Shown piece by piece: positions 1 to 57,683 of a DNA stretch of 57,683 nt; the first letter of the stretch is position 1; the number at the start of each line of letters is the position of its first letter. The stretch spans positions 1-57,683 of the forward strand of contig CADBKO010000024.1 in NCBI GenBank assembly GCA_902795345.1. The letters run 5' to 3'. Below the pieces are notes generated by a model. It worked only from the letters and a program-made list of their open reading frames with translations, ran no database searches and was not told the DNA's origin. This DNA is from Oscillospiraceae bacterium (GTDB lineage Bacteria > Bacillota > Clostridia > Oscillospirales > Oscillospiraceae). A program made the translations under genes and the position numbers.

Positions 1-65
1 TGGCGAACCACACCCATAATACCAAAGGAGGACACTTTTTTCTTTGCATAGCTAAAGCTTTTTGG

Positions 66-90
66 AACCACCGGCACGGCCGGTGGTTTT
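66..90 (+). terminator. Rho-independent terminator (plus-strand unit entering from the left)
   Basis: A perfect 10-bp stem (66-75 with 79-88, loop ACG) is followed by a short T run. It probably ends a plus-strand transcript that starts left of the window and converges on the minus-strand operon. Bases 1-65 contain no recognisable gene; an AAAGGAGG at 24-31 is not followed by a usable ORF. Confidence 0.6.
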
Positions 91-103
91 CCTTTACAAC
101 AAA

Positions 104-135
104 AATCCGCCGGTTCCAAAAGGAATCGGCGGATT
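104..135 (-). terminator. Rho-independent terminator of the tsaE operon
   Basis: Bases 104-117 pair with 122-135 (14 bp, one G-T pair, 4-nt loop). Read on the minus strand the stem is followed by a T run. It lies about 125 nt past the last gene of the minus-strand operon, beyond palindromic element copy A. Confidence 0.7.
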
Positions 136-184
136 CGCCATTCAAGCTCGCGGTTTCCTTTCGGAATCAAAGCACAGCTATGAT

Positions 185-260
185 TCCGAGGAGGACGTTT
201 CGCCGGAACGGCGGGTATTCGCGCCTGTGCGGGTACCCGCCGTTCCGGGGAATAAGGGCG
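185..260 (-). repeat. Dispersed palindromic element, copy A
   Basis: This starts on the base after the TGA stop of the zinc-ribbon gene. It contains a perfect 15-bp inverted repeat (203-217 with 234-248). Its gene-proximal end, on the minus strand, reads CGCCCTTATTCCCCGGAA. That matches copies at 14604 (minus) and 52911 (plus), each also placed directly after a stop codon. It is a shorter variant without the inner block shared by copies B and C. Confidence 0.6.
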
Positions 261-977
261 TCAGTTCCACTGGATGGTGTAGCCGGGGATGGCCTGCTCC
301 ACGATCTGGGTGATCTGATCCTTGAAGACGAACCTTCCCAGGACCGCCAGGATCACAGCCGCCACCAGGCCCACGATCAGCAGGATCAGGTAGGCCCGGG
401 CCAGGTTGCGCCGGGCGATCTTGCGGCAGACGCCGCAGCTCCACAGGATCATGAGGACAAAGCCCACCACGGGGATGCTCATGAGGAACAGCTCCACGGC
501 CATGCCCAGAGAGGTCATGGGGGCATATTTGCTCTTTTTGTCCGGCTTGTCCGGATCCTCCGCCGCCGGGGCAGCCTGCGCCGCCGGGGGAGGATAAGCG
601 GCGGCAGCCGGGTAGACGGGGGCCGCGGCAGCTGCCGGAGCCGCAGGCGCGGGCGAAGCATAGGGGCTGGGCGCAGGGGCGGGAGCCGGGGCAGGCGTGA
701 CAGGGGCCGCGCTCTGGCTGGGATAGGCGGGCTCCGGCTTTTCCTGGGGCATGGCTTCCGCCGCGGCGGCGTCACCCAAAAGCACGGAGGGGGGCTGCTG
801 GGCAAAGGGCGCGCCGAAGACGGCCTCCGCTTCGCTGACGGCTTCTTCCGCCTTGGCCGCGGTAGCTTCGGCAGCGTCCGCCAAAGGCGCGTCCAGCTTC
901 GCGCCGCATTCGGTGCAGTGCTTAGTGCCCTGGGGCAGCGCAGCGCCGCAGGAGGGGCAGGTGATCATATTATCCAT
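261..977 (-). CDS. Zinc-ribbon protein with Ala/Pro-rich linker and two membrane helices
   Basis: This is a 238-residue protein of unknown function. Residues 7-24 form a zinc ribbon (CPSCG and CTECG pairs). Residues about 45-150 are an Ala/Pro-rich, low-complexity and probably disordered linker. The C-terminal third has two hydrophobic helices separated by a short basic loop (CRKIARRNLAR), so the ribbon is likely a membrane-tethered cytoplasmic domain. An AGGAGG 8 nt upstream supports the ATG at 977. It is the last gene of the tsaE operon, 22 nt after the GNAT gene. Such zinc-ribbon membrane proteins are common and mostly unassigned in Clostridia. Confidence 0.75.
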   Translation of the reverse strand: MDNMITCPSCGAALPQGTKHCTECGAKLDAPLADAAEATAAKAEEAVSEAEAVFGAPFAQQPPSVLLGDAAAAEAMPQEKPEPAYPSQSAAPVTPAPAPAPAPSPYASPAPAAPAAAAAPVYPAAAAYPPPAAQAAPAAEDPDKPDKKSKYAPMTSLGMAVELFLMSIPVVGFVLMILWSCGVCRKIARRNLARAYLILLIVGLVAAVILAVLGRFVFKDQITQIVEQAIPGYTIQWN

Positions 978-999
978 GAGAAAACCTCCTCAACAATGG

Positions 1000-1521
1000 T
1001 TATTCCGCGGTCTTTTTGGGTTTCGGGATGCGGACGTAGATATACAGGGGGTCTTCCTCTGCGATGTAGCCCCTGTTTTTCTCCGTCACCCGGAGGGAGG
1101 CCAGGTTGCCCTTCCGGAGGCGGAGATAAAATTCCTTTTCCGGCACGATGTCGGCGGCGGCCTCCAGGAGCAGGCCCAGGCCCTCCGTCGCCAGGTTCTT
1201 CCCCCGGTAGTCGGGGGCGACGTAATAGCCGATGTGGCCCGCGCCCCGGCGAAGGGAATCATTCAGATAATGCCGCAGGCGGAACTGGCCCACGATCTCC
1301 CCATCGTTCCAGAGGAAATAGACCGTGTCCGGCACCTGGCCTTCCGGCAGGTCCTCCCCCTTTGAACGGGCCAGCATCTTCGGCAGGGCGGCGGTCACGA
1401 ATTCTTCCCGGGAAATACCGGTCCAGTGGCTGACCAGCCCGTTCTCGTCTTCGGGCATGGCCCGGCAAAAGCGCCATTCCTTGTCCGCGTCCACCCAGTT
1501 GGCTTCTTTCAGTTCCAGCAG
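1000..1521 (-). CDS. GNAT-family N-acetyltransferase (probable CTG start)
   Basis: A GNAT acetyltransferase that would transfer an acetyl group from acetyl-CoA to an unidentified amine. The acetyl-CoA loop region is GYYVAPDYRGKNLATEG, with the usual beta-strand GEIVGQFRLRH before it. The first ATG/GTG-type start is the GTG at 1494, but that has no ribosome-binding site. An AAGGAGG at 1530-1536 lies 8 nt before an in-frame CTG at 1521, and the nearest in-frame stop upstream is the TAG of the preceding aminopeptidase gene (1537-1539). Starting at CTG adds the N-terminal strand (M-L-E-L-K-E-A-N-W) expected for this fold, giving 173 residues. Confidence 0.75.
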   Translation of the reverse strand: MLELKEANWVDADKEWRFCRAMPEDENGLVSHWTGISREEFVTAALPKMLARSKGEDLPEGQVPDTVYFLWNDGEIVGQFRLRHYLNDSLRRGAGHIGYYVAPDYRGKNLATEGLGLLLEAAADIVPEKEFYLRLRKGNLASLRVTEKNRGYIAEEDPLYIYVRIPKPKKTAE

Positions 1522-1536
1522 TGGTCTCGCCTCCTT

Positions 1537-2916
1537 CTATATCGCAGCGGCATACAGGGCCTTCACGGCGGCATAGGTCATATACAGGTCCGCCTTGGAA
1601 ATGACTTCAAAGGGGGCGTGCATACTCAGGACGGGCACCCCCGCGTCGATGGTGTCGATGTCCCGCTGGGCGGTGAATTTGGCCACGGTGCCGCCGCCGC
1701 CCTGGTCCACCTTGCCCAGTTCGCCCATCTGCCAGGCGACGCCCGCGCCGTCCAGCAGCTTCCGGACCCGGCCCACCACCTCGGCGGAGGCGTCGTTGGA
1801 GCCGGACTTGCCCCGGGAGCCGGTGAACTTAATGATGCCCACGCCGTAGTTCACCCTGGCGTTGTTGCGCTTCTCGCTGACCTCGGGGAAATTGGGGTCG
1901 AAGGCGTTGCACACGTCGGCAGAAAGGCAGAAGGAATGGGCGTAGCACTCCTTGAGGCTTGCGCCCTGGGAGGCGCACAGGTCCTCCATAAAGCGGTCAA
2001 AGGAAGCGGAGAGCATGCCGGTGGTGCCCTCGGAGCCGATCTCCTCCTTGTCCACCAGGAGGCAGACGGCGGTCTTTTCCGGCCTTTTGGTCTCCAGGAT
2101 GGCCATGAGCTCGCTGTAAGCGCAGACCCGGTCGTCGTGGCCGTAGCCGCCGATGAGGCTGCGGTCCAGGCCGATGTCGGTGATCTCGTCGGCGGGCACG
2201 GCGCAGAGCTCGGCGGAGAGGAAATCCGCCTCGACGATGCCGTATTTCTCATGGAGCAGCTTCATGACGGCCAGCTTCACCCGGTCGGAGCCCTCTTCGG
2301 CGTCGGGCCGGGAGCCCAGGAGCAGGTTCAGCCCTTCCCCGGGGATCACGTCGGCTGCGTTTTTCTTCATCTGGTCCGCCGCCAGGTGGGGCAGCAGGTC
2401 GGTGATGACGAACCTCGGCTCACCCTTCTGGAGGCCGATGGACACATCCAGCTTCTCCCCGTCGGCGCGGACCACCACGCCCACCAGGGCCAGAGGCGTC
2501 GTCACCCACTGATACTTCTTGATGCCGCCGTAGTAATGGGTCTTGAAATAGGCCATCTCCCCATCCTCATAGAGGGGATGCTGTTTCAGGTCCAGCCGGG
2601 GATTGTCCACATGGGCGGCGGCGATGTTGCAGCCCTCGCCCAGGGACTTCCTGCCCAGCACCGCCAGGGTCAGGGCCTTTTCCCGGTTCACGAAATAGAG
2701 CTTCTCCCCGGCCTTGTGGGCCTTGCCGGGGACCCAGGGCTTGAAGCCCGCCTTCTCGGCCAGCTTCACCGCTTCCCGGACCGCCAGCCGCTCCGTGCGG
2801 GAAGCGTCCAACCAGGTCTTGTAGCCCTCCGCGAAGTCATAGATCTCCTTTACTTTGGCTTCCGTAGCCGTCTCATATACGCTCTTCGGCTTGAAAAACA
2901 GCTCGTCTCTCGTCAT
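1537..2916 (-). CDS. M18-family metallo-aminopeptidase
   Basis: A 459-residue aminopeptidase of family M18 (aspartyl aminopeptidase / aminopeptidase I type), a dinuclear zinc enzyme removing N-terminal residues from peptides in the cytoplasm. Visible motifs are the metal-binding AAHVDNPRLDLKQHPLYE, the catalytic acid stretch VDKEEIGSEGT, and a conserved GGYGHDDRVCAY segment. Length fits the family. Its ATG overlaps the stop of the upstream aminotransferase by 4 nt (ATGA), so it is translationally coupled. Its TAG stop is followed 16 nt later by the GNAT start. Confidence 0.92.
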   Translation of the reverse strand: MTRDELFFKPKSVYETATEAKVKEIYDFAEGYKTWLDASRTERLAVREAVKLAEKAGFKPWVPGKAHKAGEKLYFVNREKALTLAVLGRKSLGEGCNIAAAHVDNPRLDLKQHPLYEDGEMAYFKTHYYGGIKKYQWVTTPLALVGVVVRADGEKLDVSIGLQKGEPRFVITDLLPHLAADQMKKNAADVIPGEGLNLLLGSRPDAEEGSDRVKLAVMKLLHEKYGIVEADFLSAELCAVPADEITDIGLDRSLIGGYGHDDRVCAYSELMAILETKRPEKTAVCLLVDKEEIGSEGTTGMLSASFDRFMEDLCASQGASLKECYAHSFCLSADVCNAFDPNFPEVSEKRNNARVNYGVGIIKFTGSRGKSGSNDASAEVVGRVRKLLDGAGVAWQMGELGKVDQGGGGTVAKFTAQRDIDTIDAGVPVLSMHAPFEVISKADLYMTYAAVKALYAAAI

Positions 2917-4769
2917 GGTCTATTTCCTCCCAAAATGGTTTTCATGCTCTCCCGGATGATCTCCAGGCCCTCGGCCAGCTCCTCCTCCGTGATGGTGAGG
3001 GCGGGCATCAGCTTCAGCACACAGTCGTTGCGGCCGCTCCGTTCGATCACCAGGCCGCGGCGGAAGCACTCCCTGGCCACCGCGCCGCTCACATCCCCGA
3101 TCTCCTCAAAATCGACCCCGTGGATGAGGCCGATGCCCCGATGCTTAAGACGCTCGTCCATGGGCAGAAGTTCCTTTTCGATGTAATCGGAGACGATCTT
3201 TTCCTTGCGGTGCACCTGGGCGTCCAGGTCCGCCTGCTCCCGGTATTCCAGGGCCGCCTTGGCCCCCACAAAGGCCAGCTGATTGCCCCGGAAGGTGCCG
3301 TTGTGTTCGGCGGGATAGAATTTGTCCAGCTCCGGCTTTATAAGCAGCAGAGACATGGGGAGCCCGTAGCCGGAGATGGACTTGCTCAGCACCACCAGAT
3401 CCGGCACGATGCCCGCCCGCTCAAAGCTGAAGAAGCTGCCGGTGCGCCCGCAGCCCACCTGGATGTCATCCACGATCAGCAGGACGCCGTGCTTGTCGCA
3501 GAGGGCCCTCAGCCGCTTCAGCCACGCCGTAGGCGCCACCTGGATGCCCCCCTCGGCCTGGGTGGTCTCGATGATGAAGGCGGCGGGCTTCTCCACGCCG
3601 GAGTAGTTGTCCGTCAGCAGCCATTCATAATAGTCGATGGTATCGAAGCTCACGGCGTTGGGATGGGGCACGAAATTCGTAAAAGGCAGGGGCACATGGG
3701 CGCCCTGGCGATGGTCCACCCCGGCGGTGACGGAGAGGGCGCCCAGGGTCATGCCGTGGAAAGCGCCGGTGAGGGCGAAGACGCCCGTCCGCCCGGTGAC
3801 TTTTCTGGCCAGCTTCAGGGCCGCCTCCACCGCGTTGGTGCCCGTGGGGCCGCAGCTCATGATGCGGTAGCTGAGGTTCCGGGGACGCAGGATCTTTTCA
3901 TCCAGGGCTTCGAAGAAATCCGCCTTGGCCCCGGTGAACATATCCAGGGCGTGGGTGATGCCGTCCGCCTCCAGATAGGCCAGGATCTTTTCCTTGATGT
4001 AATCGTTGTTGTGGCCGTAGTTCAGGGCCCCGGCCCCGTCGAAGAAATCCAGATAGGCCCGCCCGTCGGCGGCGTACATCCGGGACATCTTGGCCCGCAC
4101 GAATTCCACCGGGAAAGCGCGGCTGTAAGACCGCACGGCGGATTCCAGCTTTTCCATCGTTTCAATGCTCATAGTCTGAACCTCCCCCGGCAGGGCCCGG
4201 AAGCACCGCCGGCATTTTTCCGCAAATTCCTCCCGGCCGCCATCGTTCACCAGGGTGACGGTGCAGTGCTGCCGGAACCAATCCTCGCTTTTCTGGGCCC
4301 GGATGCGCGCCCGGGCGTATTCCTCCGTGATGCCCTCCCGGGCCATAAGGCGCGCCACCCTGGCCTCCTCCGGGGCGGTGACGGCCACGGTGGCCTGGCA
4401 CAGCGCCCCAAGGCCCCCTTCGATGAGGGCGATGGCGTCCACGGCGGCCAGGGTCTTCCCTTCCCGCCGGGCTTCCGCCAGGCGCTTGTCCACCGCTTTT
4501 TTCACATAGCCGTGGGTGATGCCGTTGAGCTTAAGGAGCTTCTCCGGGTCCCCGAATACGATCTGCCCCAGCTTTTTGCGCTGGAGGACGCCGCCCTCCA
4601 CCGTGCCGGGGAAGGCTTCTTCGATGGCCCCCAGCATCTCTTTATCCGTTTCCAGCAGGTGGTGGTACACTTCGTCGCAGTCGATGACCGCGCCGCCCAG
4701 CTCCCGCACCACCTCCAGGGCCGTGGTCTTCCCCGTTCCGGTGCCGCCGGTGATGCCGATCACAAACAC
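2913..4769 (-). CDS. In-frame fusion: dephospho-CoA kinase + EctB-like class III aminotransferase
   Basis: One 618-codon frame joins two complete enzymes. Residues 1-199 are dephospho-CoA kinase (CoaE), the last step of CoA synthesis, with P-loop GGTGTGKTT and VIDCDEVYHHLLE. Residues 200-618 are a PLP-dependent class III aminotransferase closest to diaminobutyrate-2-oxoglutarate transaminase, with DDIQVGCGRTG and the PLP lysine in VVLSKSISGYGLP. Each half has normal full length. The kinase lacks a stop codon, yet the aminotransferase keeps its own GGGGAGG 8 nt before an ATG at 4172. It may therefore be made both as a fusion and as a free aminotransferase. The kinase starts at GTG, overlapping sua5 by 10 nt. 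No ectA or ectC is nearby, so the aminotransferase substrate is uncertain. Confidence 0.85.
   Translation of the reverse strand: MFVIGITGGTGTGKTTALEVVRELGGAVIDCDEVYHHLLETDKEMLGAIEEAFPGTVEGGVLQRKKLGQIVFGDPEKLLKLNGITHGYVKKAVDKRLAEARREGKTLAAVDAIALIEGGLGALCQATVAVTAPEEARVARLMAREGITEEYARARIRAQKSEDWFRQHCTVTLVNDGGREEFAEKCRRCFRALPGEVQTMSIETMEKLESAVRSYSRAFPVEFVRAKMSRMYAADGRAYLDFFDGAGALNYGHNNDYIKEKILAYLEADGITHALDMFTGAKADFFEALDEKILRPRNLSYRIMSCGPTGTNAVEAALKLARKVTGRTGVFALTGAFHGMTLGALSVTAGVDHRQGAHVPLPFTNFVPHPNAVSFDTIDYYEWLLTDNYSGVEKPAAFIIETTQAEGGIQVAPTAWLKRLRALCDKHGVLLIVDDIQVGCGRTGSFFSFERAGIVPDLVVLSKSISGYGLPMSLLLIKPELDKFYPAEHNGTFRGNQLAFVGAKAALEYREQADLDAQVHRKEKIVSDYIEKELLPMDERLKHRGIGLIHGVDFEEIGDVSGAVARECFRRGLVIERSGRNDCVLKLMPALTITEEELAEGLEIIRESMKTILGGNRP
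4170..4187 (-). promoter_or_regulatory. Internal ribosome-binding site and ATG inside the coaE-aminotransferase frame
   Basis: A GGGGAGG-type Shine-Dalgarno is followed by 8 nt and an ATG (4172-4170), exactly where a stand-alone 419-residue EctB-type enzyme would start. The match of spacing and protein length suggests an authentic second start that predates loss of the coaE stop codon. Confidence 0.7.
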
Positions 4770-5764
4770 GTTATCTTACCTCCCGCCGCTTTTTTCAGCC
4801 GGTTCACCACCGCCCAGCCCACGCCCGCCTCCGAGGGGCAGCGGGTGCAGATGAGCTTTACTTCCGGCGTGTCCAGGGCCCGCAGGCTGTCGAAAAGCCC
4901 GGCAGCCAGGGTCTCCGGCGCCTCCTCCCGGCCATAGGCCAGGGTACGCTTGCCAGGGAAAAGCCCCTCCTCCCCGGCGAAGCAGAGCACCGCCGTGCCC
5001 TCGTCGGGAAGCGAGTTTACATAATCAGAAAATCGTTCCTTCTCCCCCCTCAGGAGCCGCAGCTCCGCCTGGGGAGAATAGTGCCGGTATTTCATGCCGG
5101 GGGCCTTGGGGGTCTCGTCCGGCCTGACCAGGCCGGGGTCCATCTCCGTCTCCGGCAGGAGGGCGCGCAGCTGCTCCAGAGTGACGCCCCCGGGCCGCAG
5201 CACCCGCGGCGGCCATACGCTCAGATCCAGGATGGTGGATTCCACCCCCACCCGGCAGGGGCCGCCGTCCAGGATGGCCTCCACCTTGCCCCAAAGGTCG
5301 TGGATGCAGTGCTGCGCGGTGGTGGTGCTGGGCTTGCCGGAGAGATTGGCGCTGGGGGCCGCCACAGGCAGGCCCGCGCGCCGCAGCACCTCCCGCGTCA
5401 GCGGATGGTCCGGGCAGCGCATGGCCACCGTTTCCAGCCCCGCCGTTACCCGCAGGGGCACCACGCTCCGCCGCTTCAGCACCAGGGTCAGGGGGCCGGG
5501 CCAGAATCTTTCCGTCAGCTCCCAGGCCGCCGCCGGGATGTCCCGGCACCATTTCGTCAGCTCCGCTGCGTCAGACACATGGAGGATAAGAGGATTGTCC
5601 TGGGGCCGGCCCTTCACCTCGAAGATCCGGGCCACGGCCCTTTCGTTGAGGCCGTCCGCCCCCAGCCCGTAGACCGTTTCCGTGGGGATGGCCACAAGGC
5701 CCCCGGCAATAAGGATCTCCGCCGCCCGGTCCAGGCGGGAAGCATCCAGAAGCTCCGTATTCAT
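4760..5764 (-). CDS. L-threonylcarbamoyladenylate synthase (Sua5/YwlC type)
   Basis: A 334-residue enzyme making threonylcarbamoyl-AMP from threonine, bicarbonate and ATP, the first step of tRNA t6A37 modification. The N-terminal YrdC domain (about 1-200) carries [13 protein letters not shown] and [10 protein letters not shown]. The C-terminal Sua5 domain (about 230-334) makes it the long form rather than the short TsaC. Its ATG overlaps the prfA stop by 4 nt and its end overlaps the coaE GTG. TsaB and TsaE, which act later in the pathway, are encoded upstream in the same operon; TsaD is not in the window. Confidence 0.93.
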
Positions 5765-6825
5765 CCTTCGCCACGCAGCCTTTCCGCCTGCTCCGCCGCC
5801 CGGAGGCCGTCGATCAGTTCTTCCAGCGCCCCGTCCATAACGGCGTCGATCTTATACAGGGTCAGGCCGATGCGGTGGTCCGTCACCCGCCCCTGGGGGA
5901 AATTATAGGTGCGGATGCGCTCGTTGCGCATGCCGGTGCCTACCTGGCTCCTTCGCTCCGCGGCGACGGCGGAGCGCTGCTTTTCCTTCTCGATCTCATA
6001 GAGCTTACTGCGCAGGATGCTCAGCGCCCTGTCCTTGTTCTTATACTGGCTGCGCTCATCCTGGCACTCCACCACCATGCCCGTGGGCAGATGGGTGACC
6101 CGGATGGCGGAGGAGGTCTTGTTCACCTTCTGGCCCCCCGCCCCGGAGGAGCGGAACACGTCGATCCTGAGATCCTTTTCCTCCAGGCGGAATTCCACCT
6201 CGTCCAGCTCCGGCAGCACCGCCACCGTGACGGTGGAGGTGTGGATCCTGCCCTGGGTCTCCGTGTCCGGCACCCGCTGGACCCGGTGGACGCCGCTCTC
6301 GAATTTCAGCCGGGCATAGGCCCCGGGCCCTTCGATGCGGAAGCAGACCTCCTTGACGCCCCCCAGCTCCGTTTCGTTCAGGTTCGTCAGTTCCAGCTTC
6401 CAGCCGCTTTTCTCCGCGTACATGGCGTACATCCGATAGAGGGAATGGGCGAAGAGGGCCGCTTCGTCTCCCCCGGCCCCGGCCCGGATCTCCATGATGA
6501 CGTTGCGGTCGTCGTCCGGGTCCCGGGGGAGCAGGAGGATCTTCAATTCCTCCCGCAGCGCCTCCAGCCGCTGGCTTCCCTCCGCCAGTTCTTCCTTCGC
6601 CAGGGCCCGCAGTTCCCCGTCCTCGGCGCGCAGCAGTTCTTCCGCCGCCGCCATGTCGCCTTCCAGCTTCCGCACCTCCCGCAGCTTTTCCGCCACGGGC
6701 TGGAGCTCCTTCTGCTCCCGCGTCAGCCGGGACACCGCCTCCGGGTCGTTATAACAGGCGGGATCGGCCAGCTTTGCCTCGATCTGCCCGTATTTTTTCT
6801 CGATGGCGATGAGCTTATCTTCCAT
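5761..6825 (-). CDS. prfA: Peptide chain release factor 1
   Basis: A 354-residue class I release factor for UAA and UAG. The peptidyl-hydrolysis motif GGQ sits in [20 protein letters not shown], and the usual N-terminal helical domain is present. It starts 6 nt after the ABC-F gene with no strong Shine-Dalgarno, so translation is probably coupled. Because this factor recognises UAG, the in-frame TAGs seen in the NUDIX and permease genes would be expected to terminate translation. Confidence 0.97.
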
Positions 6826-6831
6826 AGTCTG

Positions 6832-8736
6832 CTATGACAGCCCTTCCAGTTCCTCCGAAAGGACGCCCCAATCCTCGTATTTCGCTTCGATCTCCGCCTC
6901 CGCGGCGGTCTTTTCCTCGAACAGGCGGCCCAGGGCCTCGTAATCCGTGGCGTTTTCCTCGATGGCCGTTTCCAGCTCCTTCAGCTTCTCTTCCAGCGCG
7001 GCGATCTCCCGCTCCGTGGCCGCCAGCTTCTTCTGCAGTGCCTTCTGGCCCCCGGCGGGCTTTTCCCGCTTGGGCTGCTCCTTCCTGAACTGCTTTTTCT
7101 CCTCAGCCTGCCTGGCCAGGGCCGCCTGGCGCAGCCGCTCCTTCCGGGCGCGGTATTCCTCGAAGGGACAGCGCCAGTCGGTGATCTTCCCATCCTCCAG
7201 CTCCCAGATGCGGGTGGCGAAGCGGGAGATGAAATAGCGGTCATGGCTGACGAAAAGGAGGGCTTCGGAATAGTCCGTCAGGGCATCCTCCATCCACTCC
7301 CGGGAGAGGATGTCCAGATGGTTGGTGGGCTCGTCCAGGATGAGGAAATTCACATCCTCCTTCATGAGGATGCACAGCCTTAGGCGGCTCAGCTCCCCGC
7401 CGGAGAGGTCCCCCACGAACTTGAAGGCGTCCTCCCCGCTGAAGCCGAAGGCGCCCAGCCGGTCCCTGGCCTGCTGGGGGGTGCAGTCCCCCTCATAGAG
7501 CATGGTGTCCACCAGATTGCGGTCCATGCGCTCAAAATGCACCTGCTGCTCCAGCATGGCGGTCTTCACCGCAGGACCGAAGCGGCAGCTGCCCCTGTCC
7601 GGGGAGAGCTGCCCCATGAGGATGGAGAGTAGGGTGGATTTCCCGGTGCCGTTGTCCCCGATGAGGGCGATGCGCTCCCCGCCGGTGACCTGCAATTCCA
7701 CGCCGTCGAAAAGGGTCCTGCCGCCGAAGCTCTTGCTCAGGTCGTGGATCACCAGGGCGTCGTCCCCCCGGAACTCCCGTTCCCCAAAGCGGGCCTTGAG
7801 GCGCTTTTCCGCCGTGGGCTTTTCCGCCTGCTTCAGCCTTTCGATGCGCTTTTCCATGGAAAAGGCCCGCTTGTGGAGCTTGTCATTGCCCATGAAAGCC
7901 CAGAGGTGCAGGTCGTCCGCCGCCTTTTGCAGCTGGGCGATCTGCTTCTGATTCTTCTCCCAGGTCTTCATGGCCTCCTCGTAGCGCCGCTGCTTCTCCT
8001 CCACGAAGAAGGAATAGTTGCCGGGATAGAGCACCGCTTTGCCGTCTGCCAGCTCCACGATGCGCTGCACCGCCCTGTCCAGGAAATAGCGGTCATGGGA
8101 GATGGTGAGGACGGTGCCCCGGAAATGGAGAAGATAGTCCTCCAGCCACTCCGTTGCGTTCAGGTCCAGATGGTTGGTGGGCTCGTCCAAAAGGAGGATG
8201 TCCGTCTCCTCCAGGATGAGCCGGGCCAGGTTCACCCTCGTCTTTTCCCCGCCGGAGAGCAGGTTGAAGGGCCGGGCGCGCATTTCCGGGGGAATATCCA
8301 GGCCGCCCGCCACCTTGTTGCGGCGGACCTCTGTCTCGTAGCCGCCCATGCCCTCAAAGGCGCTCTGGAGCTGGTCGTAGGCCCGCTCGTCCACGGGCTT
8401 TCCCTCCGCCATGGCCTGCTGCATGACGGTGAGCCTCTGCTGCATCTCCGTCAGGCGGACCTGGGCCGTTTTCAGCACGTCCTCTGTGGTGAAATGCTCC
8501 GGAAAGCGGGGGATCTGGGTCATGATGCCCACCCTGCGGCCGCTGCCCAGCACCACATCCCCCCGGTCGGATTCGATCTCCCCGGTGATGATGCGGAAGA
8601 GGGTGCTCTTGCCCACGCCGTTGCGCCCCAGCAGGCCCACCCGTTCGCCCTCGTAGACCTCCAGGTCCACGCCCTTCAGGATATACTTATCCTGCTCAAA
8701 GGACTTCCATACGCCCTTGACCGCGATATCGACCAC
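6832..8736 (-). CDS. ABC-F family ATPase
   Basis: A 634-residue soluble protein with two ABC ATPase domains and no membrane helices, so an ABC-F translation factor or antibiotic-protection type protein. Domain 1 has Walker A GRNGVGKST, signature LSGGEKTR and Walker B ILLLDEPTNHLD. Domain 2 has GDNGTGKST, LSGGELSR and FLILDEPTNHLD. The inter-domain linker is basic and helical, and a charged coiled coil (about 540-634) follows, as in Uup-like members. It starts with GTG directly after the upp stop (TAAGTG), without a clear ribosome-binding site. Sequence alone does not separate a housekeeping role from a resistance role. Confidence 0.9.
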   Translation of the reverse strand: MVDIAVKGVWKSFEQDKYILKGVDLEVYEGERVGLLGRNGVGKSTLFRIITGEIESDRGDVVLGSGRRVGIMTQIPRFPEHFTTEDVLKTAQVRLTEMQQRLTVMQQAMAEGKPVDERAYDQLQSAFEGMGGYETEVRRNKVAGGLDIPPEMRARPFNLLSGGEKTRVNLARLILEETDILLLDEPTNHLDLNATEWLEDYLLHFRGTVLTISHDRYFLDRAVQRIVELADGKAVLYPGNYSFFVEEKQRRYEEAMKTWEKNQKQIAQLQKAADDLHLWAFMGNDKLHKRAFSMEKRIERLKQAEKPTAEKRLKARFGEREFRGDDALVIHDLSKSFGGRTLFDGVELQVTGGERIALIGDNGTGKSTLLSILMGQLSPDRGSCRFGPAVKTAMLEQQVHFERMDRNLVDTMLYEGDCTPQQARDRLGAFGFSGEDAFKFVGDLSGGELSRLRLCILMKEDVNFLILDEPTNHLDILSREWMEDALTDYSEALLFVSHDRYFISRFATRIWELEDGKITDWRCPFEEYRARKERLRQAALARQAEEKKQFRKEQPKREKPAGGQKALQKKLAATEREIAALEEKLKELETAIEENATDYEALGRLFEEKTAAEAEIEAKYEDWGVLSEELEGLS

Positions 8737-9366
8737 TTACTTGGTGCCGAAGATGCGGTCGCCCGCGTCGCCCAGGCCGGGCACGATATAGCCATGATCG
8801 TTGAGATGGCTGTCCATGGCCGCCACATAGATGTCCACGTCCGGATGGTCGCTCAGCACCTTATCCGCGCCCTGGGGAGCGCCGATGATGCACATGAGGC
8901 GAATATGCTGCCCGCCGTGGGCCTTGATAAAGCCGATGGCGGCGCTGGCGCTGCCGCCGGTGGCCAGCATGGGATCCAGCACGATGATCTCCCGCTCCGC
9001 GATGTCGTTGGGCAGCTTGCAGTAATACTCCACAGGCTCCAGGGTCACCGGGTCGCGGTAGAGGCCGATATGGCCCACCTTGCAGCCGGGCACCAGCTGG
9101 ATGATGCCGTCCACCATGCCGAGACCGGCCCGGAGGATGGGGATGATGGCCATCTTTTTGCCTGCCAGGCGGCGGGTCTTGGCGGTGGCCACGGGGGTCT
9201 CCACCTCCACCTCCTCGGTGGGCATGTCCCGGGTGGCCTCAAAGCACATGAGGCTGGCGATCTCGCTGATGAGCTCCCGGAATTCCTTGACGCTGGTGTT
9301 CTTGTCCCGCAGGATGCTCAGCTTATGCTGGATGAGGGGGTGATTGAATACGTGCAGCGTTCCCAT
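8737..9366 (-). CDS. upp: Uracil phosphoribosyltransferase
   Basis: A pyrimidine-salvage enzyme converting uracil and PRPP to UMP. The PRPP loop is [14 protein letters not shown], and the C-terminal [11 protein letters not shown] is typical. The ATG at 9366 is chosen because GGAG lies about 9 nt upstream and the 209-residue product matches the family; the longer frame from 9393 has no support. It starts 4 nt after the tsaB stop, so the ribosome-binding site lies inside tsaB. Confidence 0.96.
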
Positions 9367-9370
9367 GGTT

Positions 9371-10090
9371 TCATTCTCCTTTATCCTGTTCAAGTAACTT
9401 GGTTTGATCGTGATTCAGTTTTGCCAGCCGTTCCCGCTCCGCCTGGCTCAGGCGGAGGTAGACGGGCTCCGGTTCGCCCCAGGCCTCCTGCGGGGCGCGG
9501 GCAGCCGCCAGGGCGACGCCCCACGCGCTCTGGATGCGCACGTTCTCCGGGGCCAGGGTATAGGCCATGCCCGCTTCTTCCAGGGCTTTCGCCGTGATGC
9601 CGGCCCCGTCCCCCAGCAGGACGGGGGCTTCCGGCAGGTCCGCCAGCAGCTCCGCCAGGGAGATCGCCCGGTCCTCCCGCAGGCGTTGAAGGCTCTCCCC
9701 CTCCGCCCGGAACAGGGCGTTGTAGACCTGGCCCCGGCGGGCGTCCATGCAGCAGCAGAGGAGCTTCCCCTCCAGGTGGGCGGCCTGCCAGGCCATGGCT
9801 TCCAGGGTGGAGACGCCGCAGCAGGGCTTGTCCAGGCCCCAGCTGAGGCCCTTGGCCGTCGCCACGCCGATGCGCACCCCGGTGAAGGAGCCGGGGCCAC
9901 GGGCCACGGCGATCAGGTCCACCTCCGACAGGGGGACGGCGCAGCCCTTCAGCAGGTTTTCCGCCATGGGCAGCAGGGTCTCGGAATGGGTGAGGCCGCA
10001 ATTGAGCAAATAAAGGCCCACGCACTTCCCATCTTCCCAAAGGGCGGCGGAAGCGGCCAGGGCGGAGGATTCCAAAGCCAGTATCTTCAT
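9371..10090 (-). CDS. tsaB: tRNA threonylcarbamoyladenosine biosynthesis protein TsaB
   Basis: An ASKHA-fold partner of TsaD in tRNA t6A37 formation, about 239 residues. Family motifs are MKILALESS at the N-terminus, the SETLLPM stretch and [21 protein letters not shown]. The ATG at 10090 overlaps the tsaE stop by 4 nt (ATGA). The open frame extends further upstream into tsaE, but that extension is out-of-frame tsaE sequence and is not used. Confidence 0.94.
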
Positions 10091-10503
10091 AGCATGCCCT
10101 CGACGCGGATGGACCGTTCGCTGTCGCTCAGACGCGAAATGGTCACCCGCACCGCGTCCTCCGGCAGGGCATCCTCGATCCGTTCGCTCCATTCGGTGAC
10201 GCAGATGCCGTTCCGGTCCAGATAATCCTCCCAGCCGATGCCGTAGAGCTCCTCGGCATTTTTCAGCCGGTACATATCGAAATGGAACAGCGCCGGGTCC
10301 CCGGGGTACTCGTTGACGATGGTGAAAGTGGGGCTGGAGACGCTCTCCCGGATATCCAGGCCCCGGGCCATGCCCCGGACGAAGGCGGTCTTACCCGCTC
10401 CCAGATCCCCATAGAGGGCTACCACGGCCCCGGCGCGGAGGCACTTGGCCAGCCGCTCCCCCAGAGCCTCGGTCTCCGCCTCGGAATTTGTCTTCACGAT
10501 CAT
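10087..10503 (-). CDS. tsaE: tRNA threonylcarbamoyladenosine biosynthesis ATPase TsaE
   Basis: A 138-residue P-loop ATPase needed for turnover of the TsaB-TsaD complex in t6A synthesis. Walker A is GDLGAGKTAFVRGMA, followed by SPTFTIVNEYPG and the FHFDMYRL segment, all characteristic. It is the first gene of the long minus-strand operon, with a promoter 55-85 nt upstream. Confidence 0.95.
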   Translation of the reverse strand: MIVKTNSEAETEALGERLAKCLRAGAVVALYGDLGAGKTAFVRGMARGLDIRESVSSPTFTIVNEYPGDPALFHFDMYRLKNAEELYGIGWEDYLDRNGICVTEWSERIEDALPEDAVRVTISRLSDSERSIRVEGML

Positions 10504-10557
10504 CTGCCCGTTCCCCTTCTCTGCCGTCGGGCCCTACCCGGCCCATGATATCAAGGT

Positions 10558-10586
10558 AGTATATCACGGCGAAGTGTTCATTTCAA
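10558..10586 (-). promoter_or_regulatory. Sigma-A-type promoter of the tsaE operon
   Basis: On the minus strand TTGAAA (10586-10581), a 17-nt spacer and TATACT (10563-10558) form a near-consensus promoter. It diverges from the rodA promoter. The roughly 55-nt leader shows no strong structure. Confidence 0.8.
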
Positions 10587-10619
10587 TATTTCCGGGTCGG
10601 AATCGGGGAAAATAGCCTG

Positions 10620-10648
10620 TTGTCATTCCCAAGGAAAAATGCTAGAAT
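10620..10648 (+). promoter_or_regulatory. Sigma-A-type promoter of rodA
   Basis: TTGTCA (10620-10625), a 17-nt spacer and TAGAAT (10643-10648) lie about 40 nt before the rodA start. Together with the divergent tsaE promoter this fills the 186-nt intergenic space. Confidence 0.75.
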
Positions 10649-10689
10649 CGGGACAGACTTTACAAGGAAAGGCGAAAGGAGGCGGAGGC

Positions 10690-11844
10690 ATGAAGCGGCT
10701 GGGAAAAATGACGGTCAATTATCTGCGCATGGCGGATACGCCCCTGTTGCTGCTCTGCATCGCCGCCTCCGTATTCGGCCTGGTCCTCATTTACAGCGCC
10801 ACCCGCTCCTATGAAAACGGGCGCTACATGCCGGTGCAGATCTTCGCGCTGGTCCTGGGCCTCGTGTTCTTCGTGGTCTTTTCCCTGATCGACACGGACG
10901 TGATCACAGACCGCTGGTATCTGCTGCTGGGCTTCAACCTTCTGCTGCTGGCAGCCCTGCGGTTATTCGGAGAGGCAGGCGATACGGGCAACCGCAGCTG
11001 GATCCGCTTCGGCGGCATCGGCATCCAGCCCTCGGAGGTGCTGAAGATCACCTTCATTCTCCTGCTGTCGCGGCAGATCACCCACCTGCAGGAGAGCAAA
11101 AAGGGCCTCAGCGGCTTTTTCTCCGCCGTATCCCTGGCCCTTCACTTCGCCCTGCTCTTCGGCGTCTATATCATCATCAGCGCGGATGCAGGCAACGCCC
11201 TGGTCTTCCTCATCATATTCGCCGCCATGTGCTTTGCCGGCGGATTGAATATTCTCTGGTTCCTGGCGGCCCTGGCCCTGGCGGCCCTGGCGGCCCCGGT
11301 GCTGTGGACGAGATTCCTCAGCCAGTATCAGCGGGACCGTATCCTGGCCCCCTATTTCCCCGATCTGGTGGACCCGGATGGGCTGGGCATCACCTGGCAG
11401 CCCCGGCAGAGCAAGATTGCCCTGGCCTCCGGCGGTCTCACCGGTCAGGGTTATCTCCATGGGGAACGGGCCCAGGGGGAAATGCTCCCCTTCAAGCATA
11501 CGGACTTCATCTTTTCCGTTGCCGGGGAGGAGCTGGGACTGGTGGGCTGCGCCGCGATCCTGCTGCTGATGACCCTCATCATCATCCGGGTACTCATGAC
11601 GGGGCTCCGCTCCGGCAGCCACCGGGACATGCTCCTCTGCGCCGGCTTCGCCGGGATGCTCACCTTCCAGGTCTTTGAAAACATCGGCATGTGCCTGGGC
11701 GTGACGCCGGTGGTGGGCATCACCCTCCCCTTCTTCAGCTACGGCGGCTCCTCCCTGGTGGCCTCCTTCGCCGCCATGGGGCTTGTATCCGGTGTCCGGC
11801 TGCGGCAAAAGGGCCGGGAGGACAGCCAGCGATTGTCGGGATAG
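10690..11844 (+). CDS. rodA: SEDS-family peptidoglycan glycosyltransferase (RodA/FtsW/SpoVE)
   Basis: A 384-residue polytopic membrane protein of the SEDS family, which polymerises lipid II during cell-wall growth. About ten hydrophobic segments are visible. Family motifs are NRSWIRFGGIGIQPSEVLK, FKHTDFIFSVAGEELG and ITLPFFSYGGSS. The ATG at 10690 is chosen because AAAGGAGG lies 7 nt upstream; upstream codons of the open frame overlap the promoter region. RodA is preferred over FtsW or SpoVE, but the family assignment is firmer than the paralogue. Confidence 0.88.
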   Translation: MKRLGKMTVNYLRMADTPLLLLCIAASVFGLVLIYSATRSYENGRYMPVQIFALVLGLVFFVVFSLIDTDVITDRWYLLLGFNLLLLAALRLFGEAGDTGNRSWIRFGGIGIQPSEVLKITFILLLSRQITHLQESKKGLSGFFSAVSLALHFALLFGVYIIISADAGNALVFLIIFAAMCFAGGLNILWFLAALALAALAAPVLWTRFLSQYQRDRILAPYFPDLVDPDGLGITWQPRQSKIALASGGLTGQGYLHGERAQGEMLPFKHTDFIFSVAGEELGLVGCAAILLLMTLIIIRVLMTGLRSGSHRDMLLCAGFAGMLTFQVFENIGMCLGVTPVVGITLPFFSYGGSSLVASFAAMGLVSGVRLRQKGREDSQRLSG

Positions 11845-11911
11845 CCGAACACTGCCGGTTTTTCGGTAGTTCCGCAGTTTCGCAGCAAAGGATTTGAAGG
11901 AGGCGGACCCC

Positions 11912-12355
11912 ATGTCGGAATCTGTGACGCTCACCAATATGTGCATGGTTTGCGACGGCAACAAGGTTTTGGTGCAGGATCGCCTTGACCCCGCCTGGCC
12001 GGGAATCACCTTTCCCGGCGGTCATGTGGAAGAAGGGGAATCCTTCACGGACGCGGTGATCCGGGAGGTATGGGAGGAAACCGGGCTCCGAATCTCCTCA
12101 CCCCGTCTGGTGGGCGTCAAGGATTGGTATACCGATCATACCCGCTATGTGGTGCTTTTTTACCGGGCGGACCGCTTCTCCGGCGTTCTTCATTCTTCGG
12201 AAGAAGGTGAGGTGCGGTAGGAAGCCCTGGCCGACCTCCCGAAGCTGCCCCTGGCCCCGGACATGGGGGACATGCTCCGGGTATTTCTGGAGGAGGACCT
12301 CAGCGAGTTTTATTATCGGATCGAGGACGGAAACTGGATCCAGGAGCTGAAATAA
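11912..12355 (+). pseudogene. NUDIX hydrolase interrupted by an in-frame TAG
   Basis: The frame encodes a NUDIX hydrolase with the Nudix box GGHVEEGESFTDAVIREVWEE and good initiation signals (AAGGAGG 8 nt before ATG 11912). It stops at TAG 12218-12220 after GEVR. The same frame then continues for 44 sense codons (EALADLPKLPLAPDMGDML...) to a TAA at 12353-12355, and this part reads as the normal C-terminal region of MutX-like enzymes. The position before EALADLP usually holds Trp, so a TGG-to-TAG change is the simplest explanation. The truncated 102-residue product keeps the Nudix box but lacks the last strand and helix. It follows rodA by 67 nt. Confidence 0.8.
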
Positions 12356-12402
12356 GGGGCAGTCCCCCCAGCGCGCGGACAACCGATGGCCCCTCCCCTA
12401 AA

Positions 12403-12441
12403 AGCGCCGCCGTGGGCAATTGCCCGCGGCGGCGCTCTTTT
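12403..12441. terminator. Bidirectional Rho-independent terminator
   Basis: A long palindrome (12403-12436) with core GGGCAATTGCCC has a T run on the plus side and a T run on the minus side. It closes the rodA-NUDIX unit on plus and the GNAT cassette on minus. Confidence 0.85.
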
Positions 12442-12455
12442 CATGGTATCGAATC

Positions 12456-13415
12456 TTATACTCTCTTTACCCAGGTAGTTTCATCATCGCCAAAGAGCAG
12501 TTCTCCAAAGGGTTTCCTTTCGCCTGTGTCTAAAAAGCCAAGTTTGCTGTGCAGCGCCTTAGACGCTGTATTGCTCTTCTCGATATAGGCGTAGATATAC
12601 TCGCTGCCGTTTGCCATTTGTGAAATGCGCTCCATGCCCTTACGGAGCATTTTATTCGCTATTCCGCGCCTGCGATGATCCTCCGCAACTACAAGATCGC
12701 CGATATACCAGTTGAGTAGGTCTTTTTCATTCTGCATGAAATTGACTGCACCGATAAGTCGCTCACAATCGAAGGCGGCAATCGTGAACCACTTCGCATT
12801 GTCCGGTTCGGTTATCGCTTGATGCTTCAGAAACCACATCAGAGCAGCCGTATTCTTCGGCAGCGGGTTTTGCAATCCGTATATTGCAAGTCTTGTATGG
12901 TCGGGCTTTGGATGCAGGCGGTCATAAGTCTCATATCGGATTCCTGTTATGGTATCAACGGAATAAACCTTCACAGGCCGGCCGTAATTGGTCAGATCAA
13001 GGCCAATCTCGTTAAAACCGTACTTTTCATAGTACCCGATATGATCGGTGGAAAGATATGCCGTATCATACCCCATTTCTCCTAGTACTGAACGGGCGTG
13101 ATTCAAGGCAGCTTCTCCATATCCCTTTCCACCGCGATAGTCGGGCTCGATAAACAGGGAAGCAATAAAAGGGGTTAATCCGGTGTGGACAGTTAGTCCA
13201 TCATGTGAGGTCAGCTGATAAAAGCCGATGATACCCGGAATCCCCTCATTGGAGCGATGCTCCATGATGACCCAGGTTTGAGGGAGACCATTTGCATGTA
13301 GACTTTCGTCAGCAATATCGGCAAAGCGGCTGAAAACCTGGTGCCACCTCTCACTGCAATACTCCTTTACTTTATCACAGAGAGCGGTGTTATCTTTTAC
13401 AGAGAGAAATATCAT
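12456..13415 (-). CDS. Tandem-domain GNAT acetyltransferase
   Basis: A 319-residue protein with two GNAT domains. The first (about 1-150) has the acetyl-CoA site EPDYRGGKGYGEAALNHA, and the second (about 165-310) has VAEDHRRRGIANKMLRKGM and SKLGFLDTGERKPF. Such two-domain forms occur among antibiotic- and small-molecule-modifying acetyltransferases, but the substrate cannot be told here. Its ATG overlaps the stop of the preceding GNAT gene by 4 nt. Base composition is clearly lower in GC than the flanking housekeeping genes, suggesting horizontal acquisition together with the upstream gene and its leader. Confidence 0.8.
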   Translation of the reverse strand: MIFLSVKDNTALCDKVKEYCSERWHQVFSRFADIADESLHANGLPQTWVIMEHRSNEGIPGIIGFYQLTSHDGLTVHTGLTPFIASLFIEPDYRGGKGYGEAALNHARSVLGEMGYDTAYLSTDHIGYYEKYGFNEIGLDLTNYGRPVKVYSVDTITGIRYETYDRLHPKPDHTRLAIYGLQNPLPKNTAALMWFLKHQAITEPDNAKWFTIAAFDCERLIGAVNFMQNEKDLLNWYIGDLVVAEDHRRRGIANKMLRKGMERISQMANGSEYIYAYIEKSNTASKALHSKLGFLDTGERKPFGELLFGDDETTWVKRV

Positions 13416-13885
13416 CGGTATGCCACCCCTCTCTCCGCCAGGTCCTTGACATAGACGCTCTGCTGATTGGCAGCCCTGATGGCTCTGGTTTTCACATATC
13501 CGCGCTCTGTATAGAATTCATTCGCGCTTTCCGTGGTCAGAATCGCTTGTGAAAGGCCCTTTTCAAGGAAGTACTTCTCTGTAAGCTCCAATAGCTGAGT
13601 GCCGATACCCAAACCGCGATGGTCCTCATCAATCCAAAACTCACGTATAAAGCCCAGTCTTTGCGTGAAAAACCAGCTGTTGAGTTCTATTTCAGTAAAT
13701 TGCAGAAAGCCAATTGCCCGGTCATTTTCAATGGCAAGAAATGCCGTGTTCTCGCCGCTGTTCATTTCTTCCCATAGTCCGTCCCAGTCTGTAACTGTTA
13801 TTTCAAGTTCGTTAAAATACTTATGAAAGGCAGCTTGAAATAATGGTTCCGAGAAGTCGTCGATCTTTTTGATTTGTATTTCCAT
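13412..13885 (-). CDS. GNAT acetyltransferase, first gene of an attenuator-controlled cassette
   Basis: A 157-residue GNAT enzyme with the acetyl-CoA loop IDEDHRGLGIGTQLLELTEKY and a C-terminal ESANEFYTERGYVKT. The start at 13885 has AAGGAG 5 nt upstream. The transcript begins at a consensus promoter (14060-14088) and passes an 18-codon leader ORF and a terminator hairpin before this gene. That layout is typical of inducible resistance genes, so a role in detoxifying a translation-affecting compound is inferred but not shown. Low GC compared with neighbours. Confidence 0.82.
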   Translation of the reverse strand: MEIQIKKIDDFSEPLFQAAFHKYFNELEITVTDWDGLWEEMNSGENTAFLAIENDRAIGFLQFTEIELNSWFFTQRLGFIREFWIDEDHRGLGIGTQLLELTEKYFLEKGLSQAILTTESANEFYTERGYVKTRAIRAANQQSVYVKDLAERGVAYR

Positions 13886-13897
13886 GAAAGCTCCTTA

Positions 13898-13974
13898 ATG
13901 CAGCCAAATAAAAAAGTGTTCCCGATAACGAGAACACTTGGATTTCATTCTGCCTTTTCAGTCGTTGGCTGCAT
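13898..13974 (-). promoter_or_regulatory. Attenuator: 10-bp arms enclosing an intrinsic terminator
   Basis: On the minus strand ATGCAGCCAA (13974-13965), just after the leader ORF, is perfectly complementary to TTGGCTGCAT (13907-13898), just before the GNAT Shine-Dalgarno. Between them lies a Rho-independent terminator. Further upstream GGTGAATGAT (14040-14031, leader start region) is complementary to ATCATTCACC (13996-13987, end of the leader ORF). Ribosome position on the leader could therefore change which helices form. Confidence 0.7.
13906..13939 (-). terminator. Leader terminator hairpin of the GNAT cassette
   Basis: On the minus strand AAGTGTTC pairs with GAACACTT (13939-13932 with 13921-13914) and extends inward to 11 bp with a TTAT loop. 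A T-rich run follows at once. It sits between the leader peptide and the GNAT gene, so most transcripts would stop here unless termination is prevented. Confidence 0.85.
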
Positions 13975-14030
13975 CACGCTGCATGAGGTGAATGATTGAT
14001 ATTCTCATTTCGGGTTTTCAGTTTTTTCAT
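13974..14030 (-). CDS. 18-residue leader peptide of the GNAT cassette
   Basis: The peptide MKKLKTRNENINHSPHAA starts at ATG 14030 with AGGTG at suitable distance and ends at TGA 13974-13976. It lies between the promoter and the terminator hairpin. Its beginning and end are complementary at RNA level (10 nt each). This is the architecture of drug-sensing leader peptides controlling resistance genes, although the sequence matches no leader I can name. Translation is inferred from the signals. Confidence 0.65.
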   Translation of the reverse strand: MKKLKTRNENINHSPHAA

Positions 14031-14059
14031 ATCATTCACCTGCCTTTCTATGCTGATAA

Positions 14060-14088
14060 ATTGTATCATCCGGCAAATCGTTTGTCAA
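14060..14088 (-). promoter_or_regulatory. Consensus promoter of the GNAT cassette
   Basis: On the minus strand TTGACA (14088-14083), a 17-nt spacer and TACAAT (14065-14060). This is one of the best promoter matches in the window. Its -35 and spacer lie inside the last codons of the VbhA-like antitoxin gene. Confidence 0.85.
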
Positions 14089-14302
14089 TTGTCTGTACCT
14101 TTTTCTGAAAGGTTCCGGCAGTCCCCCCATACGGGACGCCGCTGTGGGCAGCTGCCTTCAGCTGCTTCAAATAGCCCTGAAGCGTTGTTCTTCCTTCCAT
14201 GATATCCTCAAGGATCTTAAAATCGGATTCGCTGAGGGGCAGTCCCTCGATGGCAGAGGAAGCAGCCGCATTGTCCAGCGCCTGACGGGTCACATCATCC
14301 AT
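14066..14302 (-). CDS. VbhA-like (Fic-inhibitory) antitoxin, apparently orphan
   Basis: A 78-residue protein. Residues about 10-50 match the small VbhA-type antitoxin domain: ASSAIEGLPLSE contains the Fic inhibitory motif S-x-x-x-E-G, followed by DFKILEDIMEGRTTLQGYLK. Such proteins block the ATP site of a Fic AMP-transferase toxin normally encoded just downstream. No Fic gene follows; the GNAT cassette begins within its 3' end. A GGGAGGGG ribosome-binding site precedes the ATG. The last 25-30 residues have no counterpart I recognise and may come from a junction. Confidence 0.65.
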   Translation of the reverse strand: MDDVTRQALDNAAASSAIEGLPLSESDFKILEDIMEGRTTLQGYLKQLKAAAHSGVPYGGTAGTFQKKVQTIDKRFAG

Positions 14303-14325
14303 GGCGATCCCCTCCCTTTGAACAG

Positions 14326-14354
14326 AATATAACGCAGTTTACGTGAAAATACAA
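14326..14354 (-). promoter_or_regulatory. Probable promoter of the VbhA-like antitoxin
   Basis: TTGTAT (14354-14349), a 17-nt spacer and TATATT (14331-14326) on the minus strand, about 25 nt before the antitoxin ATG. Confidence 0.6.
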
Positions 14355-14390
14355 CAAAGCGCCAACAAGCAAAATGCCCCATCGCACAGC

Positions 14391-14430
14391 AAAGCCCGCC
14401 GGACAGGAGTTTTCCTGCCCGGCGGGCTTT
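14391..14430. terminator. Terminator downstream of the ribosomal operon
   Basis: AAAGCCCGCCGG (14391-14402) pairs with CCGGCGGGCTTT (14419-14430), continued by CAGGA/TCCTG around a GTTT loop, giving 17 bp with one mismatch. It is about 175 nt past the rplQ stop and probably ends the S10-spc-alpha transcript. Confidence 0.75.
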
Positions 14431-14462
14431 CACAATTCGATTGCCTTGCAAAGTTCGCCTCT

Positions 14463-14604
14463 TCAAAATGGAAGCCCCGCTTCCATTTTGAGAAGGACTT
14501 TTCGCCGGAATCTTCGAGCATCCTCGCGCGCGAGGGCCCCGCGTCGGGACGCGTGCGGTCCGATTGCTCTGCGCGGATGGGAGGCATTCCGGCGAATAAG
14601 GACG
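14463..14604 (-). repeat. Dispersed palindromic element, copy B, with adjacent hairpin
   Basis: On the minus strand this starts on the base after the rplQ stop with CGTCCTTATTCGCCGGAA. The end TTCGCCGGAAT (14499-14509) is an 11-bp inverted repeat of ATTCCGGCGAA (14586-14596 region). Inner blocks match copy C at 52911: CGCxGCAxAGCAATxGGAxCGCACGC and GATGCTyGrAGATTCCGG. A separate perfect 12-bp hairpin (14463-14474 with 14480-14491) follows. The 174 nt between rplQ and the terminator hold no gene. Confidence 0.65.
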
Positions 14605-15036
14605 TTACTCCGCCTTCTTGGTGCGCTTGGCAGCCTTGGCAGCCTCTTCGGCGGCCTTCTTGGCGGCATCGTCGGCCTCGGCGATCTTATCCTCGTCCAC
14701 CAGGGCGATGATGGCCATCTCGGCGGCGTCGCCGCGGCGAGTGCCCAGCCGCATGATGCGGGTGTAGCCGCCGTTGCGGTTGGCATAGATGGGAGCAAGG
14801 ATCTTGAAAACGCGGTTGGCGGTATCTTCCTTGGTGATGAAGGACAGGGCCTGGCGGTAGGAGGCCAGGGTGTTCTTCTTGCCCAGGGTTATCATTTTCT
14901 CGGCCAGCGGCCGCACAGCCTTGGCTCTGTCGATGGTGGTCTCCAGCTTCCCGTAGGTCAGAAGATCGGTCACCTGCTGACGGAGCATAGCCATACGCTG
15001 ATCGGTCGGCTTCCCGAGCTTGGTTTTAAGGGGCAT
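14605..15036 (-). CDS. rplQ: 50S ribosomal protein L17
   Basis: A 143-residue protein at the end of the alpha cluster. The L17 core is clear ([44 protein letters not shown]). The N-terminus is [14 protein letters not shown] rather than the usual MxxRKLGR, and a Lys/Ala/Glu-rich helical tail of about 25 residues extends past the core. It is 13 nt after rpoA and is the last gene of the ribosomal transcript; palindromic element copy B begins at its stop codon. Confidence 0.96.
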
Positions 15037-15049
15037 TTTGTTTTCCTCC

Positions 15050-16000
15050 TCAATTATTGTCGTCGCTGGCGAGAGACAAGCCCATCATAGTCAGCTTGTG
15101 GATGACTTCCTCCAGGGACTTCCGGCCCAGGTTCCGGACCTTCATCATGTCGTCCTCCGTGCGGGAGATCAGATCCTCCACGGTGTTGATGTTGGCGCGC
15201 TTCAGGCAGTTGAAGCTGCGGACCGACAGGTCCAGCTCCTCCACCGTCATCTCCAGCACCTTGTCCCGCTGGGTCTCCGCCTTCTCCACCACGGTGGACT
15301 TGTTGGTCAGGTTCTCGCTCAGGTCGGTGAACAGGGCGAAGTGATCGCAGAGGATCTTCGCGCCCATGCTGATCGCATCCCGGGCGGAGATGGTCCGGTC
15401 CGTCCAGACCTCGATGGTCAGCTTGTCATAGTCGGTCATATTGCCCACGCGGGTATTCTCCACGGAGTAGTTGACCTTCAGCACCGGCGTGTAAATGCTG
15501 TCCACGGGGATGACGCCGATGACCGTCTGCGCAGGCTTGTTCCGGTCCGCGCTGACATAGCCCCGGCCCTTGCTGATGGTCATCTCCATGTTCAGCACGG
15601 CATCCGGCCCCAACGTTGCGATGTGCAGGTCCTTGTTGAGGATCTCCACCTCGCCGTCCGTCTTGATGTCGCCGGCGGTGACTTCACATTCGCCGCTGGC
15701 CTCGATATAGACGGTCTTGGTGCCTTCACAGTGAAGTCTCGCAATGATGCTCTTGATATTGAGGACGATCTCGGTCACGTCCTCCTTCACGCCGGGGATC
15801 GTCGAAAACTCGTGGGCCACCCCTGCGATCTTCACGGAGGTGACGGCGGTGCCCTCCAGAGAGGAGAGCAGCATCCGGCGCAGAGAGTTGCCTAAAGTCG
15901 TTCCATATCCGCGTTCCAGCGGTTCCACCACGAACTTTCCGTAGGAATCGTCACCGGGAGTCTCGATACATTCGATGCGCGGCTTTTCAATTTCTACCAT
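15050..16000 (-). CDS. rpoA: DNA-directed RNA polymerase alpha subunit
   Basis: A 316-residue alpha subunit. The N-terminal assembly domain carries [22 protein letters not shown], and the C-terminal DNA- and activator-binding domain carries [20 protein letters not shown] and the [10 protein letters not shown] helix. Normal length and order (rpsD-rpoA-rplQ). It is separated from rpsD by 90 nt with no obvious ORF or strong hairpin. Confidence 0.98.
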
Positions 16001-16090
16001 TTAGTACCCTCCTATTCTTCTGCCGCCCGCAGCAGCCGACCGCGGGAGGCCCTGTGATCTCAGCTTACCTTTATGAGGGCGTCGTGTGTG

Positions 16091-16717
16091 TTACTTGGAA
16101 TACAGCTCGACGATGAGGTGCTCTTCGATGGGCAGGTCGATATCGCTCTTCTGAGGCACGCCCACCACCTTGGCCACCAGGTTGTCCCGGTCATACTCCA
16201 GCCACTGGGGAGGCTGACGGAAGGCATTGGCCTCCACGTTCTGCTTCAGCTTCTCCAGGTCCCGGCTGCCCTGGGCGATGGCGATCACCATGCCGGGCTT
16301 CACCAGGAAGGAGGGGATATTGACCTTGCGGCCGTTGACGGTGAAATGCGCGTGGGTCACCAGCTGCCGCGCCTCGGGGCGGGACATGGCGAAGCCCAGG
16401 CGATAGACCACGTTGTCCAGACGGCTCTCGCACAGCGCCAGCAGGTTCTCACCAGTCTGGCCCTTGCTCTGGACGGCCATCTCGTAGTACTTGTGGAACT
16501 GGCTCTCCAGCAGACCGTAATACCGCTTCGCCTTCTGCTTCTCGCGCAGCTGCTGGCCGTATTCGGAGGTCTTGCTGCGGCCCTGGCCGTGCATGCCGGG
16601 GGCATAGGCGCGGCGCTCCAGGGCGCACTTCTCGGTATAGCATCTGTCGCCCTTCAGAAAGAGCTTCTGGCCCTCTCTGCGGCACAGACGGCAAACGGCG
16701 TCGTTATATCTTGCCAT
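16091..16717 (-). CDS. rpsD: 30S ribosomal protein S4 (zinc-binding form)
   Basis: A 208-residue primary 16S rRNA-binding protein. It keeps the N-terminal cysteine cluster ([18 protein letters not shown], then EKC), the C+ zinc form. The S4 RNA-binding domain around residues 95-160 is intact ([20 protein letters not shown]). It lies between rpsK and rpoA. S4 often regulates its own operon, but no S4 leader is evident in the 21-nt gap upstream. Confidence 0.97.
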
Positions 16718-16738
16718 AGTTCGTTTCCTCCTGTTCCA

Positions 16739-17149
16739 TCAGACGCGGCGCCGTTTGGGCGGGCGGCATCCATTGTGGGGGATCGGGGTCACGTCCTTGA
16801 TCATCTGCACTTCCAGCCCGGCGCTCTGCAGGGCGCGGATGGCAGCTTCACGGCCCTGGCCGGGGCCCTTGACGTAGACTTCCACCTGCTTCAGACCATG
16901 CTCCATGGCAGCGCGGGCAGCCGTCTCAGCGGCGGTCTGCGCAGCAAAGGGCGTGGACTTTCTGCTGCCGCGGAAACCCATGCCGCCGGCAGAGGCCCAG
17001 GAGATGGCGTTGCCCTGCAGGTCGGTGATGGTGACCATGGTGTTGTTGAAGGAGGAGCGGATATGCACCGCGCCCTTCTCGATGTTCTTGCGCTCGCGGC
17101 GCTTCGTGCGGACACGGGCGGCGCCTTTCGCGTTCTTAGCGGTAGCCAT
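16739..17149 (-). CDS. rpsK: 30S ribosomal protein S11
   Basis: A 136-residue S11 with the conserved core [20 protein letters not shown] and the C-terminal [17 protein letters not shown] basic N-terminal extension (about 20 residues, [15 protein letters not shown]) is typical of Firmicutes. It lies 16 nt after rpsM. Confidence 0.97.
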
Positions 17150-17165
17150 TTACTCTTCCCCTCCC

Positions 17166-17534
17166 TTACTTCTTCTTGTTCGCGATGGTGCGCTTCGGGC
17201 CCTTGCGGGTGCGGGCATTGGTCTTGCTCCGCTGGCCGCGGACGGGAAGGCCCCGGCGATGGCGCAGGCCGCGGTAGCTGCCGATCTCGGTCAGCCGCTT
17301 GATGTCCAGCGCCACGCTGCGGCGAAGGTCGCCCTCCACCACGTAATTCTTATCGATGCACTCTCTCAGCTGGGCTTCCTGCTGCTCGGTCAGATCCTTG
17401 ACCCGGAGATCAGGGCTGATGCCCGTGGCTTTCAGAATGTCGTTCGCACTCTTTCTGCCAATGCCGTAGACATAGGTGAGACCGATCTCAATGCGCTTTT
17501 CCTTGGGCAAATCAACACCGGCGATACGTGCCAT
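17166..17534 (-). CDS. rpsM: 30S ribosomal protein S13
   Basis: A 122-residue S13 beginning [14 protein letters not shown]; the basic C-terminal tail [18 protein letters not shown] is intact. The ATG at 17534 is preferred over an in-frame TTG nine bases upstream because it gives the family-standard N-terminus; the AAAGGA is 12-13 nt from this ATG, slightly long. Confidence 0.96.
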
Positions 17535-17569
17535 ACTTGTCAATCAATCCTTTCTGCAAAACTCGGGAC

Positions 17570-17683
17570 TCAGCCCTGTCTCTGCTTGTGCTTGGGATTA
17601 TCGCAAATCACCATGACTCTTCCCTTGCGCTTGATGACTTTGCATTTTTCGCACATGGGCTTGACGGAAGGCCTGACTTTCAT
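17570..17683 (-). CDS. rpmJ: 50S ribosomal protein L36
   Basis: A 37-codon gene in the standard place between infA and rpsM. The product begins [17 protein letters not shown] and ends with a [11 protein letters not shown] segment. Cysteines at 11, 14 and 27 and the terminal His form the L36 zinc site, so this is the zinc-binding (C+) form. Confidence 0.96.
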
Positions 17684-17697
17684 TGCTTAACCTCCTA

Positions 17698-17916
17698 TTA
17701 TTTGCTTCGCCACGTGATCCTGCCGCGGGTCAGATCGTAAGGTGACATCTGTACCGTGACTTTATCGCCGGGCAAAATGCGGATGAAATTCATCCGGAGC
17801 TTACCGGAAATGTGGGCCAGAATGGTGTGGCCGTTTCCGATATCGACGGTAAACATCGTGTTGGGCAGGGATTCTACGACCGTGCCCTCCAGTTCGATGG
17901 CGTCGTCTTTCGCCAA
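17698..17916 (-). CDS. infA: Translation initiation factor IF-1
   Basis: A 72-residue OB-fold protein that binds the 30S A site during initiation. The standard core is [20 protein letters not shown] and [19 protein letters not shown], ending [11 protein letters not shown]. It lies 14 nt before rpmJ. Confidence 0.97.
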
Positions 17917-17935
17917 AACTTCGTCCCTCCTGATC

Positions 17936-18205
17936 TTAATTGGCGCGCTGCATTACCCTCGCCTCCGCCAGCGCCCTTCGCAGGGCGGCGTCGGTCAAAG
18001 GATCGTGCAGCTTCCCGCTCACGGCCTCCGTGAGGCCTTCCGGCAGGAAAATCACATGCTTCCTGTTTTTCTTCTTCGGCCGGGCCAGCTTTCGCAGCTT
18101 CCCGTCCGCCAGGAGCACGCTCCCCCCGTCCTCTTCCAGGACCAGGTACAGCATTCCCCTGTCATGCCCCGCGGTGGACAGGGCCAGTCCGACATACTCA
18201 GACAT
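17936..18205 (-). CDS. KOW-domain RNA-binding protein (L14e-like)
   Basis: An 89-residue basic protein. A KOW-like N-terminal strand region ([21 protein letters not shown]) is followed by a basic patch ([18 protein letters not shown]). Small proteins of this type occur between map and infA in many Clostridia and are thought to bind RNA or ribosomes; the exact role is unknown. It overlaps the map stop by 8 nt, so the two are translationally coupled. Confidence 0.8.
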
Positions 18206-18965
18206 CGAAACCGTCTCCCCGGGTGGGCGTCAGGATCTCGGGGTCTCCCGATGTGATGAGGACGCTGTTTTCATAGTGGGCGGCGGGTTTCCCGTCCGCT
18301 GTGACCACCGTCCAATCGTCGCTCAGGACCCGGACCTCCCAGACGCCCATGTTCACCATGGGCTCTATGGCGAGGGTCATGCCCGGCACCAGCCGGGGCC
18401 CGTGGCCCGGACGGCCGAAATTCGGCACCTCCGGTTCCTCGTGCATTTTGCTGCCCACGCCGTGGCCCACATACTCCCGCACCACCGAATAGCCCCTCTG
18501 CTCCACATACGCCTGAATGGCGTGGGAGATGTCGGAGACCCGGTAGCCGGCGCGGGCGTAGCGGAGCCCTTCAAAAAAGCTCTCTCTGGTCACCTGGATG
18601 AGCCGCTTTGCCTCCTCGCTCCCCTCGCCGGCGATATAGGTGGCGGCGCAGTCGCCGTGGAACCCGTCGATACAGGCGCCCACGTCGATGCTCACCACGT
18701 CGCCCTCGTGGATCTTCCGGGAGCCGGGGATCCCATGGATCACCTGCTCGTTGATGGAGACGCACACGCTGGCGGGGTAGCCGTTGTAGTGGAGGAAGGA
18801 GGGCTTGGCGCCCTGACTGAGGATGAACTCATGGACCGCTCTGTCGATGGCTTTCGTCGATACGCCGGGCTTTACCATTTCCCCTGCCAAAGCACGGGCA
18901 GCCGCGGTAATTTTTCCGGCCCGGCGCATCGCATCCACATCACGGCCGGTCTTCAGGGAAATCAC
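18198..18965 (-). CDS. map: Methionine aminopeptidase, type I
   Basis: A 255-residue metalloenzyme removing the initiator methionine from nascent proteins. Metal ligands are visible in GDVVSIDVGACIDGFHGD (Asp, Asp), GHGVGSKMHEEPEVPNFG (His) and LAIEPM (Glu). It overlaps adk by 4 nt upstream and the KOW gene by 8 nt downstream, the usual secY-adk-map-infA order. Confidence 0.97.
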   Translation of the reverse strand: MISLKTGRDVDAMRRAGKITAAARALAGEMVKPGVSTKAIDRAVHEFILSQGAKPSFLHYNGYPASVCVSINEQVIHGIPGSRKIHEGDVVSIDVGACIDGFHGDCAATYIAGEGSEEAKRLIQVTRESFFEGLRYARAGYRVSDISHAIQAYVEQRGYSVVREYVGHGVGSKMHEEPEVPNFGRPGHGPRLVPGMTLAIEPMVNMGVWEVRVLSDDWTVVTADGKPAAHYENSVLITSGDPEILTPTRGDGFDV

Positions 18966-19600
18966 TGCATCATCTCCAGTGCCTTGACCAGCTTCTCGGA
19001 AGTTTCTTCAACGCTGGCGGTGCCGTCCACGGCCTTGAGCTTGCCCTGCGCGGTGTAGTAACCGATGATGGGCTCGGTCTGGGCGTGGTAAACCGCCAGT
19101 CTCTGCCGCACGGTCTCGGGCTTGTCATCCTGGCGGATGGTCAGCTTCTCGCCGCACTTGTCGCAGATGCCCTCCACCTTGGGAGGATTGGCCTTCACGT
19201 GGTAAGTCGCGCCGCACTTCATGCAGGTGCGGCGGCCGCCCATGCGCTCCTCGATGGCTTCGTCGCTGATTTCGAGGGAAAGGACGGCGTCGATCTGAAC
19301 GCCCATCTTGTCCAGCATTTCCGCCTGCGCGATGGTGCGGGGAACGCCGTCCAGGATGCAGCCTTTGCCCAGATCATGGGTCTCCAGATAGTCCTTCACG
19401 ATGCCGATGATCACGTCGTCCGGCACCAGCTCGCCCTTGTCCATATAGCTCTTCGCGTTCAGGCCCACGGGGCGCTGCTCGGCGATGGCCGCCCGGAGGA
19501 TATTGCCGGTGGAAAGGGTGGTGAGATCCATCTTCTTACTGAGGACTTCCGCCTGGGTGCCCTTGCCGGCGCCCGGAGGTCCAAGCATGATAATGTTCAT
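18962..19600 (-). CDS. adk: Adenylate kinase (zinc LID form)
   Basis: A 212-residue enzyme interconverting ATP + AMP and 2 ADP. The P-loop is GPPGAGKGTQAE, and the LID carries a four-cysteine zinc site (CMKCGATYH and CDKCGEKL) as in most Gram-positive enzymes. It lies 13 nt after secY. Confidence 0.97.
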   Translation of the reverse strand: MNIIMLGPPGAGKGTQAEVLSKKMDLTTLSTGNILRAAIAEQRPVGLNAKSYMDKGELVPDDVIIGIVKDYLETHDLGKGCILDGVPRTIAQAEMLDKMGVQIDAVLSLEISDEAIEERMGGRRTCMKCGATYHVKANPPKVEGICDKCGEKLTIRQDDKPETVRQRLAVYHAQTEPIIGYYTAQGKLKAVDGTASVEETSEKLVKALEMMQ

Positions 19601-19613
19601 ATCTTTTCTCTCC

Positions 19614-20903
19614 TTAGTCCAGGAAGCCCTTGTAGTGCCGCATGATCATCTGGTTCTCCAGACCCTGCACGATCTCGATGGCCACGCCCACGGCGATGAT
19701 GATGGAGGTGCCGCCCAGGGAGATGCCGGCGGTCTTGGTGACGCCGGAGAACGCGATGGGCAGAGCCGCGACGATGCCGAGATAGAGGGAGCCGAAGAGG
19801 GTCACGCGGTTCAGGACCTTGCTGATGAAATCGGTGGTGGGCTTGCCCGGACGGAAGCCGGGGATATACCCGCCGTTCTTCTTCAGGTTATTGGAGACCT
19901 CGATGGGGTTGAACTGGATCGTCGCGTAGAAATAACCGAACGCGATGATCAGCAGGAAATAGATGATCATATAGGGGATGCCGTCGGTGTCGAAGAAGTT
20001 GAGGAACCTGGCACCGAAGGAGCCGACCTGGGGGGTGCGGAGGAAAGAAGCCACGGTAGCCGGCAGGGACGCGATGGACTGGGCGAAGATGATGGGCATG
20101 ACGCCGGACATATTCACCTTCATGGGGAGATAGGTGCTCTGGCCGCCGTACATCCTCCGGCCCACGACCCGCTTGGCATACTGCACCGGGATCCGCCGCT
20201 CCGCGTTGGACACGAAGACGATCAGGATGATGATCACGGCGACGCCGATGAGGATGCCGATGAAGGCCACCACATGGAGGCTGCCCGCGATCAGGTTATT
20301 GACGATGCGGTAAGCCGCGGTGGGCAGGCGGGAGATGATGCTGGCGAAGAGGATGATGGAGATACCGTTTCCGATGCCGAATTCGGTGATCTGCTCACCC
20401 AGCCACATCAGCAGGGCCGCGCCGCCGCAGAAGGTCATGATGATGACGATGGCAGCCCAGAAGCTGCTGCCGCCGGTGGCCAGCAGGTTGTTGTTGCGGA
20501 TGAGGAAATAGTAGCCGGTGCCCATGATCAGGCCGATGGCCACGGTAGCATAACGGGTGATGGAGCTGATCTTGCGCCGCCCCTCCTCGCCGCCTTCCTT
20601 GCTGAGACGCTCCAGGGCGGGGATGGCCACGCAGAGCAGCTGGATGATGATGCTCGCGTTGATATAGGGCTGGATGCTCAGAGCGAAGATGGTAGCCGTG
20701 CTGAAGGCGTTGCCGGACATCATGTTATACAGGCCCAGCACCGTATTCTGCAGGGTGTTGAAGTAGTTCGCCAGCATCTCGCTGTTGATATAGGGCACCG
20801 GGACGGCGTTGCCGATCCGGTACAGCAGCAGGATGAAGAGCGTGAAGAGGATCTTCTTGCGCAGCTCCTCTATCTTCCAGGCATTGCGAAAAACCTGAAA
20901 CAC
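19614..20903 (-). CDS. secY: Preprotein translocase subunit SecY
   Basis: A 429-residue protein with ten membrane helices forming the Sec channel. Typical segments are GNAVPVPYINSEML near the first helix and FRPGKPTTDFISKVLNRVT in the cytoplasmic loop. It starts with GTG directly after the rplO stop (TAAGTG), with AGGTGG inside the end of rplO. SecG is encoded separately at 31772. Confidence 0.96.
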   Translation of the reverse strand: MFQVFRNAWKIEELRKKILFTLFILLLYRIGNAVPVPYINSEMLANYFNTLQNTVLGLYNMMSGNAFSTATIFALSIQPYINASIIIQLLCVAIPALERLSKEGGEEGRRKISSITRYATVAIGLIMGTGYYFLIRNNNLLATGGSSFWAAIVIIMTFCGGAALLMWLGEQITEFGIGNGISIILFASIISRLPTAAYRIVNNLIAGSLHVVAFIGILIGVAVIIILIVFVSNAERRIPVQYAKRVVGRRMYGGQSTYLPMKVNMSGVMPIIFAQSIASLPATVASFLRTPQVGSFGARFLNFFDTDGIPYMIIYFLLIIAFGYFYATIQFNPIEVSNNLKKNGGYIPGFRPGKPTTDFISKVLNRVTLFGSLYLGIVAALPIAFSGVTKTAGISLGGTSIIIAVGVAIEIVQGLENQMIMRHYKGFLD

Positions 20904-21344
20904 TTATACCACCTCGGTCTTTCCGCCGGCCGCCTCAATTTTCTGCTTCGCAGTTTCGGAGAAAGCGGCGGCGTTGACCGTGAGCTTTTTGGTCAGTTCG
21001 CCATTGCCGAGGATTTTGACGCCATAGGTGCACTTGCTGAGGATGCCGGCAGCCAGCAGAGCCTGTGCATCCACAACCGCACCGTCCTCGAATTTGTTCA
21101 GCGCGGAAACGTTGACGAATTCCAGAGGCTTGGCAAAGATGTTGTTGAAGCCACGCTTCGGGACACGCCGGGCCAGAGGCATCTGGCCGCCTTCGAAACC
21201 GACGCGGACGCCGCCGCCGCTGCGGGCCTTCTGGCCCTTGTGGCCCCGACCGGCGGTTTTGCCGTTGCCGGTGCCGATGCCGCGGCCTTTGCGCTTGGCT
21301 TCCTTGACGGAGCCGGGCGCGGGACTCAGTTCGCTGATTTTCAT
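20904..21344 (-). CDS. rplO: 50S ribosomal protein L15
   Basis: A 146-residue L15. The Gly/Arg/Lys-rich N-terminus ([21 protein letters not shown]) and [18 protein letters not shown] are diagnostic. It abuts secY without a gap. Confidence 0.97.
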
Positions 21345-21357
21345 TCGTCTGGCCTCC

Positions 21358-21537
21358 TTATTCTTCCGTGACGCTGAGCAGATAGCCGATCTGGGCGATC
21401 TTGCCCCGGGTCTGCTCGTTGTCGGGCTGCACGGTCTCGTTGCCGATCTTCCGCAGCCCCAGGGAATGGGCCGTGCTGATGTGCTTATCCAGTCTGCCGT
21501 TGAGGCTCTTGACCAGTTTGATTTTCAGATTTGCCAT
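21358..21537 (-). CDS. rpmD: 50S ribosomal protein L30
   Basis: A 59-codon gene. The product starts [14 protein letters not shown] and contains [18 protein letters not shown], the L30 signature for 23S rRNA binding. It lies 13 nt from rpsE and 13 nt from rplO, the standard position. Confidence 0.96.
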
Positions 21538-21550
21538 TTGTCAGCCCTCC

Positions 21551-22069
21551 TCAGCCCAGGATCTCTTCCGCGGTCTTGCCGCGGGTCTTGCCGACCTGCT
21601 CCGCATTGCGGAGGCTCAGCAGTCCCTGCATGGTGGCGGCCACCACGTTGTTGGGGTTGTTGGAACGCAGGCACTTGGTCCGGATGTCCTTGATGCCGGC
21701 GGCTTCCACCACCGCACGGACAGCGCCGCCGGCGATAACGCCGGTGCCTTCCGGGGCGGGCTTCATCAGCACGCGGCCGGCGCCGAACTCCCCGATGATC
21801 TCATGGGGGATGGTGCTGCCCTGGAGCGTGATGTTCACCAGGTTCTTCTTGGCATCCTCGATGCCCTTGCGGATCGCTTCGGAGACCTCGGAGGCCTTGC
21901 CGTGGCCGCAGCCGACGCGGCCCTTCTCATCGCCCACCACGCACAGCGCGCTGAACTTCATGACGCGGCCGCCCTTGACGGTCTTGGAGACGCGGTTCAG
22001 GGAAACGACCTTCTCAACGAACTCAGACTGCACTTCCTCGCGGGGCGCTCTGTTATTATTATAAGCCAT
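21551..22069 (-). CDS. rpsE: 30S ribosomal protein S5
   Basis: A 172-residue S5 beginning [17 protein letters not shown]. The double-stranded RNA-binding motif region ([20 protein letters not shown]) and the [20 protein letters not shown] segment are intact. The frame is open for 63 more codons upstream, but those overlap rplR and are rejected; the ATG at 22069 has a proper position after rplR. Confidence 0.97.
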
Positions 22070-22085
22070 TTTCCTACTCCTTCCG

Positions 22086-22445
22086 TCAGAACTGCAGGCC
22101 GCCCTCGCGGGCGCCCTCCGCCAGAGCCTGGACGCGGCCGGTGTAAACGTAGCCGCCCCGGTCGAACACGACCTCATCGACTCCCTTGGCCTTGGCGCGC
22201 TCGGCGACGGTCTGACCGACCTTCTTGGCGGCCTCGATGTTGCCGCCGTAGTTCTCAAAGCCCTTTTCCACGGAGGAAGCGGACACCAGGGTGATGCCGT
22301 TAACGTCGTCGATCACCTGGGCATAGATGTGGTTCAGGCTGCGGAAGACGCAGAGCCTGGGACGCTCAGGCGTACCGGAAATCTTCGCCCGGACGCGCTT
22401 GTGGCGCTTTAAGCGCTGCGCTTTGGTATCAGGTCTTTTAATCAT
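22086..22445 (-). CDS. rplR: 50S ribosomal protein L18
   Basis: A 119-residue 5S rRNA-binding protein. Core motifs are [18 protein letters not shown] and the C-terminal [27 protein letters not shown] ending. 18 nt after rplF. Confidence 0.97.
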
Positions 22446-22463
22446 CTCAGGTACACCTCCCTA

Positions 22464-23000
22464 TTATTTACCGGTCTTGCCTTCCTTGCGGCGGATGGTC
22501 TCTTCGGCATACTTGATGCCCTTGCCCTTGTAAGGCTCGGGCGGTCTCTTCTTCCGAACGTCCGCTGCGAACTGGCCGACCTTCTGCTTATCGGGGCCGT
22601 GGATGATGACCCGGTTGGCATCGGGAACGTCGATGGTGATGCCGGGGATCTCGTCAACGGTGACCTGATGAGAATAGCCCAGGTTCATGATGAGCTGCTT
22701 GCCCGTCTTCTGGGCACGATAACCCACGCCGTTGATCTGCAGTTCCTTGCTGAACTCCTTGGTCACGCCCACCACCATGTTGTTCACAAGGCTGCGGGTG
22801 AGGCCGTGGAGAGAGCGGTTGAAGGGCTCGTCGTCGGGACGGGTGATGTGGATGATGCCGTTGTCCATGCTGACGGTCATGTTGGGATGGACGTCCAGCT
22901 CAAGCTCGCCCTTGGGGCCTTTGACGGCCACATGCTGGCCGTCGATCTTGACGGTCACGCCGGCGGGCACGGTGATGGCTTCTCTGCCGATTCTAGACAT
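22464..23000 (-). CDS. rplF: 50S ribosomal protein L6
   Basis: A 178-residue two-domain rRNA-binding protein. The start MSRIGREAITVPAGV and the C-terminal signature PPEPYKGKGIKYAEE are diagnostic. 15 nt after rpsH. Confidence 0.97.
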   Translation of the reverse strand: MSRIGREAITVPAGVTVKIDGQHVAVKGPKGELELDVHPNMTVSMDNGIIHITRPDDEPFNRSLHGLTRSLVNNMVVGVTKEFSKELQINGVGYRAQKTGKQLIMNLGYSHQVTVDEIPGITIDVPDANRVIIHGPDKQKVGQFAADVRKKRPPEPYKGKGIKYAEETIRRKEGKTGK

Positions 23001-23015
23001 TCTCTCTGCCCTCCC

Positions 23016-23414
23016 TTACCACACGAACGCCAGGACTTCGCCGCCGACATGGGCCTCGCGGGCCTTCTTGTCGGTCATGACGCCCTTGGACGTGGAGATG
23101 ATGGCGATGCCAAGGCCCTTGAGCACCTTGGGGAGCTCGTCGGCGCCCGCGTAAACGCGCAGGCCGGGCTTGGACACGCGGCGGAGACCCTGGATGACCT
23201 TTTCCTTGCCCGCGTTGTACTTCAGCGCGATGCGGATGATGCCCTGGGTGCCGTCGTCAACGATCTGATAGCTCTTGATATAGCCTTCTGCCAGCAGGAT
23301 CTCAGCGATGGCCTTCTTCATGTTGGAAGCGGGCACATCCACGGTGTCGTGCTTGGCGGAATTGGCGTTGCGGATGCGGGTGAGCATATCCGCAATGGGG
23401 TCCGTGATCTGCAT
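23016..23414 (-). CDS. rpsH: 30S ribosomal protein S8
   Basis: A 132-residue S8 with the N-terminal [13 protein letters not shown] and C-terminal [17 protein letters not shown] motifs. S8 is the known autoregulator of spc-type operons in some bacteria. The 101-nt gap before this gene is unusually long for the operon and contains a hairpin (23460-23492), a possible regulatory site. Confidence 0.97.
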
Positions 23415-23459
23415 AATGGGATTTCCTCCTTATAAAGTTACAGGTTTTCACCTGTGATA

Positions 23460-23492
23460 GCGGCAGGTATCAGGAATACTGACCTATGCCGC
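23460..23492 (-). promoter_or_regulatory. Structured intergenic RNA between rpsN and rpsH
   Basis: On the minus strand GCGGCA pairs with TGCCGC (23492-23487 with 23465-23460) and continues inward as GGT/ACC and CAG/CTG around small bulges. A second hairpin (ACAGGT-GAAA-ACCTGT) lies just before the rpsH ribosome-binding site. This is the only sizeable gap in the spc part of the operon. An S8 feedback site or processing site is possible but unproven. Confidence 0.35.
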
Positions 23493-23515
23493 CGTTGCGG
23501 GGGAAGCCGCCGGGA

Positions 23516-23701
23516 TTACCAGCTGGCCTTTTTGACGCCGGGGATCTGGCCCTTGTAGGCCAGCTCACGGAAGCAGATACGGCAGATGCCGTAGTTCCGC
23601 AGATAAGCATGGGGGCGGCCGCAGATCTTGCAGCGGTTGTAACGCCGGCTGGAGAACTTGGCGGGAGCCTGCTGCTTGAGTTTCATGGAAAGTTTAGCCA
23701 T
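23516..23701 (-). CDS. rpsN: 30S ribosomal protein S14, zinc type
   Basis: A 61-residue short S14 with the zinc ribbon [20 protein letters not shown] and the C-terminal [13 protein letters not shown], the standard zinc-dependent type Z form. 14 nt after rplE. Confidence 0.97.
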
Positions 23702-23715
23702 TATCCGTTCCTCCC

Positions 23716-24261
23716 TCAGGCCTGGGCCGCGAAGGGCGCGCCCAGGAGCTTCAGCAGCTCGCGGGCCTCTTCGTCGGTCTTGGCGGTGGTGACCATGATG
23801 ATGTCCATGCCGCGGATCTTGTCGATCTTGTCATACTCGATCTCGGGGAAGATCAGCTGCTCCTTCACGCCCAGGGCATAGTTGCCGCGGCCGTCGAAGG
23901 CGTTGGGGTTGATGCCCCGGAAGTCACGGACGCGGGGCAGCGCCACGTTCAGCAGACGATCCATGAACTCCCACATGCGGTCGGAGCGCAGGGTGACCTT
24001 CACGCCGACGCTCATGCCTTCACGGACCTTGAAGTTGGCCACGCTCTTGCGGGCTTTGGTCACGACGGCCTTCTGGCCGGTGATGGCGGTGATGTCCTTC
24101 ACCACGGCCTCCAGGGCCTTGGCATTGTCCCGGCAGTCGCCGCAGCCGCAGTTGACCACGATCTTCTCCAGGCGGGGGATCTGCATGGGGCTCTTGTACT
24201 CGAACTTCTTCATGAGGGCGGGCGCGACTTCCGCCTGGTACTTATCTTTCAGTCTGGGCAT
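23716..24261 (-). CDS. rplE: 50S ribosomal protein L5
   Basis: A 181-residue 5S rRNA- and P-site tRNA-contacting protein. Recognised by [35 protein letters not shown] and [15 protein letters not shown]. 15 nt after rplX. Confidence 0.97.
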
Positions 24262-24276
24262 ATCGTCTTACCTCCC

Positions 24277-24585
24277 TCAGATGGTCTCGCCGCACTTGCG
24301 GCAGACGCGGGTCTTGCTGCCGTCGTCCAGGATGCGGAAGGCGGGCCGGGTGGGCTTGCCGCACTTGGGGCAGACCAGCATGACCTTGCAGGCGTAAATG
24401 GGGGTCTCCATCTTCACGATGCCGCCCTCTTCGCCCTGCTTGCGGGGCTTGCGGTGCTTCATGGCGACGTTGACGCCTTCCACGATGACCTTGCCCCCCT
24501 TGGGATCGCTCTTCAGGACCTTGCCCTGCTTTCCCTTGTCCTTGCCGGACAGAACGACGATGGTATCGCCTTTTTTCACATTCAT
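24277..24585 (-). CDS. rplX: 50S ribosomal protein L24
   Basis: A 102-residue KOW-domain assembly initiator of the 50S subunit ([20 protein letters not shown]). The C-terminal half has two Cys pairs (CPKCGKP and CRKCGE), a zinc-ribbon type found in many Clostridia. Confidence 0.96.
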
Positions 24586-24599
24586 TCCTCTTGCCCCCC

Positions 24600-24968
24600 T
24601 TAAATGACTTCGGGCGCCAGGGACAGGATCTTCATATAATCCTTGTCGCGCAGCTCGCGGGCCACAGGCCCAAAGATACGGGTGCCCTTGGGGTTGGTGT
24701 CGCCGGACAGGAGCACCGCGGCGTTCTCATCGAAACGCACATAAGTGCCGTCGGCACGGCGGACGCCCTTGGCGGTGCGGACGATGACGGCCTTGACCAC
24801 ATCACCCTTCTTGACGCTGCCGCCGGGCTGAGCCTTGCGGACGGAAGCGACGATCACATCGCCGATATTGCCAAATTTGCGCTTGGAGCCGCCCAGAACA
24901 CGGATACACTTGAGCTCCTTGGCGCCGGTATTGTCGGCCACCTTCAGATAAGATTCAGCCTGTATCAT
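24600..24968 (-). CDS. rplN: 50S ribosomal protein L14
   Basis: A 122-residue L14 beginning [19 protein letters not shown], with the conserved [18 protein letters not shown] and [13 protein letters not shown] stretches. 15 nt after rpsQ. Confidence 0.97.
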
Positions 24969-24983
24969 AGTTCCTTCGCCTCC

Positions 24984-25247
24984 TTACTTCGCCTTTTCGA
25001 CGATCTCAACGAGACGCCAGCGCTTGTCCTTGGACAGGGGGCGGGTCTCCATGACGCGCACCCGATCGCCCACGCCGGCCTCGTTCTTCTCATCATGGGC
25101 CTTCAGTTTATAAGTCCGCTTCACGATCTTCTTGTAAAGAGGATGGGCAACGCGGTCTTCGATGGCCACGACGATGGTCTTATCCATCTTGTCGGACACG
25201 ACACGGCCGACTCTGGTTTTACGGGAAGTTTCTCTTACTTCGCTCAT
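24984..25247 (-). CDS. rpsQ: 30S ribosomal protein S17
   Basis: An 87-residue OB-fold S17 beginning [20 protein letters not shown], with the [11 protein letters not shown] motif. The ATG at 25247 is preferred because the AAGGAGG lies 9 nt upstream; the in-frame ATG at 25256 directly abuts that Shine-Dalgarno and cannot use it. Confidence 0.96.
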
Positions 25248-25261
25248 CTTCGTCATCCTCC

Positions 25262-25456
25262 TTACTTCTCAAGCTCTTTTTCGCGGAGAACGGTCTTGAT
25301 GCGGGCGATATCCTTCTTGACGTCCGCCAGCTTCAGGGGGTTGTCAAGCTGATTGGTCGCGTGCTGCATGCGCAGCATGAACAGATCCTTCTTCAGATCC
25401 GCCAGCTTGGCGTTGAGCTCGTCGGCAGTAAGGCCGCGGATTTCGTTTGCCTTCAT
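25262..25456 (-). CDS. rpmC: 50S ribosomal protein L29
   Basis: A 64-residue helical hairpin protein at the peptide exit tunnel ([22 protein letters not shown], then [19 protein letters not shown]). Its ATG overlaps the rplP stop by 4 nt. Confidence 0.96.
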
Positions 25457-25884
25457 TCTTCAGCACCACCTTCAGCTTCTTCACGCTTGACGATCTTGGT
25501 GCGGATGGGCAGCTTGTGGCTTCCCAGGCGCAGCGCCTCGCGTGCGGCGTCCTCGGAGACGCCGGCGATCTCGAACATCACCCGGCCGGGCTTGACCACG
25601 GCCACCCAGTACTCAGGAGAACCTTTACCGGAGCCCATACGGGTCTCGGCAGGCTTCTGGGTCACGGGCTTGTCCGGGAAAATCTTGATCCAGACCTGAC
25701 CGCCGCGCTTGGTGTAGCGGGTCATGGCGATACGGGCCGCTTCGATCTGGTTGCTGGTGATCCAGCCGGGCTCCAGGGCCTGCAGACCGAATTCACCGTA
25801 AGTCACCTTGTTGCCGCGGGTCGCCTTGCCGGTCATCCGGCCGCGCTGCTGGCGGCGATATTTAACACGTTTCGGAATCAGCAT
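25453..25884 (-). CDS. rplP: 50S ribosomal protein L16
   Basis: A 143-residue L16 starting [17 protein letters not shown], with the GAGKG-like [19 protein letters not shown] motif. The start shares its A with the rpsC stop (TGATG), giving tight coupling. Confidence 0.97.
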
Positions 25885-26834
25885 CAGCTAGCTCCTCCTT
25901 CCCTGGGGGCGCCGCTCTGGCCCTGGGGCCGATTGGAGCCGCCCTGCTGGCTGCCCATGGGACGATTGCCCTGGGGACGATTGTAGCCGCCCTGGGGACG
26001 ATTGCCGTAACCGCCCTGGCCCTGGCCCTGACGGTTGCCATAACCGCCCTGGCCCTGAGGCCGACGATCTCCGTAGCCGCCCTGGCCCTGACCCTGGCGG
26101 TTGCCGTAGCCGCCCTGACGGCGGTCGCCCCGGCGGTCGCCCCGGCGGTCATTCCGGCGGTCGGGCCGGCTGGTGTCCATGGTGCGGGGGGTGGTGCGCA
26201 GGGTCTGGCTGATGACCTCGCCCTTGTAGATCCACACCTTCACGCCGATGCGGCCATAGGTGGTGGCGGCTTCCGCGAAGCCGTAGTCGATGTCGGCGCG
26301 GAGGGTCTGCAGGGGCACGGTGCCCTCGTGGGCGGTCTCGCTGCGGGCGATCTCGGCGCCGCCGAGACGGCCGGCCACCATGACCTTGATGCCGCGGACG
26401 CCGGCGCGCATGGCGCGGCCGATGGCGTTCTTCATGGCCCGGCGGAAACCGATGCGCTTCTCCAGCTGCTGGGCGATGTTCTCAGCAACCAGCTGGGCAT
26501 TGGTGTCGGGGCTCTTGACTTCCACGATGCTGAGGGCCACGGGCTTGCCCAGCATCTGCTCCATGGTGAGGCGGAGCTTCTCGATCTCCGCGCCGCCCTT
26601 GCCGATGACCACGCCGGGCCTGGAGCAGTGGATATAGATGCGGACCTTCGCGCTGTCCCGCTCGATCTCGATGGTGGGGATGCCGGCGCTGTAAAGGTTC
26701 TTCTTCAGATACTTCCGGATCTTGTAGTCCTCGACGATCAGGTCGCCGACTTTCTCGTTCCGCGCATACCAGCGGGAATCCCAGTCCTTGATGACGCCTA
26801 CGCGCAGACCATGGGGATTAACTTTCTGTCCCAT
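25884..26834 (-). CDS. rpsC: 30S ribosomal protein S3 with long Gly/Gln/Arg-rich tail
   Basis: A 316-residue S3. Residues 1-208 are the normal protein ([22 protein letters not shown] domain with [17 protein letters not shown]-terminal domain [16 protein letters not shown]). Residues about 209-316 are an unusual low-complexity tail: Arg/Asp repeats ([14 protein letters not shown]), then at least four QGQGGYG(N/D)R-like units and a Pro/Gln/Gly end. Standard bacterial S3 ends shortly after residue 210-230. The tail is repetitive at DNA level but in frame and keeps coupling to rplP. RGG-like tails often bind RNA; that function is inferred here. Confidence 0.95.
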
Positions 26835-26838
26835 ACCG

Positions 26839-27174
26839 TTACTCCTTTTCCTTCACAACGACGGTGATGTGCGACGTTCTCTTGAGGATCCTGGCGTAGC
26901 CGCCCCGGGCGCGGGCCATGCCGCGCTTCAGGATGGGGCCGGGGTTGGCGTAAGTCTCGGAGACGTACAGCGCATCGGGGTTCATCTCATGGTTGTTCTC
27001 CGCGTTGGCACACGCGCTCTTCAGCAGCTTCAGCAGCAGCTCGGAGGCGGCCTTGGGCGTCTGCATCAGGATCGCTTCCGCGGTGCGGGTGTCCTTGCCG
27101 CGGATCAGGTCACAGACGATCTGCACCTTGCGAGGCGAGATGCGGGCGTAATGCAGTGTAGCTTTGGCTTCCAT
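26839..27174 (-). CDS. rplV: 50S ribosomal protein L22
   Basis: A 111-residue L22 lining the exit tunnel ([19 protein letters not shown]; the beta-hairpin [20 protein letters not shown]). 4 nt before rpsC. Confidence 0.97.
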
Positions 27175-27192
27175 TCTCTCTGCTTGCCTCCT

Positions 27193-27468
27193 TTACTTGC
27201 CCGCCGTCTTGCCGCCGGAGTGGCCGCGGAACGTGCGGGTGGGGGCGAACTCGCCCAGCTTGTGACCGACCATGTCCTCGGTGATATACACGGGGATATG
27301 ACGGCGGCCGTCGTGAACGGCGATGGTATGACCCACGAAGGAGGGGAAGATGGTGGAAGCGCGGGACCAGGTCTTCAGGACCTTCTTTTCGCCGGTCTTG
27401 TTCATTTCGGTGACCCGCTTCAGCAGCTCGGGAGCTACAAACGGGCCCTTCTTGATACTTCTGCTCAT
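27193..27468 (-). CDS. rpsS: 30S ribosomal protein S19
   Basis: A 91-residue S19 ([52 protein letters not shown]). Standard place between rplB and rplV. Confidence 0.97.
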
Positions 27469-27483
27469 GTGTCCGTTCCCTCC

Positions 27484-28320
27484 TTACTTGGAATTTCTGT
27501 GCTTCACGATGAACTTCTCGGTGCGGGCCTTGGTCTTCCGGGTCTTGTAACCCAGAGTCGGCTTGCCCCAAGGAGTCACGGGGCCGGGCCGGCCGATGGG
27601 GCTCTTGCCCTCGCCGCCGCCGTGGGGGTGGTCCACCGGGTTCATGACGCTGCCGCGGACGGTGGGACGCCAGCCCATGTGGCGCTTGCGGCCGGCGGAA
27701 CCGATCTTCACGTTCTCGTGATCCAGGTTGCTGACCTGGCCGATGGTGGCCTTGCAGTTCATGCGCACGTAGCGGACTTCGCCGCTGGGGAGACGGACCT
27801 GGGCCAGCTTGCCTTCCTTGGCCATCAGCTGGGCGTAGTCACCGGCGGAGCGGACCAGCTGGCCGCCCTTCCCGGGGTTCAGCTCCACATTGTGGATGAT
27901 GGTGCCCACGGGGATCTTCTCGATGGGGAGGCAGTTGCCGGGCTTGATGTCGGCGCTCTCGGAGGAGAGGACCTTATCGCCGCTCTTCAGGCCGTCGGGA
28001 GCGATGATATAGCGCTTCTCGCCGTCGGTGTATTCCACAAGGGCGATATAAGCGGAGCGGTTAGGGTCGTACTCCAGGCGGAGCACGGTGGCCTCCATGT
28101 CCAGCTTGTCGCGGCGGAAGTCGATGATGCGGTACTTCCGGCGGTTGCCGCCGCCGCGGTGGCGGACGGTGATGCGGCCGTAGCTGTTGCGGCCGGAGTT
28201 CTTCTTCAGGACCTCGGTCAGGCTCTTTTCCGGTTCGGCCTTCTTGTCGATGCCGTCGAAACCGGAGACGGTCATGTGCCGGCGAGCCGGGCTGGTCGGA
28301 TTAAAAGATTTGATAGACAT
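27484..28320 (-). CDS. rplB: 50S ribosomal protein L2
   Basis: A 278-residue peptidyl-transferase-centre protein. Diagnostic are the N-terminal [14 protein letters not shown] and the C-terminal [20 protein letters not shown]. 3 nt after rplW. Confidence 0.98.
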
Positions 28321-28323
28321 TGA

Positions 28324-28620
28324 TTACACCATCCCTTCAAAGAGCTCGATGGTCTTGGAGTCCTCGGTCAGGCGGACCACGGCCTTCTTGGTGGCGGCGG
28401 TGCGGCCTGCGGGATACTGACCGGTGCGGCGCATCTTGCCCTTCACGTTGAGGGTGGTGACCTTGGCGACCTTGACGCCGAAGGCTTCCTCGACGGCCTT
28501 CTTGATCTCGATCTTGCCCGCATCCCGGGCCACCTGGAAGGCGTACTTCTTCAGATCGCCCTGCTCCATGGACTGCTCGGTGATGATGGGCTTAATGATG
28601 ATGTCGTAAGCGGATTTCAT
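28324..28620 (-). CDS. rplW: 50S ribosomal protein L23
   Basis: A 98-residue exit-tunnel protein that docks trigger factor and SRP (IIIKPIITEQSMEQGDLKKY, AFGVKVAKVTTLNVKGKMRR). It overlaps rplD by one base (TGATG). Confidence 0.97.
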   Translation of the reverse strand: MKSAYDIIIKPIITEQSMEQGDLKKYAFQVARDAGKIEIKKAVEEAFGVKVAKVTTLNVKGKMRRTGQYPAGRTAATKKAVVRLTEDSKTIELFEGMV

Positions 28621-29282
28621 CAGGCATATACCTCCTCGACGACCTGCAGCGCCTTCTCGTCGATGATGAACTTCTTGCAGTCCAGCACGTCATAGGCACT
28701 GAGAATGACGGAGCAGATCTCCTTGCCGCTCTCGTCGGCGCTCTTGCGGGCGATGGTGGTCTTCACGCCGGGGATGTTGCGGGCGCTCTTCACGATGTTC
28801 TCCCGCACTTCGGGGGTGACGACGAGGGCCTTGCCCTCGGAGCCCACCGCGCTGAGGAACTTGGCGAATTCCTTGGTCTTGATGGTGTCCATGCTCAGAT
28901 CGTCCACCACGATCACGCTGCCCTCGGCGGCCTTGGCGCTCAGGGCGCTGATCAGGGCCAGGCGGCGGACCTTCCGGTTGAGGGAGTAGCTGTAATCCCG
29001 GGGCTTGGGGGCGAAGGCGACGCCGCCGTGGGTCCACACGGGGCTGCCCTTGTAGCCGGCGCGGGCGCGGCCGGTGCCCTTCTGACGCCAGGGCTTCTTG
29101 GTGGAGTAGCTGACCTCGCCCTTGGTCAGGGCGCTCTGGGTGCCCTGCCGCTGGTTGGCCAGGTAGTTCTTCACGGACTCATGGAGCACACTGCCGTTGG
29201 GCTCGGCGCCGAAAACGGCTTCGGAGAGTTCAACCTCGCCGACACACTGGCCGGCCATGTTATACTTTTTCGCAACAGGCAT
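28620..29282 (-). CDS. rplD: 50S ribosomal protein L4
   Basis: A 220-residue L4. The tunnel loop STKKPWRQKGTGRARAGYKG is intact. In E. coli L4 also represses the S10 operon; no direct evidence of that is seen here. 16 nt after rplC. Confidence 0.97.
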   Translation of the reverse strand: MPVAKKYNMAGQCVGEVELSEAVFGAEPNGSVLHESVKNYLANQRQGTQSALTKGEVSYSTKKPWRQKGTGRARAGYKGSPVWTHGGVAFAPKPRDYSYSLNRKVRRLALISALSAKAAEGSVIVVDDLSMDTIKTKEFAKFLSAVGSEGKALVVTPEVRENIVKSARNIPGVKTTIARKSADESGKEICSVILSAYDVLDCKKFIIDEKALQVVEEVYA

Positions 29283-29298
29283 TTCACTCTCTCCTTTC

Positions 29299-30000
29299 TT
29301 ATGCGTTTCTGGCGGACCGCTTCTGCGGGTTGGTGCTCACACGGGAGGAAGCGGCGTGCTTGATCTTGTTCTTCTTCACGGTGCTCTTCAGCGCCACGAT
29401 GCCCTGGTTGGGGCCGGGCACAGCGCCCTTGACGGCGATGAGGTTCAGGTTGGCGTCCACCTGGACGATCTCCAGGTTCTGCACGGTGACCTGTTCGACG
29501 CCCATCTGGCCGGCGCCGATCTTGCCCGGGAAGATCTTGCTGGGGCTGGAGTTGGCGCTCATGGCGCCGGCATGCCGATGCACGGGGCCGGTGCCGTGGG
29601 ATTCCTTAAGCCGGTGGGCGTTCCAGCGCTTGATGACGCCGGCGTAGCCCTTGCCGCGGCTGATGCCGGTGATGTCCACCTTTTCGCCCTTGGCGAAAAC
29701 GTCGGCCTTGATGACGTCGCCCACATTCATTTCGGCGCCGGAGTCCAGCTTGAACTCCTTCAGGACCTTCATGGGGGCGGTGCCGGCCTTCTTCAGGTGA
29801 CCCTGCTCCGGCTTGGAGAGCTTCTTCTCGGCCACTTCCTCAAAGCCCAGCTGGATGGCGGCGTAGCCGTCGTTCTCCAGGGTCTTCTTCTGGGTGACCA
29901 CACAGGGGCCGGCCTCGATCACGGTGACGGGGATCGCATGGCCGGCTTCATCGAAAATCTGGGTCATGCCCACTTTTTTTCCGATGATGGCCTTCTTCAT
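29299..30000 (-). CDS. rplC: 50S ribosomal protein L3
   Basis: A 233-residue L3 beginning [20 protein letters not shown], with the central loop [20 protein letters not shown] that reaches the peptidyl-transferase centre. Slightly long at the C-terminus (basic tail [20 protein letters not shown]). The ATG has AAGGAGG upstream. The gap to rpsJ is unusually long (147 nt). Confidence 0.97.
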
Positions 30001-30147
30001 GGGTTATTTCCTCCTTAAGGTTATTGGTTGACGGGCCTTGGGGCCCTGCCAACATGACCCGCCCGACCTACGCAAGCGGCCAGGCTCGGGTTGTGCGCGT
30101 GTAATTTAAAAGGTGTTCGCGGTTCGCTTTGATCCCGTTGGGCTGGA
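30001..30147 (-). promoter_or_regulatory. 147-nt intergenic region between rpsJ and rplC with hairpins
   Basis: This is the longest gap inside the ribosomal operon. On the minus strand, just before the rplC ribosome-binding site, GGGCC-CCAA-GGCCC forms a hairpin extended by outer TTG/CAA pairs. Farther upstream there is a GC-rich CCCGAGCC...GGTCGGGCGGGTC stretch. No ORF is evident. It could regulate or punctuate rpsJ against the rest of the operon. Confidence 0.35.
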
Positions 30148-30459
30148 TCAGAGCTTGATCTCGATCTCGACGCCGGCCGGAAGCTCCAGGCTCATGAGGG
30201 CTTCCACAGTCTTCTGGGAAGGATTGTGGATGTCGATCAGGCGCTTGTGGGTCCTGCGCTCGAACTGCTCACGGCTGTCCTTGTACTTGTGGACGGCCCG
30301 GAGGATCGTCACGACCTCCTTGCGGGTGGGCAGGGGGATGGGCCCGGAGACCTTCGCGTCGGTGCGCTTGGCGGTCTCCACGATTCTTTCGGCGCTCTGG
30401 TCGATGAGCTGGTGGTCGTAGGCCTTGAGCCGGATGCGGATCATTTTCTTTGCTGCCAT
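30148..30459 (-). CDS. rpsJ: 30S ribosomal protein S10
   Basis: A 103-residue S10, first gene of the S10-spc-alpha cluster ([40 protein letters not shown]). S10 is also NusE in antitermination. It follows a long leader from the promoter at 30758-30786. No tuf or rpsL genes lie upstream; tatD does instead. Confidence 0.97.
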
Positions 30460-30757
30460 TGGTGGTACTCCCTTCGTACGTTCCTTTTTCCTTGTCCCGT
30501 ACGGTGGAAATTTCTCATACCCGCCGCCGTGCGTATCATTCCGTTCCCATGAAATCAGCCGGTTTTTCGAAACCGGCTTTCATCCCTGAGCGCAGCGATA
30601 TACGCGCTTCAACCCTTGCAGAGGGCACAGACATTTCCAGCCGCCCGATCGTCGGACATGCTCCACGGAAGTTACCTCGGTGTTCCGAGCAATCTCCCGC
30701 TTCATCGCAACCCTTGCCGACACGGCAAAGGTACCACGCTTTTTGCGCGGCTCGATT
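30460..30757 (-). promoter_or_regulatory. Long structured 5' leader of the S10 operon
   Basis: About 290 nt separate the promoter from rpsJ and contain no supported ORF. A strong hairpin spans 30549-30583: GCCGGTTT pairs with AAACCGGC and an outer ATGAAA/TTTCAT is offset by a 3-nt bulge. Farther upstream CTCGG-AACA-CCGAG forms a hairpin followed by the stretch GGTAACTTCCGTGGAGCATG. The hairpin has no T run, so it is not a simple terminator. A ribosomal-protein or other cis-regulatory leader is likely but not identified. Confidence 0.5.
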
Positions 30758-30786
30758 AGTTTACCAAAGGCTTCCGGGAATGTCAA
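30758..30786 (-). promoter_or_regulatory. Promoter of the S10-spc-alpha operon
   Basis: TTGACA (30786-30781), a 17-nt spacer and TAAACT (30763-30758) on the minus strand. A consensus -35 is fitting for the most heavily expressed unit in the window. It lies about 55 nt past the tatD stop. Confidence 0.85.
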
Positions 30787-30838
30787 GCAATTAGTTTGTA
30801 TAATTCGGAGAAATTTTGAGCCTGCTTTTAGTCAGAAA

Positions 30839-31615
30839 TTACAAAGAGGGGTCCTGGATGCCGAAAAAGGCGCAGGCATTGCGCCAGGTGAGCTGTTCGA
30901 TCTCCTCCCGGGTCGAGCCCCGGAAAGCGGCGATGGCCGAAGCGGTGTAGGGCAGCATGGTGGAATCACAGCGCCTGCCCCGGAAGGGCACGGGGGCCAG
31001 ATAGGGGCAGTCCGTCTCCAGCAGGATGCGATCCGCCGGGAGGGAGGCGACCACCTCCGGGACTTTCCGGGCATTTTTGAAGGTGGCGGTCCCGCCGAAG
31101 GAGAAATACCAGCCCAGCTTTGTGAGCTCCCGGGCCATCTCCACGCTGCCGGAGTAGCAGTGGAACACGCCCCGCAGACCCGGCAGCTCCTTCACCGCCT
31201 GGAGGCTGTCAGCGTGGGCCTCCCGGTCATGGATCACCACCGGCAGATCCTTCTCCATAGCCAGGCGCAGCTGGATGCGCAGCAGCTCCAGCTGGGTCTC
31301 CCGGGGGGCCGCGTCCTCATAATAATAATCCAGGCCGATCTCCCCCACGGCCACCACCTTCTCCTCCCCCAGCATGGCCTCCACGGCGGCCAGGTCGTCG
31401 GCAGTGTAGTCCCCGGCGGACTCCGGGTGGATGCCCGCGGCGGCATAGACATGGGGGAACCGCCTGGCCAGGGACAGGCTCACCAGAGAAGTGGCGGTAT
31501 CGGAGCCGCAGTTGACGACGCAGCCAACGCCGCTGTCCGGCAGGGAGGCCAGCAGCGCATCCCGGTCGGGCTCGAAGCGCTCGTCGTCATAATGGGCGTG
31601 GGTATCGAAAAACAT
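30839..31615 (-). CDS. tatD: TatD-family metal-dependent hydrolase
   Basis: A 258-residue TIM-barrel DNase/hydrolase. Metal-binding motifs are present in order: FFDTHAHYD (His-x-His), GEIGLDYYY (Glu), IHDREAH (His), FHCYSG (His) and LETDCPYL (Asp). The ATG at 31615 has AGGTG 6-7 nt upstream and is preferred over the GTG at 31624. A TATAAT at 31629-31634 (minus) is a likely -10, with a poor -35. TatD proteins act in DNA repair or RNA quality control; the exact role here is open. Confidence 0.92.
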   Translation of the reverse strand: MFFDTHAHYDDERFEPDRDALLASLPDSGVGCVVNCGSDTATSLVSLSLARRFPHVYAAAGIHPESAGDYTADDLAAVEAMLGEEKVVAVGEIGLDYYYEDAAPRETQLELLRIQLRLAMEKDLPVVIHDREAHADSLQAVKELPGLRGVFHCYSGSVEMARELTKLGWYFSFGGTATFKNARKVPEVVASLPADRILLETDCPYLAPVPFRGRRCDSTMLPYTASAIAAFRGSTREEIEQLTWRNACAFFGIQDPSL

Positions 31616-31628
31616 GGGGATCACCTAC

Positions 31629-31634
31629 ATTATA
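31629..31634 (-). promoter_or_regulatory. Likely -10 box of tatD
   Basis: A perfect TATAAT on the minus strand, about 14 nt before the tatD ATG. No good -35 sits at 16-19 nt. Confidence 0.45.
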
Positions 31635-31676
31635 ATATATAGAATGAAGCGCCGCGAAAAATACAAAATATAGGGC

Positions 31677-31705
31677 TTGAAAAAAACGGGCGCTTATGAT
31701 ACTAT
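31677..31705 (+). promoter_or_regulatory. Promoter of secG
   Basis: TTGAAA (31677-31682), a 17-nt spacer and TACTAT (31700-31705). It implies transcription from about 31712, so the upstream extension of the secG frame (from 31709) cannot be used. Confidence 0.75.
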
Positions 31706-31771
31706 GGCATGCACGAAAACGAAGAGGCCCGGCAGCATTGCCCCTGGCCTTTTAATGAAAGGATGCTTACA

Positions 31772-32011
31772 ATGTCTGCCCTGATCATCATTCTCACCAT
31801 TATTCAGCTTCTCACCGCTCTGGCTACCGTGCTGATCGTCCTCTTCCAGTCCGGCAAAAGCGCGGGCCTCAGCGGCGCCATCGGCGGCGTGGCCGATACC
31901 TTCCTGGCCAAGAACAAGGCCAAGACGCTGGATGCCAAGCTGGCCAAGTGCACCAAATGGGTGGCCCTGGCCTTCGTGCTGCTGACCCTGCTCATCAACA
32001 TTTTGACCTGA
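31772..32011 (+). CDS. secG: Preprotein translocase subunit SecG
   Basis: A 79-residue protein with two hydrophobic helices and the connecting SecG loop FQSGKSAGLSGAIGG. The ATG at 31772 has AAAGGA 8 nt upstream. It is transcribed alone between its promoter and a strong terminator. It completes the SecYEG channel with secY at 19614; secE is not in the window. Confidence 0.93.
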   Translation: MSALIIILTIIQLLTALATVLIVLFQSGKSAGLSGAIGGVADTFLAKNKAKTLDAKLAKCTKWVALAFVLLTLLINILT

Positions 32012-32024
32012 TGATTTGCCTGTG

Positions 32025-32057
32025 AACCCCGGCGGGATGCTTCCCGCCGGGGTTTGT
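32025..32057 (+). terminator. Terminator of secG
   Basis: AACCCCGGCGGGA (32025-32037) pairs perfectly with TCCCGCCGGGGTT (32042-32054), loop TGCT, followed by a T-rich TGTTTATTT. Confidence 0.9.
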
Positions 32058-32179
32058 TTATTTACCGCAGTTCCCCAAGGGGACTGCAGCAAACCCCGTC
32101 CACGGGAAGCGTTATCGGTTCCCTCCCGGAGGGGGCCAATTTGTTCAGTGCAGTCCGGCATAGGACAGCAGCCAAAGGC

Positions 32180-32461
32180 TTAGAAACCAAAGGAAGGACA
32201 TTTCCTGTATTGTTCCGGCCATTTTTTGCGGTTGCGATCCCAGCCGAGGCTTTCCACAAAAACGCACTTCTCAGACTCGCAGCGCTTTTCATTCAGGTAT
32301 TCGATAAAATCCGCTTCATCGAAACCGTCACGGGGGCGGACCTGCAACACTCTCCAGTTTTCACTGAACTCCGTACACAGGCTGCCGAGGGATTCCGCAA
32401 CGAAGTCGGGAACGAGATACACTTTCAATTCACTGTCCGCGCTCAGGATCACGTTTTTCAT
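32180..32461 (-). CDS. Small uncharacterised protein
   Basis: A 93-residue protein beginning MKNVILSADSELKVYLVPDF, with a Glu/Cys-rich middle and a Trp-containing C-terminal VFVESLGWDRNRKKWPEQY. It has the look of a conserved family in Clostridia with this same MKNVILSAD start, of unknown function. The ATG at 32461 has AAGGG 6 nt upstream and lies inside the end of the AAA+ gene (31-nt overlap). The longer open frame from 32512 has no ribosome-binding site. The 168 nt between here and secG carry only the secG terminator and a 9-bp hairpin (32067-32087). Confidence 0.65.
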   Translation of the reverse strand: MKNVILSADSELKVYLVPDFVAESLGSLCTEFSENWRVLQVRPRDGFDEADFIEYLNEKRCESEKCVFVESLGWDRNRKKWPEQYRKCPSFGF

Positions 32462-34340
32462 GGTTTTCCCTTTCTGGGTCCGGAAAATCGGTGACCGACG
32501 CATCCAGGACAAAGTTGCCGTTCACATTGCGGATGGCCCGCACCTTCAGCTCGCCGCCGGGCTCCACCCGGTTGTCGAAAAGGAAGCGGGAGAGGGGATT
32601 GATGAGCATGCTCTCCACGATGTTGCCCACGCCCCGGCCCCCGTTGGACAGGTTTTGCAGCGCGGCGTGGAGCAGGGTCTCCCGGGCCCCGTCATAGAGG
32701 GTCAGGCGGATGGAGCGGTCCTCCGACATCCGCCGGGCGATCTTCTCCACCTGGGCGTCCAGGATGGCGGCGGCGGTGTCGGGCCGGATATAGTCGAAGA
32801 CGATGATGTTCTCCCCGATGCGGTTGAGCAGCTCCGGCCTGCCCAGCTCCAGCTTGAAATATTCCTCGATGGCCCCGTGGATGGTGTGGCGCAGGGTGGC
32901 GTAGTCCATCTCCGGGCTGGCGGCGATGCGCCCGTCGGAAATATCCCGGCGGTGGAAGCCCAGGTTGCTGGTGAAGACGATGACGGTCTCGGTGAAATAG
33001 ACGGTGTTCCCCTTCCCGTCGGTCATGCGCCCGTCCTCCAGGATCTGGAGGAACTTGTCCAGGATGGAGGGGTGGGCCTTCTCGATCTCGTCGAAAAGGA
33101 GGATGGAGAAGGGATTATCCCGCACGGCGTTGGTGAGCTGGCCCCCGGCCTCGTAGCCCACATAGCCCGGCGGCGCGCCCAGGAGCCGCTGGTCGGAGTG
33201 GCTCTGGCGGTATTCGCTCATGTCGAAGCGGATGCAGCAGCGCTCGTCCCCGAACAGGGCCTCCGCCATGGTCTTGGCGGTCTCCGTCTTGCCGGTGCCC
33301 GTGGGCCCGGCGAAAAAGAGGATGCCCTTGGGCTTGGTGGTGGAGCTGCTCTGCAGGTTCCCCAGGCCGATGGCGGCCCGCTTGATCACGTCCATGGTGC
33401 GCTGCACCGCGTATTCCTGGCCCTTGACCCGGCGGCGGAAGGTCTCCTCCGCGGCGGCCAGGCGGTCATGGTCCAGATGGTTCCAGGGATTCTCCCGGAT
33501 GCCGAATTTATACAGGTCCACCACGCTGGCCATCTCGTGGACCGGGATTTCCTCATTGACGCAGAGGGTGCGCAGGCCCATGAGCTCCGTGAAGCTCAGG
33601 CCCTCCGTCAGGCCCACAAAATGGGCCCGGAGCTTGTCCAGCTCCTCGGGATGGGCCTGATAATGGGCCTCCTCCCGCTGCCAGGCCCGGCGGGTGAAGA
33701 AGCTGCGCAGCCCATCCCCCTCCAGCAGGGCCTCCCGCTCCTCCCGGGCGGGGGTGCCGATGGTGATGAGCTTCACATTGGGGTTATTCAGATAGAACCA
33801 GGGGGGCAGGTCGTTGACCTTCCCCACCACCAGGATCAGCAGGTTTTTCAGCCGGTCGATGCCGGTGGGGACCTCCGTCCCCTCCTGGGAGGCCTGAAGC
33901 AGCTCGGTGAAAGCGTCCACCTCCGCCTGCTCGGGCCGCTCCGGGGAGACGATGGTGCGAGAGGCATATTCCAGCACCATGGCGCAGGGGGATTTGAGCT
34001 GGGTCATGGCGGCGGCCATGAGGGCGGCGGCCCCGCTCTTGCCCCGGAAAGCGCTGCGCTCGCTGAGCTGATGCTCGCTGAGGCCCATCACCGAGGCAAA
34101 ATCCTTCAGACAGCCGGGATCATAGACATTGGTGAAGCCCCGGCGGCTGTTGTAAAAGGCGATATTGTGATAACCGCAGGAACGGAGAAAGGCCTGGAGG
34201 TATTCCCCCAGAGGGCAGGTCTCCCCCGTGTCCGGGCGGCGGTAGACATCCAGGATATTCCCTTCCAGGATCAGCACCGGCTTTACGCGGCGGAAGATCG
34301 CCAGCTCCCGGTGCCACTTGGGCAGATAGCTTTCCTTCAT
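32430..34340 (-). CDS. Clp/Hsp100-like AAA+ ATPase with degenerate N-terminal half
   Basis: A 636-residue protein. Residues about 320-560 form a ClpA/ClpB second-domain type ATPase: Walker A FFAGPTGTGKTETAKTMAE, FDMSEYRQSHSDQRLLGAPPGY with the pore motif GYVGYE, Walker B ILLFDEIEKAH and sensor FTSNLG. A C-terminal small domain follows (to about 620). The N-terminal 1-280 look AAA-like (PVLILEGNILDVY, LLILVVGKVNDLPPW) but I see no Walker A there. No ClpP-binding IGF-type loop is evident, so a remodelling rather than a proteolytic role is inferred. It follows the CsoR-like gene by 24 nt, and GAGG precedes the ATG. Confidence 0.82.
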   Translation of the reverse strand: MKESYLPKWHRELAIFRRVKPVLILEGNILDVYRRPDTGETCPLGEYLQAFLRSCGYHNIAFYNSRRGFTNVYDPGCLKDFASVMGLSEHQLSERSAFRGKSGAAALMAAAMTQLKSPCAMVLEYASRTIVSPERPEQAEVDAFTELLQASQEGTEVPTGIDRLKNLLILVVGKVNDLPPWFYLNNPNVKLITIGTPAREEREALLEGDGLRSFFTRRAWQREEAHYQAHPEELDKLRAHFVGLTEGLSFTELMGLRTLCVNEEIPVHEMASVVDLYKFGIRENPWNHLDHDRLAAAEETFRRRVKGQEYAVQRTMDVIKRAAIGLGNLQSSSTTKPKGILFFAGPTGTGKTETAKTMAEALFGDERCCIRFDMSEYRQSHSDQRLLGAPPGYVGYEAGGQLTNAVRDNPFSILLFDEIEKAHPSILDKFLQILEDGRMTDGKGNTVYFTETVIVFTSNLGFHRRDISDGRIAASPEMDYATLRHTIHGAIEEYFKLELGRPELLNRIGENIIVFDYIRPDTAAAILDAQVEKIARRMSEDRSIRLTLYDGARETLLHAALQNLSNGGRGVGNIVESMLINPLSRFLFDNRVEPGGELKVRAIRNVNGNFVLDASVTDFPDPERENHEKRDPERGQ

Positions 34341-34364
34341 TTCTTTCCTCGCTGCCGAAGGCCC

Positions 34365-34751
34365 TCAGAAGAATTTTTCGATGGCCTTCTGGAATTCCTC
34401 CACCGCTTCCATATCCCCTTCTTCTATGGCATGGGAGATGCAGTGGCGGATATGTTCGTTCATGATCTCCTTCCCCAGGCCGGTGATGGCGCTGCGGGTG
34501 GCGGAGAGCTGGGTCAGCACGTCGGCGCAGTCCTCGTCCGCCTCGATCATCTTTTTGACATGCTGCAGGTGGCCGATGACCCGGCTGATACGGTTGAGCT
34601 GCCGCTTTTTCTCCTCCGGGGCATGGAAGTGGGCATAGCCGTGGGGATGGGTGTGCTCGTGGTCATGCTCATGGTCATGCTCGTGTTCGTGGGTGTGCTC
34701 ATGCTCATGCTCGTGGGTGTGGTCGTGCTCGTGTTCGTGCTCGTGGGCCAT
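34365..34751 (-). CDS. CsoR/RcnR-family metal-sensing repressor with His-rich N-terminus
   Basis: A 128-residue protein. Residues about 48-128 are the all-helical DUF156 repressor (RISRVIGHLQHVKKMIEADEDC, IRHCISHAIEEGD) with the Cys / His-x3-Cys pattern used for Cu(I) in CsoR. Residues 3-45 are almost only His, Glu and Asp (repeating HEHEHDH). This reads as a metal-binding tail and is encoded by short GTGCTC/CATGCTC repeats. The next gene is a Clp-like AAA+ rather than a copper or nickel exporter, which is unusual. A GC-rich inverted sequence overlapping its own -35 is a candidate operator. Confidence 0.85.
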   Translation of the reverse strand: MAHEHEHEHDHTHEHEHEHTHEHEHDHEHDHEHTHPHGYAHFHAPEEKKRQLNRISRVIGHLQHVKKMIEADEDCADVLTQLSATRSAITGLGKEIMNEHIRHCISHAIEEGDMEAVEEFQKAIEKFF

Positions 34752-34777
34752 GGTCTCGCCCTCCCTTCCTTCCTGTC

Positions 34778-34806
34778 AGTGTACCCCACGCAGGCCGTCT
34801 CTGCAA
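34778..34806 (-). promoter_or_regulatory. Promoter of the csoR-like gene
   Basis: TTGCAG (34806-34801), a 17-nt spacer and TACACT (34783-34778) on the minus strand, about 27 nt before the ATG. Confidence 0.7.
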
Positions 34807-34823
34807 CCCCGGCGGGGGGATAC
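34805..34823 (-). promoter_or_regulatory. Candidate CsoR-type operator
   Basis: On the minus strand the G/C tract GTATCCCCCCGCCGGGGTT touches the -35 box. CsoR-family operators typically have G/C tracts flanked by AT-rich ends, so autoregulation is plausible. It could instead be a weak hairpin ending the YitT transcript. Confidence 0.4.
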
Positions 34824-34843
34824 TTCCGTAACCGATGGTTGCT

Positions 34844-35728
34844 TCACAGGTGCATTTTTTGGCCCGTTCCCAGCACGTCGGACACCTCGTTGACGGTGAC
34901 GAAGGCCAAGGGGTCGATCTCCCGGAGGATGGATTTGACCTGGGGGATCTGGAAACGGTTCACCACGAAATAGACGGCGCTCTTCTCGCTGCCGGAATAG
35001 AAGCCCCTGGCCTCCCAGCGGGTGATGCCCCGCCCGAAGCGCCCCGACAGGGCCTGGCAGACCTCCTCCGCCTTCGTGGTGATGATAATGACGCTCTTGG
35101 CCTTGTCCAGGCCCTCCACAATGAAGTCCACCACCCGGATAGCCACGCAGTAGGTAATGATGGAATAGAGAGGCAGAGTCCAGCTGCCGAAGACGCAGCC
35201 GATCACCACATAGAGGATCACATTGTAGATCATGACGAAGGTGCCCACGGTGATGCCCAGCCTGCGGGCATAGATGGAAGCCAGCACCTCGATACCGTCA
35301 ATGGCCCCGCCGAAGCGCAGGGTCAGGCCGCTGCCCGCGCCGGAGATGAGCCCGCCGAAGGCGGCGCAGAGGAGCAGGTCCGTGCCTGCCACCGGGGAGG
35401 AACCCACCACGTTCACCGGCAGCACCCGGATGATGAGGAAGGAAGCTCCGGCATAGACCGCCACGGCCCAGACGGAATAGACCGTGAAAGCCGCCCCCTG
35501 CTTTTTTGCACCAAAGAGGAAAATGGGCAGGTTCAGTACCAGCAGGAAGACGGGCAGGATCAGCCAGTCCGGCGTCACCTGCCACAGAAGCATGGAGGTG
35601 CCGGAGATGCCGCTGTCATAGAGGTTCACCGGGGCCAGAAACATGGTGACCCCCACAGCGTTGACGATGCCCGCTCCCAGAAGGGCCAGCAGGTTCAGGG
35701 GCTTCACTTGTCTCAGGAGCTTTTTCAA
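34844..35728 (-). CDS. YitT-family membrane protein
   Basis: A 294-residue protein with five to six hydrophobic segments (ALLGAGIVNAVGVTMFLAP, GTDLLLCAAFGGLISGAGSG) and the GGAIDGIEVLASI motif of the YitT/DUF161 family. A C-terminal DUF2179 domain follows (SVIIITTKAEEVCQAL, GFYSGSEKSAVYFVV). Function is unknown in general. The start is TTG at 35728, with AAAGG about 7 nt upstream. It is 27 nt after the zinc-ribbon gene and probably co-transcribed with it. Confidence 0.88.
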   Translation of the reverse strand: MKKLLRQVKPLNLLALLGAGIVNAVGVTMFLAPVNLYDSGISGTSMLLWQVTPDWLILPVFLLVLNLPIFLFGAKKQGAAFTVYSVWAVAVYAGASFLIIRVLPVNVVGSSPVAGTDLLLCAAFGGLISGAGSGLTLRFGGAIDGIEVLASIYARRLGITVGTFVMIYNVILYVVIGCVFGSWTLPLYSIITYCVAIRVVDFIVEGLDKAKSVIIITTKAEEVCQALSGRFGRGITRWEARGFYSGSEKSAVYFVVNRFQIPQVKSILREIDPLAFVTVNEVSDVLGTGQKMHL

Positions 35729-35755
35729 TGCGCCGCCTTTCCGGCACAGCGGCCT

Positions 35756-36556
35756 TTACCAGTCGGAATCCCAGTCCGTGTCGCCGCTGTCCCAGTCGTC
35801 ATAGTCGTAATCCCAGTCGGAGTCAGAGTCGCTGCCGGAATCCTGGAGAGAATCCCAGGTGTCGGATTCCATAAAGTCGCTGCCGTCCCAGCTGTCGTTG
35901 TAGCTGTTCCCCACATAGTAGCTGCCGTAGTCGTCTGCGGGGAAGGAATCCGTCTCCACCCAGTCGTCATAGCCGGAATCCATATACCAGGAGGAGCCGT
36001 AGCGATAATAGAGATTGTCTCCCGTGCTGTAATATCCGTCCTTCCGATGGCCGATCCGTTTGACGGCAAACTGGAGCAGCAGGTACAGCACCACGACGGC
36101 AATGATGATAAAGGTAGACCTGCTCTTGGGGCGCCGGCTGGCGCCGCTGCTCCGCGTGCCGCTGCCATTTCCCCCGTTCTGCCGGAGGCGATGCTCCTCC
36201 AGCAGCTTGAGATAGAGCTCGTTCACGGCGTAGGCCTCGTCCGGCCCGTCGTAGCGCACGGCCCGGCTGCCGTCGGACTTGTTCTTATAGACGACGAAGC
36301 GATCCCCCTCCCGGTAGATGCCGAAGGCCCTGGGGGAAGGCTCGTTTATGCCGATGAAGAAGCGCATTTTCTCCAGGGGCATGCCCTTGGAGTCGCAGAA
36401 GGCGCGAAGCTCCTCAATGGTTCGGGGCTTCCGGGTCCCGGTCCCGGCTTCGCCGCCGGGCACATGATGGGGGTTGGGCGCGCCGCAGGAGGGGCAGATC
36501 TCATCCCCCGGCCCCAGGGCGGTCCCGCAGTAGGCGCAGGTTTTCTCGTTAGCCAA
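35756..36556 (-). CDS. Zinc-ribbon membrane protein with Asp/Ser/Trp/Tyr-rich tail
   Basis: The N-terminus has a zinc ribbon (CAYCGTALGPGDEICPSCG). A soluble region of about 80 residues follows (EELRAFCDSKGMPLEKMRFF, FGIYREGDRFVVYKNKSDG), then one membrane helix (IIIAVVVLYLLLQFAV). The C-terminal tail of about 90 residues is dominated by Asp, Ser, Tyr, Trp and Gly (repeats like DSDSDWDYDYDDWD). Function unknown. A promoter at 36579-36607 puts the transcript start near 36572, which rules out the longest frame. GGAGG lies 7 nt before TTG 36556, so TTG is preferred; the ATG at 36562 is only 1 nt from the GGAGG. Product about 266 residues. Confidence 0.75.
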   Translation of the reverse strand: MANEKTCAYCGTALGPGDEICPSCGAPNPHHVPGGEAGTGTRKPRTIEELRAFCDSKGMPLEKMRFFIGINEPSPRAFGIYREGDRFVVYKNKSDGSRAVRYDGPDEAYAVNELYLKLLEEHRLRQNGGNGSGTRSSGASRRPKSRSTFIIIAVVVLYLLLQFAVKRIGHRKDGYYSTGDNLYYRYGSSWYMDSGYDDWVETDSFPADDYGSYYVGNSYNDSWDGSDFMESDTWDSLQDSGSDSDSDWDYDYDDWDSGDTDWDSDW

Positions 36557-36578
36557 TTTCATCCCTCCTAATTGCATA

Positions 36579-36607
36579 ATGGTATCATGTATCGGCGCAA
36601 AAGGCAA
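36579..36607 (-). promoter_or_regulatory. Promoter of the zinc-ribbon / yitT unit
   Basis: TTGCCT (36607-36602), a 17-nt spacer and TACCAT (36584-36579) on the minus strand. It fixes the start of the downstream gene near 36556-36562. Confidence 0.6.
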
Positions 36608-36665
36608 GAAAAAGGGAGGCCGTCCCGCAGGGAAAGGGAGGCCGTCCCGCAGGGAACGGCCTCCC
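36608..36665 (-). terminator. ppdK terminator with duplicated arm
   Basis: GGGAGGCCGT (36636-36645) pairs with ACGGCCTCCC (36656-36665), with inner TCCC/GGGA pairs. A 22-nt direct duplicate of the left arm (36611-36632 and 36633-36654) lets the right arm pair with either copy. On the minus strand each version is followed by a T run (TTT, then TTTTT). Confidence 0.75.
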
Positions 36666-36676
36666 CCTATTCGTTT

Positions 36677-36777
36677 TCAGTCCGGCTTTTTTGCGCCGCA
36701 GCCGGGGCAGAAGCGGCCGGTATTCCCCGCCGCACCGCCCTCCGGGATCAGATCGGGAAAGTCCTTCGCGGAGGACT
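36677..36777 (-). pseudogene. Out-of-frame zinc-knuckle remnant after ppdK
   Basis: In the -1 frame relative to ppdK, the minus strand reads on from the ppdK stop region as EQVKSSAKDFPDLIPEGG and ends GRFCPGCGAKKPD at TGA 36677-36679. It has no start codon and no ribosome-binding site. The sequence resembles the end of a small zinc-ribbon protein and, with the ppdK tail, looks like one reading frame broken by a one-base shift. Confidence 0.6.
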
Positions 36778-39591
<2,814 letters not shown>

Positions 39592-39666
39592 TTTGCTGCG
39601 GACTCCCTTCGATGTGATAGTATTTCCGACCGGACCGGGCCGAAAAGCGATAATCCTTCTTTCAAA

Positions 39667-39672
39667 ATTATA
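39667..39672 (-). promoter_or_regulatory. Extended -10 promoter element for ppdK
   Basis: TGGTATAAT on the minus strand is a TGn-extended -10. The -35 is poor. It lies about 75 nt before the ATG. Confidence 0.5.
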
Positions 39673-39814
39673 CCATGCAATTTCAAAAAGAAAAACCTTC
39701 ATTTTTCACAAATCCTGAGGAGAAAAGCCGGGTATTTCGTGGATTTCGGTGAACTTCGCGCAGGACGGAGAGCAAAAATCGTCAAATCCCGTCGAAAAGC
39801 CTGACAGCTTGCAG

Positions 39815-39884
39815 GCACAATCAGAAATGTTTTCTGATTGTGCAAGGATTGAACGTGAAGAGGGGATTCCCGTCCCCTCTTCAC
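39815..39884. repeat. Two adjacent perfect hairpins in the prs-ppdK interval
   Basis: Hairpin 1 pairs 39815-39827 with 39831-39843 (13 bp). Hairpin 2 pairs 39855-39866 with 39873-39884 (12 bp). GATTGTG at the end of hairpin 1 is also complementary to CACAATC just after hairpin 2 (39882-39888), so an alternative fold is possible. The surrounding interval 39703-39932 contains no gene. Confidence 0.6.
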
Positions 39885-39932
39885 AATCTCCCCATGCGCG
39901 TCGTTACTCCGCCGATAGGTTTATCTGCAAAC

Positions 39933-39968
39933 TGACAGCCCGCCCGGAAAAATCCGGGCGGGCTGTCA
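39933..39968 (-). terminator. Terminator downstream of prs
   Basis: A perfect 16-bp stem (39933-39948 with 39953-39968) with an AAAA (minus: TTTT) loop, about 40 nt past the prs stop. The T run after the stem is short. Confidence 0.7.
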
Positions 39969-40009
39969 CGATGCGTACTGGTTTTCCCCTTCCAGTTTGT
40001 TGTAGTTTT

Positions 40010-41155
40010 TCAGGCTTTTTCGCCGGTGTAGTTCTCCAGCAGGCGCACGATGCGGTCATGGGGATCCATGATGGTGCTGACGGAGACGCCGTGGTTGATG
40101 GAGGCCACGATATAGGCCACATATTTGGAGCAGTCCACCTCGATGAACCAGGGCCTTTTCCTGAGCTCCGGGTTCACATAGGTGAGGTTGGTGCCGAAAA
40201 CGCCGTCGATGAGCCCGTCTTCATAGGCTTTGTCGAAGGAATCGAAGCCGGAGGTGAAGAGGGCGTAGGTGGCGGTGGAGAAGAAGCGGGTGGCTTTGTG
40301 CTCATGCATATAGCGGGCGATGTCCAGCATGCTCTCGCCGGAGGCGATGATGTCGTCGGCTACCAGCACGGTCTTCCCTTCCACGCTCTCGCCCAGGTAT
40401 TCATGGGCCACGATGGGGTTGCGCCCGTTGACCACGCGGGAATAGTCCCGCCGCTTGTAGAACATGCCCAGGTTCACGCCCAGCACGGAGGAATAATACA
40501 TATTCCGGTTCATGGCGCCCTCGTCGGGGCTCACCACCATGAAGCCGTCCTTATGGGGGTTGATGTCCGGGAACTTGCGGAACATGGCCTTCAGCACCTG
40601 GTAATGGGGCATCAGGTTGTCGAAGCCCATGAGGGGCACCGCATTCTGCACCCGGTCGTCGTGGGCGTCGAAGGCGACGATGTTGTCCACGCCCATGGCC
40701 TGCAGCTCCTGGAGGGCGCAGGCGCAGTCCAGGCTTTCCCGGGCGCTGCGGCGGTGCTGCCGCCCGCCGTAAAGCTGGGGCATGATGACGGTGATGGAGC
40801 TGGCCTTGCCGCCCATAGCCTGGATGATCCGGGTCAGGTTGGCAAAGTGATCGTCCGGGCTCATGCGGTTCTCATAGCCGAAGAATTTATAGGTGCAGCT
40901 GTAATTGTAGACGTCGGCGATGATATAGATGTCCATGCCGCGGACGCTGTCGTGGAGGAGGGCCTTTGCATCGCCGGACTGGAAACGGGGACACTCGGCG
41001 GAGAGCACAAAGGTGTCTCTGGCTTCGGGACCCATGGCGGCCCACTGCACCAGCCAATGGTCGATCTTTGCGGTCAGTTCTTCGGAGCCGGGCAGCGAGA
41101 TCAGGCCCAGCTTGGCAAAGTGGTTCCCCGTGTGAAACAGCTGTTCAGCTTCCAT
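40010..41155 (-). CDS. prs: Ribose-phosphate pyrophosphokinase (long, atypical form)
   Basis: An enzyme making PRPP from ribose-5-phosphate and ATP for nucleotide, His and Trp synthesis. The PRPP loop VADDIIASGESMLDIARYMH and the metal-site region VSPDEGAMNRNMYYSSVLG are clear, as are the KRRDYSR catalytic-loop residues. At 381 residues it is longer than the classical 310-320-residue enzyme and diverged around the N-terminus, a variant class seen in Clostridia. The ATG at 41155 is used, as in-frame codons upstream start with TTG and lack support. It sits about 45 nt from a TTGACA/TAGATT promoter. Confidence 0.88.
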   Translation of the reverse strand: MEAEQLFHTGNHFAKLGLISLPGSEELTAKIDHWLVQWAAMGPEARDTFVLSAECPRFQSGDAKALLHDSVRGMDIYIIADVYNYSCTYKFFGYENRMSPDDHFANLTRIIQAMGGKASSITVIMPQLYGGRQHRRSARESLDCACALQELQAMGVDNIVAFDAHDDRVQNAVPLMGFDNLMPHYQVLKAMFRKFPDINPHKDGFMVVSPDEGAMNRNMYYSSVLGVNLGMFYKRRDYSRVVNGRNPIVAHEYLGESVEGKTVLVADDIIASGESMLDIARYMHEHKATRFFSTATYALFTSGFDSFDKAYEDGLIDGVFGTNLTYVNPELRKRPWFIEVDCSKYVAYIVASINHGVSVSTIMDPHDRIVRLLENYTGEKA

Positions 41156-41196
41156 ATCTCTTTTTTCCCCCAAAAGCGCAATTTTCAGGCATACTA

Positions 41197-41225
41197 AATC
41201 TAATCTAATTTCCGGAAATTGTCAA
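41197..41225 (-). promoter_or_regulatory. Promoter of prs
   Basis: TTGACA (41225-41220), a 17-nt spacer and TAGATT (41202-41197) on the minus strand, divergent from the nucleotidyltransferase promoter. Confidence 0.75.
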
Positions 41226-41253
41226 GCTATGGGCGGGCATTTGTCGCTTTTCC

Positions 41254-41282
41254 TTGAAGTGGCGGAGGGTTCGTGTTATAGT
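41254..41282 (+). promoter_or_regulatory. Promoter of the nucleotidyltransferase gene
   Basis: TTGAAG (41254-41259), a 17-nt spacer and TATAGT (41277-41282), about 40 nt before the ATG. Confidence 0.75.
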
Positions 41283-41322
41283 GGGGCCACGATTTGACAA
41301 AGAAGTATAGGAGGCTAATACC

Positions 41323-42228
41323 ATGTCCAAGGCCAGTCTGGTCATTATGGCCGCCGGGATGGGTTCCCGTTACGGCGGCGTCAAGCAGATCGCCGGGGTG
41401 GGACCTCACGGCGAGATCCTGATGGAATATGCGATCTTCGACGCCCTGCGCGCCGGCTTCGACAAGGTGGTTTTCATCGTCACGGAAGCGCTGGTGGAAG
41501 GCCTGAAGGAGAAATTCGGCGATGCCCTGGCGAAAAAGGGCGTGGAGGTCGCTTTCGCGGTGCAGGACTACTCCTCCCTGCCCGCCTTCCATCAGGTGCC
41601 CAAGGACCGGGTGAAGCCCTACGGCACCGCCCACGCGGTACTCTGCGCCCGCGGGGCCGTCCGGGAACCCTTCGCCGTCATCAATGCCGACGACTACTAT
41701 GGGGCCGACGCTTTCCGGGCCATCTTCGAGGCGCTGCCCTCCCTGGACGGGAAGCGGGCCTGCATGGTGGGCTATAAGCTGCGCAACACCGTCAGCGAAC
41801 ACGGCACCGTGACCCGGGGGGTCTGCTCCGTGGCGGAGGACAGGCTCCAAAGCGTGACGGAGACCTTCAAGATCGCCTGTTTCCCCGACGGCACCATCCG
41901 GGACACCGCCCAGGACCCGGCAGGGAAGCTGCTGGACCCTGACGCCGTGGTCAGCATGAATTTCTGGGGCTTCCATCCCTCCGTCTTCGACGCCCTGGAG
42001 GATTATCTGGACCGCTTCCTGCGCAGCCTCGCTCCCGGGGACCTGAAGAGCGAATGTCTGCTCCCCGCCCTGGTGGACGAGCGCATCCGCGCCGGGAAGC
42101 TGGACGTGGACGTGCTCCACACCGACGCCCGCTGGTTCGGCATGACCTATAAGGAGGACCATCCCCTGGTGCAGGCGGAGATCGCCCGCCTCCACGAAAC
42201 CGGGGCCTATCCCCCGGCTTTGTGGTGA
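41323..42228 (+). CDS. Sugar-phosphate nucleotidyltransferase-like protein
   Basis: A 301-residue GT-A-fold nucleotidyltransferase. The nucleotide-binding loop is IMAAGMGSRYGGVKQ and the metal-binding strand is FAVINADDYYG. Later conserved parts are GYKLRNTVSEHGTVTRGVC and MNFWGFHPSVFDAL. The family transfers NMP to sugar phosphates or similar acceptors; the substrate cannot be told. AGGAGG lies 8 nt before the ATG. It is a single-gene unit between its own promoter and a terminator, with no cell-surface or sugar-pathway neighbours. Confidence 0.85.
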   Translation: MSKASLVIMAAGMGSRYGGVKQIAGVGPHGEILMEYAIFDALRAGFDKVVFIVTEALVEGLKEKFGDALAKKGVEVAFAVQDYSSLPAFHQVPKDRVKPYGTAHAVLCARGAVREPFAVINADDYYGADAFRAIFEALPSLDGKRACMVGYKLRNTVSEHGTVTRGVCSVAEDRLQSVTETFKIACFPDGTIRDTAQDPAGKLLDPDAVVSMNFWGFHPSVFDALEDYLDRFLRSLAPGDLKSECLLPALVDERIRAGKLDVDVLHTDARWFGMTYKEDHPLVQAEIARLHETGAYPPALW

Positions 42229-42245
42229 TCCCTTCACCTTGAACC

Positions 42246-42279
42246 AAAACTCCGGGAACTTGCGTTCCCGAAGTTTTTT
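42246..42279. terminator. Terminator between the nucleotidyltransferase and birA
   Basis: AAAACT-C-CGGGAAC (42246-42259) pairs with GTTCCCG-A-AGTTTT (42264-42277), loop TTGC, then T's on plus. The A run on the other side makes it usable in both directions. It overlaps the last codon region of birA. Confidence 0.85.
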
Positions 42280-43075
42280 AATCTCTGTGCAGAGTGGCTT
42301 CCCCGCTGCGGAGCTTCCGCAGGCTGCCATCCGGCAGGCGGAGAAGCAGGGAGAAATCCTCATCCAGCCCTTCGGCATGGGCCGCCGTCCCGTCGGAGAG
42401 CATAACATCCTGCCCCAGGGTGACGCAGGCGGAGCGGTACTCCGCCAGGCGGTCCTCCCTGCCCTGGGGGAAATCCGCCGCCAGCTCGTCCAGGGCCAGG
42501 ATCAGCTCCGCAGCCAGGGCGCTGCGCTCCGGCACGGGAAAACCCAGGCTGCGGAGGGAGGCGGCGGTCTGGCGCAGCTGGGGGGGGAGATCCTCCTCCG
42601 CCGTGCTTACGTTGATGCCGACGCCCAGGACCAGGCTCTCCACCCTGTCCCGGCGCAGCACCGTTTCGCAGAGGATGCCGCAGAGCTTTCGCTCCTGCCA
42701 CTGGAGGTCGTTGACCCACTTGATCTCCGGGGAAAAGCCGCAGCAGCGCCCCAGGGCGCGGCGGACGGCCACCGCGACCCAGGCGGTGATCTCCCCCACG
42801 TCCTCCGGGGCCAGCCGGGGTCGCAGAAGATAGGACAGGTAGAGGCCGCCGGGGGGAGAAACGAAGCTCCGGCCCAGCCTGCCCCGGCCCGCGCTCTGGG
42901 TCTCCGCCAGGAGCACGCTGCGGGCCGGAGCCCCCTGCCGGGCCCATTCCTTCATCCGGGTATTGGTGGAATCCACCGCCTCCGGCCAGCGGAGAAGGCC
43001 GCTCCGACCCTCCGGCAAACGGGAGGTCAGAGCGGCCAGACGCTTCTCTTCTCCGGAAAACTCAGGCCCAGTCAT
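42278..43075 (-). CDS. birA: Biotin--[acetyl-CoA-carboxylase] ligase
   Basis: A 265-residue ligase activating biotin and attaching it to carboxyl-carrier lysines. Motifs are DSTNTRMKEWA, AETQSAGRGRLGRSFVSPPG (biotinyl-AMP loop), IKWVNDLQWQERKLCGIL and a LGVGINV strand. There is no N-terminal HTH, so it is the non-regulatory class, with a short C-terminal SH3-like domain (ACVTLGQDVML). The start at 43075 overlaps the upstream gene by 14 nt and has only AAGG next to it. Codons farther upstream in this frame lie in the other gene and are rejected. Confidence 0.92.
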   Translation of the reverse strand: MTGPEFSGEEKRLAALTSRLPEGRSGLLRWPEAVDSTNTRMKEWARQGAPARSVLLAETQSAGRGRLGRSFVSPPGGLYLSYLLRPRLAPEDVGEITAWVAVAVRRALGRCCGFSPEIKWVNDLQWQERKLCGILCETVLRRDRVESLVLGVGINVSTAEEDLPPQLRQTAASLRSLGFPVPERSALAAELILALDELAADFPQGREDRLAEYRSACVTLGQDVMLSDGTAAHAEGLDEDFSLLLRLPDGSLRKLRSGEATLHRD

Positions 43076-43571
43076 CCTTGGCAAGGGGCGTGCGGATGCC
43101 CGAAACGACGCTGGAGAATTCCCAGATGAACCATTCCCCGGTGGAGGGTTTGGTGCGCAGGGTGACGGCCCGGGGGCTGTCGGCGCCGCCGGAGGTGACA
43201 AAGAGCTTCAGATAGCCCTCTTCCAGCTGATCCCGGCTGTGGGCCTGGGCCTCCACGGTGATGGTCCAGGGCTGGGCGGGGGTATAGTCGTTGGCGGGGA
43301 TGGCTCCGGCAAAGTAAGAGGGGCCCAGATAGTCCTTGCCGTCCATGAACCGGTCCTTCAGGAACTGCTTGTCCAGGTTGGAAAGGGGCCTGGGTCCTTT
43401 CAGATAGTCGATCATCTCCAGGGCGGCGTCCCGATCCTTGGGATAAACGCAGAGGGCGGCCACAAAGAGGGCCAGCACGCCGAAGGGGTCCTTCAGATCC
43501 GCCTCGGGCCGGGTTTTCAGCGCCGTCAGATCGGCGGGCAGGGATTCAAAAACAAAGCTCTTCTTTTCCAT
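43062..43571 (-). CDS. Conserved uncharacterised protein
   Basis: A 169-residue soluble protein with no signal peptide. It looks like a family widespread in Clostridia with the pattern PEADLKDPFGVLALFVAALC, FLKDRFMDGKDYLGPSYF and TSGGADSPRAVTLRTKPSTG. I know no function for it. AAAGGAG lies 9 nt before the ATG. It is co-transcribed with birA and overlaps it. Confidence 0.75.
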   Translation of the reverse strand: MEKKSFVFESLPADLTALKTRPEADLKDPFGVLALFVAALCVYPKDRDAALEMIDYLKGPRPLSNLDKQFLKDRFMDGKDYLGPSYFAGAIPANDYTPAQPWTITVEAQAHSRDQLEEGYLKLFVTSGGADSPRAVTLRTKPSTGEWFIWEFSSVVSGIRTPLAKDDWA

Positions 43572-43613
43572 CGCCTTGTTCTCCTTTCAATTTCGGGGTT
43601 TTTGTCTGCCCGC

Positions 43614-43643
43614 ATTTTAACACAAAATGTCAGGGCTTGTCTA
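43614..43643 (-). promoter_or_regulatory. Promoter of the uncharacterised gene / birA unit
   Basis: TAGACA (43643-43638), an 18-nt spacer and TAAAAT (43619-43614) on the minus strand. Confidence 0.6.
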
Positions 43644-43649
43644 CACAAA

Positions 43650-43678
43650 CGGGAGCTGCCTTTTTCAGGCAGCTCCCG
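43650..43678 (-). terminator. Terminator of nifJ
   Basis: CGGGAGCTGCCT (43650-43661) pairs perfectly with AGGCAGCTCCCG (43667-43678), 12-13 nt past the nifJ stop. On the minus strand CGTTTG follows. Confidence 0.8.
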
Positions 43679-43690
43679 CTGATTCTGTGC

Positions 43691-46600
43691 TTATTTTGCT
43701 TCCAGGTCGTACATCTGCTTCTGGAGGAGCAGCTTCTTATACTTGATCTCCGCGTTCTCGGCGGCCTCCTTGAACAGGACCTTCGCCCGGTCGGGGAAGC
43801 TGAGGGCCAGGGAGGAGTAGCGCACCTCGCTCATGAGGAAGTCCTCATACTTGCCGGAGGGGGCGCCGGAGTCGATGCTCAGGGGGTTCTTGCCCTGGGC
43901 TTCCAGCCGCGGATCATAGCGGAAGAGGTTCCAGTAGCCCGCGTCCACAGCGGCCTTCATGATGCTCTGGGACTTGCCCATGCCGGCCCGGGCGCCGTGG
44001 TTGATGCAGGGCGCGTAGCCGATGACCAGGCTGGGCCCGTCATAGCTTTCCGCCTCGGCCAGGGCCTTGATGCACTGGTTGTAGTCCGCGCCCATGGCTA
44101 CCTGGGCCACATAGATATAGCCGTAGGAGATGGCGATCTGCGCCAGGTCCTTCTTCTTCACGGCCTTGCCCGCCGCGGCAAACTGGGCCACCGCGCCGAT
44201 GGGCGTGGCCTTGGAGGCCTGGCCGCCGGTGTTGGAATAGACCTCGGTGTCGAAGACGAAGATATTGATGTTCTCGCCGGAGGCCAGGACGTGGTCCAGA
44301 CCGCCGTAGCCGATGTCGTAGCCCCAGCCGTCGCCGCCGAAGCACCAGAAGCTGGGCTTGGGAAGCAGGTCGGCGTTTTCCAGGACGAACTTCGCTTCTT
44401 CCCTGGCGCTGCCCTTGCAGGCATCCAGCAGGGCGTCACCCGCAGCCTGGGCCTTGGCGCTGTCATTCATGGCATCCAGCCAGCCCTGGGCGGCTTCCTT
44501 CAGGGAAGCGTCCTCCAGGAGGGCGGATACCTTCTCGGCCATGAGGGCGCGGCGCTGCTTCATGGCATTCAGCATGCCGAAGCCGAACTCGGCGTTGTCC
44601 TCAAAGAGGGAGTTAGACCAGGCGGGGCCGCGCCCGGCTTTGTTCACGGTGTAGGGGGCGCTGGGGGCGCTGCCGCCCCAGATGGAGGAGCAGCCCGTGG
44701 CGTTGGCCAGGAGCATCCGATCACCGAAGAGCTGGGTGATGAGCTTGGCATAGGGGGTCTCGCCGCAGCCGGCGCAGGCGCCGGAATACTCGAAGAGGGG
44801 CTTCACGAACTGGCTGCCCTTGACGGTCTTGGGATCGAAGGGGGTCTCCTTGGCGGCGACATTGCGGTAAGCATAGTCGTAGGCCGCCTGCTGCTTCGGC
44901 TGCTGGTCGGCGGGAGTCATGACCAGGGCCTTCTCCTTGGCGGGGCAGACATTGACGCAGCTGCCGCAGCCCAGGCAGTCCGCCGGGTCCACCTGGATGC
45001 CGAACTGGTAGCCCTCGCAGCCCTTACCCAGCATCTTCACGGTGACGGTGCCCTCGGGGGCCTTGGCCAGCTCCTCGGCAGAGTAAACGAAGGGACGGAT
45101 GGCGGCGTGGGGACAGACCAGGGAGCAGCGGTTGCACTGGATGCAGTTTTCGGGGACCCACTTGGGGATGTCCACGGCGCTGTTCCGCCGCTCGTAGGCG
45201 GCGGTGCCCAGGGACATGGTGCCGTCGGCATTCTTCACGAAGGCGCTGACGGGCAGGCTGTCGCCCCGGAGGGCGTCGGTGGGCTTCATGATGCGCTTCA
45301 GGTAATCCTCCAGCTCGGGCCGGTCGCAGGGCAGCACTTCGCCCGGCTTGTCGGGGGCGGGGTTATGCCAGCTTTCGGGCACGGCCACTTCCTCGAAGGA
45401 ATCCAGGCCCGCGTCCACGGCGGCGTAGTTCATGTTGACCACTTTTTCGCCCTTGCGCCCGTAGGAGTCCACGATGGCCTGCTTCATATACTTCACGGCG
45501 TCCTCGATGGGGAGGATCTCGCTGAGCTTGAAGAAGGCGGACTGGAGGATGGTATTGGTCCTGCCGCCCAGGCCCAGCTCCTGGGCCTTGTGGACGGCGT
45601 CCACGATATAGAAACGGATGCCGTTGTCGGCGATATACTTCTTGGCTCTGGCGGGCAGGCGGGCGTCCAGCTCCTCCTTGCTCCAGGGCCAGTTCAGCAG
45701 GAACACGCCGCCGGGCTTCACATCCTGCACCACGTCGTACTTCTCCATATAGGAGGGGGCGTGGCAGGCCACGAAGTCGGCCTTGGTGACATAGTAGCTG
45801 GACTTGATGGGGCTGCGGCCGAAGCGGAGGTGGGAGATGGTGACGCCGCCGGACTTCTTGGAGTCATACTGGAAATAAGCCTGGACGGTCATATCCGTGT
45901 GGTCGCCGATGATCTTGATGCTGTTCTTGTTGGCGCCCACGGTGCCGTCGGAGCCCAGGCCCCAGAATTTCAGGGACTTGATGTCCTTCGGGGTGGTGTC
46001 TGGCTCCTCGTCGATGGGCAGGCTCTTGTGGGTCACATCGTCCACGATGCCGATGGTGAAGCCCTGGATAGGCTGGGCCTTCTGCAGGTTGCGGACGACG
46101 GAAATGACGCTGCCGGGGGTGGTGTCCTTGCTGCCCAGGCCGTAGCGCCCGCCGTAGACGGGGACGGACTCGAACTTCGTGCCCTTGAGGGCGGCCACCA
46201 CATCCAGATAAAGAGGCTCGCCCAGAGCGCCGGATTCCTTGGTGCGGTCCAGCACGGCGATCTTCTTCACGGTGTCGGGCAGGACGGAGAGGAGGTGCTT
46301 GGCGCTGAAGGGCCGGTAGAGGTGCACATTGATGCAGCCCACCTTCTCGCCCTTGGCGTTCAGATAGTCCACGATCTCCTCGGCGGTGTTGCACACGCTG
46401 CCCATGGCGACGATGACATATTCCGCGTCCTTGGCGCCGTAGTAGTTGAACAGCTTATAGTCGGAACCGGTGCGGCGGTTGACCTCGTTCATATAGGCCT
46501 CCACCACCTCGGGCATGGCGTCGAAAACGGCGTTGGCGGCTTCCCGGTTCTGGAAGAAGATGTCCGGGTTCTGGGCGGAGCCGTGGAGGATGGGGTGAGA

Positions 46601-47230
46601 GGGCAGGTTGGCCCGGTCCTTGAAGGCGCGGACCGCGTCCATATCCAGCATTTCCTTCAGCTCGTCGTAATCCCACACCGCCACCTTGTCGATCTCATGG
46701 GAGGTGCGGAAGCCGTCGAAGTAATTGAGGAAGGGCAGGCTGCCCTTGATGGCGCTGAGGTGGGCCACGGCGGAGAGGTCCATGACCTCCTGGGGATTGG
46801 CGGAAGCCAGCATGGCAAAGCCGGTGCTGCGGCAGGCCATCACGTCGCTGTGGTCGCCGAAGATATTCAGAGCGTGGGTGGCCACGGTACGGGCGGAAAC
46901 ATGGATGACGCAGGGCAGCAGCTCGCCGGCGATCTTGAACATATTGGGGATCATGAGGAGCAGGCCCTGGGAAGCGGTGAAGGTGGTGGTCAGCGCGCCG
47001 GAAAGCAGGGAACCGTGGACCGCGCCGGCGGCGCCGGCTTCGGACTGCATCTCCACCAGCTTGACCTGCTGGCCGAAAATGTTCTTGCGGCCGTGAGCGG
47101 ACCAGTCGTCAGCCAGCTCGGCCATCACGGAGGAAGGGGTGATGGGGTAGATCGCCGCGACTTCGGTGAAAGCATAGGCCACATGGGCCGCGGCGGTGTT
47201 GCCGTCCATGGTTTTCAGTTTGCGTGCCAT
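43691..47230 (-). CDS. nifJ: Pyruvate:ferredoxin (flavodoxin) oxidoreductase
   Basis: A 1179-residue single-chain PFOR that converts pyruvate + CoA to acetyl-CoA + CO2 and reduces ferredoxin. It is an oxygen-sensitive central enzyme of anaerobic fermentation. Domain I begins with MDGNTAAAHVAYAFTEVAAI and the IYPITPSS motif. Two 4Fe-4S clusters are in CIQCNRCSLVCPHA and CLGCGSCVNVCPAKEK, with an additional C-x2-C site at CAGCGETPYAK. TPP binding is GDGWGYDIGYGGLDHVL. AAGGAGG lies 7 nt before the ATG. It is a monocistronic unit between a good promoter and a terminator. Confidence 0.97.
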   Translation of the reverse strand: MARKLKTMDGNTAAAHVAYAFTEVAAIYPITPSSVMAELADDWSAHGRKNIFGQQVKLVEMQSEAGAAGAVHGSLLSGALTTTFTASQGLLLMIPNMFKIAGELLPCVIHVSARTVATHALNIFGDHSDVMACRSTGFAMLASANPQEVMDLSAVAHLSAIKGSLPFLNYFDGFRTSHEIDKVAVWDYDELKEMLDMDAVRAFKDRANLPSHPILHGSAQNPDIFFQNREAANAVFDAMPEVVEAYMNEVNRRTGSDYKLFNYYGAKDAEYVIVAMGSVCNTAEEIVDYLNAKGEKVGCINVHLYRPFSAKHLLSVLPDTVKKIAVLDRTKESGALGEPLYLDVVAALKGTKFESVPVYGGRYGLGSKDTTPGSVISVVRNLQKAQPIQGFTIGIVDDVTHKSLPIDEEPDTTPKDIKSLKFWGLGSDGTVGANKNSIKIIGDHTDMTVQAYFQYDSKKSGGVTISHLRFGRSPIKSSYYVTKADFVACHAPSYMEKYDVVQDVKPGGVFLLNWPWSKEELDARLPARAKKYIADNGIRFYIVDAVHKAQELGLGGRTNTILQSAFFKLSEILPIEDAVKYMKQAIVDSYGRKGEKVVNMNYAAVDAGLDSFEEVAVPESWHNPAPDKPGEVLPCDRPELEDYLKRIMKPTDALRGDSLPVSAFVKNADGTMSLGTAAYERRNSAVDIPKWVPENCIQCNRCSLVCPHAAIRPFVYSAEELAKAPEGTVTVKMLGKGCEGYQFGIQVDPADCLGCGSCVNVCPAKEKALVMTPADQQPKQQAAYDYAYRNVAAKETPFDPKTVKGSQFVKPLFEYSGACAGCGETPYAKLITQLFGDRMLLANATGCSSIWGGSAPSAPYTVNKAGRGPAWSNSLFEDNAEFGFGMLNAMKQRRALMAEKVSALLEDASLKEAAQGWLDAMNDSAKAQAAGDALLDACKGSAREEAKFVLENADLLPKPSFWCFGGDGWGYDIGYGGLDHVLASGENINIFVFDTEVYSNTGGQASKATPIGAVAQFAAAGKAVKKKDLAQIAISYGYIYVAQVAMGADYNQCIKALAEAESYDGPSLVIGYAPCINHGARAGMGKSQSIMKAAVDAGYWNLFRYDPRLEAQGKNPLSIDSGAPSGKYEDFLMSEVRYSSLALSFPDRAKVLFKEAAENAEIKYKKLLLQKQMYDLEAK

Positions 47231-47309
47231 AGAGGGACCTCCTTGTTATTATTGCCCGTTTCGGGCCGGCGCTCCGATCGGCACCGGAAGAAAAATATAG
47301 ATATTGATA

Positions 47310-47338
47310 ATAATAGCATGCCCGATGAAAGCTGTAAA
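47310..47338 (-). promoter_or_regulatory. Promoter of nifJ
   Basis: TTTACA (47338-47333), a 17-nt spacer and TATTAT (47315-47310) on the minus strand, leaving a leader of about 70 nt that ends in AAGGAGG. Confidence 0.8.
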
Positions 47339-47404
47339 CCACAAACTTGCACGAAATCCCTGTCTTTTCCGGGGCATTCCTGCCGCAAAACGGATAGGGC
47401 GGGC

Positions 47405-47444
47405 AAAAAACGCCCGGGGCCGGTCTTCTCAGGCCGGCCCCGGC
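47405..47444 (-). terminator. Strong terminator after the 29-residue peptide gene
   Basis: An 11-bp GC stem (47412-47423 with 47434-47444, one bulged C) is followed on the minus strand by TTTTTT. It lies 10 nt past the stop of the small ORF and upstream of the nifJ promoter region. Confidence 0.85.
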
Positions 47445-47453
47445 AAGGGAAAA

Positions 47454-47543
47454 TCAAAGGATGAAATTCACCAGAGATTCCGCGCTGATGCAGAGGAAGA
47501 GGACGAACCCCAGCCCTGCGGCATACCATTTCTTCGCTTTCAT
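47454..47543 (-). CDS. 29-residue single-helix membrane peptide
   Basis: A 29-codon ORF: ATG 47543, GGAGGT 7 nt upstream, TGA 47454-47456, then a strong terminator. The peptide has a basic N-terminus (MKAKKWYAAG) and one hydrophobic helix (LGFVLFLCIS), ending in ESLVNFIL. The tight ribosome-binding site-ORF-terminator arrangement argues that it is real. Function unknown; a membrane regulatory microprotein or type I toxin-like peptide is possible. No antisense RNA is evident. The 133 nt upstream (47544-47676) contain only weak hairpins and no clear promoter, so it may be read through from the DUF4867 gene. Confidence 0.6.
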   Translation of the reverse strand: MKAKKWYAAGLGFVLFLCISAESLVNFIL

Positions 47544-47676
47544 CTATGACACCTCCCGGCAGCGTGATTGGCTTTTGATGGCCTCATTCTGCCACAGGGG
47601 ATGTCCAATAAAACGGACAGTGCGCGGGATCCGGGATTATTTTTCCGGAATCAGTCAGTTTTCGGGAGCGAAGCCC

Positions 47677-48306
47677 TCAGCCCAGGTCGATGTTGACCCC
47701 CCGCAGGCCGACCCAGGCCCCGTCGGTAGCCTCCGGCGCATCGCCATGGGCCAGCAGCCACTTGTTCCGGGCCCGCAGCAGCTTGTCCTCCGGGTCCTTT
47801 TCTTCCAGGGCGGGCTTGGCCGTATTGGTGCCCAGGGGCAGGGCCACCGCCACCCGGAAGCCTTTTGCGCCGTCCACATGGCAGGGCGCATAATGCAGGG
47901 TCGTGGCATAGACCTCCACCACCGCGCCCGCCGGGGCCTGAAAAGCCTTCACCTTCTCCGTGTCCAGCTGCATGCCTTCCCCGATCTCCTCCTGCCGGGC
48001 CAGCAGCAGGATGAAATCCTCCGTGCCGATGTTCACCTCGCTGTCCCGGTGGTATTCCAGGCAGTTCAGCTTCCGGTTATGCCCCCAGCACATGCCCAGC
48101 TGGATGGGCATGCCGCCGTAGGCCCGGTCCCGCAGCTCCGGGAAAATATCCGCCGCCTCCAGGGCGGGGATACCGGGCTCGTAGGCGGTGCCGCTCTCCG
48201 GCAGGGGGATGGCGGCCATGGCCTTTAAAAGGGCCGTCGTATCATAGCCCGCCAGCACCTTGCCGTAGGGCTTGAATTCCGGGTCGAAAACCGAGTAGAT
48301 ATGCAT
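47677..48306 (-). CDS. DUF4867-type cupin-like protein
   Basis: A 209-residue protein with a cupin-like centre (HRDSEVNIGTEDFILLLARQ, then VEVYATTLHYAPCHV with His residues that could bind metal). It matches my recollection of the DUF4867 family, which has no settled function. GAGG lies 8 nt before the ATG at 48306. It sits 75 nt after the FAD oxidoreductase gene, and the two are probably co-transcribed, suggesting a shared catabolic pathway for an unknown carbohydrate or acid. Confidence 0.7.
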   Translation of the reverse strand: MHIYSVFDPEFKPYGKVLAGYDTTALLKAMAAIPLPESGTAYEPGIPALEAADIFPELRDRAYGGMPIQLGMCWGHNRKLNCLEYHRDSEVNIGTEDFILLLARQEEIGEGMQLDTEKVKAFQAPAGAVVEVYATTLHYAPCHVDGAKGFRVAVALPLGTNTAKPALEEKDPEDKLLRARNKWLLAHGDAPEATDGAWVGLRGVNIDLG

Positions 48307-48339
48307 GATCGTTTCCTCTTTCCTTCATTTTCCGAGAAC

Positions 48340-48372
48340 AGCGGGCGGCGCCGAAAAACGGCGCCGCCCGCT
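48340..48372. terminator. Strong intergenic hairpin between the FAD oxidoreductase and DUF4867-type genes
   Basis: AGCGGGCGGCGCCG (48340-48353) pairs perfectly with CGGCGCCGCCCGCT (48359-48372), 14 bp. There is no T run after it on the minus strand, so it may be a processing or mRNA-stabilising hairpin or a partial terminator rather than a full one. Confidence 0.5.
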
Positions 48373-48381
48373 CCGTATTCC

Positions 48382-49902
48382 TTATTTCTTCTGCTTGGAG
48401 GGGTCGCCCGCGCCCTTGGACATGGTCCAGTGGCGGTAGGAGCCAGCCGCGTCGCCGGATTCCCGGGCAGCCTTGGCCGCGGGGGTGTAGAGCCCGTATT
48501 CATGGGCCACCAGGCACTCGGTATAGCTCTTGTCGGTGTGGGCGTTGCGGGGCAGGGGCACGTCCTGCTCCCCGGCCAGGATGTCCTGCACCTTGGCCAC
48601 GTTCAAGGTGTGGGTGCTGCTGCCGTCGGCCACGGCCACCGCCGCGGCCACGCCCGCCGCCTGGCCGGTGCCCACGCACTGGGGGATCAGGTTCACGTTG
48701 TCGATGGCGATGCGGTCGGCGGAGATGTGGCGGCCGGGGGCCAGGAGGTTCTCCACCTTCTGGGGCAGGATGGAGCGGTAGGGGATCTCGATGGGGGCGT
48801 TGTCGTTGAGGGTGTCCACGGTGCAGTGCCAGGCGATGCAGTCCTCATGCTCCTTGGGGAAGGCCCAGTCGTTGCTGGAGATCACATACTCGCCCACGAT
48901 GCGGTGGGAGCCCCGGGTGCCCAGCTGAGGCGCAACGTCATAAAGATAGGCGTCCTTGAAGATCTCGGGCGCATGCTTCTTGTAGGCCTCCAGAACCTCC
49001 CGCAGCACCAGGCGGGTGCCCATTTCCGTGGCGGTCTGGTCGGCGATCTTGGAGCAGTCCCGCTTGGGCTGCCAGTTGTTGACCCAGCTCACATCGTCGG
49101 TAGGCCCGGCGATCATGCCGCTGCGGAAGCCATGGAGCTTGTAGAGCTCCTCGGAGAGCTTCTGGGCCTCCTCCCGATGGGAGAAGTTCCAGATGTTGTA
49201 GGCCGCCTTGCTGAAGCCGCCGATGCGGTATACCAGAGCGGTGGAGGAGCAGCGGCACTCGTCGTCGATGGCGGAGGAGGTGGGAGCGCCGGAGAGACGG
49301 CAGAGGTCCGCGTCGCCGGTGGCGTCGATGACCACCTTGGCCAGCACGGCCTTGCGGCCTTCCTTGGACTCGAAGATGACGCCCTTGCACACATTGCCCT
49401 CCATGATGGGCTTCGTGCCCCAGCTGTGATACAGCACCCGGATGGAATCCTTCAGCTCATGGAGCATGATGTCCATCTCGATCTTCAGCTGGGTGGGGTC
49501 CAGCATGAAGCCATGCTCCACCCTCGCGGGCGGGATATGGGTGGCGCCGCCCACGTCGCCCCACTTGCGGACTTCCTCGGGATCGGTGATGCCCGCCAGC
49601 TCGGGGCCGGGGCCGCGCACCGCGCCGGGGATCTTGCTCAGGCGGGTATACCACTCCTCCTGGATGCCCCGCACATAGGTCTTTTCATGGAAGGAGAGGC
49701 TGGGGATCAGCAGCACATAGCCGCCGGTGACGTCGCCGCCGCAGTAGCCGTAGCGCTCCATGAGGATCACGTTTTTGCAGCCCGCCCGGGCCGCCGCCAC
49801 GGCGGCGCTGTGGCCGGCGCTGCCGCCGCCCACCACCAATACGTCACATTCGTCGTAAATGGGGACGAGGGTTTCGGGTTCCAGATAGGTCTTGGCGTTC
49901 AT
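48382..49902 (-). CDS. FAD-dependent oxidoreductase
   Basis: A 506-residue flavoprotein. The N-terminal dinucleotide fold is DVLVVGGGSAGHSAAVAAARAG with the E/R-rich continuation ILMERYGYCGGDVTGGY. A second FAD-contacting stretch is VVIDATGDADLCRLSGAP. The C-terminal part has NLLAPGRHISADRIA and PQCVGTGQAAGVAAA, as in the FAD-dependent oxidoreductase family often linked to sugar or acid catabolism. The substrate is unknown. GGAGG lies upstream of the ATG, and it has its own promoter at 49955-49983. Confidence 0.87.
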   Translation of the reverse strand: MNAKTYLEPETLVPIYDECDVLVVGGGSAGHSAAVAAARAGCKNVILMERYGYCGGDVTGGYVLLIPSLSFHEKTYVRGIQEEWYTRLSKIPGAVRGPGPELAGITDPEEVRKWGDVGGATHIPPARVEHGFMLDPTQLKIEMDIMLHELKDSIRVLYHSWGTKPIMEGNVCKGVIFESKEGRKAVLAKVVIDATGDADLCRLSGAPTSSAIDDECRCSSTALVYRIGGFSKAAYNIWNFSHREEAQKLSEELYKLHGFRSGMIAGPTDDVSWVNNWQPKRDCSKIADQTATEMGTRLVLREVLEAYKKHAPEIFKDAYLYDVAPQLGTRGSHRIVGEYVISSNDWAFPKEHEDCIAWHCTVDTLNDNAPIEIPYRSILPQKVENLLAPGRHISADRIAIDNVNLIPQCVGTGQAAGVAAAVAVADGSSTHTLNVAKVQDILAGEQDVPLPRNAHTDKSYTECLVAHEYGLYTPAAKAARESGDAAGSYRHWTMSKGAGDPSKQKK

Positions 49903-49954
49903 TCTTTTCCCTCCAGACGAGGCCGAAGCCTCATTATTCTTTCTTTATAACCTT

Positions 49955-49983
49955 ATCATATCACAGGCATTGCTCCGGTTCAA
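49955..49983 (-). promoter_or_regulatory. Promoter of the FAD oxidoreductase gene
   Basis: TTGAAC (49983-49978), a 17-nt spacer and TATGAT (49960-49955) on the minus strand, starting just past the 2-hydroxyacid dehydrogenase stop. No terminator separates the two genes. Confidence 0.75.
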
Positions 49984-49987
49984 GTAA

Positions 49988-50935
49988 TCATTCCACGCGG
50001 CAGCGCTTCCCGCCCTCCTGAAAAGATCGGATGTTCTCCACGATCTCCCGGAGGCAGCGCTGCCTGGTCTCCAGCGCGCCCCAGGCCATATGGGGCGTGA
50101 GGCAGACATTGGGCAGATGGCGGATGGCATAAAAGGGGTGCTCCTCCGGGAAGGGCTCGGCGCTGTAAACGTCCACTCCCAGCCCCCCCAGCCTGCCCTC
50201 CGAGACGGCGGCGGCCAGGGCCGCTTCGTCCGCCACCGCGCCCCGGGCCACATTGATGAAAATGCAGTCCTTTTTCATACAGGCGATCTTCTCCGCGGAA
50301 AAGAGGCCCCGGGTCTCGGCAGACAGGGGCAGGTGGACGGAAAGGATGTCCGAAACCCGGCAGAGGGTGTCCAGGTCCGTGCAGGGCTCCCCCGGAGCGC
50401 TTCTGCGCCGCCAGGCCAGCACCTCGCAGCCCAGGACCCGGGCGATCTCCCCCACCCGCTTCCCGATGCGGCCGTAGCCCGCGATGCCCCAGGTCATGCC
50501 CCGAAGCTCATGATAGACGGGCTTCAGCAGATTGGCCGTGGGGCCGTGGGTATAGCTTCCGTCCCGGACCGCGCCCATGTAGCTCCCCAGCCGGTTCGTG
50601 AGGTAGAGGGCCATGGCGGCGGTGAGCTGGGCCACGCTGTCGGTGGAATAGCCCGCCACGTTGCAGACGCCGATGCCCGCGCTGCGGCACCAGGCGGTGT
50701 CCACATTGTCGTAACCCGTAGCGGCCAGGCAGATGAGCTTCAGCTTTTTGCACCCGCCCAGGTTCTCCCCATTCAGCTTCACCTTGTTCAGGACGGCCAC
50801 TTCCGCCTCCGCCAGGCGCTCCGCCGTCTGCTCCGGCGCCGTTGCTTCCCATACCTTCACTTCCCCCAGGGTCTCCAGAGGGGACAGGTCCAGGTCCGCC
50901 CCTAGGGTGGCGGCGTCCAGTACCACGATCTTCAT
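49988..50935 (-). CDS. D-isomer-specific 2-hydroxyacid dehydrogenase
   Basis: A 315-residue NAD-dependent dehydrogenase reducing 2-oxoacids to D-2-hydroxyacids. The NAD fold is WGIAGYGRIGKRVGEIA. The catalytic triad is visible: Arg in NVARGAVAD, Glu in VDVYSAEPFP and His in TPHMAWGA. Substrate unknown (glycerate-, lactate- or phosphoglycerate-like). GGGAGG is 8 nt before the ATG, and a TATAAT (-10, weak -35) is at 50968-50973 on the minus strand. Confidence 0.92.
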   Translation of the reverse strand: MKIVVLDAATLGADLDLSPLETLGEVKVWEATAPEQTAERLAEAEVAVLNKVKLNGENLGGCKKLKLICLAATGYDNVDTAWCRSAGIGVCNVAGYSTDSVAQLTAAMALYLTNRLGSYMGAVRDGSYTHGPTANLLKPVYHELRGMTWGIAGYGRIGKRVGEIARVLGCEVLAWRRRSAPGEPCTDLDTLCRVSDILSVHLPLSAETRGLFSAEKIACMKKDCIFINVARGAVADEAALAAAVSEGRLGGLGVDVYSAEPFPEEHPFYAIRHLPNVCLTPHMAWGALETRQRCLREIVENIRSFQEGGKRCRVE

Positions 50936-50967
50936 AAGCCCGACCTCCCGTTATTCTTCCTGCCGGT

Positions 50968-50973
50968 ATTATA
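50968..50973 (-). promoter_or_regulatory. Likely -10 of the 2-hydroxyacid dehydrogenase gene
   Basis: TATAAT on the minus strand, about 33 nt before the start; the -35 is weak. On plus, a TGG-TATGAT extended -10 at 51049-51054 probably serves the lipoprotein gene, completing this divergent 150-nt spacer. Confidence 0.45.
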
Positions 50974-51086
50974 CCCCACTTCTCCCCGCCCGGAAAGGTG
51001 CTGCGGTAAATTGTTGAATTCCCTGTCGCAATTCCCCGAAGGTTGTGGTATGATGGCAGTAATTTTAAAACCAAAAGGAGACGGCA

Positions 51087-52910
51087 ATGAAAAAACTTGC
51101 GATTTTCCTTGTACTTGCGCTTTTGCTGAGCCTGTGCGCAGCCTGCGACAAATCGGAGCCGCAGCCCACCGCGGCGCCCACGGCGGCCCCCGCTCCCACG
51201 GAAGCGCCCGCGCCTACGGAGGCCCCCGCGCCTACGGAAGCCCCCACTCCCACGGAGGCTCCTGCACCAACGGAAGCCCCAGCGCCCACGGATGCGCCTG
51301 CGCCTACGGAAGCGCCTTCCCCCACCCAGGCCCCCGCGCCCACGGAACCCCCTGCGGGCGCGCTCTCCGATTTCCTGCCGGACAGCTACTGGATGAGCGT
51401 CAGGCTCGAAACAAACTATGAGGATACGGAGCCCGAGGTCTATGAATACGAGGAGTGGGAGCAGGACACCTTCAACCTGCTGCTGAATGAGGACGGCACC
51501 GGCATCTTCCGCTCCACCTATTGGGGCCCCTACGACAGCGACAACGGTTACATCCAGTGGTCCATCGACGGGGACAACGAGATGACCCTCTACCTCCCCA
51601 GCGGCTATCAGATCTCCGGCCATCTGGAAGGGGAAAACCTGGTCCTGACGGACTATTACAGCTGCACCATCACCATGGAGCAGCGGAACGAGGCGACCCC
51701 GGCGGGCGCAGAGCTGACCACCGACATGCTCAAGGGCAGCTGGATCGCGGACAAGCTGGAGATCGAAGGGGCCGAATCCGATCCCCGGGAGGATCACCTG
51801 CTGATCTACCTGGTCTGCGACGAGAACGGCGCCAACGTATACTGGAACGAGCAGGACGGCTGGGCCAGCTTCTCCGACGAGGACATGGAGCTCTGGAACT
51901 GCTGGACTCCCCTGTACTACGACCATGAGGCCAACGGGTTCTGGTGCGCGGACCTGCGCCGCTCCTACCCCTTCCATCGGGACTACTCCGTCACCGTCAC
52001 CGGGGAGAAGGAAGCGGAAATGCTCATTTACTTCTACTCTCCCACGGAGGAATATCCCACCGTGGTCTGTTGCCACCTGATCCCCGCCAGCCCCAAGAGC
52101 GTGGTGAAGCCCGTGCGGGAGCCCGTCACCGTGGACAACGTGGGCGACCTCATCATGAATCTGCGGGACGGGAGCGAGATCCTGCTGGAGCCCGGCACCT
52201 ACAACATCACCGAATGGCTGCGCAGCCACCCCGGAGAGGTGGGGAACTGGGTGAACATCGAATACGAGGAATATGCCTGGGGTACCTACGACCTCGGCTA
52301 TGATGAGCCGGAGCTGATGATCGCCGGACTGCGGGATCTTACCATCAAGGCAGCCAAGCCCGGCGAGCTGACGGAGCTCGTCTGCGAGCCCCGGCAGGCC
52401 AATGTGCTCAACTTCTCCAACTGCGCCAACATCACCCTGGAAGGCATCACCATGGGCCACACTCCCGAGAAGGGCACCTGTGCCGGCTCGGTGCTGAACC
52501 TGAGCGACTGCTCCGACGTCACCCTCTCCGATATGGACCTCTACGGCTGCGGCGCTTACGGCATCAGCGCTTACAGCTGCTACGGCCTCACGATGGACGA
52601 CAGCATCATCCGGGATTGCACCTATGGCTGCGTCAACATGGTCGATTCCTTCGGCGTGAGCTTCACGAACGATGTGTTCCGGGACTGCGAAGGCTTCTAT
52701 ATGCTGGAGCTGCACTACACCGCCGCCGATTTCCGGGAGTGCGCCTTTGAGAACCTGGGCGGCGATTTCCTCCATGTGGACGACAGCTCCCACGTCAGCT
52801 TCACAGGCTGCGCCATGGACGACGGGACCAGGGCCTTCCTGGAGACCCACCCCGGCTTCGGCACCCTGATCGAGGGCGACTGGGAATCCGCCTCCTCCGC
52901 GAAGGGATGA
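51087..52910 (+). CDS. Secreted lipoprotein with Pro/Thr/Glu/Ala repeats and beta-helix domain
   Basis: A 607-residue lipoprotein. Signal peptide MKKLAIFLVLALLLSLCAAC ends in a lipobox Cys at about residue 20. Residues about 27-90 are a repetitive linker of (A/T)PTEAP units (wall-spanning). The middle (about 95-350) has two similar beta-rich domains with acidic/aromatic composition. The C-terminal part (about 360-600) shows right-handed beta-helix repeats (ILLEPGTYNITEWL, NVLNFSNCANITLEGITMG, VLNLSDCSDVTLSDMDLYG). That suggests carbohydrate binding or processing, but no catalytic residues are evident. AAAAGGAG precedes the ATG. Palindromic element copy C begins at its stop codon. Confidence 0.82.
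   Translation: MKKLAIFLVLALLLSLCAACDKSEPQPTAAPTAAPAPTEAPAPTEAPAPTEAPTPTEAPAPTEAPAPTDAPAPTEAPSPTQAPAPTEPPAGALSDFLPDSYWMSVRLETNYEDTEPEVYEYEEWEQDTFNLLLNEDGTGIFRSTYWGPYDSDNGYIQWSIDGDNEMTLYLPSGYQISGHLEGENLVLTDYYSCTITMEQRNEATPAGAELTTDMLKGSWIADKLEIEGAESDPREDHLLIYLVCDENGANVYWNEQDGWASFSDEDMELWNCWTPLYYDHEANGFWCADLRRSYPFHRDYSVTVTGEKEAEMLIYFYSPTEEYPTVVCCHLIPASPKSVVKPVREPVTVDNVGDLIMNLRDGSEILLEPGTYNITEWLRSHPGEVGNWVNIEYEEYAWGTYDLGYDEPELMIAGLRDLTIKAAKPGELTELVCEPRQANVLNFSNCANITLEGITMGHTPEKGTCAGSVLNLSDCSDVTLSDMDLYGCGAYGISAYSCYGLTMDDSIIRDCTYGCVNMVDSFGVSFTNDVFRDCEGFYMLELHYTAADFRECAFENLGGDFLHVDDSSHVSFTGCAMDDGTRAFLETHPGFGTLIEGDWESASSAKG
51178..51351 (+). repeat. In-frame tandem repeat encoding the lipoprotein linker
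   Basis: Imperfect tandem units of about 18 nt (CCCGCGCCTACGGAGGCC-like) encode (A/P)PTEAP. About nine units are present. Such tracts can change in number by slippage, altering the surface-linker length. Confidence 0.75.
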
Positions 52911-53150
52911 CGCCCTTCTTTGCCGGAATACGGCGCAGCGCCGCAAGCAATAGGAACGCACGCCCACCGCTTCGCGGCGGGTCCCCATTCCGGGCGCGAG
53001 GGCCCATTCCGCGCGCAAGGGCCCCTCGCAGGGATGCGTGCGCTACCCCCTCGCAGGGATGCGTGCGCTACCCCCACGCTGGGACGCGCCTGCTACCCCT
53101 CGCGCGGTGATGCTTGGAGATTCCGGGTTCCCGCGAAGGAAGACAATAAT
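52911..53150 (+). repeat. Dispersed palindromic element, copy C
   Basis: This begins on the base after the lipoprotein TGA with CGCCCTTCTTTGCCGGAA, like copies A and B. It contains the shared inner block CGCCGCAAGCAATAGGAA and the distal GATGCTTGGAGATTCCGG. The middle is GC-rich and repetitive and carries a tandem array at 53022-53095. There is no supported ORF. Confidence 0.65.
53022..53095 (+). repeat. 24/25-nt tandem repeat inside element copy C
   Basis: Units at 53022-53045 and 53046-53070 are identical apart from one extra C (CCCCTCGCAGGGATGCGTGC then GCTA). A third diverged unit is at 53071-53095, and a partial fourth begins at 53096. Confidence 0.8.
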
Positions 53151-53167
53151 CTGCTCAGGATATGGAA

Positions 53168-53199
53168 AACCGGGCGGCCTACAAGGCCGCCCGGTTCTT
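53168..53199 (+). terminator. Terminator downstream of the lipoprotein gene
   Basis: AACCGGGCGGCCT (53168-53180) pairs perfectly with AGGCCGCCCGGTT (53184-53196), loop ACA, then CTTC. The T run is short. The following 100 nt (to the promoter at 53301) contain only a GGGACA/TGTCCC hairpin. Confidence 0.7.
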
Positions 53200-53300
53200 C
53201 ATTTGCAGCACGGAGGGACAGGGGGACGCTTCCCTCTGCCTTGTCCCTGGCATGTAGTTTCATAAGCACCGCTAATGCACATATATTTATTTCTTAACTC

Positions 53301-53329
53301 TTGCTTTTGCGCGGCGCTTCCTGTATAGT
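53301..53329 (+). promoter_or_regulatory. Promoter of the dinJ-type antitoxin
   Basis: TTGCTT (53301-53306), a 17-nt spacer and TATAGT (53324-53329), about 45 nt before the ATG. Confidence 0.7.
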
Positions 53330-53374
53330 GGACCTGTCAAAAGGAAAAGCAACAGAAAGGCGGGATTCTGTGAT

Positions 53375-53635
53375 ATGAAAACGGTGAATGTGACCCTGCG
53401 GATCGACGAGGACCTCAAGGCAGACGCCGAAGCGCTGTTCGAGGACATCGGGCTGAGCCTGAACGCGGCCTGCCGCATCTTCTTAAAGAGGGCCGTGCAG
53501 GAGCAGCGCATCCCCTTTGAACTGGGGCGGCCGGACCGGAAGACCCTGAAAGCCATCGCCGACGCGGAGCAGGACAAGAATGTCAGCGACGGCTACGACA
53601 GCGTGGACGAGCTGATCGAGGCGCTGGAGAAGTGA
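53375..53635 (+). CDS. RelB/DinJ-family antitoxin
   Basis: An 86-residue type II antitoxin. The ribbon-helix-helix N-terminus (KTVNVTLRIDEDLKADAEAL) would bind operator DNA and autoregulate. The C-terminal part (PFELGRPDRKTLKAIADAEQ) would wrap a YafQ/RelE-type toxin. The next ORF, 208 nt downstream after a MITE-like element, begins with a YafQ-like domain, so this is the displaced partner. That toxin domain looks catalytically dead. Confidence 0.9.
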   Translation: MKTVNVTLRIDEDLKADAEALFEDIGLSLNAACRIFLKRAVQEQRIPFELGRPDRKTLKAIADAEQDKNVSDGYDSVDELIEALEK

Positions 53636-53652
53636 ATAAACGGGGATAAGGG

Positions 53653-53820
53653 AAAGCCCCCTCTCCGAGGGGGGTGCTCCGGCGAAGCCGGAGACGGATT
53701 GTAGCACGCACGTTGCTCGCACGCGGAATAGGGAGTCAGGGTGATTCCCGGCTGCTGCTGATTCGATGCGCTGACTCCTTCAGTCAGCTTTGCTGACAGC
53801 TCCCTCGGAGAGGGAGCCGA
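53653..53820 (+). repeat. MITE-like palindromic element E1
   Basis: The left end AAAGCCCCCTCTCCGAGGGGG and the right end GCTCCCTCGGAGAGGGAGCC are inverted forms of the same CCCTCTCCGAGGG core. Internal hairpins are CTCCGGC-GAA-GCCGGAG, GTCAGC-TTT-GCTGAC (53783-53797) and GCTCCCTC-GGA-GAGGGAGC (53799-53817). Similar GGCTCCCTCNNNGAGGGAGC / GTCAGC elements are abundant in gut Clostridia genomes. It separates the antitoxin from the toxin-like gene. The 23 nt after it (to the AAGGAGG) are identical in copy E2. Confidence 0.75.
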
Positions 53821-53843
53821 AGAGACGCTAAGGAGGTATTATC

Positions 53844-54218
53844 ATGGCAAAGCTCCGCTATACGGTGCGCTTCCGGCTGGATTACCGGCGGAGCATGCGC
53901 AAGGGCTGCAATCTTGGAAAGCTCAAGAGCCTGCTGGCCCTGCTGCGCCGGGGTTCTCCGCTGCCGCTGGACTGCCGGGATACCGCCGTAAGGGGAACGA
54001 AGGCCCGCGCCTGCCGCGTGGAGCCCGGCTGGGTGCTGGTCTATCAGGCGAAGGAAGGGATGGTGACTTTGCTGCGTCTCAAATATAAACGAAGGGAACG
54101 GCCCAAGGCGGCGCCGCCCATGGGACTATGGTTCAAAACGCTCCTGCGCAGCCCGGTCAAGACGGCCTTGACGGTGCTGCTGCTGGCCGTCGCATCCTTC
54201 CTGCTGCTGGATAACTGA
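53844..54218 (+). CDS. YafQ-like domain joined to the N-terminus of an ABC permease (copy 1, cut by frameshift)
   Basis: A 124-codon frame. Residues about 1-83 match the YafQ/RelE toxin fold (LALLRRGSPLPLDCRD, then CRVEPGWVLVYQAKEGMVTL). Aligned to E. coli YafQ, catalytic His50, His63, Asp67 and His87 are replaced (by Thr, Arg, Gly and none); only Trp68 remains, so RNase activity is unlikely. Residues 93-124 (MGLWFKTLLRSPVKTALTVL plus a hydrophobic helix) are the standard start of an FtsX-type permease. The frame stops at TGA 54216-54218, after GAT AAC. The permease continues in another frame from 54215, as if one C were missing. AAGGAGG precedes the ATG. Confidence 0.75.
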   Translation: MAKLRYTVRFRLDYRRSMRKGCNLGKLKSLLALLRRGSPLPLDCRDTAVRGTKARACRVEPGWVLVYQAKEGMVTLLRLKYKRRERPKAAPPMGLWFKTLLRSPVKTALTVLLLAVASFLLLDN

Positions 54219-55294
54219 GCGAGCCGGTAGATGCATTTGAAAGCACGTTTCTTCTGACGGAAATGGGCGAGAGTTATCTTCGTTTCAACTATGAAAGCAC
54301 CCATCACGAGGCCCTTACAAGAGAAAACCTGGAAGTCCTGGAGGCCCTGCCCTATATCGACGCGGTGGATAAGCGATACATGACTGCCGGCGTTTCGGAG
54401 GAATACATGCGCAACGGCGGCCCCTATGCCAACTACGGTTATATCGACCGGCTGGTCATCGAAGCTGCCGTGACGAGCAAGGGGAGCGTGGCGCTTGGCT
54501 TCAACAGCGCCGTCAGGCTCCGTCTGGCGGACGTGAATCTTCTGGCAGGAGACCCCAGAACCCTGGACGAACAGCTGAAGGAACTGAATGGGACCGCGAA
54601 CCTGCTTGCGTCCACCATTTCGGAAAGCAGCATTGGCACGGATCACCATGTTTTTGTGGGAAGCGGCAGCGGTTACAGCGTGGACAGCTTTGGATATGAC
54701 ATCACCCGAACGCTGACCGATACCATTGAGAAAGGGCGGCGTTATGTCTTCGTGGTCCGGGCCCCCCGCTATGCGCCCCTCAACGACAGCGGCTATGGCT
54801 TCTGGCTGGGGGACGACAGCCTCAAGGGCTGGTGGCCCTACGTCACGGATGTGACTGACCTGGGGCCGGATTACCTGGAAACGGAAGAATTTGCCCAGCT
54901 GCGTCAACTCATCCAGATCACCAACGACGACATCCACACCTTCGACATGGTTTATACCGACGATATGGCCTCCATCCGCCGTGTCACCCGGCAGCAGCTC
55001 ACCCCCGTGCAGGGCCGCTTCCTGGAACCGGCGGACGAGGGAAAGGCCGTTTGCGTGGTGAGTGAGGCTTTCTTGGAACGCAGCGGCCTGGGTGTTGGGG
55101 ACGAGATTACCCTCCGCCTGGGAAACCGCCTGGTGGAGCAGTATGAGCCCCTGGGGGCCGTGGCCGTCACCCGCGAGCGCTATGCCTCAGCCTGGGAGGA
55201 GCAGAGCTTTACCATTATCGGCTCCTGGAAAGACGCCGGGGGGCGGCGCTGGCAGGAGCATGAATATTACAACTTCTATTCCACCGGCTCCTAG
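54219..55294 (+). pseudogene. FtsX-type permease, extracellular part (copy 1, second fragment)
   Basis: Reading CTG AGC GAG from 54215 continues the permease as LSEPVDAFESTFLLTEMGES and then the long extracellular (MacB-like periplasmic core) domain to YYNFYSTGS, where TAG 55292-55294 stops it. An internal ATG at 54263 has no ribosome-binding site. The codons after the TAG stay in frame with the rest of the permease. So the permease is split by one frameshift and one nonsense codon unless these are assembly or sequencing errors. Confidence 0.75.
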
Positions 55295-57214
55295 CAGGCC
55301 CAGGACCCCTACTGGGCTTATTCGGAAAACGCCATCTTTGTTCCGTCTTTCTTTCTGCCGGAAAGCTGCGATACCGAAAACCACCAATTCCGCCCGGCGG
55401 AGGTGAGCTTCCTGGTGCGGGACGCGGCAAACATCGGCGCTTTCGCAGAAGAAGGCCTGCCCCTGGTGGAGCAGTTGGGAATGAGCTATGCATGGAGCGA
55501 CGCCAATTGGCCTATCGTGGCGGAAAAGATGGCTCAAACCCGGAGCCTCACCCTATTGAAGCTCCTGATCTTCACCGTGGCCTCCCTCCTGGCGGTGGGG
55601 CTGACCCTATACCTGTTCCTCCACCGGCGGCGGAAGGAATACGCCGTCCTCCGCGCTCTGGGTACGCCCCGGCGGGCAGCGGCCCGGGCCCTTTGGCTGC
55701 CCCTGCTGGCCCTGGCGATCTTCTCCGCCATCTTGGGCCTGGTGGTCGCCTGGCTGCGCAGCGGAGCGGCGGCACAGCGGAGCGCCGCCGAATTTGCCGA
55801 AGCGGGATTGGAGGCCATGCCCCAGGCCCACTTCGCCGTCTATCTTCTGGGGGCGCTGGGCCTGCTGCTGGTGACCGGACTTCTGGCCGGGGCCTATCTT
55901 CATGGCCTGGGGAAACGCAGCCCTCTTCAGCTCCTTCAAGACAGCGAGCGCAGGAAGGAAAAAACCGCCGAAGCCGCTGCGGAGATCAGCCCGGAGGCGA
56001 TGGCCCATGCTGCGGCGGTGCTGGCTTTCCCTGTCACCGCTGCCGGGAAATCCGTCAAGGGCTTCCTGCGGCGCTATGTCCTGCGGCATATCCGGCGGGC
56101 CGGGGCGAAGACCCTGCTTGCCCTGCTGCTGGCGGCCCTCCTGGTGGGGGCCGTGGGGCAGCTCACGGTGCTGCGCAGCCGCTATGCCGAGCTGGCCGCC
56201 ACGGTGCTGGTGGACGCCTGCTTCTACGACGGCCTCACTTACAACAAAGCGAAAACCCTGATGAAATCCGGCCTTCTCCACGATCCCGTCTGCCGGAAGC
56301 TGTATCAGGAATCGGAGGCGGAGCTGGAGTTTTCCCCCACCAAGGTTGTGTTCACCAACCGCCTTGAGCTTGAGATCACTGAGCCCGTATCCTGGCTGGA
56401 AGGCTGGGATGCGGAGAAGGCGGACAATGCCTGCGAAATGATCTGCATCCTTCCTGCCCCGGTCATGGAGGAGCTGGGGGTAGCGCTGGGGGACAAGGTG
56501 CGCATCGATGAGGCAGGCTGCTTTAGCCATCTGATCACCGGCCATCCGGAAGTCGTCGTCAAGACCTGGGAGGATATGGTAGCCCTGCGGGACCGCTACC
56601 GCAATTTCTACACCGTCGTGGGACAGGTGGAAACGGAGGAGCCGGACTATGTCGTCTATGCCCCCGCCGAAGCCTTTCAGTATTACAGCTGCCTGGGCTA
56701 TGTGCTCTATCTGGACTCTGCCACTTTTACCCTCAACGACTATCACGACGCGGACCGGGTGCGGCAGATGGCGGCGGAGATCCAGTACACGGTCAAAAAG
56801 CCCCCGGTGTTCAGCATGGACACCGCCGACGCGGACCGCATTTACCGGGTATATCGCCTCATTGAAACGCTCTATCCCCTGACCGTGGCGGCTGCGCTGA
56901 TTTTGGGGACGCTGCTGCCGGTGCTGATGATCCTTCAGGAGCAGAAGGAGGCGGCGATTTTGCGGGCCCTGGGCTGGTCGAAGAAGCTGACGATCCGGCG
57001 GCTGACATTGGAGCAGGCGCTCCTATGCCTCATGGGGCTGGTGCTTGCCATCGCCGCCCTGTTCGCGGTGAACGGCTTGGGCTTCCTGGGGGTGATCGTC
57101 GTGCCGCTGGTGTATGTGATTGCCCACTTCGCCCTCTGCGTGGGGGCCTCCGCTGCCATCTCCGCGTCCATCCTGCAAAAGAGCCCCATGCGGCTATTGC
57201 AGGTGAAGGAATAA
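55295..57214 (+). pseudogene. FtsX-type permease, C-terminal part (copy 1, third fragment)
   Basis: This is the same frame as the previous fragment, from QAQDPYWAYSENAIF to the stop 57212-57214. It contains the first FtsX transmembrane block (LTLLKLLIFTVASLLAVGL, KEYAVLRALGTPRRAAARAL), a second extracellular domain and the C-terminal FtsX block (AAILRALGWSKKLTIRRLTL, LLCLMGLVLAIAALFAV). A GTG at 55403 is the first alternative start. No ATPase partner gene is in the window. Confidence 0.78.
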
Positions 57215-57216
57215 GA

Positions 57217-57300
57217 AAAGCCCCCTTCTCCGAGGGGGTGGCATCGCCGCCAGGCGCTTCGCGCCAGCTCCCTCGGAGAGGGAGCCGAAGAGACGCTAAG
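57217..57300 (+). repeat. MITE-like palindromic element E2
   Basis: A short version of E1: left end AAAGCCCCCTTCTCCGAGGGGG, a hairpin GGCGCTTCGCGCC, and right end GCTCCCTCGGAGAGGGAGCC. The flank GAAGAGACGCTAAGGAGGTATTA before the next ATG is the same as after E1. Confidence 0.75.
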
Positions 57301-57311
57301 GAGGTATTACC

Positions 57312-57683
57312 ATGGCAAAGCTCCGCTTTACTTGGCGCTTCCGGCTGGATTACCGGCGGAGCATGTGCAGGGGCTGCAGCTTGGAGAAGCTCAAAAGCCT
57401 GCTGGCCCTGCTGCGCCGGGGTTCTCCGCTGCCCCTGGACTGCCGGGACACCGCCGTGAGGGGAACGAAGGCCCGCGCCTGCCGCGTGGAACCCGGCTGG
57501 GTGCTGGTCTATCAGGCGAAGGAAGGGATGGTGACTTTGCTGCGTCTCAAATATAAACGAAGGGAACGGCCCAAGGCGACGCCTCCCATGGGACTATGGT
57601 TCAAAACGCTCCTGCGCAGCCCGGTCAAGACGGCCTTGACGGTGCTGCTGCTGGCCGTCGCATCCTTCCTGCTGCTGGATAAC
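57312..57683 (+). CDS. YafQ-like domain + ABC permease N-terminus (copy 2, cut by window end)
   Basis: A partial gene nearly identical to copy 1 (about 95% over the first 280 nt; from ATGGGACTATGG to the end, 98 nt, identical). It starts MAKLRFTWRFRLDYRRSMCR and keeps the same substitutions of YafQ catalytic residues (LPLDCRDTAVRG, CRVEPGW). The window ends at GATAAC, precisely where copy 1 shifts frame. No antitoxin gene precedes this copy. Its continuation is unknown. Confidence 0.75.
   Translation, partial: MAKLRFTWRFRLDYRRSMCRGCSLEKLKSLLALLRRGSPLPLDCRDTAVRGTKARACRVEPGWVLVYQAKEGMVTLLRLKYKRRERPKATPPMGLWFKTLLRSPVKTALTVLLLAVASFLLLDN

Follow-up and report, generated by a model that had tools for sequence, protein, structure and literature searches.

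Many toxin-antitoxin (TA) modules are found on chromosomes, and the reason for their retention is a long-standing question. The described system closest to the locus analysed here is the type II module DinJ-YafQ, with which it shares a RelB/DinJ gene upstream, the YafQ fold (PF15738) and a promoter placed before the antitoxin gene. However, the toxin frame here continues without a stop into a permease, giving chains of up to about 1,230 aa, the essential active-site residues are gone, and a single antitoxin gene is accompanied by up to three fusions. As reported in PMC9592637, DinJ and DinJ-YafQ bind the operator and repress their own operon, and, in classic modules, repression can first be reinforced by bound toxin and is then relieved once toxin is in excess. 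The second likeness is to FtsX/MacB-type (type VII) ABC transporters, which have the same FtsX and MacB_PCD domains and a downstream ATPase gene, but here a toxin-derived domain precedes the first membrane helix and an antitoxin gene sits in the regulator slot. PIN (VapC-like) and ParE modules, with their adjacent AbrB/MazE-type and RelB-type antitoxin genes, respectively, also have counterparts in our data, except that these are fused in frame to an FtsX permease and have lost conserved residues. Transporter-bound control of a transcription factor is familiar from MalK-MalT and BceAB-BceRS; by analogy, part of the transporter would here hold or signal to a regulator, although the contact would be a putative domesticated TA interface. 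A search of the open-access literature found no report of a toxin-FtsX fusion system.

Organization of the window

The window covers contig G000:C24 of genome G000 completely (57,683 nt), and its features were assigned from profile and sequence searches (Table 1). The initial annotation had read a DinJ-type antitoxin gene followed by a YafQ-like domain joined without a stop to the start of an ABC permease, with the same fusion recurring 3.4 kb downstream, and all of these elements were confirmed. In both copies the PF15738 match spans residues 3-79 and the frame reads through into the permease start MGLWFKTLLRSPVKTALT, and the two copies lie 3,468 bases apart, start to start. The permease domains match FtsX (PF02687, E 1e-14) and MacB_PCD (PF12704, E 9e-7). 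At the equivalents of E. coli H50, H63, D67 and H87, both copies carry T, R, G and R, in agreement with the replacements first noted, the H87 column being nominal only because these copies are of a shorter form that lacks the H87 segment. The structure predicted for copy 2 aligns with crystal structures of YafQ-type toxins at TM values of 0.80-0.87 of the target (Foldseek matches to the YafQ fold: 4mmg, 4q2u and 4ml0), which suggests that the fold is kept, as had also been proposed. None of seven proteins matched the anti-phage defence models of PADLOC.

Table 1. Features of the fusion operon in the window
Feature	Position	Strand	Evidence or remark
GCACATA element 47 nt ahead of the -10 box; operator or activator site (candidate)	53277..53283	+	promoter comparison
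Predicted operon promoter: TTGCTT, 17 nt, TATAGT	53301..53329	+	sequence; comparison of 8 dinJ upstream regions
RelB/DinJ-type antitoxin gene, predicted DNA-binding regulator	53375..53635	+	TIGR02384 E 6e-22; RelB PF04221 E 3e-14
Interspersed inverted-repeat element between dinJ and fusion	53656..53817	.	arms 53656-53676, 53797-53817
Copy 1 ribosome-binding site AAGGAGGT, 6 bases before fusion ATG	53830..53837	+	sequence
Copy 1: YafQ domain (aa 1-84), linker and FtsX permease start	53844..54218	+	PF15738 E 2e-10; stop after 124 aa; own-genome search
Copy 1 remaining permease, pieces 54263-55294, 55295-55402, 55403-57214	54263..57214	+	MacB periplasmic core and FtsX domains
Copy 2 ribosome-binding site AAGGAGGT, 6 bases before copy 2 ATG	57298..57305	+	sequence
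Copy 2: YafQ domain and permease start, cut by contig end	57312..57683	+	PF15738 E 5e-10; P0039 start match

Copy 1 is broken in this assembly by a deletion or frameshift: its frame stops at 54216, about 44 codons of the close intact protein are absent, and an in-frame stop lies at 55292 in the permease. Its later pieces are identical to P0037, a 1,151-aa fusion, at 342/343, 36/36 and 597/603 residues. Copy 2 agrees at 124/124 residues with the beginning of P0039, a fusion of 1,157 aa found on contigs of up to 90 kb. Both proteins could derive from further assemblies of this strain or of a very similar one. The right end of the inverted-repeat element (53775-53843) recurs, mostly as its first 44 bases, at 18 genomic places.

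Distribution of the fused proteins

Fusions were found in all seven genomes examined of the window's genus. Two protein searches returned 52 and 53 fused YafQ proteins with eight common to both, i.e. 97 distinct proteins, a number that rules out a chance fusion, the longer copies being 742-1,229 aa; PF02687 is precomputed in 95 of them, and the other two are 736 and 705 aa long. The window genome itself encodes two more: one at C25:35740, cut by a contig end, with an open frame of 1,144 aa (1,127 aa from its ATG), and one of 759 aa at C5:10671. A broken first copy and a cut second copy might be taken as signs of a local accident or misassembly at a contig end followed by duplication, but long open fusions lie on many contigs, the longest of 138 kb, from several sources, and we regard such an artefact as ruled out for practical purposes by the fusions in other genomes, in the window's own genome and in the protein database. 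Likewise, the earlier alternative that permease DNA had fused into a decaying toxin gene and was then duplicated is unsupported as a general account, although copy 1 itself has decayed. In 12 of 52 type A proteins and 13 of 44 type B ones (one of 45 type B proteins was dropped as it lacks the exact motif), the 20-residue stretch leading up to the permease motif is free of Met, which argues for a single polypeptide and makes a separate internal permease start unlikely. Sources that name these transporters of about 1,150 aa call them toxins.

Among 300 genomes sampled from the family and 394 from the order, YafQ fusions were seen only in the window's genus and g72, where rarer fusions could be missed as only the best candidates per genome were scored, and the window genome was the only one of its genus among the matches of the order search. 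Metagenome assemblies are the source of the named relatives. Outside the window's genus and g72, the YafQ matches are small genes, most with a stop inside the matched stretch. YafQ and permease are not always separate genes: within the window's genus only fused YafQ was seen, and separate yafQ genes occur in other genera. Six stretches in four genomes of another family, leaving aside two similar ones in G510, match mainly in the permease part and showed no YafQ domain on inspection.

Loss of active-site residues and selection on the fused domain

According to PMC6529426, the toxicity of YafQ in vivo is abolished by single mutations of H50, H63, H87, D67 or F91. The equivalents of H63 and H87 are kept in 0/98 fused domains versus 23/23 stand-alone relatives, and that of H50 in 1/98 versus 22/23; the D67 equivalent is kept in 24/98 fused domains, or 24/45 in type B. 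This column assignment was upheld by aligning the stand-alone relatives to E. coli YafQ chains. The fused toxin domain is therefore probably catalytically inactive, judging from these residues. The upstream antitoxin gene and the tandem copies would suit a working addiction module, in which an active fused toxin makes loss of the transporter operon lethal; however, such a module is highly improbable given that the essential H63 and H87 are missing from every one of the 98 fused YafQ domains and that the acidic loop of the fused PIN domains is deleted in both cases.

These PIN domains belong to one of two further toxin families fused to the same FtsX permease family, namely ParE (7 proteins), which adjoins a RelB-type antitoxin gene, and PIN (PIN_3; 2 genomes), which adjoins an AbrB/MazE-type one. 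The acidic RDxxD loop and GDKD are absent in 2/2 fused PIN domains and present in 11/11 stand-alone ones; the fused ParE has lost a conserved Tyr, a loss by which inactivity is not proved. The PIN fold is not known as a ribosome-binding fold. Its fusion at the same place counts against another cytoplasmic role of the fused domain, such as binding ribosomes or RNA so as to place permease translation at the membrane, or docking a different partner, and none of these roles predicts an accompanying antitoxin gene. Even though YafQ acts on ribosomes, as stated in PMC6529426, and an inactive YafQ could still bind RNA, we consider a role of this kind improbable.

After omission of pairs with pS < 0.1 (2 of 66 in one set and 1 of 28 in the other), the fused YafQ domain has a median pN/pS of 0.51 and 0.43, respectively, which indicates purifying selection on it. 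Recruitment of a toxin fold onto a transporter, the part of the initial proposal of a docking module that we could support, is thus borne out by recurrent in-frame fusion, residue loss and purifying selection, as well as by the regular presence of DinJ upstream and by the separate ParE and PIN versions; docking as such is a putative step.

The antitoxin gene and a putative regulatory cassette

dinJ lies upstream in 16/16 fusion operons of the genus with enough sequence, with two ABC genes between dinJ and the fusion in the C5 operon; tandem copies occur, with at most three fusions per dinJ, and for the g72 fusion (G251) the 260 upstream bases available contain no dinJ. Downstream, an ABC ATPase gene is present in seven of the eight fusion operons with downstream sequence, about 2.3 kb away in one of these, and the eighth has no adjacent ATPase gene. 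GCACATA recurs 46-47 nt upstream of the -10 box in 7/8 type A dinJ promoters, while in base shuffles (n=2000) no 7-mer was common to more than 4/8 of them. As the operons concerned are related, the promoter elements that they have in common could in part be due to ancestry. The ParE operon promoter contains a perfect 9-bp palindrome.

In contrast to the fused operons, DinJ is absent from the vicinity of all 18 unfused sister permease genes; upstream of 15 of them lies a gene of the sigma-factor, XRE, PadR or BlaR type. The permease tree excludes the split L091 permease, G001:C63 and the two copies of the window, and includes 8 fusions picked by choice from 104 in the database. On this tree, the YafQ label takes 10 changes, of which at least 7 are forced; hence the antitoxin and fused domain behave as a regulatory cassette that can be swapped. 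Two tandem operons each have a single dinJ; within them the YafQ domains hardly differ, silent sites included (pS 0.01-0.12), whereas the permease bodies have diverged (pS 0.39-0.55). DinJ and YafQ distances correlate with r of 0.64 and 0.84, and with 0.70 and 0.77 as partial correlations on the permease body, for which 2 of 8 type A operons had too little permease body; in type B, the DinJ distance also tracks the permease body (r 0.68). As dinJ adjoins the YafQ segment, linked inheritance alone could yield such a correlation. When DinJ and YafQ were modelled as a single read-through chain, the predicted fold (pTM 0.51) did not settle the complex.

From this we infer, with rather more confidence than doubt, that the fused, probably inactive toxin domain titrates an antitoxin that likely represses the operon, the two forming an exchangeable regulatory cassette. 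The toxin domain, mostly YafQ but also ParE or PIN, stands where an FtsX-type ABC permease has its N-terminus, predicted to be cytoplasmic, and the DNA-binding antitoxin from the gene directly upstream would repress the operon; once anchored at the membrane, the toxin domain would bind the antitoxin and draw it off the promoter, with titration or release depending on the level or state of the transporter. On this one permease family, the cassette of antitoxin and fused domain has repeatedly changed places with ECF-sigma, XRE and BlaR-type cassettes. Since toxin can strengthen repression in classic modules, the sign of the effect here could be opposite. A rather unlikely alternative is that the fused domain makes no contact with DinJ in vivo and is a structural cap or leftover whose removal would unfold the permease N-terminus, with DinJ regulating alone or idle. 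This would agree with the loss of the C-terminal strand in type A domains, which could weaken antitoxin binding, and with the absence of any such N-terminal domain in the unfused sisters, but it sits poorly with purifying selection on the fused domain, with the restriction of DinJ to fused operons and with its covariation with YafQ after allowing for the permease body; moreover, three toxin families, each beside an antitoxin gene, are hard to fit to a generic cap.

Beyond the titration model, we suggest more tentatively that TA modules may have been domesticated several times as plug-in transporter regulators, with the working state of the transporter setting its own expression; the YafQ, ParE and PIN versions suggest that any toxin fold with a DNA-binding antitoxin might be usable. 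This lineage allows the fate of TA modules to be read from sequence, the active site being lost and the gene pair kept, and here the pair fills the position that sigma-factor, XRE or BlaR-type regulators have in other operons of the same transporter family. It also carries a warning that annotation may label transporters as toxins. If binding is confirmed, TA interfaces would be a source of new signalling parts. In some rumen bacteria, then, the front end of a transporter is a toxin domain without the known active-site residues, and the neighbouring antitoxin is likely the switch of the operon.

Toxin-permease fusions in the window and their distribution

The window, the entire contig C24 of a 2.75-Mb genome (G000) in 66 contigs, carries near its end an antitoxin gene and two YafQ-permease fusions, as listed in the table. 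In both fusion frames AAGGAGGT lies 6 bases 5' of the ATG. As assembled here, copy 1 is interrupted: a stop closes its frame after 124 amino acids, and the remaining permease lies downstream as fragments that match the 1,151-aa fusion P0037 with identities of 342/343, 36/36 and 597/603; copy 2 is truncated by the contig end, and its 124 residues are all identical to the start of the 1,157-aa fusion P0039. These two proteins, database entries without a stated source, may derive from the same strain as the window or a very close one. A search of the same genome revealed two further fusions outside the window, one on contig C25 whose open frame (1,144 aa) extends to a contig end, and one on C5 of 759 aa, with the other half of the permease in a separate gene that overlaps it by 4 bases.

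Features of the fusion loci in the window and on contig C5 (locus L010)
Feature	Position	Context	Evidence
607-aa lipoprotein-like frame	window 51087-52910	signal-like start, then Cys, PTEAP repeats	
Three 25-nt tandem repeats	window 53022-53096	upstream of dinJ; two identical, third 76% alike	
RelB/DinJ antitoxin gene	window 53375-53635	near contig end	TIGR02384, E 6e-22
Interspersed inverted-repeat element	window 53656-53817	separates dinJ from copy 1; right end has 18 matching places in genome	
Copy 1, YafQ domain into FtsX-type permease start, no stop between	window 53844-54218		PF15738
Part of the inverted-repeat element	window 57256-57309	5' of copy 2	
Copy 2, YafQ domain into FtsX-type permease start, no stop between	window 57312-57683		PF15738
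ABC ATPase of different type and membrane protein	L010:7056-8620	between C5 dinJ and fusion	
Split C5 fusion	L010:8672-12054	two genes sharing ATGA overlap, versus single long frame in C25	

The recurrence check proposed in the initial annotation retrieved many proteins in which YafQ leads into an FtsX permease: 52 of type A (the window's kind, with a shorter YafQ domain) and, in a second search, 45 additional proteins of type B (C-terminal YafQ strand kept), with 8 of the 52 re-found; the searches admitted only proteins 0.55 to 1.75 times the query length. Nor is the fusion limited to the window's contig end, since it occurs in 7/7 genomes of the genus examined and in a second genus, g72. The family search (300 sampled genomes, 67 matched) found YafQ outside the genus as small stand-alone genes, g72 apart, and the order search (394 sampled, 85 matched) likewise found small stand-alone genes elsewhere; among these sampled genomes, fused YafQ beyond the genus was seen in g72 only (in G251, and as fragments at the ends of G152 contigs). 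Three Oscillospiraceae assemblies supply the named relatives, two of them labelled sheep rumen, and RUG in the name of the third denotes rumen.

The initial annotation knew of no described system of this kind, and we likewise found in the open-access literature no description of a YafQ-FtsX or YafQ-permease fusion, a toxin-antitoxin-FtsX fusion or an inactive toxin-transporter system; the passages covered of a survey of type II systems (PMC2701414) mention no such fusion. The definition of a type II toxin-antitoxin system asks for a separate, active toxin, so the fusion system falls outside it, but a type II module is the source from which it is built.

Fold and residues of the fused toxin domains

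Other toxins also occur in YafQ's place. In G004, another genome, one permease carries a ParE domain (PF05016, E 1e-13) and is preceded by a gene for a RelB-type antitoxin (PF04221, E 7e-11); seven ParE-permease fusions were found, six of them short (733-763 aa). A PIN domain is fused to the permease in two g72 genomes, at L100 (PIN_3, E 5e-6, just above the curated cut-off) and L104 (E 0.007, below it). An AbrB/MazE-type antitoxin gene lies directly 5' of the L104 fusion (PF04014, E 2e-9). The second PIN-fusion genome has one in the same position (PF04014, E 1e-9) on the contig piece L190, which shows the same PIN start. Stand-alone ParE and PIN relatives also occur in the family.

In 23 stand-alone YafQ proteins of the family, H50 is kept in 22 (one unread), H63 in 23, D67 in 22 and H87 in 23 (E. 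coli numbering). Among 98 fused domains, of which 52 are type A, 45 type B and one from g72, the equivalents are kept in 1, 0, 24 and 0, respectively, and alignments to E. coli YafQ chains agree with these columns. The replacement of active-site residues first noticed in copies 1 and 2 extends to these fused domains, and type A is also without the segment bearing H87 and F91. Single mutations at H50, H63, D67 or H87 end YafQ toxicity in vivo, according to the part of PMC6529426 used here. Similarly, the acidic RDxxD loop and GDKD motif are missing in 2/2 fused PIN domains and found in all 11 stand-alone ones compared, and a Tyr of ParE is kept in 23/24 stand-alone relatives and missing in 7/7 fused, a loss that does not by itself prove inactivity. 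From their sequences we infer that the fused toxin domains are catalytically inactive.

The fold was said to persist despite this loss, and the structure model of the copy 2 YafQ domain (pLDDT about 90) agrees: structurally it comes closest to YafQ-type toxins from H. pylori, E. coli and V. cholerae, with TM (of target) of 0.80-0.87 to crystal structures and 0.66-0.70 to two NMR models, so that, as modelled, the fused domain retains the core YafQ fold. Median pN/pS of the domain, 0.51 in type A (64/66 pairs) and 0.43 in type B (27/28 pairs), indicates that it is under selection. No Met lies within 20 residues preceding the permease motif in 12/52 type A and 13/44 type B proteins, and thus these proteins have no permease start at the usual place, as fits a toxin domain and permease made as a single chain. 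Net charge is +3 to +5 before the first membrane helix and -2 to -5 after it in 5/5 proteins checked, which by the positive-inside rule would place the toxin domain in the cytoplasm.

Exchange of the antitoxin-toxin cassette

When 50 permease bodies, fused and unfused, are placed on one tree, the YafQ-fused label requires 10 changes, at least 7 of them forced by well-supported branches. The fused C25 body of G000 is sister to the XRE-type L080 (support 100/98), that of P0049 to the XRE-type L079 (96/90) and another to the ParE clade (100/99); fused bodies also fall among those of the ECF group and next to BlaR-type ones. In two tandem operons, each with a single dinJ, the YafQ domains are nearly identical down to their silent positions while the permease bodies diverge: pS is 0.01 between YafQ domains and 0.39 between permease bodies in G006:C81, and 0.05-0.12 and 0.50-0.55, respectively, in G003. 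DinJ distances correlate with YafQ-domain distances in type A (r 0.64, Mantel 0.004, n=8) and type B (r 0.84, Mantel 0.0002, n=8), also when allowing for the permease body (partial correlation 0.70, n=6, and 0.77, n=8); permease-body distances are not followed in type A (-0.27) and are followed in type B (0.68). Because dinJ lies next to the YafQ segment, joint transfer accounts for part of the DinJ-YafQ correlation; with or without it, the two behave as one module.

A DinJ-type gene lies upstream in 16/16 genus fusion operons with upstream sequence, a count omitting four genus fusions cut at the contig start and G251 of g72, where no dinJ was seen in the 260 upstream bases; in G152 (L103) a DinJ gene precedes a YafQ frame that runs off the contig. 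DinJ matched at none of 17 loci holding 18 unfused same-family permease genes of the genus. Of these 18 genes, 15 are preceded by a different regulator gene according to Pfam (8 ECF-type sigma factors, 3 BlaR-type M56 sensors, 2 XRE, 2 PadR), so that in the fusion operons the antitoxin gene occupies the place of such regulators. At L084, L085, L088-L091, L094 and L095 the sigma factor gene is followed by an extra gene (DUF4367 in L085) and then the unfused permease, perhaps an arrangement in which a sigma/anti-sigma pair controls transporters of this same family. G247 (family f1, genus g60) shows a large expansion, with 12 permease matches of this family, and the five inspected were all unfused. 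An FtsX-type ATPase gene is downstream in 7/8 fusion operons with enough sequence (one 2.3 kb away); none follows the G001:C33 fusion. As no stand-alone YafQ is among the matches listed for the seven genus genomes (70-91% complete), DinJ there has no recognised YafQ toxin to neutralise.

Promoter motifs and a predicted regulatory circuit

Promoter-like boxes lie immediately 5' of the antitoxin gene. In type A, GCACATA occurs 46-47 nt 5' of the -10 box in 7/8 operons, where 2000 base shuffles of the eight regions gave a 7-mer common to at most 4/8, with shared ancestry of these related operons contributing to the conservation. In type B, GTATTGCA and TGCAATAC arms flank the -10 box in 2/8, with the left arm only in 2 more. 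In the ParE operon, a perfect palindrome (9-bp arms, 3-base centre) fills the TTGACA-TACAAT spacer and extends into TACAAT. Inverted repeats of this sort are bound by DinJ and by DinJ-YafQ in known modules, with repression as the result, according to the portion of PMC9592637 consulted.

The antitoxin most likely acts as repressor of the transporter operon and would be bound by the permease's toxin domain, which is cytoplasmic and probably inactive; a direct model of the DinJ-YafQ pair gave pTM 0.51 and no settled complex. The regulatory sign could be opposite, because toxins are also able to reinforce repression. The sequence features described above are observed; from there we infer antitoxin binding, repression, titration and a response to transport, with MalK-MalT and BceAB-type control as comparison systems. 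In the proposed titration, the amount of transporter would set the level of free repressor, via antitoxin held by the toxin domain, and perhaps the ATP- or substrate-driven state of the transporter would do so as well.
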